DNA of 64,000 nt from Amia ocellicauda (taxonomy: Eukaryota > Chordata > Actinopteri > Amiiformes > Amiidae). Each line of letters opens with the position of its first letter. The stretch's first letter is position 1. The stretch covers positions 244,501 to 308,500 of the forward strand of contig NC_089864.1 of the NCBI RefSeq assembly GCF_036373705.1, read 5' to 3'. The translations under genes and the position numbers were made by a program. Positions 1 through 64,000 of this stretch are shown here, piece after piece. The notes beneath the pieces were generated by a model, which saw nothing but the letters and a program-made list of their open reading frames with translations, did not search any database and was not told the origin of the DNA.

Positions 1-1075
1 CGGCACAGGGGCGATCCAGCTCTGGCTCCTCAAGTCGAAGGAAATGAAGTAGCGCCCATCATAGCCCCACTGCTCGAAGCCGTCTGTGCGGTTGTTCTTC
101 TCATCCCAGTCACAGCCGTACATCCACTGCAGAGTGTGGACACCTGGGGGAAACACAGCAGAGTTGCACACAGACCGGTTAAAACTTGGAGGGATTCGAT
201 TGTATTATTAAAAAGCCTCAAAGGCCCAGACGTCAAGAACAGTAATAAAATGAGCACAAAATGAGGGAAATAAGAACAAGGGTGTCTAGGAGTGAAAACA
301 TTTTGTAGTGACCTGCACTGTGGTTGAAATGTTGCATCACCATCACCAAACCCTCCTGCAAGATCAGATGAGCATTATGAGCAGCACCAATCTGGTTCTC
401 CCAGTACTGAGGCCTGTCGCTCCGCTCCATCCAGCTGGTCTTGGGCACCATCCTCTGCGTGTTGCTGTCATAGTAGACAAACGGCTGCCCATCCACCTGC
501 CCCACGATGGAGAACTCTGGGAGCCCACTGACACCAGAGATAGCCGTGTAGAAGTAGCGCAGGGAGTGGGTGGCTGAGGGGAAATAACAGGCCATCGATA
601 AATCAATATTAAACAAATATTCGTCCCCCCTATAAGACAAAAGGCAAGACTTTCTCTCTTTTGTTTAAAAAATAAATTAAACCAGTTTCACAAATGTCTA
701 AGCTTTTAGTAAAATCTCTCATATTCCAAATCTGTAATTGTATTTAATCATACACAAATGTTGGGACACCGTACAGTTTGGTACAGTTTTAGTATATATC
801 TTATGTTCTTATGTTATTTCACTAAACAAAGCGTAAGCATATTTAAAGCGTACGTAACTGGTCTTATTTTCCATGCATGGTGCACGATCAACATCAATAG
901 CACTGCCTGTGGCAATAATATTGGTACTATTATTAAAATGGTACAGTAACCCTCGTATTAATGTTAATGTTAATCATAATAATAATTGTGTCATGCCTGG
1001 TCCAAGGCCTGTGTGATGTGAAAACCTACCTGACACAGCGGACTGAACTCCACACAGCAACAAGACCAGCAGCAT
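1..1075 (-). CDS. MHC class I heavy chain, classical type, gene A (3' part outside window)
   Basis: This is the 5' half of a class I heavy chain, the peptide-presenting membrane protein that pairs with beta2-microglobulin. Exons on the minus strand: leader 1075-1030 (46 bp, MLLVLLLCGVQSAVS), alpha1 573-313 (261 bp, 87 codons) and alpha2 from 143 to beyond the window edge. All three junctions have GT/AG signals in phase 1, as usual for class I genes. Alpha1 starts THSLRYFYT and has the PEFSIVGQVDGQPFVYYDS strand. It ends FNHS, the conserved N-glycosylation site at the end of the alpha1 helix. Alpha2 has the YGCDWD cysteine and the GYDGRYF motif. The reading frame is open in all visible exons. 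The second half of the alpha1 helix differs strongly from genes B and H, as expected in a peptide-binding groove. An ISRE-like site lies about 95 bp upstream. Whether alpha3 and the membrane exons are intact cannot be seen here. Confidence 0.93.
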
Positions 1076-1168
1076 CTTCTGCCTTAGACCTGCGACAAAC
1101 CCATGCAGCCACACATTTTCACCTTCATGTGTAATCATGACCTGAATACATTGTACAAGGAACCGGTG

Positions 1169-1187
1169 ACTTTCGCTTTTCTTTTCG
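1169..1187 (-). promoter_or_regulatory. ISRE-like element upstream of class I gene A
   Basis: The plus strand reads ACTTTCGCTTTTCTTTTCG. On the gene strand this is a run of GAAA-type half sites spaced like an interferon-stimulated response element. It lies about 95 bp upstream of the gene A ATG. An inverted CCAAT (GATTGG on the plus strand, 1219-1224), which could be a Y box, lies about 35 bp further from the gene. Confidence 0.6.
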
Positions 1188-1446
1188 TCATTCGCACAAG
1201 AAGCTTTCCGAGTCAACTGATTGGCTGAGGGACTCGGTAGAGGTTCTGGCGTTCCTGTGGCGCAGATGTCCGCAGATATGCGCAGATCTGGAGAATCCCA
1301 CCGCTCCCATTGGTGGAGCAAATGTGCGTAACAGTAATCCTCACAACGGACCGGGAGAAGGGCTGAGCTTTAATGGGGAAAAGCAGGATGTGGTAATGCC
1401 TTGTGTTAGCTGTGTAATTAACGTTTGTTTTATCTGGGTTAATTGC

Positions 1447-1536
1447 ATAAATAAATAAATAAATAAATACATACATACATACATACATACATACATACAT
1501 ACATACATACATAAATAAATACATAAATAAATGTGT
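1447..1536. repeat. AAAT / ATAC tetranucleotide microsatellite
   Basis: A run of AAAT units passes into a run of ATAC units and back to AAAT. The tyrosine/methionine/cysteine-rich open frame across it is a repeat artefact. The rest of 1190-1950 shows no gene. Confidence 0.9.
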
Positions 1537-1956
1537 GTAAAGGAACATGGTGTCTTAAACTTCTCTGAAACTGTCCTTCAAAGTAGAAAACGCTATGCAT
1601 ATTGTGTTAATTCAAAGGGATTGCATGGGAAGGAAATATTGTAATGGACAGATGGTGCTAGGTTTTTATTCATATGAGTTGATGCAAAGTCAGATGTCGT
1701 AATCTTAAGTGTTGGCGAGGCTTGTTGGAAAGGTCTCTGCTTTAAAGTTTAATTTCCAAAACTACTGGTATATTGTTGTGGATAAAATATTCTTTACGGG
1801 TCCATTCGATTCTGTAACTTCAAACCAACAATACAGAGTGATACACACATTCCTCCATCTTATCGAGGGTCTGTAGTCTTTAACACTGTCTTTAGTCTAC
1901 ATGTGTATTGACTAACATAACTCTCAGCTAAGACCTGGAATTTAATAAAAAATACT

Positions 1957-2080
1957 GGACTGGACTGTGTCTCTTGGGACCAGGGCTGAGACCCGCTGGA
2001 CTGGACTGTGTCTTTCGGGACCAGGGCAGAGACCCTGCTGGACTGGACTGTGTCTCTCAGGACCAGGGCTGCGACCCTGA
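1957..2080. repeat. Three-copy tandem repeat of about 42 bp
   Basis: Three diverged copies of a unit containing GGACTGGACTGTGTCT followed by GGGACCAGGGC lie just 5' of the gene P exons. No coding role is visible. Confidence 0.75.
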
Positions 2081-2276
2081 AGGGGTACATTACAGTTGTA
2101 GCAGTGTGGTTTGTAGTAACTTGTGCTTGCTGGAACCTAGTTATTTAATTTGTGAGAGAATCAGGGTGACATAGAGTGACCTAATTGTTTGTTGTAAAGG
2201 GATCCAGACTAAGACAGGAAAAGAAACGAGAACAGTGTTAATCCCTGACTGGCATCTCCGTCTCTCCGTGTTACAG

Positions 2277-3830
2277 AATCGCACACTCTGTCTGCACTGG
2301 GACCCAGAGCGTGCCGGGAACAGCCAGGATCTTCATAGTTGGGGTGCTGGATAATGACCATATCAGCTACTTCGATGCAGTGAATGAAGTGGCCCCGCGA
2401 CAGGACTGGGTGAAAGGGACCCATGGGTCAGAATACTGGCAGATCACTTCACAGAGAGTAGCCGACACCCTTCAGACCTTCCAGCAAAATGCCAAAGGTA
2501 AGACCACCAATAGAGGCTTTTCTTTGATCAGCACTCAGACTACAGCATAGGGATTATTTTTCATAGCAGAGACCCTTAGCCTTACAGTTGTCACAAAAAT
2601 ACACTTTTATCAAATAGTGCTGTAGGTGTAAAATACAATGCAACAAAGTACAGTATAGTAAGTACAAAATACAATATATGATGATATACAGCATCAGTTC
2701 TAGTTAAAATAATATCAAAATGAAGTGTAGAGTTTCATCCCTGCTGAGAGCTGTGAATACCAGCATATTTCTAGCACTGCATCTGTTAGATGAACAACAC
2801 GAAAAAACACTCAATTATGAGAGAAGCAAAAACGGATTGATACAATTCTAAACTGATTTATAGGCGGTGCAGTGGCTGCCTGTGACCCAGGTTTGATTCT
2901 GCCTGTATGGAGTCTGCGCGTGTGCGTGTGTGTGCGTGCACGGCCCTGTATTTTGTACACGGCCTGTGTGTGTATTTTAATTCCAGGTGTTCAGACTGTG
3001 CAGCATATGTGTGGCTGTACGCACTACGATAACGGCTGGGCTGTGACAGGCTGGACTATCTCACCCTGAACACCAGCACCCGGACCTGGACCGCTGACAA
3101 CCACAGGGCCCTCAAAATGCTGCAGTGGAAATCAGACTCAGACTACACTCAGGACGTGATGATCTATCTGCAGCAGTACTGCTTTGTTTGGCTGAACACA
3201 TACATTGAACATGGGAGGCAGTTCCTAGAGAGGAAAGGTGAGCTGAAGATTTGACTTCAGTTTCTTGACTCCATTAATGATTGTATTTCAATAACTGAAA
3301 CGTGTTTATTTTAGTTTTCTCCCAGCGTGTGAACTTCTTAATATTTAGGCTTGGTCCAAAGTTGTTTCTACCAAGTATGACTCGGGGGTGCGGGCGGTGA
3401 ATACTTATGCAACTAACACATTCGTTTTTATGTTTAATAAACATTTGTTTCACAATAAAAACATATTTTGCACCTTCAAGGTGTTGTGTATGTGGTGTTA
3501 ATCAAAGGGAGAGAATCCCAATTACACCCAATCAGCTCCAGGGTAAGAGAGAGAGGGAGAGAGTCACCTTTGGGTAGGATGGCTGGGCTGATGGCTTCTT
3601 ATTGTGTGCGCCCAATGAACAGGTGTGAATAAAACTGAGAAGGGGGTGAGAGAGAGAATGTGTTCCACAGATTGACGGATTCCCACAGAGAAGAGCGCTG
3701 AAGTGGCTGTTTTATGTGCTGTGTTTCAGGGCTTGAAATCCTAGGAATGAAGATGATCATTTTCATCACTGTCATAGTAGCTGCTACTTTTGTCACCTTG
3801 TTGTTGATGGCGGGCTTTAGCGGGCCGCGC
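2277..3830 (+). pseudogene. Divergent MHC class I-like gene P, broken
   Basis: This is a class I-like gene of the same divergent type as genes F and G. The alpha1 exon (2277-2497, 221 bp) and alpha2 exon (2987-3237, 251 bp) keep good splice sites in phase 1. Neither length is a multiple of three, whereas intact gene G has 225 and 255 bp. Alpha1 loses frame near its start: HTL is followed out of frame by VCTGTQ, then VGVLDNDHISYFDA. Alpha2 opens with VQTVQHMCGC, shifts frame around 3035-3060 and then reads LDYLTLNTSTRTW to HGRQFLERK. No alpha3 exon lies between 3238 and 3729. A probable transmembrane exon follows the acceptor at 3729 (reads GLEILGMKMIIFITVIVAA), but unrelated repeat sequence starts after about 3830. 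No leader exon was identified. It cannot make a normal class I chain. Confidence 0.8.
3345..3590. repeat. Remnant of a DNA transposon end
   Basis: The stretch contains a GGTGAATACTTATGCAA motif and AT-rich flanks like the terminal parts of Tc1-type elements elsewhere in this window (for example the GTGAATACTT ends at 16390-17415). No partner end or transposase remains. Confidence 0.4.
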
Positions 3831-4359
3831 CAAACATCCTCGAGGGCTGCATTTGGCCTCTGGGCCGCACTTTGGGAACCCATGATTTAGATGGATTTTC
3901 CATTTCATTATTCTTTATGTATTTGTGACTAAAATAACTAAAATAAACCAAAGTGTTCCCTACTTTATTTAAATGTTTTGTATTCTTTGTAACTTTATTA
4001 AACATGGTTTTTGAAGTCTCTTAAAATGGGTCAGGATGCAGTCTTGTGTTGGCTGGTTCTTTATCCAAGCATATGGGGGAGAGTGACTTTGGAAATCTCC
4101 ACAGACAAGATCACTGTGTTAGTCTAAACAGCATTGTATAGGAAACATGACAGCATAATCCAGGACTGAGCTGTCTATTCTGCCTGGTACCAGCACAGGT
4201 ACTGACAAGATAACCAGGTCTTCATGGCTTCAAGAGTTTCAAGGCTGCGGTAAAGCAGGTTCCCTCTTCCAAAAAGGGTGTGTGTATCATAGGCTGCAGA
4301 TGGTATCACCATGAATAATATTTGTTATCAGTGGCGTCATGGTTATGGATTCCCAAAGC

Positions 4360-4511
4360 GGTCCTGGAGGACCCCCTGCCCTTTTGGTTTTTGTTCTTCA
4401 TTATATAATTGAGTCTTATATTGCATTATTAGTTCCATTAAGGAATCAATTAATCAATTAAGATCTTGGTTGGACTAAAAACCAGTAGGACAGGGGGTCC
4501 TCCAGGACCGG
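4360..4511. mobile_element. Short inverted-repeat element (MITE-like), about 150 bp
   Basis: The left end reads GGTCCTGGAGGACCCCCTG and the right end reads CAGGGGGTCCTCCAGGACC, its reverse complement. Both ends continue into a GGTTTTT/AAAAACC segment in inverted orientation. There is no coding capacity. It abuts the Tc1-like element that begins at about 4512. A related element lies at about 60130-60345. The stretch 3850-4350 holds no recognisable gene. Confidence 0.65.
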
Positions 4512-5530
4512 TCTACAAACAATACCCCATAATGACAACGTGAAAGAAGTTTGTTTGAAATCTTTGCAAATTTATAAAAATAAAAAACACATGTACATAA
4601 GTATTCACAGCCTTTGCAAGGACACTCAAAATTGAGCTCAGGTGCATCCTGTTTCCACTGATTATCCTTGTCCACCTGTGGTAAATTCAGTTGATTGGAC
4701 ATGATTTGGAAAGGCACACACCTGTCTATATAAGGTCCCACAGAGCACAAACCAAGCCATGAAGTCCAAGGAATTGTCTGTAGACTGCTGAGACAGGATT
4801 GTATTGAGGCACAGATCTGGGGAAGGGTACAGAAAAAATTCTGCAGCATTGAAGGTCCCAATAAGCACAGTGGACTCCATCATCCGTAAATGGAAGAAGT
4901 TTGGAACCACCAGGACTCTTCCTAGAGCTGGCCGCCTGGCCAAACTGAGCGATCGGGGGAGAAGGGCCTTAGTCCGGGAGGTGACCAAGAACCCGATGGT
5001 CACTCTTACAGAGCTCCAGCATTTCTCTGTGGAGAGAGGAGAACCTTCCAGAAGAACAACCATCTCTGCAGCACTCCACCAATCAGGCCTGTATGGTAGT
5101 GTGGCCAGACGGAAGCCACTCCTCAGTAAAAGGCTCCATGACAGCCCGCCTGGAGTTGGAGAGATAGACCTAAGCACACAGCCAAGATAACAACTCTGTG
5201 AATGTCCTTGAGTGGCCAGCCAGAGCCCAGACTTGAACCCGATTGAACATCTCTGGAGAGTTCTGAAAATGGCTGTGCGCCGACGCTCCCCATCCAACCT
5301 GATGGTGCTTGAGAGGTCCTGCAAAGAAGAATAGGTGTGCCAAGCTTGCAGCATCATACTCAAAAAGACTTGAGGCTGTAATTGGTGCCAAAGGTGCTTC
5401 AACAAAGTATTGAGCAAAGGCTGTGAATACTTATGTACATGTGCTTTTTTTTTTTTTTTTTTTTTTTTTAAATAAATTTCAAACTTCTTTCACGTTGTCA
5501 TTATGGGGTATTGTTTGTAGAATTTTGAGG
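4512..5530 (+). mobile_element. Internally deleted Tc1-like transposon
   Basis: Inverted repeats bound the element: CAATACCCCATAATGACAAC near 4519-4538 and its reverse complement near 5490-5515. Between them the plus strand keeps an N-terminal transposase piece (about 4804-5190) with the paired helix-turn-helix region (KNSAALKVPISTVDSIIRKW). After a deletion it keeps a C-terminal catalytic fragment around 5215-5265 ([14 protein letters not shown]). The middle of the DDE domain is missing, so the element cannot be autonomous. A poly-T run lies at 5446-5470. Confidence 0.85.
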
Positions 5531-5719
5531 ACAATAATGAATTTATTTTGGAATAAGGCTGTAACATAACTTTCCGGATGCACTGTACATGCTTTAGTAA
5601 TAAGTAAAGTGCAACTTTGTTAAACGCTTCAGTTGCAATTACATTGACTTAATTGTTTTTATAGTTAATGCAATGCATTATGCAAACCATTTTAAAATAC
5701 ATGATTATGAAACAGTCCT

Positions 5720-6630
5720 TAAATTTCAGTATGGATAGTCCTCCACACTCTGAAATTGTGTAACTCCATGAAACTAAATATTTGTTAAAAAAAAAAAATA
5801 TATAAACCTAAAAAAACATAATTATAACACACAAAACGCCAGTGATGAAGATGCAGACTGTGCGCTTTTAAAATGTTGCCATAGAAAGTGGTCGGCAGTC
5901 AGACGCACAGCGATGTCGCACAGACGTGTTAAAACTTAATAGTTTCCATATTGTATTTTGTATGTTTTTATTTGGGAAAATGTACAGAGACACATCTACT
6001 CATTCACACAGTATCTATAGATAAAGGGAGGTGTTTCAGGCTTTATACAATGTATTGTGGAGCTATAGAACACCTACATATACAGATATAGGTAGGCTAT
6101 ATCTAGTGGTTAAGGCGCACGACACGATGATGTTTTTAGGTATACATATTTTTACAAATATATTTAATTTAATTGAGTTATGGAGGACTATCAAAACTGC
6201 AATTTAAAATAAATACATGGACATTTAGGCCTATTTATTTATTTATTTATCGATTTAGTTGTTTATTTATTTAAACATGTATTTATACATTCATTAGTTT
6301 CAACATGTATATATTTATTGCCCGTTTGTCTCAATGCGCTTCTACATTTCGTAGCGTCTCTTGTATTTTTTTTCGATGTGACCAAACATTGAACTCTGTC
6401 AATCAGAGCTGGTGGGCGGGACCAGTGCGCGTATTGTCCTATCCAGAGCTCATAATCATCTTCATGTTCGTCTTCATAATCATCTCCATAATCATCTTCA
6501 TCTTCATGTTAATAATCATCTTCATGTTCATAATCATCTTCATAATCATCTTCATGTTCATGTTCATGTTCATGTTCATAATCCTCTTCATGTTCATAAT
6601 CACGTTCATCATAGTATGAACAGGCGCAGT
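5720..6630 (+). repeat. Dispersed repeat carrying an ATCATCTTCATGTTC minisatellite, copy 1
   Basis: This copy matches, in reverse complement, sequence at about 21030-21860, and part of it matches 21800-22055. Shared blocks include the TATCTATAGATAAAGGGA area, TGTATTGTGGAGCTATAG, and a 20-base block at 6414-6433 beginning GGGCGGGACCAG. The block is followed by an array of ATCATCTTCATGTTCATA-type units (about 6450-6615). The open frames over the array (DDYEHEDE or HNHLHVH repeats) are by-products of the repeat. It ends about 60 bp before the ISRE upstream of gene B. Confidence 0.8.
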
Positions 6631-6685
6631 CCCCACACACAGGTGGAGCCCGACCCTCAGACCCTGGACACGGAAACAAAGTGAC

Positions 6686-6702
6686 ACTTTCGCTTTCGCT
6701 TC
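6686..6702 (+). promoter_or_regulatory. ISRE-like element upstream of class I gene B
   Basis: The sequence ACACTTTCGCTTTCGCTTC has three TTTC-type half sites with ISRE spacing. An inverted CCAAT (GATTGG, 6758-6763) follows about 60 bp downstream, an ISRE-then-Y-box order like that of class I promoters. The leader exon should lie downstream. Candidate ATGs are at 6776, 6838 and 6862, but none gives a clean hydrophobic leader with a phase-1 GT donor. Confidence 0.6.
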
Positions 6703-8978
6703 TGATCTGCGCAGGCTGTTCCACCCGGAGGCTGGGGCTGCACCGGCTCTGCACTGCGATTGGCCGAGGCAGCTGATGTTTGCTGCTGCTGTTGTTGTTG
6801 ATCTTGTGTTCTTGATTGACGCGCAGTTCTTGTAACAATGGACTCTGCTGATGACGCAGTCATGTCTCTGGCTGTGTACTGGCGGCGCTGTGCTCTCTCT
6901 CACAAGGGACTTTGACCAGGAAATAGACATGTATTTTATGAACTATTATTACATATATTTAGATCTTTTTAGAACTATTACTGTCCGCAAACAAAAATAA
7001 CATTATTCTCCACACTGTGAACCCTGGAGCCTCTAGGGATGATGTGACGTCACATCTTCAGGCTGTGAACAATGACCAGTTTAGTGCTGCCTGCTGTTCT
7101 CCTAAGACATCTGCCCGACATGTTCTGTAACAAAATACGTTTTTAATAATTTAAACCTGCAGTGTACAAATCAAAGACTTATAAAAAGGGGGTTGTGTGA
7201 TGTACACTAGATGTAAAACAACATGCAATATTTAGTTTTGTATATTGCAATATTTGAACATTGCACTTTAATAATAACTGCATCATAGAAAAGCAAATAA
7301 CTCCGTTCCATAGAGACGGTGTCAATGCTTACTATTAGTGTATGAGAGACAGGGAGTCATCTTTTATTTCAGTAATTAACTCCGATAAAGTTGTGCTTCT
7401 CTTGGCCAACTGCATATTGTTCAGCAACTATCTTTCATTACATATATTTAAAATGTAACACTGAAGAAATGCAGTGCCTGTATCGTTGTTTCACCGTACT
7501 GTTATTTCACTTGCAGTCATTCACTCTCTGCACTACTTCCACACTGGGGTCTCTGGTGTCAGTGAGGTCCCAGAGTTCTCCATCGTGGGCCAGGTGGACG
7601 GGCAGCAGTTTGTCTACTATGACAGCAAACACAGAGCGCAGTTCCAAGGACTGACTGGATGGAGTGGAGCGAGGGGCCTCAGTACTGGGACATAGAGACT
7701 CAGACTGCTGTTGGTGTTCAGCAGGCCTTCAAAGCCAACATAGGAACTGCGATGCTGCGCTTCAACCAGTCCGGAGGTGAGTTAAGACAAACATGCATAC
7801 ATCTCAGCTTGTGCAGTGCACACCTTTATAGACAGAGGGGTCGCAGCTGGCACATACCTGCTGCAGATGCACACGCACGGTTTCTGTATGGTCACTACAT
7901 GGGATCAGCGCTATTGCTTGGTATCTCTTCTTTGAAAGTGTTCCTGATTTTCTAGGTGTGCACACTGTCCAGGAAATGTACGGCTGTGAGTGGGATGAGG
8001 AGGACGGCACCTCAAGGGGGTTTGATCTGTACGGGTATGACGGCAGGGACTTCCTCTCATTGGATTTGGAGTCTCAGATCTGGGTGGCCCCGGTGCAGCA
8101 AGCGTTCCTGACCAAACTGAAGTGGGATCAGGACACAGCCTTGAATGAGGGTGTGAGGAACTACCTGACTCAGACCTGCGTAGAGTCCCTGAAGAAGTAC
8201 ATCGCCTCTGGCAGGAGCTCTCTGGAGAGGACAGGTACAGTCTGCCAAATCTTGGCTGATATCCTTCAAACTGGAGTTGTAAAATTAGATTTATATCTCC
8301 TCTTTTCACCACCTATCACAGTTGGGTTGTCTGGGCAAAGCTTCTAAGGGCTTCCTCTCTCTCTCCCTCTCTCTCCAGTCGCCCCCCAGGTGTCTCTGCT
8401 CCAGAGGGACCCCGGCTCCCCCGTGTCCTGCCTGGCCACGGGCTTCTTCCCCAGAGACGTGGTGCTGTCCTGGAAGAGAGACGGACAGGAGCTGCATGAG
8501 GGGGTGGAGAGCGGGGAGCTGCTGCCCAATGGGGACGGGACATACCAGGTCAGGAAGAGCCTGAGGGTCTCACCTGAGGACCTGGAGGGACACACCTACT
8601 CCTGTCATGTGGATCACCTGGGAGAGGAGGTCATCATCAAGTATTGGGGTGAGAAAGATGGAATACACAAGGGGAATTTGCAGGCGGAGAGGGAAAGTAG
8701 AAGGAGAGGATTAGGTTATGAAAAAACTACTGGGAAAGCACTGAGAGAGACTGGTGCAGAGACAGGGAGATTATGGAGCCGAAGAACAGGAACGTGGGTA
8801 AGAATCCAGACAGCCTGAGTAGAGAACAGTGGCACTGGAATTACTGTCGCTTAGGAGGGGGTTGAGGTAAGACCCTGTTTGATGACAGGAGCTGTGAACT
8901 TTGTGAGTCCAGCACTGACCTTACTTCAGTCAGCCATGTGCCTGTCAGAGTCTCCAGTGACCAGTGTGCTCTCTCTCC

Positions 8979-8994
8979 CTCTCCCTCCCTCCCT

Positions 8995-9045
<51 letters not shown>
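8979..9045. repeat. CCCT / CT pyrimidine tract before the gene B membrane exon
   Basis: A CCCT array passes into a long CT dinucleotide array ending about 10 bp before the acceptor of exon 5, so it serves as an extended polypyrimidine tract. A GA array (9172-9220) directly follows the same exon, leaving the exon flanked by complementary CT and GA tracts. Confidence 0.85.
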
Positions 9046-9048
<3 letters not shown>

Positions 9049-10394
9049 TGCAGAGACCCCCAGCCCCGGTCCCAGTGCAGTGCTGATCGCTGCAGTGGCT
9101 GTGGCCCTCATCGCCCTGGCTGTGATCGCTGTGGTGGCTCTGGTGATCGTCCGCAAGATGAAACAACCAGGTGAGAGAGAGCGAGAGAGAGAGCGAGAGA
9201 GAGAGCGAGAGAGAACGAGCAATTAAATTCTAGCTCCATCTTATGCCTCGTTTCCACTGGCAGACGCGACCGGACGCGTACGTCCCCGGATGCTTAAACA
9301 GATGTTCCCACTGGCTAAGCGTCGGGACGCGTCCGGACATGTTCGTGTTTTGTGGACGGTTAACTTGCTGGTGCTGGACGTGTCCATAAGCGTCCCTCCC
9401 CACTGAGGACATGATTCACTATCAGAATTGGAGGTGTGTGTTTGACTTGTACAGAGATCAGAGACATTGTGTCGGAAGATATAATCTCAAGTGCCGTGTG
9501 CGATCAAGAAGAAATTACAGTTTTATTAGTAGCATGGAGTGAAATCCACGTACAGAAACAATGACTGATACAGTTAATATCCGAGTGCATTAAACACTTG
9601 GATTTCACAGGACCGGGGCAGTGCCTGACTAGTTAAAATAAACTGAAGGATAACAATCGGATCGTAGCAGCCGATTTTATTAATATTGTATGAACAGCTG
9701 GCCGGTGTTTCAGGCTGTGTTTTGTCAATGGTGTGCAGGACAATCTGCAGAGACAGTCAGTGTGAAGGCGAACACGATTAACGTGTGCCCATTTACAAGT
9801 TAAATGAATGAATACATAATAAATACAGCAGATCTGGGTTTCCCTCTAAAACATTAAGGACTGGTTTAATAAATGCATCCATAAACGCCATGACGGAGAC
9901 GCGCACACTTTAGTTCAATTAAACCTGCTATATTGTAGCTGGATGATTAATCGTGAAATGTGTATTTTGTTTAATCTGTAACTTGCCCTGGTTAAGGACG
10001 TCTGATAAGTAAATTATAAATAATACGGCAAAAAGTATTGTTTGCAGTTACAAATCTGTAGTAAGAGTAATAAGTTAAGGGAGTCACCCTGTGCCGTTTA
10101 AAATACATATATACTAACACAAATGATGACGATAATAATAATAATACATATTTGCTAATTAGTATTATTGTTGTGCATGGAAACATATTCTTATGGGGAC
10201 GTGTTTGTCTGAATATAATGTTGTCTACACGTTTAGCTCTTCCTAATATCTCTAAATAGAAACGTGTATTTATTATGCTGTCTTCAATCATGTAAATACT
10301 GTTTTGTTTGTAGTATTTTACATTTTTCAAATAAAAACAATTCAATAAAATAGACACAAAAGTCCTCTCCACGTCAGGCTGTATCGCTCGTAGT

Positions 10395-10770
10395 GTTGTT
10401 CTCTGTCTCTGTTTTTAAAACGAAACTCAAACCAAACCCACAGTCGCTGCTCCTCCCATCAGAGGGACGGACTGGTTTTGTCAGTCCACTCACACAGGGG
10501 ACACCCCTGGACACAGGCAGTGACACCTATGCTACACCCAAATATTACTATCAATATCAATTTTATGTCTCTCTGAGCTATGGTTTAATTTTATTAATTG
10601 AAATGAATCAGTTAATTGTTTAACATACATATCGTGTATTTATGTATGCAAATGTACATGTATATGTTCAAAACTGTTGTTTGTCACCATTGCTTTGGCA
10701 ATACTTCTTTTTGGTCATGCCAATAAAAGCACATTGAATTTGAATTTGAGAGAGAGAGAGAGAGAGAGGC
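10395..10770 (+). mobile_element. 3' end of a non-LTR retrotransposon (LINE family N)
   Basis: The copy shares GCTTTGGCAATACTT, a TCATGCCAATAAA block and a (GAATTT)n tail with copies at 17832-20607, 22570-22695, 28740-29215, 30715-30830 and 36440-37135. It runs directly into a GA dinucleotide array at 10747-10768. It lies in intron 5 of gene B. The rest of this intron (9230-10390) shows no gene or clear repeat. Confidence 0.75.
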
Positions 10771-12163
10771 TGTGTTAGTACTGACCACCTACTGCCTTAG
10801 TGTCTGGACTGGTCTCTATACACACTGTAGTGTTCTGGTCACTATACACACTAGTCTCTGTGTGTAACACTGGTCCTGTTCTGACTCTGTGTTTCTCCCC
10901 ACAGGAGCCCAGAAGCCCACCTACTCTTCTGCCCCAGGTGAGTCAAAGACAGTGAGAGGGAGTGGAGAGGGTGGGAGGCAGAGACAGTGCTATTTTACTT
11001 TGGTGAAAGAAAAAATCTTGACTACATAGTGCTTTTTGCTTACTGACCTAATTACACACGTTTGAACTATAATAGAACTTTTGGGACAAGAGATCTAAGT
11101 GAGCCTTGTATTAAATCAAATCAAATTGTACCTCTGACTGACTGCCTGCTCTGCTCCTCTGTTTGTGTCTCAGTGATGAATCCTGTTAAGCACAATCTCA
11201 TTACTTCAGAATGTGGTAAGTATGGAGATGTATTTTTGATGAATGTGATTGTTTTATTTTATTTACCTATTCTACATGTATATGTGTGTTAAACTTTGAT
11301 TTTCATGGTGTGGCAGTTTACAAACATCCTGTCTTAAGTTTAATCATTGTACTTTTCTCTATAGTATTTTATAGTTTAATTAATAATATTTAACCAAAGC
11401 CTACGCCAGGTCAAAACCTAGCAGACCTATTCACAAATTGCAACCTTCTACTATAGCACGTTTCTATTGATCGGTAAGTAGTAGAACATGGCTTCTGGCA
11501 CGAATGTAAATTTTCTAACCACATTAATGGAGAAACATAATCATCCCTTTGATTATGTGAGAGGTGACGTCATGAACGACATCGATTTGCCCTGAAACAA
11601 GTCAAGCCAGGGTTCTTCCTCATGCTTGTCCTGACTGGCTGCTTTCTTTCAGGTGCTGATTCGCTCTATGATACCTGTTCCTCCACTTCCTCTTCGGACT
11701 CACGGTAAGTCCTGAGTGACGTTTCCTGGTGCAAATGAAAACGCCACCTCTGTCAGGAATAAATGTGAATGTGTCTGAAAGGGTTATACCCCTGTACTGT
11801 CACACACCTGTATTGTATATTCAAACAGATTCTGCTACAGAATTCTGAATCTGAAGGCTAAAGATCTCATCTCACGTAACCCTCTGATGATAAGGTTGAT
11901 GGTGTGAAAGGCCATTTGAAGTACCCCAGGGGCGGTATAAATGGCATAGGGATTGATTTATCAGTTCATCTGTAGCAGGCATAACCAGACGATCTCTGAA
12001 TCAGACACCCCAGATTTTTTTTTTTTTGTATCTTTCAAATCTGTGCAAGTTGTAAGACACAATGAGTTCTGGAGCTGATGTATCTGGCGGTTTAGGGATG
12101 TTTTTAATCATTGTAATATTTATGGTATCCTTTCTGTGTTGCAGAACCCCTCTTACGAAGTAG

Positions 12164-13010
12164 AATTCCCATCTGTGCTTGTGTGTGATCAACGCTTGCT
12201 GAAGATGACTGCAGGAAGCATATACATTGTTTTAGTAGTGTAAAGTGATCTTTTTTTATCATGTACTGCTCTCTAGACCTGGGACATATACTATTGAATA
12301 GAATAGTTTAAATATTGAAAGAGTATTTAAAACTACTCATGTATTTTTAGCCATAGCATTAATGTAAGCAGTTAAGTCTTAATTGGGGTTGTAAACTACT
12401 GGAGTTAGGGTCACAATAGTACAATTCTGAACTCCGATACAATACCAGTTTAGTTTCATGATGCTTGATACCATGGGGGGGTCTGGGGAATACATCTGAA
12501 CAAAATCTTCATTCCAGGACTAATTAAGCTTTTTTACAATTGCCAGGTTCCTTGACAGAAAGACGAGTATTTCATAGTTGTCCTGGCTCAGCCTTGAATG
12601 TGACAGACTGCAGATGAGCCCAGAGACACTGAAAACTCACTCTGATGCAAAGCGGAAATGCACAAATGCTTTCTGGCAAACTGAGAGCAGAGGCAGACTT
12701 TTTTCACTGGTTCTCCACCAAGCAAGCACCAAACTCACTGGCCAGTTTTTCCTGTTGGGAGGGCTGTGCAGTGCTGGATGGGGCCTCTCCTGTCCTTTGT
12801 TTGTTCACTTTTTCCACTTTTTATGCTTAAGATTAAGATTTTATAATTATTGGTACCTCTTAAAGTGTGTGTATTGGGATACACAGTGCTGTAAGATTGT
12901 GTACATGGCACAGGGTGGTTTCTATTCAGTAAGGTTTTTTGATGAACTTGTTGACCAAATGTTTTTATTCAGGGAAATCAGCACCAATAAAAAAGCAACA
13001 ATACAAGTGT
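12164..13010 (+). other. Probable 3' untranslated region of gene B
   Basis: No gene is visible between the gene B stop and an AATAAA at 12986-12991. A 148-codon open frame from 12578 has no recognisable domain. The true 3' end is not defined by sequence alone. Confidence 0.35.
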
Positions 13011-13299
13011 TTCCTCCTTTTTAAAAGTTTTCCACTGCCCCCCTACCCCACCCCTAGAAGGACCACAAGCAACAAGAGTCAGCAGCTGTCTTCCAGGCCC
13101 GTACGTTTTCCCCCCCTGGCTCCATGGATCCGCGCCATGGAAAGCTCCATATTAATGACATCTAGAAAAGAGCAAACCCAGTGTAGCCAGGTAAGAGAGT
13201 GAGGAGGCTGCCAGAGGAGCGCCAATGTCTTCTCGGCCACCATGAGGCCTGCAAGCCATGTCCGTCTCTGCTGCAGTGCCACGCACACATTTCTTTAGC

Positions 13300-13940
13300 C
13301 CCATGTTTCCACTTCCCCCTGCTAAATATTTGGACAAATTGCATTCTTTGATTTCTACTTTTATATGGAATCAAACTTTCCACTCTTTAACGTGATACAT
13401 CTACATGCGGATTATCCTTCCCTGATTTCAAATATCATTTTTGTACTATGAATGATCACTACTTGGCTTGACCCCAATGCCCCTGTATTGTGATGACCAA
13501 TTAAGGTAAGCATTTTATGTCCACACAAGGATCTGATTAATTCTGCAGTACCTCTTAAGCACTGGGGAACTGAGCTACCATGACCCAAAATAAAATTGCT
13601 ACTAGATCAAGGGGGAAAGACTACTGGTATAGTCTCTACACTTTACTCCCTTTTTTGATAGCCTCCTACAGGCCCCCATCAATATACACTTTTTGGACCT
13701 ATCTGTCACTGGTGATGAGATATCTTGGGAGACTGTCTAGGGTAATATAAAGCGATCCTCCAGGAACCATAATTACCAGCTTATTCATTTTAATCTTATA
13801 CACAGGACATATTTGACCCCTCGAAAACTATATCGGATTAAACTTGCCCCTAGCCCTAATTGCACTCGTTGTCCCCAGGGTCCCATCCGTACTTTGTTGC
13901 ATATGTTTTGGGAATGCATCTTTGTCTTCCATTCTTAAAA
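13300..13940 (+). mobile_element. L1/Tx1-like LINE ORF2 C-terminal relic
   Basis: The conceptual plus-strand frame, interrupted by stops, reads HRTYLTPRKLYRIKLAPS, then CTRCPQGPIRTLLHMFWEC. This is the typical C-terminal segment of L1-type ORF2 with its cysteine/histidine pattern. Upstream pieces (LISTFIWNQTF) match the usual preceding region. Both ends are degraded. The stretch 13950-14800 shows nothing recognisable. Confidence 0.7.
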
Positions 13941-14859
13941 CAGACATTCCTCATTCTTCCTGAGTATTACTACTGGTCGATGACACGTCTCTTAATTTAA
14001 TACTTTCCTAAAATATATTGAAATCCTGAATCAGATAGATCATAAAATGTATGTAACTCCTTACAAAATAAACTTCAAAAATAATTAGCTTTTTAAATGA
14101 AGCCAAGTCCTGTACCGTTATCACAGTTTTGTTTCTTTTCCTTCACTTGCTCACACTCTTGCACACTTTGCCTGTCCACCACAGAAAGTCAGGTGCTGCC
14201 CTGTTTTATTGAGGAACAGCGGTCATGTGTGTCACCCCCAAGTAATTTTCCTCCACCGGGGTCTGGGGAGGTACAGGGCAGTGTGGGGCAGATCCTCACC
14301 GCACCATCCAGCGTGGCATTATAGGTATTTGGAAGTATAGTAGGACACGGTGGCTCCCCCTGCTCGAGCTAGAGGATAGCGGCCACTGCCTGACCCCAAT
14401 TTGGAGACCTAAATTGGATCAGACCATGGACCTCTGCGTACACTTCCACACTACGACCATGAGAATGCCTAAGCCTCTGAACCCTTGCCTGATGCTGTGA
14501 TTTGCAATGTGTGTTTTATATATGTATGTATAAGGAGTTCATAGGAAGCTATTTATAAAAAAAAAATAGACATAATATATTTTAAACAATCATGTACAAA
14601 AACACAAACACACCAGTTTTTTTCTTACTGTAGGACAGGAGTAGTTACTCTGGTTCAGCCCTGCGGGAGCTCTCTGGTAACACATTGCGCTTTACAGATG
14701 AGTTGTATATCTATCTAAGTATCTAAGGGGCACCAGAATCAAAGGGGTTTTATATTGATCCACACAGACAGAAGACACAAACAGTGCTACTGGATTGTAA
14801 GACCAGGCTTTTATTCGGGTGGGGTGGATAGGGTGTGACTGGAAGGATTCTCTCCACTC

Positions 14860-17420
14860 TCATAGGTCGAAGAAGGTGGGCAGCTGGTTTCCCAGGATGC
14901 ACTGCTCCTGGGCACCTTCCTTCTCAATGGTGACGAGATAGGCCACGCCCCCACTGGAGCCGTCTCGGCCCATAGCCAGCGTCAGAGCTGAAGGATGGGG
15001 AGAGGAAAAAGGAGAGAGAGAGTTAACCACTACACAATGACAGAGCCATTCGAACAGAACAACTACAGCACACAATTATAGCCAGAGATTTGAAAGACAG
15101 GGACTAATGAGAAGAGAGGGAGAGTATAACCAGTGAAAATCAGACTCTCTGTTGATGGAGGGATAGAGAGCTGAGGAGAGGAGGAGACTCACTGTTGATG
15201 ACGAACTCCTGGCAGTCCTTGCGGCTCATGCCAGGCCGGTACTCCGCGTCCACGAAGCCGTAGATATAGGAGCTGCCTGAGCCGCCCACTGCGAACGCCT
15301 GTCTAGAGAGCAGGCCGTCCAGAGTCACGTACACCTGCACACAGACACACCTGGATAATATACACCTGTACAAACACACACACACACATGCCTGTACCAT
15401 ATATACACCTGCACACAGTCACACCTGTTTAATATACACCTGTACAAATACACACAACTGTACCATATATACACATGGATATATACACCTGTTCCATATA
15501 TACACCTGCACACAGACACACCTGTACCATATATACACCTTCACAAACACACACAGACACACTGGATAATATACACCTGTACAAACACACATCGGACCAC
15601 ACAGGCCAGCCTTCGCTCCCCACGTGCATCAATGAGCCTTGGCCGCCCATGACCCTGTCGCCGGTTCAGCGCTTTTCCTTCCTTGGACACTTTTGATAGG
15701 TACTGACCACTGCAGACCAGGAACACCCCACAAGAGCTGCAGTTTTGGAGATGCTCTGACCCTGTCGTCTAGTCATCACAATGTGGTCCTTGTCAAAGTC
15801 GCTCAGATCCTTACGCTGCCCTTGGTGTCCCACACATGCCCTCACCCACTTGTCCAGAATATGGTGCAAGACTCATCTGACCAGATCACTTTTTCCCACA
15901 TCTCTGTAGACCAGTGCCTACGGTTTTTGCACCACTGAACTCTCAGATGTGCATTTGTCTTTGTAATGAGGCATTTATGCACTGCAGCCCTACTATAATA
16001 TCCTCTCTGTGTAGTTCTCAACGGACTGTTCTTGCTGACACAGTCTGATCACGTCCTGCACTGACATTCTCAGTCACCTGGGAAAAAGTTGCTCTTCCGT
16101 TTGTCCTTGCATATCACAGTAATGCATGAGCATCAGGTCATTGGATGTGCACTTTCCACCACAATGTCCAACCCTATTGACTGATGTCTTTCCCATAGAT
16201 GCAGATGCAACTTTTGTGACTGAAACTCCTGCCATTCGTGCCCCAATAATGACCCCTCTTTCAAAGTCACTTTCAAAGATCCTTTCCTCTTGCCATCTTG
16301 ATACAAATTGAGGTAAACTAATTATAAATACATACACCTGGATACAGAGACACAACTAGATACACACACCTGTGTCATATTTACCATGGCTGTCAAAAGT
16401 ATTCACCCCCTTGGACTTTTCCACATGTCATTGTGTTAAAACATGAAATCAGAATGGATTTAATCAGGAGTTTTTAACCTAATCAACACAGAAACTGTCA
16501 ATAATAATAGTGAAAATTAATTACAAATACAAAACAGAAAATAATTGAATGCATAAGTAGTCAGCCCCTTCAGTCAATATTTGGTAGAGGTGCCTTTTGG
16601 CAGCAATTACAGCCATGAGTCTTTGTGGATAAGTCTCTACCAGCTGTGCACATCTGGACACAGCAATTGTTGCCCATTCTTCTTTGCAGAATTGCTCAAG
16701 CTCCATTAAGTTGGATGGGGACCTTTGGAAGACTGTAACTGGAAGACAGAAAATGTCATACCAATCCACAAGAGAGGGGACAAAACTGAGCCAGTTGGAG
16801 ATAGTCAACATGGGTTTAGACGATCATGGCAGATCATGTCTTACTAATTTATTATAATTTTTTGAACATGCAACTGCAGCTGTAGATAATGTGAAAGCAT
16901 ATGATATGATATACTTAGATTTTCAGAAAGCTTTTGATAAGGTTCCACACCAAAGACTGATCCTCAAATTGGAAGCTGTTGGCATTCAGGGTAATGTAAG
17001 TAGATGGATTATGAACTGGTTGATGTCTAGGAAACAGAGGGTGTCGATTAGAGGAGTCGCTTCTAACTGGAGTGAGGTTGTTAGTGGAGATCCACAGGGA
17101 TCAGTACTAGGGCCTGTGCTGTTTCTAATCTATATCAATGATCTAGACTACGTGACTTCTAAAGACAATTGGTTTCACCACAGCTCAATCAGGTGTGTCA
17201 GAGCAAAAGGGGGTGATTACTTATACATTCAAGTGTTTTCTGTGTTGTTTGTGTTTGTAATTTATTTAGAACAGTTTGCAAATTATATTTTTCATTTTGA
17301 CATTATGGACATTGTCTGAGTTGATCAGTGGCAAAAACTCCTGATAAAATCCATTCTGATTTAATGTTTTAACACAAAGTCCAAGGGGGTGAATACTTTT
17401 GAGAGCCACTGTATATGTCT

Positions 17421-17477
<57 letters not shown>

Positions 17478-20400
17478 CTGTACTATATATTCACACAGAC
17501 ACACCTGGATATCAAACATACAGCTAGAAATATATGCCTGTACAATATGTATGCACTTGACATTAGCTGATCCAGAATTATATACATCGGGTACAGAGAG
17601 ATACACTTGTATGTATACACCAACACACTTTTTATACCAGATTTACATACAGAAACACTGGCCTCCCCCACTGACCTGCCCACCCCGGCGGCGGTCCCAG
17701 CCGGCCACGATCAGGTGCGCTGACAGCTCCTCCTTGTACTTGTAGGAGATGTTTCTGACCAGAGAGGCAGCGGACTGGACCAGAGGGTCCTCCCCAATCT
17801 CTATACTGAGAGAAAGAGAGAGAGAGAGGGTGGGGAGTGAGGCAGGGCTGCGGTCTGAGCCCAACACTGTTCAACATCTACATCAATGAGTTGGCAACAG
17901 TTTTGGAGCAGTCTGATGCCCCTGGCCTCACCCTAAATGACACAGAAGTCAAATTCCTGCTCTATGCGGATGACCTAGTCTTGCTGTCGCCCACAGAGCA
18001 GGGGCTTCAGCAAAACCTGGCACTGCTAGAGCAGTACTGTCAGTCCTGGGCCCTGGCAGTAAACATGAAGAAGACAAAGATCATGATTTTCCAAAAAAAT
18101 GCCAGACCTCAGGGAAACAAATACCACTTCACGATAGGCAACACTACCATAGAACACACCTCACACTACACTTACCTGGGCCTGACTATTAGTGTGTCAG
18201 GGGGTTTTAACCTGGCAGTGAAGGCACTCAAAGACAAAGCAAGAAGAGCTTTCTACGCAATCAGAAGAAGATTCTATAAAATTAATATTCCAGTCAAAAT
18301 CTGGCTCAAACTAATTGACAGTGTGATCCAGCCCATTGCGCTGTACAGTAGTGAAGTATGGGGTCCACTCAGTCAACAGGACTACACTAGGTGGGACAAA
18401 CATCCAATAGAGACCCTGCATGCTGAACTCTATAAAAACATACTGCAGGTGCACAGGAACACACCAAACCACGCATGCAGGGCAGAATTAGGCCGCTTCC
18501 CAACCCTCATTAATATAAAGAAAAGAGCACTGAAATTCTGGATGCACCTGAAGAAAAGTGAGTCAGACTCACTCCAGTACAAGGCCCTCCAAACCCAAGA
18601 GCTCAGCCCTGAAAAGAGTCCCCTGAGTCAGCTGGCCCTGAAGCTCACGGCACTGACCCCCGCTAATACTGCGAACAGAGACCAGCTTCAAGTCAGCACT
18701 GCTTACCTGCCCCCAATTAGAGTCAACCAAATCATAAAGATAACCAAAACCTCCTATCTGGAACATTGGAAAAATGAAACCAAATCCCAAAGTAAACTGG
18801 ATTGCTATCGGGCCCTAAACAGAGAATACACCCTGGCAGAGTCTCTCTTCACTGTCAGAGATACGAAGCAGAGACGGATCCTGACCCAGTACAGGCTCAG
18901 TGACCACAGCCTGGCCAGAGAGACGGGCCGACAAAGGCAGAGCTGGCTGCCCAGAGAGGAGCGGCGCTGTGGTCACTGAGAGACAGGAGAGGTCCAGACA
19001 GAGATGCACTTCCTCCTCCAATTCACAAATATTATAAAATCATTTTCTGAATTGATACATGAAAAACAAATAGCTATCCTCCCGGGGGAGGGACACACAG
19101 CCCCCCTGGCCGCCCAATATGTAGCCGCTGCCACAGCCTGAGGGGCTCACTGTGAAAACATACATGAGCACCAGCTGTAAACTTGTAAACTATAAATTAA
19201 GTAAATGTCCATGTCTATTAAGATTTTATTTATAAATTATATTGTACTGTTTCAATTTTTTTTCTCTCCTTTTTCTTACCTTTTATTATTTTTCAATGTA
19301 TGTATATAATATACACTCACCTAAAGGATTATTAGGAACACCATACTAATACTGTGTTTGACCCCCTTTCGCCTTCAGAACTGCCTTAATTCTACGTGGC
19401 ATTGATTCAACAAGGTGCTGAAAGCATTCTTTAGAAATGTTGGTCCATATTGATAGGATAGCATCTTGCAGTTGATGGAGATTTGTGGGATGCACATCCA
19501 GGGCACGAAGCTCCCGTTCCACCACATCCCAAAGATGCTCTATTGGGTTGAGATCTGGTGACTGTGGGGGCCAGTTTAGTACAGTGAACTCATTGTCATG
19601 TTCAAGAAACCAATTTGAAATGATTCGACCTTTGTGACATGGTGCATTATCCTGCTGGAAGTAGCCATCAGAGGATGGGTACATGGTGGTCATAAAGGGA
19701 TGGACATGGTCAGAAACAATGCTCAGGTAGGCCGTGGCATTTAAACGATTCCCAATTGGCACTAAGGGGCCTAAAGTGTGCCAAGAAAACATCCCCCACA
19801 CCATTACACCACCACCACCAGCCTGCACAGTGGTAACAAGGCATGATGGATCCATGTTCTCATTCTGTTTACGCCAAATTCTGACTCTACCATCTGAATG
19901 TCTCAACAGAAATCGAGACTCATCAGACCAGGCAACATTTTTCCAGTCTTCAGCTGTCCAATTTTGGTGAGCTTGTGCAAATTGTAGCCTCTTTTTCCTA
20001 TTTGTAGTGGAGATGAGTGGTACCCGGTGGGGTCTTCTGCTGTTGTAGCCCATCCGCCTCAAGGTTGTACGTGTTGTGGCTTCACAAATGCTTTGCTGCA
20101 TACCTCGGTTGTAACGAGTGGTTATTTCAGTCAAAGTTGCTCTTCTATCAGCTTGAATCAGTCGGCCCATTCTCCTCTGACCTCTAGCATCAACAAGGCA
20201 TTTTCGCCCACAGGACTGCCGCATACTGGATGTTTTTCCCTTTTCACACCATTCTTTGTTAAACCTAGAAATGGTTGTGCGTGAAAATCCCAGTAACTGA
20301 GCAGATTGTGAAATACTCAGACCGGCCCGTCTGGCACCAACAACCATGCCACGCTCAAAATTGCTTAAATCACCTTTCTTTCCCATTCAGACATTCAGTT

Positions 20401-20633
20401 TGGAGTTCAGGAGATTGTCTTGACCAGGACCACACCCCTAAATGCATTGAAGCAACTGCCATGTGATTGGTTGGTTAGATAATTGCATTAATGAGAAATT
20501 GAACAGGTGTTCCTAATAATCCTTTAGGTGAGTGTATAACTGCTTTGGCAACACTACAAAACTGTTTGTCATGCCAATAAAGCACCCTTGAATTGAATTG
20601 AATTGAATTGAGAGAGAGAGAGATAGAGGGAGG

Positions 20634-20672
<39 letters not shown>

Positions 20673-22327
20673 AGGGAGGGAGGGAGGGAGGGAGAGAGAG
20701 AGAGGGAGAGGGAGTACCAGTCCCAAGTCTCTGACTGACCTGTGGACGTCCAGCTGGTAGTTGACGATGTCTGCTATGGTCTGGGCATCGGCCGCGGAGC
20801 CGGACAGCGCGCAGTACACCTTGTCATGGAGAGGAGAGAGCTTATTCATCACCCTGTTCACCACCGAATCCCTGAGAAAGAGAGAGAGAGAGAGATAATA
20901 TATACACACTGAAAGAAAGGAGGAGGGGAGAGGGATATAGGGAAGAGAGAAGAGAGAAGAGAGAGAGGGGGGGAGGGTAAACAGAAGTTCATTCACTACA
21001 CAAAGAGAAATGACAGGGGACAGGGAAGCGCGGATACTATGGAGGGTGATCAGTGCCAAAATGAAGATGAACGTGATTATGAACATGAAGATGAACATGA
21101 AGATGATTATGAACATGAAGATGATTATGAACATGATTATGAACATGAAGATGATTATGAAGATGAACATGAAGATGATTATGAACATGAAGATGAACAT
21201 GAAGATGATTATGAGCATGAAGATGATTATGAAGACGAACATGAAGAGGATTATGAGCTCTGGATAGGACAATACGCGCACTGGTCCCGCCCACCAGCTC
21301 TGATTGACAGAGTTCAATGTTTTGTCACATCGAAAAAAAGAAATACAAGAGACGCTACGAAATGTAGAAGCGCATTGAGACAAACGGGCAATAAATATAT
21401 ACATATTGAAATAAATAAACAAATAAATAGACGAATAAATAAATAGATAGCCCTAAATGTCCATGTATTTGTATAATCGTGCATTTATGTTCTCTGTGTA
21501 TGTATTTAAAATGTAAGCTTGGATAGTCCTCCAGTCCTCCAGTCTCACAGTCGTGCGCTTTAACCAGTACTGGAGCCTCGCTATGGCGCTGCGGTGAATG
21601 TGCATTGTGACGTGGAGAGCGGGTTCGAGTATGAATACAGCCTTGCTATGTCTTTATGTGTGTGTACTATAGCTCCACAACACATTGTATAAAGCCTAGT
21701 CAAATCTAGGACTTAATCTAACACGTCCCTTTATCTATAGATACCGTGTGAGCGAGTAGATGTGTCTGTAAATTTCCCCGAATAAAAACAAACAAAACAA
21801 ACAAAGCATCTTCATCAGTGGGATTTTCTGTTTCCAAATTATGATGTATGGATGATGTTTTTTAGGTATAAATATGGTGGGCGGGACCAGTGCGCGTATT
21901 GTCCTATCCAGAGCTCATAATCATCTTCATCTTTATAATCACCTTCATAATCATCTTCATGTTCATACTCATCTTCATGTTCATCTTCATGTTCATAATC
22001 ATCTTCATAATCATCTTCATGTTTATAATCACATTCATCTTAAATTTGGCACTGATCACCCTACATAGATACAGACTCACCCTGCGGACACTCTGGAGTC
22101 GGAGCCCAGCACCACTCCTCCCTCAAACTCTATCGCTATAATCGTCGTCTGCGAGAGAGAGAATTAAAGAAAAATGAACATAAGGGTTACTGGAAGTAGC
22201 ACATATACAACAATTGTTCATTTAGACAAATGAAAGTCGACTCAACATTTCTCTAAGAGACTTAGCTCGGCTCACGCACCCCCAGCGCCAACCCGGACCC
22301 GGACCCGGACCCCAGCCCTGTCTGCAT
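14860..22327 (-). CDS. psmb9: Proteasome subunit beta type-9 (beta1i, LMP2)
   Basis: This is the inducible beta1 catalytic subunit of the 20S immunoproteasome. Six exons on the minus strand: 22327-22280 (48 bp), 22148-22081 (68), 20871-20740 (132), 17805-17676 (130), 15334-15193 (142), 14987-14860 (128). They give 648 bp and 215 residues with clean GT/AG sites. The 16-residue propeptide is rich in Gly-Ser and ends in G before the catalytic TTIIA, so self-cleavage exposes Thr1. Asp17, Lys33, and SGSAADAQ are present. Leu45 in the S1 pocket is the beta1i signature. The C-terminus reads [11 protein letters not shown], close to mammalian PSMB9. Mature length is 199, as in mammals. A poly(A) signal lies at 14814-14809. 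The introns are inflated by transposons to about 7.5 kb in total. An ISRE-like site lies 130-155 bp upstream. Confidence 0.96.
15340..15600. repeat. Degenerate repeat of ACACCTGTACCATATATACACC type
   Basis: Diverged tandem units containing ATATACACCTG and ACACAGACACACCTG fill the start of psmb9 intron 4. Related scraps occur at 16330-16380, 17405-17640 and 53680-53715. Confidence 0.65.
15590..16320 (-). mobile_element. Tc1-like transposase N-terminal fragments
   Basis: Two minus-strand fragments lie here. One at about 15590-15870 encodes [20 protein letters not shown] and, in another frame, [20 protein letters not shown], the helix-turn-helix part of the transposase also found at 53808-54692. 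Another at about 16075-16320 encodes [20 protein letters not shown]. Both are frameshifted and have no terminal repeats. Confidence 0.75.
16390..17415. mobile_element. Inverted-repeat DNA transposon with a nested CR1-like LINE fragment
   Basis: The ends are long inverted repeats: AAAAGTATTCACCCCCTTGG near 16396-16415 and its counterpart CCAAGGGGGTGAATACTTTT near 17380-17400. The next 60 bp are also complementary. Between them, about 16735-17150 is a LINE fragment whose reverse transcriptase ([37 protein letters not shown]) is almost identical to the copy at 41180-41430 but has an internal deletion. The LINE therefore landed in an older DNA transposon, itself in psmb9 intron 4. Confidence 0.75.
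17423..17480. repeat. TA / CA dinucleotide microsatellite
   Basis: A TA array of about 40 bp is followed by a short CA array. It lies in psmb9 intron 4 at the edge of the inverted-repeat transposon. Confidence 0.9.
17832..20607 (+). mobile_element. LINE family N, 5'-truncated, reverse transcriptase to 3' tail
   Basis: An open frame of 380 codons (17837-18979) encodes the second half of a non-LTR reverse transcriptase. It begins [18 protein letters not shown], carries the [12 protein letters not shown] active site, and continues into the thumb and C-terminal region. A stop interrupts the final cysteine-rich motif (CGH*). The 3' tail (20537-20607) has GCTTTGGCAACACTAC, TGCCAATAAAGC and a (GAATT)n end running into a GA array. 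A Tc1-like transposon splits the 3' untranslated part. The element lies antisense in psmb9 intron 3, and its truncated 5' end is only about 25 bp from the exon 4 acceptor. The clade (Jockey/I-like or related) is not settled. Confidence 0.85.
19312..20536 (-). mobile_element. Complete Tc1-like transposon with intact transposase
   Basis: The 1,225 bp element has perfect 31 bp terminal inverted repeats beginning TACACTCACCTAAAGGATTA and TA target duplications on both sides. One uninterrupted minus-strand frame (20386-19346) encodes 346 residues. These comprise an N-terminal paired helix-turn-helix region ([20 protein letters not shown]), an arginine-rich linker, and a DDE domain with [15 protein letters not shown] and [12 protein letters not shown]. 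This is the DD34E arrangement of Tc1 elements. Perfect ends and an open frame suggest recent movement. It sits inside the 3' untranslated part of the LINE in psmb9 intron 3. Confidence 0.95.
20605..20712. repeat. GA / GGGA purine tract
   Basis: GA dinucleotides and GGGA tetranucleotides lie between the LINE tail and the donor of psmb9 exon 3 (20740). On the psmb9 strand the tract is polypyrimidine. Confidence 0.9.
21030..21865 (-). repeat. Dispersed repeat with ATCATCTTCATGTTC minisatellite, copy 2
   Basis: This is the reverse complement of copy 1 at 5720-6630. The array (about 21055-21255) reads GAAGATGATTATGAACAT units on the plus strand, and the shared 20-base block is at 21273-21292. The acidic open frame here ([11 protein letters not shown]) mirrors the repeat. 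It lies in psmb9 intron 2. Confidence 0.8.
21866..22055 (+). repeat. Dispersed repeat with ATCATCTTCATGTTC minisatellite, copy 3 (short)
   Basis: The array and the shared block (21879-21898) are again in plus orientation, tail-to-tail with copy 2 and ending about 25 bp before psmb9 exon 2. The central part present in copies 1 and 2 is missing. Confidence 0.75.
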
Positions 22328-22458
22328 CGTTGCTGCTGTCTGTTTCTATAATCCCAAAGCGTTTTTCTAGATATAAAGTATATATCTATAGTTATACAAT
22401 GATTTTAATAGAGACGTGCGCCACTGCTACCGCGTCTGCGAGGCCCGGAGTGCGTCTC

Positions 22459-22482
22459 CACTTTTCCGTTTCACTTTCGCCT
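22459..22482 (-). promoter_or_regulatory. ISRE-like element upstream of psmb9
   Basis: On the psmb9 strand the site reads GCGAAAGTGAAACGGAAAAG. These are three GAAA half sites at ISRE/IRF-E spacing, 130-155 bp 5' of the ATG. It is among the best matches in the window. Confidence 0.75.
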
Positions 22483-22487
22483 TCATC

Positions 22488-22488
<1 letters not shown>

Positions 22489-22549
<61 letters not shown>
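22489..22549. repeat. GA dinucleotide microsatellite
   Basis: About 60 bp of GA repeats lie directly upstream of the psmb9 ISRE-like site. Confidence 0.95.
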
Positions 22550-22559
22550 GCAAAGTATT

Positions 22560-22880
22560 TGTAAAGTTCTTAATGTTGTTGTATTCATTTCAATGTACCC
22601 AATTGCTTTGGCAATACTTGTGTGAAAACATATCATGCCAATAAAGCTTGTTTTGAATTTGAATTTGAATTTGAGAGTGAGAGAAAGAGAGAGAGTACTG
22701 CAATAATAGACACCAATAAGGGAGAATGTTACGCAAAATATCACCAATTCCCTCCCCCGACACCCCTAACAGAGACAGACGATCCTGGGAGGAAGACACA
22801 CAGCCCCGCAAAATATGTAGCAACCATCACCTGAGGGGCTTGGACACAGCGCTGGGGGTGAGTGAGCCATATATTTGTGT
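22560..22880 (+). mobile_element. LINE family N 3' tail and second tail-proximal piece
   Basis: The 22570-22695 part has GCTTTGGCAATACTT, ATGCCAATAAAGC and a (GAATTT)n tail entering a GA tract. The 22780-22870 part matches the sequence just after the coding end of the copy at 17832 (GGACACACAGCCCC, AATATGTAGC, CTGAGGGGCT). Both lie upstream of psmb9. The rest of the psmb9-psmb12 spacer (22880-23630) holds only a scrap resembling 52850-52950 (GGGTACAGCAGCAGTGTCCC). Confidence 0.65.
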
Positions 22881-23637
22881 GTGTGTGCGTCTTTCATGTA
22901 TTTTATATGATAAAGCTCTATACTGTACTGGAGCATTCTGGATACAACACATTCCTCAGGGGTACAGCAGCAGTGTCCCCACCTGGGACCCTGCTCAGCA
23001 GTCCAGAGCCCAGACTGCTCCTCTAAACTGCTGCCCCATCTATACAATACACTACACCTGATAAAATACTCTATGAACTACTGGCTTGTACTATTTCTAC
23101 TGTCATCTGAATACGTCTTGGTGAAGACTTTTAATCACCCTGTCTACACAGTTTATGCACATATGCTGCATATAGTACAATCGGATATGCTTTTGGATAA
23201 AAGGCAGTCACTCCTTTCACAGGAAACAGTGCCATTCAGCCTCTCATTCAGGGCACTGAATATTGTCCATGAAACTCTGCTGGTTGATCAGTGGTGTCTG
23301 TTGAAGAGCTGTGGGTCCCTGATTCATACCCAGAGGGGCAACACCAGCGAAAGACTTACATTGCGTTAAGACGGGGGGGTTATTACATATTTCATATATT
23401 CCATTATATAAAATAACATACAAGACACAGATCATATAACCTGTTTATTTAATTGAAACAATTACCAAATTGTTTCAATGGGGGGAATCTGAAGATGCCA
23501 GGTGCAACGCAGAACAGCAATTACAGCGATTACAACTGGACAGGACTGGACACTGGGGTCGCCCCAGACTGAGGCCACTGATGAGGCCGTCTGCCCTGGC
23601 ATCTCCCCTGGCTCAGAGACGAGCCCGTCCAGAGGGC

Positions 23638-26633
23638 TCATATGCGGTGGAAGACGGGCAGTTTGTTTCCAGGGATCAGCTGTCTCTCCACGCCTGCCTC
23701 TGTCACGATGGCTAGGTGAATCACCCCACCACTCACATTGTCTCTGTCCATCGCGAGAGAGAGAGCTGCCAGAGAGAGGGGGTTAGTACACTCACACTGA
23801 CTGGTATATTAACAGTACAGTAAGGAACATTAACACTGCACAGAGAGAGAGAGAGAGAGAGAGATGGAAGATGTGGGGGGTGGAGAGAGGAAGTAGAGAA
23901 TGACAGAGAGAGAGAACAACAGATATTCAAGTGTTTAAAATCATGAAGGGCATCGACCACATCAAACCAGAGGAGCTTTTCCAATGTTCTTATACAGAAA
24001 GAACAGACAGAGAGACACAAACACATGCTAGTCTACACACACCCTCCCATCTAGATGGGGGATTAATGTTATTAAGTGTTATTCTCTTACATGGGGGAGG
24101 GGGGAATTTCATGGGAATTAAGGGAAAGATAAATGTGTTATTTTAATTTAGTTTATTCATTTTTACTTAATCTTATTTAGTGCTTGTTTTTATTAATATA
24201 ATTATTTAATTTATAATTCTGTAATTTATTTCTGTATTTATTTGGTTTAACATTATTTACTTATCTTTTTTATTTTATTATTGCATGTATCACCTCTGTA
24301 TTATAGAGGCTATGGGCACACCAATGACAGTCGTGCCAAAATCAAGCTCATGCGATTGGAATTGAATTGAGAGAGTGACTGGCGGTCTGCACCAGAAAGG
24401 CCCTGTACCGTTGGTAGTGAAGGTCAGGCACTGCTCCCTGGTCATCCCGGAGCGGAATTTGGCATCTGCGTAGCCATAGATGTAGGTCCCCCCAGAGCCC
24501 CCGATAGTGAACTCCTGTTCCAGCACTGTGCCACCCAGAGACACCTGAAACACCTGGCACAGAGAGCAGGACAAGGAGAGATGGGGTGGGAGAGAGGGAT
24601 GAGAGGTGGGAAAAGGAGGAGACAGGTGAGAGGGATGGACAATGAGAGAGAAGGAGACAACGAGAGGGGGAGAGGGAAGTGGGGGGGTGAATAAAATAAC
24701 CCTGGCTGACTGGACACTGAATGTAATGAACAACGCATGGAGGTACAGAGAGGCGAGATACATTATTCCATGAGGATGAAGGACTGAAGGGTGTTCAGTG
24801 TTTCTCCTTCTCTCACACATTTATTTCTTATTATTTATTTACCTCTTTTCTTTATGAGTGTTTCACTATCCCTCCCTTTCCCATCACCTGTGAGAGTTTG
24901 TGTGTGAGAGTGTGTGTATGTGAGACAGAGGTTTTGTCGGTGTCTGTTTGTACCTGTGGTCCTTTCTTGCAGTCCCAGCCAGCCACTATGAATCCTGCGC
25001 TCAACTCGTCTCTGTACTTATAGCAGAAGTCCCTCATGACCGAAGCAGCAGAGAGAACCAGGGGCAGCTCACCCATCTGCATACTGTGACCAAACACAAA
25101 CACACACACAGACACAGACAGACATACAGACACAGACACAGTCAGATAACTACTCATGCGACACTAGTATGCTGAAGACTGCTGTGTTTGCCCTGTGAGG
25201 ATGATCTGCTCACCTGTGGAAGTTGAGCTGGTGGATGACCGCGTTGGTGACTGCCTGGGCGTCGGCCAGTGAGCCGGACATGCAGCAGAAGATCTTGTCG
25301 CTGACCTGAACCACTTTGTTGATCACGCGTGACGACACGTATGTTCTGTAGGACAGGAACCCCAGAAGGTAACTCACATGTCTGTGTGCCTGCTTACTAT
25401 AATCATTTTTATTTGTATTATTACTATTATTAGTATTACTAGTATCATAATTATCATAATTTCATTTAAAACACCAACACAGATTGTTTAACTTTTAACA
25501 TGGGGAAGGGGGGGGAGTTACAATGGCTCAGTCCTTTGATTGGCGAGTGTACTGATGACTATATTTCACTTTATGATAAAGGCAATATAAAGTGATCACA
25601 ATATGTCCTGGAGATGCTTCTGGGAGACATCATTTGGCGAAGGTCAAAATGAACTGAACCAAGATGGCAGGTTTGTGGAGCATGTATTGCTCTGCACTCC
25701 TAAAAGGTTTAATATGGGTAAAAAGTCTCTCTCTCCCGTCTTCTCTCCCTCTATGCCAGGATGAAGGGAATCTGTAGGTTAGGGCTACAGTTATTGCCTG
25801 TGTATCTATCTGTCTTACCCTCCCATTGAAGCTCTGGAATCTGATCCAATCACCACCCCCCCATTGTAGCGCACTGCAATGATAGTGGTCTGTTAGGGGG
25901 AGAGAGAGAGAGTTAATACTGACAAACTGATAGGCTGAACACAAGTTAAACCTGTAGTGAGAGAGAGAATGAGAAAGAGAGAGCAGAATACACGTAATAT
26001 TATTCAATATTATACTTCACATCCCTAAAAGAACATTTCCGACATTATCTCATGATCGAGCACATTTTCCTATCAAATATCCCCGTCCGAGTCACAGCGG
26101 AGATCACCGAAGCATCACACGCCGTGCTGACACTTTCACTTTCCATTCGTCTTTTATTGATTCTTTGATCAAGGGTTTTAAATAAACGAACTGTGTTTGT
26201 CACCAATTCTGTGCCTGTATGAATATGTTAATTTATTTCACCAACAAAATATCTGAAGACAACTAGCACACTTTTAATTGGTTTTCATTGGAGTATGTAT
26301 GAGTAGGAGTAGGAGGAAGAGGGTTAGTATAAAAGGAAGACAAATAATACTTCTGTATTTATTGTCTTTAATTTACGAAAATCTGGACAGTTGAAATGGC
26401 TAATTCCGAATTATTGTTATTATGATTTATTATTGATACAGAGCTATAGAATGTACATGATAAAAACGAAAGTGACACGAATGAAACGCACACAGACACC
26501 GGAGTATGATGCAGTTTTCGGTTTTGCCTGTGAATGTTAGAGAGTTGTATAAATAATGTATTTTCTCCAGCTCTTGATAACTCACCCCGGTGCTCACTTC
26601 AGCCGACCGCCATTCTCCGTGTGAGCGGTCCAT
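23638..26633 (-). CDS. psmb12: Second beta1-type immunoproteasome subunit (psmb12-like)
   Basis: Six minus-strand exons have the same plan as psmb9: 26633-26586 (48 bp), 25889-25819 (71), 25345-25214 (132), 25083-24954 (130), 24553-24409 (145), 23765-23638 (128). They sum to 654 bp and 217 residues with GT/AG sites throughout. The 16-residue propeptide ends VSTG before mature TTIIAVRYNGG, so Thr1 is exposed by self-cleavage. Asp17, Lys33 equivalent and SGSLADAQA are present. The S1-pocket position that is Arg45 in PSMB6 and Leu45 in PSMB9 is Met (KIFCCMSGS). One extra residue (SMGGTY) lies before it. The C-terminus is LIPGNKLPVFHRI. It resembles both PSMB6 and PSMB9. A second MHC-linked beta1 gene next to psmb9 fits the fish gene called psmb12. 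It is tandem with psmb9, 1.3 kb upstream. A poly(A) signal lies at 23449-23444. Confidence 0.88.
23925..24000 (+). mobile_element. CR1-like LINE 3' fragment
   Basis: The sequence AAAATCATGAAGGGCATCGA matches the near-3' region of the CR1-like element (compare 41990-42015, AAAATCATGAAAGGCATCGA). It lies in psmb12 intron 5. The AT-rich 24100-24300 stretch shows nothing else. Confidence 0.6.
26128..26143. promoter_or_regulatory. ISRE/IRF-like site in psmb12 intron 1
   Basis: ACACTTTCACTTTCC holds two TTTC half sites with IRF spacing. A second candidate, AAAACGAAAGTGAC, is at 26463-26476 in the same intron. No equally good site was seen 5' of the psmb12 ATG. Confidence 0.5.
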
Positions 26634-26999
26634 GGTGCCCCGCGTAGCCGCGCAGGTCGCTCGCTCGGGCGGAGGTGCTGCGCGTCGACTGCGCCCTCGG
26701 AGCTGCAACAATCGGGACTGAGGCTTGTGAAATAGCGCCCTCTTCAGCACAGTGACCGAACTGTAAACGAACTCGTTACTGTACTACTACCCCTGCAAAC
26801 ACAATGTTGCCATTGTTGGGAATTTATCCTTACGCTCATACCATCAGATTGTAACCTCCATACACTACTAATACGACTACTAACCTACATTCTGCATCTA
26901 AATATAAAAATACATATTATAAGTCATACTATTGCCTTGCATTACTAGCACTTGTATTGTTTATTTTGATTTCTCCTATGCTCCCTCTCCCATAGCTCT

Positions 27000-27009
27000 T
27001 AACTGTGAC

Positions 27010-27060
<51 letters not shown>

Positions 27061-27160
27061 TGTATTTCTTGGCAGACGCCCTTATCCAGTGCGACTTACA
27101 ACATAAGTGCAAACAAAGTGCAAAAATACAGAGAAGTACAAGGCATACTAAGCTGAAGTG
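27000..27160 (-). mobile_element. SINE/LINE-type 3' tail with ATT array
   Basis: An ATT microsatellite (27012-27061) is followed by CTTGGCAGACGCCCTTATCC and GCGACTTACAACATAAGTGC. This is the minus-strand form of the tail GTCGCCCTGGATAAGGGTGTCTGCC also seen at 27297-27465, 34215-34345, 44830-45000, 52720-52790 and 63700-63930. It is a common fish retroposon end. Confidence 0.7.
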
Positions 27161-27296
27161 CTGTCTAGCAGGGGTAGAGGACTAATATTACAAGTGCTGT
27201 GGGAAGAGATGCGTCTTGATAAGCGCCGGAAGGAGGTCAGGGACTCTGCTGTTTTGACTTCGACTTAACATCTTGTCTGCACTTTTCAGCTTTTAC

Positions 27297-27465
27297 AGTC
27301 TAAGACCTTATATATTGTTTACTGTACATCTCGTATACACTTGTGTAAATTCTAAATTTGTAAAATGTATTATGCCTTGAACTGCACTGTATTATTACAC
27401 TTTGTATTGCCTGGACAAGGGCGTCTGCTAATAAATAAATAAATAAATAAATAAATAAAAATATA
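27297..27465 (+). mobile_element. SINE/LINE-type 3' tail with AAAT array
   Basis: The same family in the plus orientation: TATTATGCCTTGAACTGCAC, GGACAAGGGCGTCTGC, then (AAAT)n. With the minus copy at 27000-27160 it forms an inverted pair between the divergent psmb12 and beta2 genes. Confidence 0.7.
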
Positions 27466-27616
27466 TCATGATAGAGAGGAGAGACAGGTGCCAGATAATA
27501 GTGTAAATGGTTGTGTTTTGTTGTCGGTTTGTTTTTCTGGCTGGCGATGACAATGTGTTGTGAATCTGTTTCCTGCAGTAAGAAGACAGCGCCGCTGCGC
27601 CGCACAGCGACTCTCA

Positions 27617-27631
27617 CACTTTCGCTTCAGT
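27617..27631 (+). promoter_or_regulatory. ISRE-like element upstream of the beta2 gene
   Basis: CACTTTCGCTTCAG has TTTC-type half sites about 45 bp 5' of the ATG at 27674. A stronger IRF-type run, AGTGAAAGTGAAAGAAAAC, is at 27841-27859 in intron 1. Confidence 0.5.
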
Positions 27632-27673
27632 CGCTTCAGTTCAGCCGAGGGAGCAGACGCAGCCCCGGGAGAG

Positions 27674-30310
27674 ATGACCTCGCCGCACGTCCTGGAGACC
27701 AGCGACGGAGGCTTCAACTTCGAAAACTCGTTCAGGTACGAACCCGGCTCCCTATCTTGAGACTGTAACAACAAGACCTGAAACGAAAAAACGTGGCTGT
27801 TTTCTGAACGGTAATTGTCCCTGTCGGTTTGTGAAGTGTAAGTGAAAGTGAAAGAAAACAATGTGATGATGATGATGATATATTTACATCTATACAATAG
27901 CCTATTCGAAATATAAGTCTGCATTTATTTTCAAATACCGACTGTTCCAGCTGCTACAAGTAAAAGAAGACCATGTGCAACAGATGCAGTTTCGAGCTGT
28001 AGCTGCACAGACACGCTCTTTGCGGATGCCGAGGTTAAAGGATTGCCATTCACGGTAGCAGCAGCAGTGGCATTAGATTTACCCTTTCATTGTTTATTTC
28101 TGTCAGAAATTGTCAACTACAAAATTCCCCTGCCAGCAATGCGACAAAACTCAAAGTGACAAAGACAGGCACTACGATCGCGGGGATGATTTTCAAGGTA
28201 ACAGTGAATGAATGAATGACTGAATTAATTCATTATTATTATTTTATTGTTATTGGTAGATGTTTATATTATTAGCAATAGTATTATTAGTAATATAAGT
28301 AGTATAAACATATACTGCAAAGGTGAATACATATCTTGATAGGGGAGGTGTGTATAGACTAGCGTCTGTATGTTGGCTTGTGCCTCTCTGTCTGTCTCTA
28401 TTGTACTCTGTCAACTTTCTGTCTACCTGTTGGTCTGTCTCTCTCTGTTTCTCTCTATCTTATGCACTGGCCTGTATTCCCTGCATGATGTGGTGCTGAC
28501 TCTCTCTCTCAGGACGGAGTGGTGCTGGGTGCCGACACCAGAGCCACCTCCTCTGAGGTGGTGGCTGACAAGAACTGCTCCAAGATCCACTACATCACCC
28601 CCAACATCTAGTGAGTTTCAAATTACATTCAGTGTAAAAATAAATAAATAAAGTTAAAGAAAAGTCTTTGTTCCACCTGAGCTTGGCAATGCAGCAGCCA
28701 GGACTGAGGGGCAGGTTCAGAAAAGGAAAATCTCTCTCTGTCTCTGTCAATTCAATTCAAAGGTTGAATTATTGACATGACCATCAGAAGCAGTGTTGCC
28801 AAAGCAATTTCACACATAACACACAATAACACTGAATAACAAGAATAACAGCAAAATAAATAAATATATCATATATAGTCAGGCCCAAGAGAGTGTAGTG
28901 TGAGGTGTGTTCAAGGGCAGTGTTGCCTACAGTGAAGTGATATTTGTTTCCCTGAGGTCTGGTCTTTTTTAGAAAGATCATTATTTTTGTCTTGTTCATG
29001 TTGACTGCTAGGGCCCAGGACTGACAGTGCTGCCCCAGCAGGCCCGGCTCTGCTGCAGCCCCTGCTCTGTGGGCGACAGCAGCACCAGGTCCTCTGTAGA
29101 GCAGGAACTTGATCTCTCTGTCGTGGAGAGTGAGGCCGGGGCTTCAGACTGTTCAAAACTGTAGATGTTGAACAGTGTTGGGCTAAGACTGCAGCCCTGT
29201 CTCACCCCACGCCCGAGTGAAGAACTCTGATCTTGTCACCAATTTTTAGTTGCACCACTTGCAGTGTTAATGTCCTGTGGTGTCCAGTCAGTCAGTGTGT
29301 GTGTATTAACCCTCTCACCGTCTCTCCCCATGTCAGTTGCTGTGGAGCAGGGACAGCAGCAGACACAGAGAAGACCACAGACATGTTATCCTCTAACCTG
29401 ACGCTGCAGTCTCTGGCCATGGGGGGGCGCAACCCCCGGCTCATCATGGCCAGCCGCATCCTGCAGGAGATGCTGTTCAGGTGTTCATCTGTCTGTATGT
29501 ACTGTACTGTTTGTCTGTCTTTCCTGTATCTGGAAACTGTAGTATGTAGTGTAGTGTCTGTACAGTTTGTCTACACAGTGTGTTTCTGTCTCTCCATGTG
29601 TCACTGTGTGTCCCCAGTATCTAAAGTATATGTCTCTGTGGGGCTGGGGGGCTATAGGTACAAAGGTCAAATCAGTGCCATGCTGCTGCTAGGGGGGGTG
29701 GACTGCACCGGTCCTCACATCTTCACAGTCGGCCCCTTCGGCTCCGTCAACAAACTTCCCTTTGCCACCATGGGTCAGTACTGACTGACCAACGGACTTG
29801 TGACCAACAGATTGACTGACTGATACACTGACTGACTGACTGACTGACACTGACTGACTGACACACTGACTGACTTACTGACTGATACACAGAATGACAC
29901 ACTGACTGAAACACTGAAGGACTGACTGACTGACTGACATACTGACTGATACACGGACTGACACACTGACTGACACACTAACACACTGACTGATAAACTG
30001 ACACATTGACTGATACACTGACTGACACACTGACATGGACTGACACACTTACTGACACACTGATACATGGATTAATACACTGACTGATAAACTGACACAT
30101 TGACTGACTGACACACTGACACAGACATACAGACTAGATTGCTAGATGCTCTCCTCTTTGTCCTCAGGCTCTGGTGACCTCTCAGCTCTGGGCGTCTTCG
30201 AAGACAGATTTAAACCCAACATGAGTGTGAGTGCTGACACAATGTCATGAACTTCTTATATATTGTGTAACACAAACAGGGAAATATAGTGACAGAAACA
30301 GACAGAAACC

Positions 30311-30342
<32 letters not shown>

Positions 30343-30703
30343 CCCTCAGTAATAAACACACTCAATAAGACAAGAGATACAGCAAAAGAGAAAGAGAAGG
30401 CGATAAAAGAGAATACTCTTGGTAATGAAAGTCCTGTGTGTTACTGTTTGCCTCTGTGTGTGTACTTGTGTGTGTCTGTGTGTCTTGAGTTGCAGGAGGA
30501 GGAGGCGAAGGAGCTGGTGAGAGATGCCATCACGGCGGGCATCATGAACGACCTGGGCTCGGGCAGCAACGTGGACCTGTGTGTGATCCGCAGGGGCAGT
30601 GTGGAGTACATCCGGCCGTACGAGACCTCCAGCTACCGCAGCCAGAGGTCAGTCTGTCACCGCTGTGGCACCTCCACTGTCCCACCTCACCGCCACCTCT
30701 CAC

Positions 30704-30745
<42 letters not shown>

Positions 30746-31155
30746 CAAATGGTACTTTCTTGGCATGACAAACATTTGCCAAAGCAAATATAAATATACA
30801 CACATCAACATGTAACAATAAACATCACATCTGTTCGATTGGGTGTGTGTATGTGTGTGTTATTAACAAGAGATTCTGTGTTATCCTTTCTCTCTCTCCA
30901 GCTCTTTTCTATGTTCTCTCCCTCTTTCATGGTGTCTACTGTCTGACTGAGTGTGTGTTTAAATTACATCCCTCCTGTTTCATCTGGTTTGTGCGATTGT
31001 ATATAATACAAAATTCTCCCCTCCCCTCTCTTGTGTCCATCAGACTGGGGAAGTACAAATATGACAAGGGGACTACACCAGTACTGACTGATCAGACGTC
31101 CCTGCTGGAGGTGGAGGTGGTGGAGGAGTCTGTGCAGAAGATGGATGTTGCATAA
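27674..31155 (+). CDS. psmb10/psmb13: Beta2-type immunoproteasome subunit (psmb10/psmb13-like)
   Basis: This subunit carries the trypsin-like (beta2) activity of the 20S proteasome. Eight exons: 27674-27735 (62 bp), 28107-28197 (91), 28513-28610 (98), 29337-29480 (144), 29658-29773 (116), 30168-30226 (59), 30496-30647 (152), 31044-31155 (112). They total 834 bp and 277 residues, with all phases consistent. The 42-residue propeptide opens [20 protein letters not shown] and ends KTG before TTIAG. Catalytic Asp17 and Lys33, the CCGAGTAAD segment and the long beta2-specific C-terminal arm ([17 protein letters not shown]) are present. Residue 53 is Glu as in PSMB10, where PSMB7 has Asp; much of the rest reads closer to PSMB7. 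Gene order (psmb9, psmb12, beta2, psmb8) fits the fish psmb13 position, so the exact orthologue is open. The first exon diverges from psmb12 across 1.04 kb. A poly(A) signal is at 31650-31655. Confidence 0.92.
28740..29215 (-). mobile_element. LINE family N copy, degraded, in beta2 intron 3
   Basis: The minus strand encodes [14 protein letters not shown], a frameshifted [14 protein letters not shown] and [20 protein letters not shown]. All match the longer copy at 17832. The (TTCAATT)n tail at 28745-28765 again touches a CT tract. Confidence 0.8.
29795..30135. repeat. Degenerate GACT/ACAC tandem repeat in beta2 intron 5
   Basis: Irregular runs of GACTGACTGACACACT units fill most of the intron. 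The core GACT motif is the one used by the minisatellite downstream of this gene. Confidence 0.85.
30700..30830 (-). mobile_element. LINE family N 3' tail in beta2 intron 7
   Basis: A CT array (30708-30740) is joined to AAATTCAAATGG, then CTTGGCATGACAAACATTTG and GCCAAAGC, the minus-strand version of the family tail. No coding part remains. Confidence 0.7.
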
Positions 31156-31689
31156 TAGTCCCTCCCCTACACAACACAACACAACACAGCCATGAAACAA
31201 CTGACAGAACACTCCCTCCATGTGCACTCACTGCTGTAGCCTGTGGTACTGCACTCTGTTCCCACTGTCTCTCTGTCTCTCTCCGTCTCTCACACACACA
31301 GTGTCTCCCCTTTCCTGACTAATATGTTTATTAGTGAAGGATTCTCCGTTATCTCTTTCCTCTCTCTCCATCTTTCTCTCTCTATCTCTGTTTTTCTGTC
31401 TCCGCCTGTTGTATGAATCTAGATTGACAACTTGATGGCAGGGAAAGAGAGGAGAGAGAGCAAAGAGATTGTGTTATTATTCCTGAAGCTGGATTGTTCC
31501 TAATGACAAACAGATGAGAGTTAATATGAATTGTAAGTAAATGTGTTGTTTGTTTGTTTTGTTGTGCTGTTAGTGAAATCATGGTTAAAATAGCAGAAAC
31601 AATTAAAAAAAAAAACAGATTGGACCAATTTTTACACACAAGAATCAGAAATAAACTGAATTTTGCTTAAATACATATGCCTTGTCTAT

Positions 31690-33053
31690 GATTTCTGTTA
31701 AGTGTTTATGACTGACTGACTGGACACTACAGTACATTAACACTGACTGACTGACTGGACACTACAGTACATTAACACTGACTGACTGACTGGACACTAC
31801 AGCACATTAACACTGACTGACTGGACACTATAGCACATTAATACTGACTGACCGACTGGACACTACAGCACATTAACACTGACTGACTGGACACTACAGC
31901 ACATTAACACTGACTGACTGACTGGATACTACAGCACATTAACACTGACTGACTGACTGGACACTACAGTTCATTAACACTGACTGACTGACTGGACACT
32001 ACAGTACATTAACACTGACTGACTGACTGGACACTACAGCACATTAACACTGACTGACTGACTGGACACTACAGCACATTAACACTGACTGACTGGACAC
32101 TACAGCACATTAACACTGACTGACTGGACACTACAGTACATTAACACTGACTGACTGGACACTACAGCACATTAACACTGACTGACTGACTGGACACTAC
32201 AGCACATTAACACTGACTGAGTGGACACTACAGCACATTAACACTGACTGACTGACTGACTGGACACTACAGCACATTAACACTGACTGACTGACTGGAC
32301 ACTACAGCACATTAACACTGACTGACTGACTGGACACTACAGTACATTAACACTGACTGAGTGGACACTACAGCACATTAACACTGACTGACTGACTGGA
32401 CACTACAGCACATTAACACTGACTACTGGACACTACAGCACATTAACACTGATTTACTGACTGGACACTACAGCACATTAACACTGACTGACTGACTGGA
32501 CACTACAGTACATTAACACTGACTGGACACTACAGCACATTAACACTGACTGACTGGACACTACAGCACATTAACACTGACTGACTGACTGGACACTACA
32601 GCACATTAACACTGACTGACTGACTGGACACTACAGCACATTAACACTGACTGACTGACTGGACACTACAGTACATTGACACTGACTGACTGGACACTAC
32701 AGCACATTAACACTGACTGACTGACTGGACACTACAGCACATTAACACTGACTGACTGACTGGACACTACAGCACATTAACACTGACTGACTGACTGGAC
32801 ACTACAGCACATTAACACTGACTGACTGGACACTACAGCACATTAACACTGACTGACTGACTGGACACTACAGCACATTAACACTGACTGACTGACTGGA
32901 CACTACAGCACATTAACACTGACTGACTGGACACTACAGCACATTAACACTGATTTACTGACTGGACACTACAGCACATTAACACTGACTGACTGACTGG
33001 ACACTACAGCACATTAACACTGATTTACTGACTGGACACTACAGTATATTAGA
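31690..33053. repeat. Minisatellite, about 35 bp unit, 1.36 kb
   Basis: Several dozen tandem copies of a unit reading GACTGACTGACTGGACACTA followed by CAGCACATTAACACT. Unit length varies by 4 bp steps (31, 35 or 39) through the number of GACT words. Variants carry GTACATT, TTCATT, or TGATTTACTGAC. The array starts about 35 bp after the beta2 poly(A) signal. No open frame of note is present. Confidence 0.97.
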
Positions 33054-34732
33054 ACATCTTTCTTGAGCAATGCATTAGATTGTAATGTGTTGAATTGGAT
33101 TTATTTGGATGTTCACCTTTGACACTTGATTTAGTTCTAGGCCCATGTATTTATTATTTTATATGATTGTACTTGTATTAAGTATTAAAATATTAAAATT
33201 GTTATGTTTTTATTTTGAAATGTAAAATACTAAACCTAAAGAAACATAAAGTTTACATTTAAACAGCGGGATGATGCCAGTGACGGTTACTGCTAGTCTA
33301 CAGTTCAGACTCCACATGCCACTGGCACAGAGTGGGGGAAAGAACGGGAAAACCTGATTGGCCTGCCTGCTGGGTTCACAACAAACAAGCACACACACAC
33401 ACACAGAAATCAATGCATTTTTTCTTGTCCAACAAAAAGCAGCAGTTATCTTTTGCTAGGCAGGACCGAGGTGCACAGGTTAGTCCGGGGAGCGCCAAAA
33501 GGAAGCACACAGATATAGTGGAGAGCATTCACCCCTTCGATCATTTACACAGTGTTGTTCCATGATCAATGTAGTGTACAGTTCATTAAACTGTACTTAT
33601 GTATCAGTGGTGTCTTTTCAGAGGTCTTTAAACACAACTTTACCCCAAAGAGAAAAACTGTTGATGTCTCCAGGGGACTGGGCTGTGATAGGACAGAGGA
33701 TGTCTTTGTAAATTGCGACAGCCACGCAAATACAGAATTATTGACACAGCAAGACATGTGTGGTGCAGCACTCTCTGTCTGTCTCACTGGCTCTACCTGC
33801 CTTATGCCTGGTTTAGAAATGACAATAATGATATAACATGCTTTGTGCGCCCCCAGTGGCCGCGGCGTGCTACAGCGAGGAGTCGACTTGCTTCTTCTAA
33901 CCTGTGCGAGTGCAGTCTGCTCGGTAACAGGTGACTGCGCAAAATAAACTGCAAAGACAGGGAGGACAACAGAACAAAACAATCCCCAATCACTGATGTA
34001 TGTGCACGATATATACATCAAATAATCAGTAAACAAGATAACTATTGTGCTAGCCGAAATCCTAATAGACACAAATAATTAATGCATATTTTTTTTTATT
34101 TGTATTAACCTAATAATGCATGTAAAATAGAATCACATAAGCTGATCAAGTGTGATCTTGTATTTGAAAACCTAAGAAGCAGTTATTTTAATATTATATT
34201 AATATATACTTATGCACTTCTGTAATGTTGAACCTATTGTGTTTGATTTGTAATGTTGTACTGTATTTTTGCCCTTTTTGCTCTTGTATCGTGTAAGTCG
34301 CCCTGGACAAGGCCGTCTGTCAATAATATTCATAATAATAATACCGATAATAGTAGCTATATTAGACGTAGTAGCAGTAGTGTTAAAAATCATAATTAGA
34401 AGTATGAAAAACAAAATACCACATATATAAATGTAAACGTATGATCTCTCTCTCTGTCTATATATGTGTGTGTGTGTGTATATGTATGTATAACGCAAGA
34501 GAGTTCATACTTGAAATGAAGGGTGGTTTGATTATGTTTAAGGATGAATAATAACATACACTGGGCTTGGTTACAGCACCAATACATTTTCTTAACCATA
34601 TAACCATCCCACACCCACTGTCGCCAACGGTCAATATCGAAGATGAACTGGGTTCACATGAAAGAATAAAGAAAAGTTATAATTTCGCTTTCGGTTTCGA
34701 CACAGAACCAGGAAACCCAACGCAGTTTCCCC
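33054..34732. other. Spacer between minisatellite and psmb8
   Basis: No gene was recognised. A retroposon tail with the GTCGCCCTGGACAAGGCCGTC block lies at about 34215-34345. A CT/GT-rich stretch is at 34440-34490. The rest is AT-rich without clear structure. Confidence 0.5.
34681..34700 (+). promoter_or_regulatory. ISRE-like element upstream of psmb8
   Basis: AATTTCGCTTTCGGTTTCGA has three TTTCG words at ISRE spacing, ending 33 bp before the psmb8 ATG. Confidence 0.7.
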
Positions 34733-38399
<3,667 letters not shown>

Positions 38400-39477
38400 C
38401 ACCACTCAGAGGAGCCTCATCACAACTCACATCAGAAAAAAACACATTAAACAAATGATTGTTACAAGTTTTCTCTCTGTTGTGACACTATGTGGGGTCC
38501 CCACTGTTCACAAATTCACTATTTGTTTGTTGGCAATGTGGAATAATAATAAAAAATCTTTAAATTACCAATATGTTTGTTTTGTGTCCTTAGCTTTGGA
38601 TTTTTCTTAAATTATTAAATTGACCTTAGTAGTAAATTTGAAGCCGACTGCCCGGGATTCCCAAGGCAGTGTGGGGCAGCATTAACAAGTGAGTCAACTT
38701 TGGGTCAAAATGGGCTCTAGGTCAGCCAGGGTGACCTGTACTCCCAGGACAGTGCTGACACTATACACACAAATCACACACAATAATAAATAAACTTCGG
38801 GATAGTTAACAGGATTTCTTAATATGTTGCATATGTTAATTCTATTTGGATGATTGGATGTCAACAAGGTCTAGCCACCTGTGATTAAAACCACAACCCT
38901 TTGTCCATTCCATCGACTGCACAAGACCTTCAGTTCAGGGTCAAACTGGATTTGTTTTTTGACATAAACATTTTGACCAGTGTCTGTCTGCTGTGGTCTG
39001 TTAAGTATCATCAGTAGAATTAGTACAGGTGTTTACAGTCTGGAACAGACTAGCATCTATGCAGTGGGTGTCTTATTTAAATGGGTTACATTGCAAATAT
39101 AGCAAAATAAAAAAACAATATTAACGAGGTAAAAGAGAATCATAAAATTGACACGAGCACAGCAGCACACTGACTCAGCTGCACACTCTGACTGTGAGGA
39201 CCCCAGAGCCCTGCAGCGTCTCAGTGACGGACAGACTGAGGGCATTAGAGCCTCTAACTGACAGAGACAGACAGTGTGGGACAGCAGAGAGACACTGAGC
39301 TCCGGTCTGTACAGAGACTAGTGTTACACACAGAGACCAGTGTTACACAGACCAGTGTTACACACAGAGACCAGTGTTACACAGACCAGTGTTACACACA
39401 GATACCAGAGTTACACACACAGAGACATAAGAACATAAGAACATAAAAAGAGCACCCACTCCCCCCAAGAAGAGGGA
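38400..39477. other. Spacer after psmb8
   Basis: No gene was recognised. A short tandem repeat of CAGAGACCAGTGTTACACA units lies at about 39310-39425, directly before the LINE that begins near 39478. Confidence 0.5.
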
Positions 39478-42035
39478 GGTAGTTATAGTAGGAGACTCAA
39501 TTCTTACAGGCGTAGATCACACAGTGTGTTCTAGTGACAAGGAGACCCGCATGGTATCTTGCCTGCCTGGTGCTCAGGTTGCTCCCTAAACTAGTAGACG
39601 GGCTACTGGCCAAAGCCGGGAGAAATCCACTGGTCATGATCCACATTGGAACCAATGACTTAGGAAAAGGTAGGACAGAGGTTCTGCAAGACAAATTTAA
39701 AGAGTTAGGAACAAAACTAAAGAGCAGAACCTCTATGGTAGTTTTCTCTGAAATACTTCCGGTACCACGTGCCAGACCAGGGAGACAGGCAGAGATTAGA
39801 AAGTTTAACACGTTGTTGAAAGCTTGGTGTAGGGAAGAGGGGTTTAGGTTTATGGAGCATTGGTCTTTCTTCTGGGATAGATGGAACCTGTACAAACTGG
39901 ATGGTCTAAACAAACAAAAGGGGGGCTAATGCATTGGGAGAGCGTATGTGCAGTGAAATTGAGAATCATTTAATCATTGTTATAATGGTGGATTTCAATT
40001 TCCCAAACATAGACTGGGAAAGCCCGGTTGGGATTACAGAAGCAGAAATAGAATTGGTTGAGATAGTAAATGACTGCTTTTTAACTAAATTTGTCAGGGA
40101 ACCAACAAGGGAGAGAGCATGTATTGACTTGATCTTTTCAAATGACCAAGACAGAGTCAGAGGGACACTAGTTAGAGAACCAATGGAAAACTGTGATCAC
40201 AAGGTCCAAGTCTAAAACAATGATCTACAATTTCAGAAAAGCAAACCTTGAAGGTGTGAGGCGGCACTTAGAAGAGGTAGACTGGAGCACACTGGATACA
40301 GAGTCAGTCGAAAATGGATGGGTATATTTTAAGAATATACTACTTGAGGCTCAGGAGAAATTTGTACCAAAACTTAATAAATTGAGGAACAAAAACACTG
40401 GCCAAAATGGTTTAATAGGGGTATGCCAAAAAACATAAAGAGGAAGAAAATGTTTTATAGCGCATACAAAAGGGATGGAGACGAAACAAATACATAGAAT
40501 ATGTTGAGCTGCAAAGAGACCTTAGAAAGTCATCAGTAAAGCAAAGAGGGAAATAGAAAGAAACATAGCTCTTGGAGCTAAAACCAATGCAAAGAGCTTT
40601 TTTCAATATTACAACAGCAAGTGGACAATAAAGGAGGAAGAGAAACAGATAAAGGGCAAAAATGGAGGTATCTTGGAAAACGAACAAGATGTGGCAAATG
40701 TTCTAAATGAGTATTTCACAGAGGTTTTTACAAAAGAAAAACGGATAACATGTCACAGGTTAACAATCAGTCCAGTCAAACCCTAAGAGAGATCAGGATA
40801 AATGAGGAGGAGGTACTAACATATTTTTATTTTTATGATATTTCCAACAGTACTTAAAGAAATGAGGGAAATTATTTACAGGCCGCTAACTCAATTATTC
40901 CAAATGACACTTAGAACAGGGGATGTGCCAACTGACTGGAAGACAGCAAATGTCATACCAATCCACAAGAAAGGGGACAAAACTGAGCCAGGAAATTACA
41001 GACCAATCAGTCTCACCTGCATCACCTGTACAATGTTGGAGAAAATGATTAGACAGAAAATAGAGGAGCATCTCAATGAAAACCATATTCTTGGAGATAG
41101 ACAACATGGGTTTAGATGAGGCAGATCATGTCTTACTAATTTATTAGAATTTTTTGAACATGCAACTGCAGCTGTAGATCATGTGAAAGCATATGATATG
41201 ATATACTTAGATTTCCAAAAAGCTTTTGATAAGGTTCCTCACCAAAGACTGATCCTCAGATTGGAAGCTGTAGGCATTCAGGGTAATGTAAGTAGATGGA
41301 TTATGAACTGGTTGATGTCTAGGAAACAGAGGGTGTCGATTAGAGGAGTCGCTTCTAACTGGAGTGAGGTTGTTAGTGGAGATCCACAGGGATCAGTACT
41401 AGGGCCTGTGCTTTTTCTAATCTATATTAATGATCTGGACTCTGGGATAGTTAGCAAACTTGTCAAATTTGCAGATGATACTAAAATAGGTGGCTCAGCA
41501 GATACAATCTTGGCAGCACAGGCTATTCAGAGGGACTTAGATAATATTCAGTTGTGGGCCGACACCTGGCAGATGAAATTCAATGTGGACAAGTGCAAGG
41601 TATTACATGCAGGTAACAGAAATGTCCACTATAATTACACTATGGGAGGAACAGAACTAGATGAAGTAACGCATGAGAAAGACTTAGGAGTCTATGTGGA
41701 CTCATCACTTTCTCCATCCAAACAATGTGGGGAAGCAATAAAAAAGGGAAACACAATGCTGGGGTATATTGTCAAAAGTGTAGAATTGAGCACAAGGGCA
41801 GTGATGTTCAGACTGTACAATGCACTAGTTAGAGCTCATCTGGATACTGTGGACAGTTCTGGGCTCCACACTTCAAGAAAGATATCGCTGCTCTAGAGGC
41901 AGTTCAGAGGAGAGCAACCAGACTTATTCCAGGTTTGAAGGGAATGTCCTACTGAGAGACTGAGGACTACGTGGGGACTTGATCCAAGTCTTCAAAATCA
42001 TGAAAGGCATCGACTACATGCATGCGCTGTCCCTG
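39478..42035 (+). mobile_element. CR1-like LINE, degraded but long
   Basis: Plus-strand frames in order: an SGNH/GDSL-type esterase segment (39534-39929; MIHIGTNDLGKG, VFSEILPVP) and the C-terminal part of an endonuclease (39934-40215; VDFNFPNIDWES, DLIFSN, CDHKVQ). A linker (40193-40440) follows, then reverse transcriptase (40835-41119 and 41183-41896; [48 protein letters not shown]). Several frameshifts and stops separate the parts, so it is inactive. The 3' region (41940-42035) matches the fragment at 23925-24000. Its reverse transcriptase is nearly identical to the nested fragment at 16735-17150. Confidence 0.9.
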
Positions 42036-43050
42036 GTTGGTTCCCTGACAAATTGAGTTAGTTAGAAAGCAGTCATTAACCAGCTGTTGTGGAAAAAAAA
42101 ATGGAATCGGGAGTTCTAGTTATTTCTAATAACTATCAGTGATTTCATTGTCATTCTAAACTAAGGCTTCCCATCTCATTAATATTATAATCAATACTCA
42201 TGAATAATAATCATTAACCTCTGAATTGCCAGTTGCAGTAATTTGCAGATTTACAAGAAAGGAATGTGAGCTGCTGATAACCAAGTTAGGAGTAATAGCA
42301 CAACAAGGACAAAGGCAGGATAGGATTTCTATATTTTTCCCCCACACATCTCAACCACTTACTGTCTACATTATTTTTTTGGAAGGGATTCGGTGTGAAG
42401 TAAGCACTCCTTCTGGTCCTGGGATAATTAGGAGGTGGTGTAGTGTAATTAATAGGCTAGTGTTACACTACACACATACCACAGTGCACCATAGTATACT
42501 ACAGTACCTATTGATATTGTCACATCTACGCCCCACACTTCCTCAGTCTGCTCCAAAGATCAAAATCCCTGGAGTTTGAACAGCTTCACCCTTCCTCAGC
42601 TCCATGTCCTATTATTGAATTGACATTCCACAACACCATGTACACTTGTTTGTCCTGTCCTCTTCAACATTCATTCAGAGTCTCCACCACTGGTATCCTG
42701 CTTCCCTCTCCACTGCTTATAAACCTCTCAGTGACTTCCATTCAATGCTTAGTTTTGTCTATCTCAGGCATCCCACATGCATCTGCCGCTCATTGATTCA
42801 TACTCCAGTTGTCCCATAAACAAATAAAAAAAAAAATAGTTTGAGAAAACAACGTTTAAACTACTCGTACCAGTTAATAAGCAAAATCATCCCAACAGCT
42901 GCTTTCCAAGATGCTTATGTCCCGCAATACTCCTCCGCAGTTCTCCTTGAAACAGTACTTAAGTGTTGATGTTATACTCTGTCTCGCAGCCCTTGACTGT
43001 GACCCTACATCTTGACAGGACTTAGCTTTTACCGTCCAGGATGTAGGACC
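42036..43050. other. Unassigned spacer
   Basis: No gene or recognisable repeat was seen apart from a short run of A near 42820-42836. Confidence 0.4.
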
Positions 43051-43052
43051 TC

Positions 43053-44469
43053 GCCCAGCAGGCAAAATACATTAGAAACAACATTGTTTCAACGTCATAT
43101 TTCAACGTTGAATATACATTGAAAATTGATTGGATTTGCAAATGGAATCGACGTTGAATCATCAATTTTGATTCACCGTTGAAAATTCAACGTCGATTCC
43201 ATTTGCAAATCCAATCAATTTTCAATTTATATTTGAATACTCTGTATAGGAAGTTGAAGAAAGTGTTTTGTGTTAATTATATAATGTTTTATATTAATAC
43301 TAGCATTAGAAGTAGTTTGTATACAGACTGAGCAGATTCGATTTAGCAGGACAAGTAAAGGGTCAACAAGGTCGATTTGTTAGAAACTCCTGTCAGTAAT
43401 GAAAGATCACACAGTGCCGAAATAGCCTACAGCTGTTTGTTTAAAATCTGTTTGTGACTTAATCGTTTCTCCAGATAGGCATTAATGTTTCTGTTACTGA
43501 GCGATTGACACTAGGTAAATGACCACTGTGGGATCGCATCTTCCTAGTGCACATCAAAGACAGACATCTGCTTTTTGTATCCATCACCTCTTCACGGGAG
43601 GACAGATCGTAAACGGACCCGGACCTGTATCTTCTGATTGGATGAACGGCCATAAGATGTTACGTCATTTTTCCTATAAAGTTGTACTCATGTCTGTAAA
43701 CATTAAGCCTCACTGAAGGAATTATTCCTGACGTGGGGCTTCCGAGCGGCTCGATTAAAGTTCTGTTTGCTTTGTCTCCGCGACTCTCCACTTATTTCAG
43801 ACTCGGTTCTACAATATAGAGTTGTCACAATCTGGAATAAACTACCCAGCAATGTGGTTGAAGCTGAAAGTTTGGGAACATTTAAAAATGGGTCGAATGG
43901 CCTCCTCTTGTTTGTAAACTTGCTTATGTTCTTATGTTCTAATATTCAACGTTGAAATATGACATTGAAACAACGTTGTTTGTTTCTAATGTAATCTAAT
44001 GTATACAACATTGAAATTTAGTTATAAATTGGTTGCATTGATTCCATTCGCAAATGTCGAATTGTTGTAATTACTTCAACATCAATTTAATCAGCAAATG
44101 CAAACAACCACAGAAAGAAAGAGTGAGTTTAGAAAACAACTTAAATACACTTTCTTGGTGTTAACTATTCAAAAACAGAAGGAGGAAAAAAACACAGGAT
44201 GACTTATTTAAATTAACGAACACTCAGAAATATTTTTCCTTTAGTTAAACATTCCAGCAGCCAAGGCCCTTTCAATAGCCTATACACAATATATATATAT
44301 ATATAATGCTACTCTATGACCGCTTAGCCGACGCATCAGATTGAGTTGGAAAGGCTTATCAAGTAATCAGGCAATGAGATGAAAGCGGGAAAGACTGAAC
44401 TTGAACAGCCTGGGATGAGCCTCCATTGAACTGCGCCGGCTGTGTGGAGGAAGGGTTTCTCGAGTAAGA

Positions 44470-44521
<52 letters not shown>

Positions 44522-44822
44522 TTATTTATTAAGGGGAATTTTGCGCATTTTTACTGTGTCAGTAAAAATACAGCCATGACAAAGTACGCACTGGGGAACT
44601 ACATGTGTCTGAGAGGACACTTTGTTTGTTTTCTGGGTCTGTTTAGCTGTTTTGACTCACAACATCTATTCAACCTGAAAGCCACGTGTTTTTGGACGTT
44701 GATGAGTCTTTGCCAAAACCACGTTGAGTAGCAGTTGATAGTCATTGAGGCAGTTGATCCACGTTGCAACTAGATTTCAACCACAAAACAGCGTGGAAAT
44801 GACGTCGAGAGCTGCTGGGCAT
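43053..44822. mobile_element. Inverted-repeat DNA element rich in CAACGTTGA motifs
   Basis: The putative ends are GCCCAGCAGG (about 43053) and GCTGCTGGGC (about 44820), inverted copies. Just inside the left end is a long hairpin: TTGAAAATTGATTGGATTTG (43118-43137), with its reverse complement at about 43209-43228. The arms are about 41 bp and hold AACGTTGAA/TTCAACGT words. More CAACGTTGA-like words occur at 43940-44095 and 44690-44790. No transposase is visible. Nested inside are a CR1-type 3' tail (about 43795-43945, GGGTCGAATGGCCTCCTCTT) and a TA array (44470-44518). Confidence 0.6.
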
Positions 44823-44829
44823 TTACTGT

Positions 44830-44996
44830 ACTTGCCTGTGTAAATTGGAAGTTGTAGAATGTATTATATCTTGAATTGCTTTGTTTAATGTAAATTTGAA
44901 TTTGTAATGTTTGATGCCTTGTACTTCACTGTATTGTTGCTCTTTGTATGGCGCTTATGTTGTCGCCCTGGATAAGGGTGTCTGCCAAGAAATAAA

Positions 44997-45090
<94 letters not shown>
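44830..45090 (+). mobile_element. SINE/LINE-type 3' tail followed by facing ATT and AAT arrays
   Basis: The tail (GCCCTGGATAAGGGTGTCTG, AAGAAATAAA) is almost identical to the reverse complement of 63740-63910. It ends in an ATT array (about 44998-45026) directly joined to an AAT array (45027-45090), which forms a perfect palindromic A/T structure. Confidence 0.8.
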
Positions 45091-45094
45091 GTCT

Positions 45095-46734
45095 CGGTCC
45101 CGCAACTGAGTCCACCCAAACAGACGAACAAAATAGGTTAGTCAGTTCCTCTACACCATCGTTGATCTCCCAACAGTACCACAGACAACCAAACCAACCA
45201 GGTCCCAACCGTCTCCTGCCTTCAGTATCCACAGCAGCCACAAACAGCCAACACAAAACAGCTCAGTGAAGGGCTTCATGTCAAAGCGTCATCGGTCCGA
45301 AACTTGAATGAGCCGCATCACAGACGCCAGCGCAGTCTGCCTTCCCCGCCTGCAACACGCACTGCACATGGTGAGAAGAAAACGTCTGGTCTTCACACCC
45401 AACCAAGTAAAGAACCAAAAGTCTCCGGGTTCCAAGTCCTTTTCCCCTTAGGTTGGTGCTTGAACACTAAATATAGTACTCCACCAACTCAACCAAATTA
45501 ACTTTTTTTTTTCCTACCAGCTCTCTTATTCCCTCTAACGACTCGTTAACTACATCGTTGTCATCCAGGTCACACCTGATCTCTAGCCCGTGGCTCGTTC
45601 CTATTTAGGACCCAGCTCTTTTAAAGACCGTTAAACATAATTGACTAATCAGAAGTCAAATTAGAAATACAATACGGCACACAGTAATCTACAGAATCCA
45701 CTCGAACAAGGTTTTATTACACCGGTTGAAAGTCAAAACCAAATGTATAAAAGGAAAAATGCATGTGATCTAAAACCACAATGCAATAGTTATGTGTGTA
45801 ACTGAACGTGTGGAGACTGATTTGCCCTCAGTACAGGAACACACACACCACAGTAGACAAACCGTATAAATCGGGACAAATCTGAAGCACATGGGGGTAG
45901 GTTCCATTTCAGCACTGGGGGGACGGTCTGTGTTTGTGTGTGTGTGGGGGGATGCTAACACTTTGTCTTCTGCTTATTCATGAATTTAAAAGTTCTTCAA
46001 CATTTTCACGGGGACAGTGTCTGAGATGTCCACAAGGTGGGGGATGCTGTCAATATTTGGGGAGATGTGTCCCCTATTCCTATGGAGCCAGGCATACATT
46101 ATTGAGGGGGACACAGACAATTTCAGGGGCATGTGCTCAAGCCAAAAAAAGGGCACCACCTCCGAAGTGCAGTCCGGGGGGCAGGTGCTCAGGAAAAAGG
46201 GCACTTTGGAAGTCTTACAGAAAAAGGGCATGTGCCTTACCTGTGCACGTGCCTGTCGTTCTCTCTAAAGCCTATGTTAAGGCATACAGTCAAAAGTTCA
46301 CAGTTGGAATCAGTATCTAATATATCAGTATATATATAACATTTTTACAATGCTTAGATATCACAATTAAACACACAATGTCACACTTCACACTGTAAAC
46401 AGTTATTTCTGCACTTGTAAAATAGGACTAATATAGTGTGTGTGTGTCGGTCGGAGCTCCTGCTGGGGCCTCACACTGTGCCGCACACTCTCACAGTGCA
46501 GTTCAGCGCATATTCTCACCCTGATCAACAGAACACAGAGATGAGCTAACAGAAGAATTGCAAGTGTGCAGACTGGGACTGGGCTGACTGCAAATCAACT
46601 GCCATCAGACTGCAGGAGGAGTCGACATACCTGAAACACACACACACCGGGGTCAGAGAGACAGACAGATAATGAGAGACACATTGTGTGTGTGTGTGTC
46701 AGTGAGTGTGAGAGAGACACATACCTCAGGAACC
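45095..46734. other. Spacer downstream of class I gene F
   Basis: No gene was recognised. Part of it may be the 3' untranslated region of gene F. Open frames here (for example 45934-46320) carry no known domain. Confidence 0.4.
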
Positions 46735-46794
46735 TCAGGCTTTGGCAGCCCCGTTGTCAGAAGACCCGTCAGCCCTGCTGTCACTGGCTGCAAT

Positions 46795-47060
46795 AGAGAC
46801 ACACACAGATACACATAGACATAACACAAAGCATAGGCACACACACACGCACACACACACACACACACACGCATGCACACGCACACACACACACACACAC
46901 ACACAGACCCGCTGTCACTGGCTGCAATAGAGACACACACAGATACACACAGACATAACACACAGCACAGGCACACACACACACAGACACAGACCTGCTG
47001 TCACTGCAGTAGAGATACACCCAGTTACACACAGACACACACAGACCCGCTGTAATAGAG
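46795..47060. repeat. CA array and duplicated exon-edge repeat in gene F last intron
   Basis: The block CTGTCACTGGCTGCAATAGA, spanning the acceptor of the last coding exon (46775-46794), recurs at 46912-46931. A shorter form (CTGCTGTCACTGCAGTAGAG) is near 46993. CA/ACAC arrays separate the copies. The duplications carry only the first bases of the exon. Confidence 0.8.
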
Positions 47061-47199
47061 ACGCACACTGGGTCAGACTCTGGTTCTGCTCACCGCAGCT
47101 ATACTCTGCAGCCCCTCTCACCCCACACTGCAGCTCGGTGTCCTCCCTGTGGTCAGTGTGGCTGAGGACGATGATAATGAACCAGATAACACTACACTG

Positions 47200-48730
47200 T
47201 CACACACTGAACCTCTGTTTATTATACTTGTAGTAGGAAATTGTACTTATTATTGTCTTTATGTTTTATATTGTTAATGGTTTCATTTTGTCAATTTAGT
47301 TTTGTTTATAAAGCTGTCATTAGTTTGTACTTGTTTCTTTATATTAGTGGGATGCTTTATTGATTAGTTTCTTGGACTTATATAGCCATTGTCTTTGGGT
47401 TAGTCCAGTCAGCACAGACAGTATGAATGTGTGTTCTGTGGCTTGTAAACACAGGGGTTTGATCGAGGGCTTTGATGGCACTTGTTGCCTGGAGTGTGCA
47501 GACCTCAAGGCTGATATCCTTAGGACCAGGGCAACACAGGCATTTTCAACACAAACACTACAACAGTAATGAATAATCTCAGGCATTTGTCAATGATTGT
47601 GCATGTGGTAATTCATTGTGTTCATTTGGATCTGAACAGGGATCTTACTTATGACAGCTTAAGACTGCAACCTGTGGTCCTTCTCCAGAGATACAAAAAG
47701 GCTCACAATCTTGAGTTTTTTTCTTCACTTCATGTGGGAGCAGAACTCCGGGTTAACTTGTATTCCTAACACACTTGTTACTTTTTGACCGGTGTTTGCT
47801 GAGGATCTCTGAAACCTCTACATACATGATCCACGGCAGCAGCACAGAGTCCCACTCAGCCTGACTCTATAGACGATATAGACAGTGTGTAATCGCAGTT
47901 CGGCCCCGCAGTGCAGCCAGGCCGAGCAGTGAGGGGTGAGGAGAGAGTAGACATGGACATAACCAGCCCTGAGCTGAGAGTCACCAGCAGCCACAGAGAT
48001 ACTGCACTGAAATACACTCTATTATTATGATTGTGTTATCTGTGATATTGATTTGATATCAGCTTTAATCAGTGCTGTTTGAATGAGCTGTAGGTAGGAT
48101 ATATTTCAAAATTAAAAATATTCCCACTCCTCCAGCTCCCTGTGCGCCTCTCTCATGAAGACATATGTTTCACCGTGTGTTTCAGGGTTTGCTTATTGAG
48201 GTGTGACACCAGTAGACAACGATGATCAATTGCTCTTGAAAGGATCCCCAAAACAATGTATATGTTTGTGTCCAGTTTATGTGCACTATGGACAGCAGAC
48301 TCTATGTGCAGTCTGTCATGTGAGTCTCATGCAGTTTTGACTTTGTGTTGTAAAGCAGGTTCATTGGCCTGTGAAATTATTGCTCATATTATTATATTTG
48401 TCTTGGGGTGTTTATCTGGGATTCCAGTTATCATTGCACAGGATCATAGTTCTGCCAACTACTGCGTTTTCCAGGAAGCTTTGTTGTCCTGGGGAAGACA
48501 GAGCACAGACGTGTGTTTCCTGTCATGACACCAGGAATTATTGTGCACATTATTTTCTCCAGATCAGTCATGCTCTTCTGTCCATGAACATGACTTTATA
48601 AACAAAATTGCTCAGTGAATATGTACTGATTGGCATGTGTGTGTTACAGTGATTTGCTGTGAATAATAAACAGAGCTGTTGGTGTGTGTGTGTGTTTAAG
48701 CTGATCTGCCCATGTGAGCTGGTGTGTAAA
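47200..48730. other. Intron of gene F without recognisable features
   Basis: No coding segment, repeat family or RNA gene was recognised here. Confidence 0.4.
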
Positions 48731-49205
48731 GTGCACTTACTCTGAGCAGCATCGTAGTTCTTTGAGGCTGCATGAAAGAAAACAGACACAGGGTTACTGT
48801 CAGAGACTCTCTCTCAGTGTGTCTCTCTCTGTCAATTCCACTGAAAGGTGCTGTATGGGATGGTCGAGTGTTGACAGTCACACAGAGACCGCACAGTGCC
48901 GCCTCTGCTGTCTGACTCTCCTGTACAGGGAGCCCCACTGTCTAATAATATAACCCCCACACAGGGCTCAGACATCAGGGGCTCAATACAGCACTGAGCC
49001 TCTCTCTCTCTCTCTCACCTGATCTCTTCTTCCAGATGACAACCCCCACAGTGGCAGCAATCAGGACCAGGACTGCAGCAATGATCAATCTGACGATCAC
49101 CGCCAGGTTAGAGGAGGGGCGCACTGGATCTGGAACTGAAACACACACACAATCAGTACTGCTGTATTCCTGTAGCCTAAATGTTTTGCAGATGTTTTGG
49201 TTGAA

Positions 49206-49247
<42 letters not shown>

Positions 49248-52200
49248 AGGCAGGAGTAGGTGTGTCCCTCCAGGTCCTCAGGCGAGACCCTCAGGCTCTT
49301 CCTGACCTGGTACGTCCCGTCCCCGTTGGGCAGCAGCACCCCCCCGCTCTCCACCCCCTCGTGCAGCTCCTGCCCGTCTCTCTGCCAGGACAGCACAATG
49401 TCTCGGGGGAAGAAGCCCGTGGCCAGGCAGGACACAGGGGAGCCGGGGTCCCTCTGGAGCAGAGACACCTGGGGGGCGACTGGAGAAAAGAGAGAGAGAG
49501 AGAGAGGGAGAGAGAGGGGTGAATATATGGGCTGCACACCTAAGACACTGACGCTGCATATCTGCCACACTGCACTGGAACTGCACACTCTGACATGGAT
49601 AGAAGTGCGTGACACTCTGCCAGTGCTCAGTGGTTAAGTGCTGGGCTGTGTTCACTGCACAGTGATCTGACTAGTTGCACTTCTCTTTCTTCCGTCTCTT
49701 CTACACCAGTCCCCCCTTTAAAGGCAGCTTTATTACAGCCGGAGAATTTACCTACATTAAAGGTGATGTATAAATATATCCATGAACTGTATTTAATCAA
49801 AGTTAATAAATAAATAAGTGGACAACCATGACATGCTTTAACGTTCTGTTCAAAGTACAGTATTCATTATCATTTGTTTGGATAAATTCCTTGAGTTCCT
49901 TATATGTGAAATGGGATGTACCAAATATTAAAAAGGGGGAAATGAAAAGGTTTTCTCTGTGTTAAATGACTTAAAAGAAATTACAATTTAAGATGTGTTA
50001 ATATTTCTATGACATCTGAGTGTCAACACATAGCTAAACTAAACTAATAATTTGCTTATGGGCAATAGATTACATGTTTATCGATAACCTTCCTCTCTCC
50101 TCTGACGTTCTTGAAAGCAGGCAGAGCCACTGTGATGATTTGTTCAGCCTCAGCCTCAGCCTCACCTGTCCTCTATAGGGTCTGCCTCCCATATTGGAGG
50201 TATGCCTTCAGCGAGTCGACGCAGTGGTATTGCAGGTACATCTTGACGCTCTTGGTGAAGCCCCTGTCCGGCTTCCACTTTACAATAATTATAACAATAA
50301 TCATCAGTCAGTAGTTATTTTTGTATTTTTTAATTATTGTTATAAGTTGTGTTGTAAGCCTTTCAATTTTTCCACCCAGAAAAAAAGGACAATAACGCTT
50401 TTGAATTTGACTTTTCTAAGCTCTGCACCACCAGACCCCACAACAACAACAACAATAACAACAACAACCACCCACAGCTGAAGCCCCAGAGCGGTTTGGT
50501 TTTTCTGTTCCTCTTCCCAATAGACATGATAATGAAGGAGCTCCATAGCTCTGTCAGTATTCAGGGGCAGAACCGGTTGACTGACGCTACTCTTACCCTT
50601 CACTTGAGCTTTGAAGGTCCTCAGCATGTCAAAAGACAAATACGAGTTGGTCTTCCAGTCCTGGACCTTCTCCAGCCACCCCTGTCGAGAGATCAGTTCC
50701 CTCATGGTGCTGTTATAATAGCTTAGGACCTCACTGTCCATCATTCCTACCACCACAATCTCTGGTACTGCTGGAATTCCTGTGGTCCCAGTGCAGACGT
50801 ACTGCAGGCAGTGAGGCACTACAACACAGATGCACCTGATCAGTTTTACAGAATGAGACTCTGCATTCATAGATGCAGGAACACAAACTCACAATTAGAG
50901 AACAATAACAACGGTTGACTTATAAATACAGAATGGAACTGCATTGTAAAGAACTCACAAGTGACTGTACATTTACTTCATAAACAACAAACTAATCTTC
51001 AGCAAATAATCAGGCAAAATTGAAGTTAAACACAAATGTGGTTAGGGCCATGTGGCATTTTAACCAACATGGCCAGACCAATCACCCAAGGAGCCCCCTC
51101 CACATTGTTTATTTTGTATTAAATCAAAATCGCAGAAACCTGATTTTCAGAGGGATTTAATGACCAGAATCCTAGAGGCAGGAAAAAGGGTCAAGGCTGG
51201 GCTGAAGTGTGAATTAAACTGCACTTTCCCCTGATCTACTTACTTGCCAAAGTGAGTTTATTGCTGGATTGTCTGATTCATGCGAGTAGAATGAGGTGCT
51301 ACACATCATGGTGGCTTCTAATCTGAGCCCAGGGTGCGTCCAAACTGCTCCCTCGCTCCCTACGCCCCTTGGTTAGTGTCACTTCCTGACACCATAGTGC
51401 TCTGGAGTGAGCGAGGGAACAGGGTGCAGGAAGGAGGGAGAAGCCCTGAATGGGATGGCCTTCAGCACTCATCCATTTCTCCCTCCTTCCCTCCCTCTCA
51501 GAGTGAGACAACCCTGTTCATGATCACTTCAATAGTCAAGGTCACATTTTCACTTTTGGTTTACCTTTGCCAAGGGAATTTTTTTATTCGATTTTTTTAA
51601 ATGACAACAATTTCTCAACTCAGGTTACCCAAACTATTTTGCTACAATTTAGATATTACTAGCGATTCATATGACTGGTAGCTGCCAGCTCTAAAATGAC
51701 ATCATGTTTCTTTTCTTTCGATGTGTGGCATACACATACTTTCTTTCAATTTGTTTGCTCCACAAAAGAAAACTTAGCAGGTATTTTCTTTTCTTTTCTT
51801 TGCATGACTGCAGGAAGTAATTGTAATTTATTGTTGTAAAACTATACACACAAATGGAACATACTGCACATTGAAAATGTATTCAAAATATAATTAATTA
51901 ATAAAATCAATCAACAGAATTAAAGTTCTGTGGTACACTAGACTGCTTAATTATTTAAATAAAACAAAGAGCAAGAAATGTTCAGATGTTATTCTACAGA
52001 TAGTGTATCCCTCTCTATGAGTTAAACCTGTCTATCCATGTTGCCTTACTCTTCTATTCCGACTTCTGGGCCAAATTGTATCTCCTGTATGAGAGGAGAG
52101 AGGTTTACTTGCTCACAAAGACGCCAGGCTCTGCACCTCGATGCCCCGGGCCATTTAAACGGACAAGCAGTTCCAGTCAAACTCACCGGGAAGAGAGGTC

Positions 52201-52458
52201 TGGATGTGGCCCAGAAACAGCAGGAACGCGATCATCATTTGACTCTGACTGCTTTCTCTGCGTGAACAGGCCATGCCTGCAGCAGTCTGAGACGGTCTTC
52301 CTTCTGCTTGACTCCGGCCGATGGGGTGGCTCCTGCTGACAGGCTGCGATCATCATTTCTCTGCGGTATTATCACTGATAATATCGGACACAGGAGACCG
52401 AGCAACACGCCCAGCTAGCAAACTTGTTTGGTCAGGTCACTTTCAGCACTGAGCCGTT

Positions 52459-52481
52459 TGTTTCTCTCGTTTTCGATTTTG
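52459..52481 (-). promoter_or_regulatory. Weak ISRE-like site upstream of gene F
   Basis: The plus strand reads GTTTCTCTCGTTTTCGATTTT, three loosely spaced TTTC/TTTT words about 220 bp 5' of the gene F leader ATG. The match is poorer than at the other genes. Confidence 0.35.
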
Positions 52482-52699
52482 GTGAACAATTAGAAACAAA
52501 CTAATTATCATTATTTATCTGTTTGCACCTGCCCTTAGAGTGACTTACAGTTTTCAAAAGAAACCTTAGAAAGTGCCAACAATGCAACCCGTAAAATAAG
52601 AATGCAGTGCGTATCAGGGACGTGCAGAGACACTGAGGGTGGCCCATGCTGATGAAGGGCCTATGGGGGTGTGGACAGATTGTCGAGTGGAAGGGGTTC

Positions 52700-52719
52700 A
52701 ACCCTGTCAACCCTGTTTA

Positions 52720-52752
<33 letters not shown>

Positions 52753-52960
52753 TCAGTTTCCCAGGAGACACTCTTATCCAGGGACAACATATCACAGTAT
52801 TTTTACATTTTACCCATTTATACAGCTTGGAATTTACTGTAGAAATCCAGGTACAGTACCTTGCTCAAGGGTACAACAGCAGTGTCCCCCACCTGGGATT
52901 GAACCCACAACCATCAGCCAAGAGTCAAGAGCGCTGACCACTACACACATCGCTGGAGGA
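52700..52960. mobile_element. Retroposon tail with ATT array
   Basis: An ATT array (52724-52751) precedes CACTCTTATCCAGGG, the retroposon tail block. Then comes GCTCAAGGGTACAACAGCAG with a CACCTGGGATTGAACCC block, a motif common in fish retroposons. A related scrap is at 22940-23040. Confidence 0.55.
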
Positions 52961-53308
52961 GACAACACGTTGCCCTCGGGGCTGGAGCCTGACACGGTAG
53001 TATCTCGAGCCCTTCTGGACACAAACAACGAGGACTTGAGTACGAATTTGCACCTCCGAGCGTCCTGCACACCCTGCCTGCCCAGCGGAGCACCTGTATC
53101 GATATCACACCATGGGGCCTGTTACCTGGTCTATTTAACACCGCTGTCCAATCCAGCCATGCCGATCTGCATTTGTCCCTTTGAGCCACATGGGTCACGG
53201 CTGCTACTCGTATGTAAGTTGGCCCGTGTACAGCAGCCTATGGGGATTGTGTGTATATACGTGTACATTATGGGCTGTCCACACCTGACAGTGGCTGTAC
53301 AGCTGTGA

Positions 53309-53407
53309 GCTGCACGAGGGGGTGGAGAGCGGGGAGCTGCAGCCCAACGGGGACGGGACGTACCAGGTCAGGAAGAGCCTGAGGGTCTCGCCTGAGGACC
53401 TGGAGGG
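53309..53407 (+). pseudogene. Orphan fragment of an MHC class I alpha3 exon
   Basis: This 99 bp segment encodes ELHEGVESGELQPNGDGTYQ and then VRKSLRVSPEDLEG, almost identical to alpha3 of genes B, F and H. It begins and ends inside the exon without splice sites and is in opposite orientation to flanking genes F and G. No other class I exon lies nearby. Confidence 0.9.
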
Positions 53408-53807
53408 TTTGATTTAATGCAATCAAAGAACAGTTCTTTTGACACTGGGGTCGTGCAGGGTCAAATCTGCAGGGCAGAGAGATTGGTTTATGCAGCTGTT
53501 GGAAAAATGCATAAATGATAATTACTAATTGATCAATATTTCCATAGGTTTCAGCAATAGAGCAGTTTTTTTAAATGTGAATTTCAGAGCGAGGGTCAGA
53601 TCCCCAGCAATTAATATACACAGGCAGGAAACCTCTGATTGGCTGCAAAAAACTAAGTGTATACAGTAGTGTATACACCTGCAAACAGAAACACCTGGAT
53701 ATATACACCTGTACATAATTAATTTCAGAGCACATTGAGACATTAAACTGTGTAAATTTCAATAAAAACTGGAAAAATGTAGGTGACCGGTAGAGTATAT
53801 AGTATAT

Positions 53808-54692
53808 ATACACCGATCAGCCATAACATTATGCACCTGCCTCATATTGTGTAGGTCTCAAAACAGCCCTGACCCGTTGAGGCATGGACTCCACTAGACC
53901 TCTGAAGGTGTGCTGTGGTATCTGGCACCAAGAGGTTAGCAGCAGATCCTTTAAGTCCTGTAAGTTGTGGGGCCTCCATGGATCGGACTTGTTTGTCCAG
54001 CACATCCCACAGATGCTCGATTGGATTGAGATCTGGGGAATTTGGAGGCAAAGTCAACACCTTGAACTCGTCATTCATCAGACCAGGCCACCTTCTTCCA
54101 TTGCTCCGTGGTCCAGTTCTGATGCTCACGTGCCCATTGTACGTGCTTTCGGCAGTGGACAGGGGTCAGCATGGGCACCCTGACTGGTCTGCGGCTACGC
54201 AGCCCCATACGCAACAAACTGCGATGCACTGTGTGTTCTGACACCTTTCTATCAGAACCAGCATTCACTTTTTCAGCAATTTGAGCTACAGTAGCTCGTC
54301 TGTTGGATCGGACCACACGGGCCAGCCTTCGCTCCCCACGTGCATCAGTGAGACTTGGCCGCCCATGACCCTGTCGCCGGTTCACCGCTTTTCCTTCCTT
54401 GGACACTTTTGATAGGTACTGACCACTGCAGACCGGGAACACCCCACAAGAGCTGCAGTTTTGGAGATGTTCTGACCCAGTCGTCTAGCCATCACAATCA
54501 GGCCCTTGTCAAAGTCACTCAGATCCTTACGCTGCCCATTCTTCCCGCTTCTAACACATCAACTTTGAGGACAAAATGTTCACTTGCTGCCTAATATATC
54601 CCACCCACTGACAGGTGCCATGAAAACAAGATTATCAGTGTCATTCACTTCACCTGTCAGTGGTCATAATGTTATGGCTCATCAGTGTATAT
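53808..54692 (-). mobile_element. Internally deleted Tc1-like transposon
   Basis: The terminal inverted repeats are ACACCGATCAGCCATAACAT (about 53809) and its approximate complement ATGTTATGGCTCATCAGTGT (about 54669). On the minus strand the transposase has its helix-turn-helix half (AEKVNAGSDRKVSEHTVHRS) up to WSDE. It then jumps across a deletion to MNDEFKVLTLPPNSPDLNPI. The central Asp-containing block is lost. The fragment at 15590-15900 is from the same family. Confidence 0.88.
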
Positions 54693-54795
54693 ATTTTAGT
54701 ACGTTTTTCCTCTCCTTTCTTTTTCTCTCTATTCGTTCTGTATAATTATCACTATCCTCTGCATGTGATTATCCTACTGTGAAATGATTGTCCTG

Positions 54796-54835
<40 letters not shown>

Positions 54836-56690
54836 ACCTTGTTTCTTTCTTTTGTATTTCAGTGGGTCTGAGAATTTAAACTTCTTTGGCAAGACTGCTG
54901 CTGATGGCCATGCTAATAATGCACTTCTGAATTGAACTGACAGAGAGGGGGTGTTGTGTATGTGACTGGGAGAGCGAAAGCGCAGGATGTGTGGAATGAG
55001 AGACAGAGAGAGGGAGGAAGCCAGTCAACCTGCTCAGTCATTCTTTGCCTGGAGACGGGTGATGCTGCAGTGCTGATTGGTTGTACTCTTAGTTTTTTGA
55101 AGCCAATCAGAAGTGTCCTGCCTGTGTCCATTAACTGCACGGGATCAGACCCTCGCTCTCAAATTCACATTTCAAATTCCTGTAGCCTATGGTAATATAG
55201 CTGAATCAGTAATTATCATTTATGCATTTTTCCAACAGGTGTCCTTCAGGTGTGAGCAGGACTTCAGGGTCACCACCATTACACATGTATCACAGTTACA
55301 ATCGCAGACAATTGTTTATTGCATTCATATTATGAACAACAATATTCAGAAGGCACCTGCACTGACACATTCAAAATGCCTTTTTAGATTAAATAGATGA
55401 TATATAGATATAAAACCAGCTTGAGTGTGTCAGCCTTTATAGCTTCCTGCTTGACTTCTGCTCATTTAATTTACAGTAAAACACTGCACATCCAAAAGCT
55501 CTTGACTCTGCTGAGGGAGCGACTCTCAGAGACATCAGATACACAGAGGAGCCCGAGACATTCAGCCTCTCTTTTGAATCTGTCCGTCTGTCTGAGCGGG
55601 GGTCTGGGCTGGTGTACGGAGGCAGATCAGTGGATGCTGGGAAGGAATGATTGAGGCTCAGTTTCTCAGGCTTGGGGCAGAGGTTGTGCTCCTCCCGAAC
55701 TGTGGATTTATCTCAATTTGATCGCTAAAACAAACACCACCCACTTGGACAACTCTGATTATGGGTTTTGTTAAGGTACAATGCTTCATTTGAAGCAACC
55801 CTTTGGGTCCCAGTGAATCAGGAACCCCTGATTCCATTTCCCATGACACCCTCGCCTCAAGAGACAGAGCTACAGGGAAGAGCACAATACAGCGCTGTGC
55901 AGTGTGTGCAGTATAGCTTATGTTCAGAATGCATCAGACTGCTTTGGTTTGGTATTGTTCTTTCCTTTGTTGGTTTGTCTGATGCATTAACCATTTATTT
56001 CAATGCATTGGCATCTAATCATTAATTTAATGATTTTTTGCTTGAATTTTCACTGGGAGTTTATTTTGCATTTTTGTTTTTTAAACACTTTAGGATTTTT
56101 AAGTTTTTTTTAATGATTTTAGAACTGAATTAAAAAATGTTTTAATCAAAAGTATTAAAATGTGTATGTTTTTAACTATGTAATGTAAAATACTTAACCA
56201 ATAAACAGTATTTTATATCTGTAGTGTGGACAACAGACATGGACACGGCTACTCTTATACACAGTTCTTTATTTTAAATTATTATTAACATTATTTATAT
56301 TATTTACACAACCATCCATTATCAACCAGCGCTTCCTCCAGCTCAAGGTCACAGGGATTTAAAAACAAAGAATAAAATACTGACGCTGGCAGTATCATGT
56401 GAAAGTATTCAAGTTCTCTGTGTGAGTGAGTGTGTGTGTATGTGTTTATTCTTTCTTTGAAAAATGCCTACAGAGTTGACTGCTGCCGTGTGAACAGCAA
56501 AAACAAACTCTGGTGCTTTAAACATCCCATAATGGTTTTAACAAGCTACACACACAGACAGCATGGGACTGGCATTGTGGGACACGGTCCACGGGCTCCA
56601 GCCATCACTTCTCCACATCTCCTCTGAGTCCGTACGGTTCAGGCTCAACGCTGAGTCTGTGTCTAGACGCATGCAGCCTGCTGGGAGCCG
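54693..56690. other. Spacer before class I gene G
   Basis: A CA array lies at 54800-54830 and a LINE family N tail scrap at about 54845-54945 (CTTTGGCAAGACTG, GGCCATGCTAATAATGC, GAATTGA). Otherwise no gene was seen. Possible poly(A) signals for gene G (TTTATT on the plus strand) are at 56268-56273 and 56445-56450. Confidence 0.45.
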
Positions 56691-56692
56691 CT

Positions 56693-59291
56693 CTACACTC
56701 CAGGACACAGAGACTTCTTCTTAAGGAAGCGCCTGGAACAAAGAGAGAGATGATTGCGGTCTGTCCCCCAAGTCGCAGTGTGTCCAGGGGGCCAAAGCCT
56801 AGGTCTCCTCTTCACCTGTCCTCTGTCCTTGGCTCTCCCACTACTGGCTTGTACAGAGAATGTGGTTCAGTCTCCTGATTACTAGCGCAAAAAATGAAAG
56901 TCTTAAAAAGACACTGAAAATGAATTTAATTTCCTTTAAACCTGAAGAGCTTCAAGCTTCATTATGAATGTGTTTTGTTGTACAGAGAAACTCCCTGGTC
57001 ACAAGCTGAGATGGCAGCAAATAAGCCCCCCCCGCCTTGTCAAGGCTTGGCTGAATGCATGTCCCTCTGTGCAGCCTGCTGTCCCTCACTGAGCTCTCAC
57101 CGCTCTCACTAACCTGACTTTTGTGGAAGCAAAGATGATGAAAAGGGTCCCGCCCAGCAATGCAATTGCAGGCATCCACAGAAATGTGCGGGAACGGCCT
57201 GAAACACACAGCACACTGAGTCTTACACACCCACAATGACACATCAATACAGGACACTCCTCTGGTGTGCCAGTCCTCAGTCTCTCCATTCACTCCACTG
57301 CCAATCTGAAAAGCATCATCGGCATTGGTGAAGCCTCTCTCTTACCCCAGTAAGTAACAGATGCCTCTTCCAGGCTGGCGTGTTTCACGTGGCAGGAGAA
57401 TGTGTGCCAGAGCCTTTCCCAGCCGCTCAGTCTCAGGCTCTTTGTGACCTGGTACGTCCCGTCCCCATTGGGCAGCAGCTCCCCGCTCTCCACCCCCTCG
57501 TGCAGCTCCTGCCCGTCTCTCTGCCAGGACAGCACAATGTCTCGGGGGAAGAAGCCCGTGGCCAGGCAGGACAGCTCACAGCCATTATAGTGCACTGACA
57601 CCTCGTGGGGGACTGGAGAGGAAGAGAGGAAGAGAGAGGTCAGGCTTTGACAGAGACGTGTCTCTCAGAAGCAGCAGACACTCGTTAACACCGGGGCAGC
57701 AAGGTGGTGCAGTGAACACAGAACAGTTCGATTCTACAGCAACACAAATCTGCAGACTCCACAGGGACTCATCAAAACATTACAACATAACATTATACAT
57801 GCACTGTTACAGAACTACGTCCCAGAGAAAAATAAACCTTCACAAATAACAAATACGACAAAATATACTGTACACACGCACAATAACTGCACTGCGCTCG
57901 CTATGCACTGTAACTCCAGAGACAGAGCTAAGATATGTGCAGACCGTGGTTCTCTGCCCTCAGGGAACCAGTTCACAGTCACAGAGTGGTCAGGCTCCCA
58001 TCCCATTAGTCAGACCCACAACACAACCACACTACACACCTCACAGCAGAACACAGGCATTAGCGCAAGGCTCTCAGACTAGGGGGTGAAGCTCAGGCCA
58101 TTCTCAGGCCACCTTCAACCACTCTCAGGTGTGACTCATACAACACGCACTCCCATCAAGCTTTCGTCATCTCGTCCCACCTGACCCATCACCTCTGATG
58201 ACGTGGAAATGCTCAGACCCACCTTTCCTGTCCAGAGCCTCCCTGCCGTGCTCCAGCAACTTCTTCAGCCACTCCAGGCAGTGCTGCTGCAGGTACGTCC
58301 TCGAACTCTTCAAGCTCGGGGTCCTGCGCGGATGCCAGGGACTGACGGTGGTGAAGGCCCAGGTGTTGGTGTCTAGGGTGAGATAATCTTTGCCTTTGTA
58401 GCCGTACTGCCAGAAATATCGGGTTGCATTGTCGTCACCCTGTTTGCAGCCCCACATCTGCTGCAGTGTTGCAATGCCTGGAATTGAAACAGGAACGCTC
58501 ACTGGGCTGGCCTGCAGCTGGCACTCGCCCCCAGGATGTGCCCGTGCTTATATTGCTCCTTCATATTGCACAATCACTCCTGTGTTCTTCTGTGTTTGGA
58601 GTTGTTGCCCTTGTATGTCACTGTGGAGGAATGTGTGAAACAATTGGGGAAAACAACCGTAAAGTTGGCCTGTTGTGTGCTGTGGTGTTGGGTGTGTGTT
58701 TGTTTCATTGTCTTAATGGAGGTGTCCAGCAGTGGACCATGCCAGAGTGGCTTCAAGCGTTGTCAGCGTGACTCTCAGTGCAGGGGCAGCTCTTACCTGC
58801 AGTGCGTACAGAGTTCAGGGTGTCAACAGATACATAGGAGTTAATCTTCCAGCCCTGTAAACCCTCTTCATCTTTCAGCCACTCCTGCCGAGGGACCACC
58901 TCACCCACTGTGGTGTTGTAGTAACTCAGCTCCTCCTTGTCCAGCATGGTGACCACAATCACCTCCGTCACTGCCACTGGGCCTGAGGCGCCAGTGCAGA
59001 CATAGTGCAGAGAGTGGTTTGCTGCAGCACAGACAAGGTCACACCGCACAAAACAGGTGGGAATCAAATTAGTTAGTTAGTCACTAAACATGAAACTCTA
59101 AGGATAGCCTTTGACTATTTCCTGCTAAATCCAGTGTTTCATTAATGCATTGCGGCAGGATCGGAAGAAAGAAACTATCTCTGACTCCATTAGACTCAAC
59201 TCAACTCGAGTGCTGCAGTCCCAGTATCTCAGTCACACTCACCGGCACAAGCGCACTGGACGGCGAACAGGGCCAGCAGGGCTCGCAGCAT
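56693..59291 (-). CDS. Divergent (non-classical) MHC class I gene G, apparently intact
   Basis: Six minus-strand exons have consistent phases: leader 59291-59243 (49 bp, MLRALLALFAVQCACA), alpha1 59021-58797 (225), alpha2 58477-58223 (255), alpha3 57612-57346 (267), transmembrane 57198-57114 (85) and tail 56732-56693 (40, stop TAG). They total 921 bp and 306 residues. Alpha1 (ANHSLHYVCTG, EVIVVTMLDKEELSYYNTT) is 12 codons shorter than in the classical genes. Alpha2 has both cysteines (MWGCKQG, HCLEWLKK) but lacks the TKxKW peptide-anchor run, so classical peptide binding is unlikely. Possible N-glycosylation sites are NTT in alpha1 and NAT in alpha2. Alpha3 keeps the immunoglobulin core. The tail is short and basic (RRFLKKKSLCPGV). 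It may belong to one of the non-classical fish lineages; which one cannot be settled here. It shares a promoter region with gene H. Confidence 0.9.
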
Positions 59292-59492
59292 CGCTGTCTG
59301 TGGCCTGCACTCGGGTGATGTCCGCCTCTCGCACCTGTGTGACCCTTCGGCCACCGACGCACCACCGACGCACAGCAGCCCAGCGGAGACGCGGTTTCGC
59401 TTTCAGTTTGACTCGCGAATTGCGTGGTCGCTGCAGCCAGTCAGATTATTCTGTTCTCTCTGATTCATGTGACACAGCTGTCCGGCGCAGGG
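59292..59492. promoter_or_regulatory. Shared divergent promoter of class I genes G and H with ISRE
   Basis: Only 201 bp separate the ATGs of genes G (minus) and H (plus). GGTTTCGCTTTCAGTTTG at 59393-59410 is a good ISRE with three TTTC/TTTG words, nearly central and about 83-100 bp from either ATG. It is the only such site seen, so it probably serves both genes. Confidence 0.7.
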
Positions 59493-62400
59493 ATGCTGCT
59501 GGCGGTGGCTCTGTGGATACTGAGTGCGGAGCTTCATGCGGCTTCTTCAGGTATTTCGACACAAACTCTACACACTTACCTAGATACCCTTGTGTGCATA
59601 TCAACATATGGTATAGGCCTACTGAAGTGTTACTGTAGCGAATTTAACTATGTCTGCGTCCTGTCAATAACTTCAAAATACAAACAGAGGCGGGGAGACG
59701 ATTCATTCCGTTTCATCGGGATTAAATAATGATATGAGACTGTGTTAATCTGGTACAAATAGGCGACTACTAGTAGTAGTTATAACAATCCCTGCTCATA
59801 AACCTTAATTCTGTGTGCGATGAGAAGATTAGCCCGTCTGCGTCAATATTTCGGCGCAATAAAACAGTGATACTTTACAGGTTTTACATGTAATGATGCT
59901 GTTTTGGTTTCGTTATTTTAATGCTCTGAGACGGCCGTCCCATCGCTGGTCTGTAAATGTAATTATATTTAGTAGTTTACAGGATTTCCCTTGTGAAATT
60001 CCCTATAGACCTAAGTATACTGTGGTTCACGTGGAGTAGAATGTATAGTATAGAATATATGTGTACTTCCCGTTCTTCTTTTTCTTAAGGGTTGACTAAT
60101 ACAATCCTACAAACCTGCAGAGCTGGACGACTTTAGGTTCTCAATCCTGGCCCGATGGGACCCTGTTTCTGCTGGTTTTCATTCCAACCCACTAATCAGA
60201 CACTAACATGGAGTCACCAGATGAGCTCCACCTGTTTAAGAGCTGGAAACCATTGAACATGTGGTCATAAGACAATGAAGGGTTCAATATGGAGTTCAGG
60301 TTGGAGTGAAAACCAGCTCCCCAGGACCAGGGTGGAGACCCACTGCTATAGATGTTCTAGTTCAGTCCCATGTGATCCTAGGGTATGTGTGAACCTCTGT
60401 GATCTTCAGTATTACAGCAGCTGGGTTAATCTCTACACTACTGCCAGTCCAAAATGAGTTCATTTCCCCTCCGCCACCCACTCCCTGCGCTACTTCTACA
60501 CGGCCATCTCTGGTGTCAGTGGGCTCCCAGAGTTCTCCATCGTGGGGCAGGTGGACGGGCAGCCGTTTGTGTACTATGACAGCAACACACAGAGGATGGT
60601 GCCCAAGACCGACTGGATCAGGTGGAACGAGAGGGACTGGTACTGGGACACAGAGAGTCAGAGCGCAGCTGATCACCAGCAGACCTTCAAAGCCAGTTTA
60701 GGCACCGCAATGAAGTGCTTCAGTCACACTCAGGGTGAGGACGCACTCACACACACAGACACACACACTCACACTCACACATTGACCCACTCAATGGTGC
60801 TTGTCCCCGTGTTTCCCGCAGGTGTCCACACCCTCCAGGAGACGTACGGCTGTGAGTGGGACAGCGAGCACGGCCTCCAGGGGGGCTTTGATGAGTACGG
60901 GTACGACGGGCGGGACTTCATTGTGTTCGACAGGAGGACCGGAGCCTGGGTCTCCCCGGTGCCGCAGGCCCTGCCCACCAAGATGAAGTGGGATGACAAC
61001 AGGGACCTGAATGAGGGGCTGAAGCTCTACCTGACCCAGGAGTGTGTCACCTGGCTGAAGAAGTACCTCCGCTACGGGACGCTGCGGCTGGAGAGGAAAG
61101 GTACAGCTGCATCTTTCAGGGTCATTTTTATACCAGTCCAGGACTTCAGAAATACCAAAACATATTTCAATCAGTAAAATAAATGACACCACAAGATGAA
61201 ATGGGTGAACAGTTAGTTCCTGACATTGGTTTGGGTCGAGTGTCACACCACGACTCCCGCACAGCTTCTCTCCATTGTGCACCGGGAGGTCTTATTGTCT
61301 CTCTGTCTCTTCAGTCCCCCCAAAGGTCTTTGTGTTGCAAAAGGGATCTAAACACACAGGCTGGGCTGAGCTGTCCTGCCTGGCCACAGGCTTCTTCCCC
61401 CGAGACGTGGTGCTGTCCTGGCAGAGAGACGGACAGGAGCTGCACGAGGGGGTGGAGAGCGGGGAGCTGCTGCCCAATGGGGACGGGACATACCAGGTCA
61501 GGAAGAGCCTGAGGGTCTCGTCTGAGGACCTGGAGGGACACACCTACTCCTGCCATGCGTACCATCCCAGCCTGGGAGAGAAGATGCCATTCATCTGGGG
61601 TGAGAGAGAGAGAGAGACAGAGAGAGGGTCAGGAAAGACTGGAAGCAAGAGAAAGGGACCTAAATCGTGTTTGTTTTACTCATCTTAGTGTTGTTTCCTC
61701 TGTGGGCCTGTCTCGGGGGTGTGGGGTCATCACAGCTGAGGATGGGGGGAGTTAATCTTAATCCTACAGTGGACATGTGCGGTATATGAATAGGCCGGTT
61801 GGGTGTGGTCTGAAGAGCCAGGCAGAGATGTGACAGCTGTGTGGTGTGTTCTTGCAGTGCCCAAGACACACTTCCTCAGGATACCCCAGCCCAGTCCACT
61901 GGCCGCAGTGCTGGTGATGCTCACTGTTTACTGTGTGTTCATGCTGATCAGCTGCAGGAGGAAACAGCGATCAGGTGAGACGGGACCGACTCCCCTACAC
62001 TACCCTGCCAGGATTGACTCCCCTACACTGCCCTGCCCTGCCAGGACTGACTCCCCTACACTGCCCTGCCAGGACTGACTCCCCTACACTGCCCTGCCAG
62101 GACCGACTCCCCTACACTGCCCTGCCAGGACTGACTCCCCTACACTGCCCTGATAACTACATGATCACTGCATTCACCCTGACAGACACACTGACTGACT
62201 GACTGACTGATTGATTTGACTATAATGCTGAGGTGTCAGTCATAACTGGAACCATATTCACAAACCTGTTTGTCTCACCTGCTCCTGTGGTTAATGTAGG
62301 TGCTGGGGGCTCGCCAGGGTCGTGGTCATCACTCGCGTCTGTGATTGTGACAGTACTACAGAGGCCCAGTAAGTACAGAGCCTGTGCAGAGTCCAGACAG

Positions 62401-62584
62401 AGCTCAGGGCTGCTCAGTTTAGCGGTGAGAGGGATGTGTAGAGCATCGAGAATTCCCACGCATGTAAACCGAGCATTCAGAATATAGATCCCCACATCTG
62501 CAGATGTGTGTGCCATGTGACTATACTGTGGCAGCTGCAGTAGTGACCCCTGCACTCGCTCTCTCTGCAGGAAGACGCACATGA
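59493..62584 (+). CDS. MHC class I heavy chain, classical type, gene H (alpha1 acceptor altered)
   Basis: Exons: leader 59493-59550 (58 bp, MLLAVALWILSAELHAASS), alpha1 60474-60734 (261), alpha2 60822-61100 (279), alpha3 61315-61599 (285), connecting/transmembrane 61858-61974 (117), optional 62300-62368 (69), terminal 62571-62584 (stop TGA). Without the optional exon it encodes 337 residues. All exons are open. Alpha2 has YGCEWD, GYDGRDF, TKMKWD and ECVTWLKKY, the classical fish pattern. Alpha3 has both cysteines. The expected alpha1 acceptor reads CCTCCG where gene A has CCTCAG, so AG has become CG. An in-frame AG at 60457-60458 would add five residues but lacks a polypyrimidine tract. The usual N-glycosylation site ending alpha1 is absent (CFSHTQ for FNxS). 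A poly(A) signal is at 62784-62789. Functional status depends on the acceptor. Confidence 0.88.
60130..60345. mobile_element. MITE-like inverted-repeat element in gene H intron 1
   Basis: CTGCTGGTTTTCATTCCAAC near the left and its near complement GTTGGAGTGAAAACCAG near 60300-60317 are arms of an imperfect inverted repeat. The outer parts (CCTGGCCCGATGGGACC and GGACCAGGGTGGAGACC) also pair. It is similar in style to the element at 4360-4511. Confidence 0.65.
61985..62152. repeat. Minisatellite of about 28 bp in gene H intron 5
   Basis: About six copies of a unit containing GACTCCCCTACACTGCCCTG and CCAGGA lie just after the donor of the membrane exon. Short ACTG repeats follow at 62180-62215. 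Confidence 0.9.
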
Positions 62585-62599
62585 GGAGAGGTTCAGGAC

Positions 62600-63699
62600 A
62601 GCAGCAGAGACAGCGCCGCTACTACTGCGAGACAATGACTGCAGTGGACGGTTGCACAATGGGCCGAGAGACTGTCTCTCACTCCGCTCACTGTGTGTCA
62701 CCAGGAGCAGGTCATGATGGGAGAAGGTGCAAGACCTAGACACACACTGTTGGGTCGAGATGGCAAAAGCAGCATCGGGGTGCAATAAAGAACTGCCCTC
62801 AGTTGCTGTGTGTTACCTCCCAGTCTCTCCTCCATTAAGGGGAAATTACAAAAAGGGGTCATTTCTATTAAAACAACAATCATGTAACAGAGGGGAAGCT
62901 GCCCGTGTTCAGAAGAGCAGCACAGAGGAGGGCTGTGGGGTCGTGTCTCACATTGTTGTATCGCTCAGAGGCTGGGTTTAATTACATTATTTCTGTGTTT
63001 TTAGCTGTTAGCATGCAAACCTAAGTTATTTATTTTACTTGACAGTTACAGATGTGAAGTGGGTGAAGTGAGGGATGTGACTGGCTGCCTCTTTTTCAAA
63101 TCTTTTTTTATCTGTTGCTGTAAATTGTCAGTAAATATTGAGCAAATAAAGTTAATTTTAAAGTTGAGTTTGTTACAGTAAATCCCAGGCTGCTCTCGTC
63201 TGGCGCAGGGCCGTTCTGCGTTGGGCTGTGCTGCCCGTGAACGCCTAGACAGCTCCTCTGCTTCATCTGCACAGAACAAGAGTTTGTACCTCTTTTGTAG
63301 TTTGTAGTTTAATTGGATTTCTACAGAATACATGTCGTGTAGAGACTCGCCCCTGTTTCTAGTCTGAATATAAGCTTGTGCTTTTGAATAACTCCAAACA
63401 GGTTGCCCTGGTGGGCACGAAAATCAAAGCATTTCCGTCAGTCAGAAAGGGTCTTTTTGGCGGCAGTGAAGTTTTCTGACAGTTTTCAGTGTTCCGACTT
63501 AAAATCAGAAATATTTGGAAGTCTTACAAATAGTCGGAAACCCCAATTCCGACAGTTCTGGAAATTACGTATCTAATTAGCATACATACTGTCCCAACAT
63601 CAAAGTTTTTAGCAGGCAGTTCTCGACAGAAATATATCTTCCTGTTTCAAGCTGTACTGATGGAATTGAACAGTTTGAAAGAGGTGCTATCAGCAGACA
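62600..63699. other. 3' region of gene H and spacer
   Basis: The poly(A) signal at 62784-62789 probably ends gene H. A second AATAAA is near 63145. No further gene was seen. Confidence 0.45.
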
Positions 63700-63745
<46 letters not shown>

Positions 63746-63930
63746 TTTATTTCTTGGCAGACACCCTTATCCAGGGCGACTTACAACATAAGTGCAAAAC
63801 AAAGTGCAAAAATACAGTTAAGTACAAGGCATCAAACATTACAAATTCAAATTTACATTAAACAAAGCAATTCAAGATATAATACATTTTACAACTTCCA
63901 ATTTACACAGTTCATTAATACACTACTATT
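63700..63930 (-). mobile_element. SINE/LINE-type retroposon tail with ATT array
   Basis: An ATT array (63703-63744) is followed by CTTGGCAGACACCCTTATCC and a long stretch that is the near-exact reverse complement of 44830-45000. The two copies must be young. Confidence 0.8.
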
Positions 63931-64000
63931 AAACAGTTCATGCTAATGTTGAAATGTGTACATTAATAACCCCTTATCAGCATGCCTGGATACCAACTCA

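Follow-up and report, generated by a model that had tools for sequence, protein, structure and literature searches.

A 201-bp spacer with a single ISRE between head-to-head, unlike MHC class I genes of Amia ocellicauda as a putative two-way promoter

Introduction

Could one interferon signal drive two unlike MHC class I genes together? This question is raised by a locus of Amia ocellicauda at which gene G, a divergent class I gene, and gene H, a class I gene of classical type, start on opposite strands a short distance apart. An initial annotation had proposed that the two share a promoter with one ISRE-like site, through which a classical and a non-classical molecule could be induced together. 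We examined this proposal in a window of 64,000 nucleotides, C21:244501–308500 (contig NC_089864.1), of a 988-Mb genome in 385 contigs; positions are those of the window unless the contig is named.

The pair is part of a class I cluster that fills C21:212.9–387.9 kb, in which the genes and relics are ordered N1+, K1+, A-, B+, C+, D-, E+, G-, H+, K2- and K3-. Further class I-like matches were found beyond the cluster on C21 as well as on other contigs, and all nine class II beta matches were located on C21, at 441–743 kb. Class I and class II genes have been described as linked in bowfin and as unlinked in teleosts (PMC8423624). Rfam gave no match within the window.

Results

The start exon of G was located at 59291–59243 on the minus strand and that of H at 59493–59550 on the plus strand, each followed by a GT donor, leaving a spacer of 201 bp (59292..59492, no strand assigned) between the two start codons. 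This confirmed the head-to-head arrangement initially described, with divergent start codons well within the 1 kb by which bidirectional promoters are recognized. The spacer has a GC content of 0.61 and a CpG observed/expected ratio of 1.02, compared with 0.41 for the window, and neither a TATA match nor an exact CCAAT was found in it. Searched against the genome, 59243–59550 matched nothing but itself, so that neither a further copy nor another allele was seen. When the spacer was compared with the 5′ flanking regions of genes A, C and D, any overall homology was unconvincing and was rejected, the best p value being 0.045, uncorrected and from 200 shuffles, among 12 pairwise comparisons, six of which involved the spacer, in both orientations.

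Gene G (56693..59291, minus strand) consists of six exons (59291–59243, 59021–58797, 58477–58223, 57612–57346, 57198–57114 and 56732–56693) with GT..AG introns and an open frame of 306 aa, the product having a hydrophobic membrane-like segment as well as a short basic tail. Pfam assigned 68.4 bits for MHC_I and 59.6 bits for C1-set to G, and 159.9 and 61.7 bits to H, all above the cut-offs of 28.3 and 21 bits, respectively. The alpha-1 exon measures 225 bp in G versus 261 bp in H, and the alpha-2 exon 255 versus 279 bp; G, D, N1 and B have in common an alpha-1 shortened by 10 to 12 residues at its end. A split with support of 100/98 separated these four from the classical types, and A and H were grouped together (89/87), in an alpha-1 tree of 10 rows that left out C (frameshifted there), E and K3 and in which four of the seven inner branches were unresolved. 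The leader of G is homologous to that of N1 (76.7% over 86 bp). G and H were therefore rightly regarded as unlike class I genes, their alpha-1 domains falling on opposite sides of a supported split, and G as divergent and apparently intact. Among eight residues that we take to be the peptide anchors (Tyr7, Tyr59, Arg/Tyr84, Thr143, Lys146, Trp147, Tyr159 and Tyr171), G kept only those at positions 7 and 159, and the end of alpha-1 and part of alpha-2 were missing. Most of the anchor set of a classical peptide-presenting class I molecule is thus lost from G, and because just two of the eight are left, usual peptide presentation by G is probably not to be expected.

Gene H (59493..62584, plus strand; exons 59493–59550, 60474–60734, 60822–61100, 61315–61599, 61858–61974, 62300–62368 and 62571–62584) encodes 360 aa up to a stop at 62582–62584 if exon 2 is joined at a non-AG boundary. 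Seven of the eight anchor residues are kept, and position 84 is Cys. The nearest PDB entry is 5h5z, presumably the carp UAA molecule; H has Cys where that molecule has Arg84, and the Asn-Gln-Ser site is replaced. Among the splice sites checked in H, all six donors are GT and four of five acceptors are AG, the exception being the intron-1 acceptor before exon 2 (60472..60473, plus strand), which reads CG in place of AG. Gene A has AG at the acceptor context that matches H exon 2. Three alternative acceptors were considered for H. One AG, 15 bases upstream, keeps the frame but reads GAG with a poor pyrimidine stretch; a CAG 26 bases upstream looks better but is out of frame; and use of an AG located 57 bases into exon 2 would keep the frame at the loss of 19 residues. 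H therefore resembles the classical type in its anchors, as had been claimed, but it is not the intact gene with normal splice sites by which a classical class I gene is defined. Judged from these features, H is probably impaired, and a normal, working classical H protein is doubtful because of the CG acceptor of exon 2 and Cys84. The CG might also represent an allele or an assembly error.

This damage bears on a first alternative, according to which the interferon-responsive promoter serves G only, and H is a decaying pseudogene whose start exon was merely left adjoining. The CG acceptor, with upstream substitutes that are either out of frame or a weak in-frame GAG, would fit such decay, as would Cys84 and the lost Asn-Gln-Ser site; moreover, B, D, E and C of the same window are damaged too, and G is intact. 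The remainder of H, however, is open to its stop, with AG at the other four acceptors and GT at each of the six donors checked, the order of promoter elements faces H (see below), and transcription is not stopped by a broken acceptor. We consider this explanation rather unlikely, though one to be reckoned with.

The spacer holds an exact ISRE, GAAAGCGAAAC, on the minus strand at 59394..59404 (the plus strand reads TTTCGCTTTC at 59395–59404). It is the single exact core in the spacer and lies near its midpoint (59392), in agreement with the one central site of the initial annotation. The ISRE lies 103 bp from the ATG of G and 88 bp from that of H, and the spacer thereby has the ISRE near the start codon that marks an ISRE-SXY class I promoter. 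No further GAAANNGAAA match occurs from 54,726 to 64,000, that is, for 4.6 kb on either side; the whole window contains 15 matches to GAAANNGAAA and two to the 11-base form GAAANNGAAAC, and the surrounding 178 kb contains six of the 11-base form and 29 of the 10-base form. Upon dinucleotide shuffling of the spacer, the 11-mer appeared in 3 of 5000 shuffles and the 10-mer in 19 of 5000, and overlapping 201-bp windows across the surrounding 178 kb contained the 11-mer in 20 of 3544 cases and the 10-mer in 100 of 3544. Given this rarity of the 11-mer, the ISRE of the spacer exceeds chance. When five class I genes were scored for an ISRE, the top score was reached only by G and H, which share one site, and D and K2 showed no comparable proximal ISRE, indicating that an ISRE is not universal before the class I genes here.

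A second alternative regards the closeness of G and H and their single ISRE as accidents of class I gene shuffling, without joint control. An ISRE is anyway an expected feature of a class I promoter, and divergent pairs are frequent in fish, with 1737 such pairs, 13% of genes, reported in medaka (PMC11676430). Within the cluster, divergent class I neighbors made up 3 of 10 adjacencies, counted without M1 and M2 (C21:1.28–1.30 Mb) and the class I-like matches on other contigs, versus 2.5 expected at random orientation, and an excess of divergent class I pairs was accordingly rejected. Set against this are the rarity of the ISRE in shuffles of the spacer and the geometry itself: since the 201 bp contain a single ISRE, whatever response that site mediates would act on a region common to both genes. 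Mere neighborhood is thus, in our opinion, very unlikely.

The three divergent class I pairs of the cluster are A(-)/B(+), D(-)/E(+) and G(-)/H(+), and G/H was the only one of those found to have both leader exons with an exact ISRE between them. Gene A, of classical type, was seen in part (311..1075, minus strand; leader ATG at 1075, alpha-1 at 573–311), and the parts checked, namely the leader, alpha-1, alpha-2 and alpha-3 matches, are open. Its partner B (2277..3239, plus strand) is a G-type relic with a stop in the aligned alpha-2 stretch, for which no leader exon was found with the filter used. D (49250..52238, minus strand; leader 52238–52186) is of G type with a stop in its alpha-2 remnant and lacks an exact ISRE within 300 bp upstream of its ATG, and E, divergent to it, is a 34-aa alpha-3 relic (53307..53408, plus strand). 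A recent inverted duplication of the G/H block into A/B was considered and rejected, as only exonic stretches and one repeat aligned between the blocks. Exon 2 aligned in its 5′ part at 90.4% over 187 bp, and the alpha-1 of B and G are about 37% alike; gene conversion is at least as likely as such a duplication.

Beside the ISRE, a Y/NF-Y-like box, CTGACTGGCT, was found on the minus strand at 59435..59444, with one mismatch to CTGATTGGYY. This box, which is inverted in the G/H spacer, is separated from the ISRE by 30 bp and from the H ATG by just 48 bp. For X2/site alpha (TGACGTCA or TGACGC), the spacer has no TGACGC, and its nearest TGACGTCA match has two mismatches; a scan for X1, with a loose consensus, gave many weak matches. 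The combination of TTTCGSTTTY with a Y-type box also occurs before N1/K1, before C, where the Y-type box has two mismatches to CTGATTGGYY, and in the A/B interval. For the plus-strand genes N1/K1 and C, the order is ISRE, Y, start, which is the usual one in the cluster, and in the G/H spacer this order faces H. The G-side order of Y, ISRE and ATG also precedes gene A on the minus strand (Y box 1217–1226, ISRE-like site 1171–1180), with a Y-ISRE gap of 36 bp in A versus 30 bp in G and an ISRE-ATG distance of 95 bp versus 103 bp. The G-side order is therefore shared by at least one further gene that seems functional, which is an anatomical argument rather than proof; it is weakened because the ISRE-like site of A has one mismatch and an equal score is reached in 11.5% of random 300-bp stretches.

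These orders bear on a third alternative, in which the promoter is one-sided towards H: the ISRE-Y core would belong to H, the start exon of G would have come nearby through rearrangement, and G would be weak, not interferon-driven or started elsewhere. Consistent with this, the order of ISRE, Y and ATG towards H matches that of N1/K1 and C, and N1, whose leader is homologous to that of G, has an ISRE-Y core of its own in the usual order about 160–230 bp before its ATG. However, the intact member of the pair is G, and gene A, if working, does so with the G-side order. ISREs, moreover, function in both orientations. A promoter belonging to H only is hence unlikely.

Discussion

We favor the reading that the 201 bp form a compact two-way class I promoter, probably asymmetric and interferon-responsive, at a probability of roughly one half (about 0.52). 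Perhaps this promoter is today of use to G only. According to this reading, interferon would induce the G/H spacer by way of IRF- or STAT-type factors binding the single central ISRE, and NF-Y at the adjoining Y-like box would help to open a single start region, rich in CpG and TATA-less, for reading G leftwards and H rightwards. Unequal output is probable, the H side having the usual cluster order and the G side the order of gene A. The product of G would be a class I-like molecule with most peptide-anchor residues lost. The H transcript looks classical but would have to be spliced around the lost acceptor, so that little or no normal protein is to be expected.

The geometry, the motifs, the open frame of G and the defect of H are direct observations, whereas factor binding, interferon induction, two-way activity and protein output are inferred; co-induction of G and H by interferon is a reasonable proposal. 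The anatomy fits one interferon signal for both genes, in that 201 bp contain one exact ISRE and a Y-like box at a CpG ratio of 1.02 without a TATA match, but the proposal is qualified by the damage to H and by the usual order being present only towards H. Because of the damage to H, the pair may now yield one working protein only.

Several known systems resemble this arrangement in part. TAP1 and LMP2 (PSMB9) have a shared two-way MHC promoter with 596 bp between the ATGs (PMC10095295), and this MHC pair, like G and H, diverges from a single short stretch. Interferon control is known for TAP1/LMP2, which encode a transporter and a proteasome subunit, whereas G and H both encode class I heavy chains, start 201 bp apart with damage in one of the two, and have a two-way activity that is putative. 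In salmon, the single ISRE of Sasa-LGA1, 72 bp before the ATG, was essential for interferon-gamma induction in a reporter assay (PMC11695323). This gene resembles G as a non-classical class I gene with one ISRE near the start codon (at 72 bp, against the 103 and 88 bp of G and H, respectively); it is, however, of the L lineage, to which we do not assign G, and the promoter account of that paper concerns a single gene and describes no shared promoter. The promoter of salmon and trout UBA, a classical class I gene, combines an ISRE with an enhancer B/Y-type box (PMC1971071), as the G/H spacer combines an ISRE with a Y-type box. In that account, UBA further carries W/S elements, site-alpha or X2-like elements and perhaps a TATA box, whereas the G/H spacer has no recognizable X2, lacks a TATA match and is flanked on its far side by another class I gene. 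Most two-way promoters of medaka are shorter than 400 bp (PMC11676430), and the G/H spacer is like these compact promoters in joining a divergent pair over less than 400 bp without a TATA match; the medaka pairs are enriched in housekeeping processes, whereas the G/H pair consists of immune genes from the same family and has an interferon site. A head-to-head class I heavy-chain pair over one ISRE was not found among the titles and abstracts listed by searches of the open-licence literature.

A broader view, which we put forward only as a long shot, is that the back-to-back placing of a class I gene of classical type and one that binds no peptide over one ISRE-Y core represents an old, repeated design of the MHC of this fish (A/B, D/E and G/H), with G/H as the last pair to keep both start exons. 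Such a design, if true, would couple a peptide presenter and an innate-receptor partner in a fixed joint output timed by interferon. As all three divergent class I pairs found have at least one damaged member, the cluster also illustrates the decay of such pairs. If the G/H promoter is real, it would, as a naturally occurring two-way promoter, link a class I heavy chain of classical type to a non-classical one via a single interferon site, and whether the joint induction of presenters and non-presenters is hard-wired would become directly testable in the MHC of a non-teleost fish.

A divergent class I group and its neighbors

Four genes or relics of the class I cluster, namely B (window 2277-3239), D (49250-52238), and G (56693-59291) within the window and N1 (L010:6493-7191, a stretch of the same contig, C21) outside it, share an alpha-1 domain that ends 10-12 residues early, and they constitute one class I group. 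N1 is followed on the same strand by K1, and the whole arrangement (L010:2907-8001 and C21:226486-227566, the latter in L011) comprises a single leader exon at C21:212907, then the G-type alpha-1/alpha-2 pair of N1, and then the classical alpha-1, alpha-2, and alpha-3 of K1. A filter-based leader search found no leader between N1 and K1. This organization could reflect alternative splicing of transcripts from a single promoter, the fusion of two grooves into one gene, or a pair of incomplete genes.

Further classical-type genes and repeats

The same filter-based search found no leader exon for the classical-type gene C (window 6688-8650), which has its own exact GAAANNGAAA site and a Y-like (NF-Y-like) promoter box and carries a frameshifted alpha-1. 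Two further classical-type genes, K2 and K3, lie on the minus strand at C21:353000-388000 (L018-L021); their leader sequences are near-identical, and the alpha-3 of K2 contains a frame break. About 0.5 kb upstream of K2 is one of two 94% identical copies of a 0.9-kb element (window 53802-54693 and C21:361242-362152), the reading frames of which resemble a Tc1-type transposase. Separately, a 1.3-kb tandem array of approximately 40 copies of a 35-base unit occupies window 31709-33051.

Similarity of alpha-3 exons across the cluster

Alpha-3 exons, including those of G (window 57344-57613) and H (61314-61598), the classical-type gene head-to-head with G, were compared with others in the cluster. 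Cluster-wide, the groove exons were much less alike than the alpha-3 exons; for example, the alpha-3 exons of G and K1 were 91.5% identical over 142 bp. This sequence pattern looks as if gene conversion had homogenized the alpha-3 exons across the cluster.
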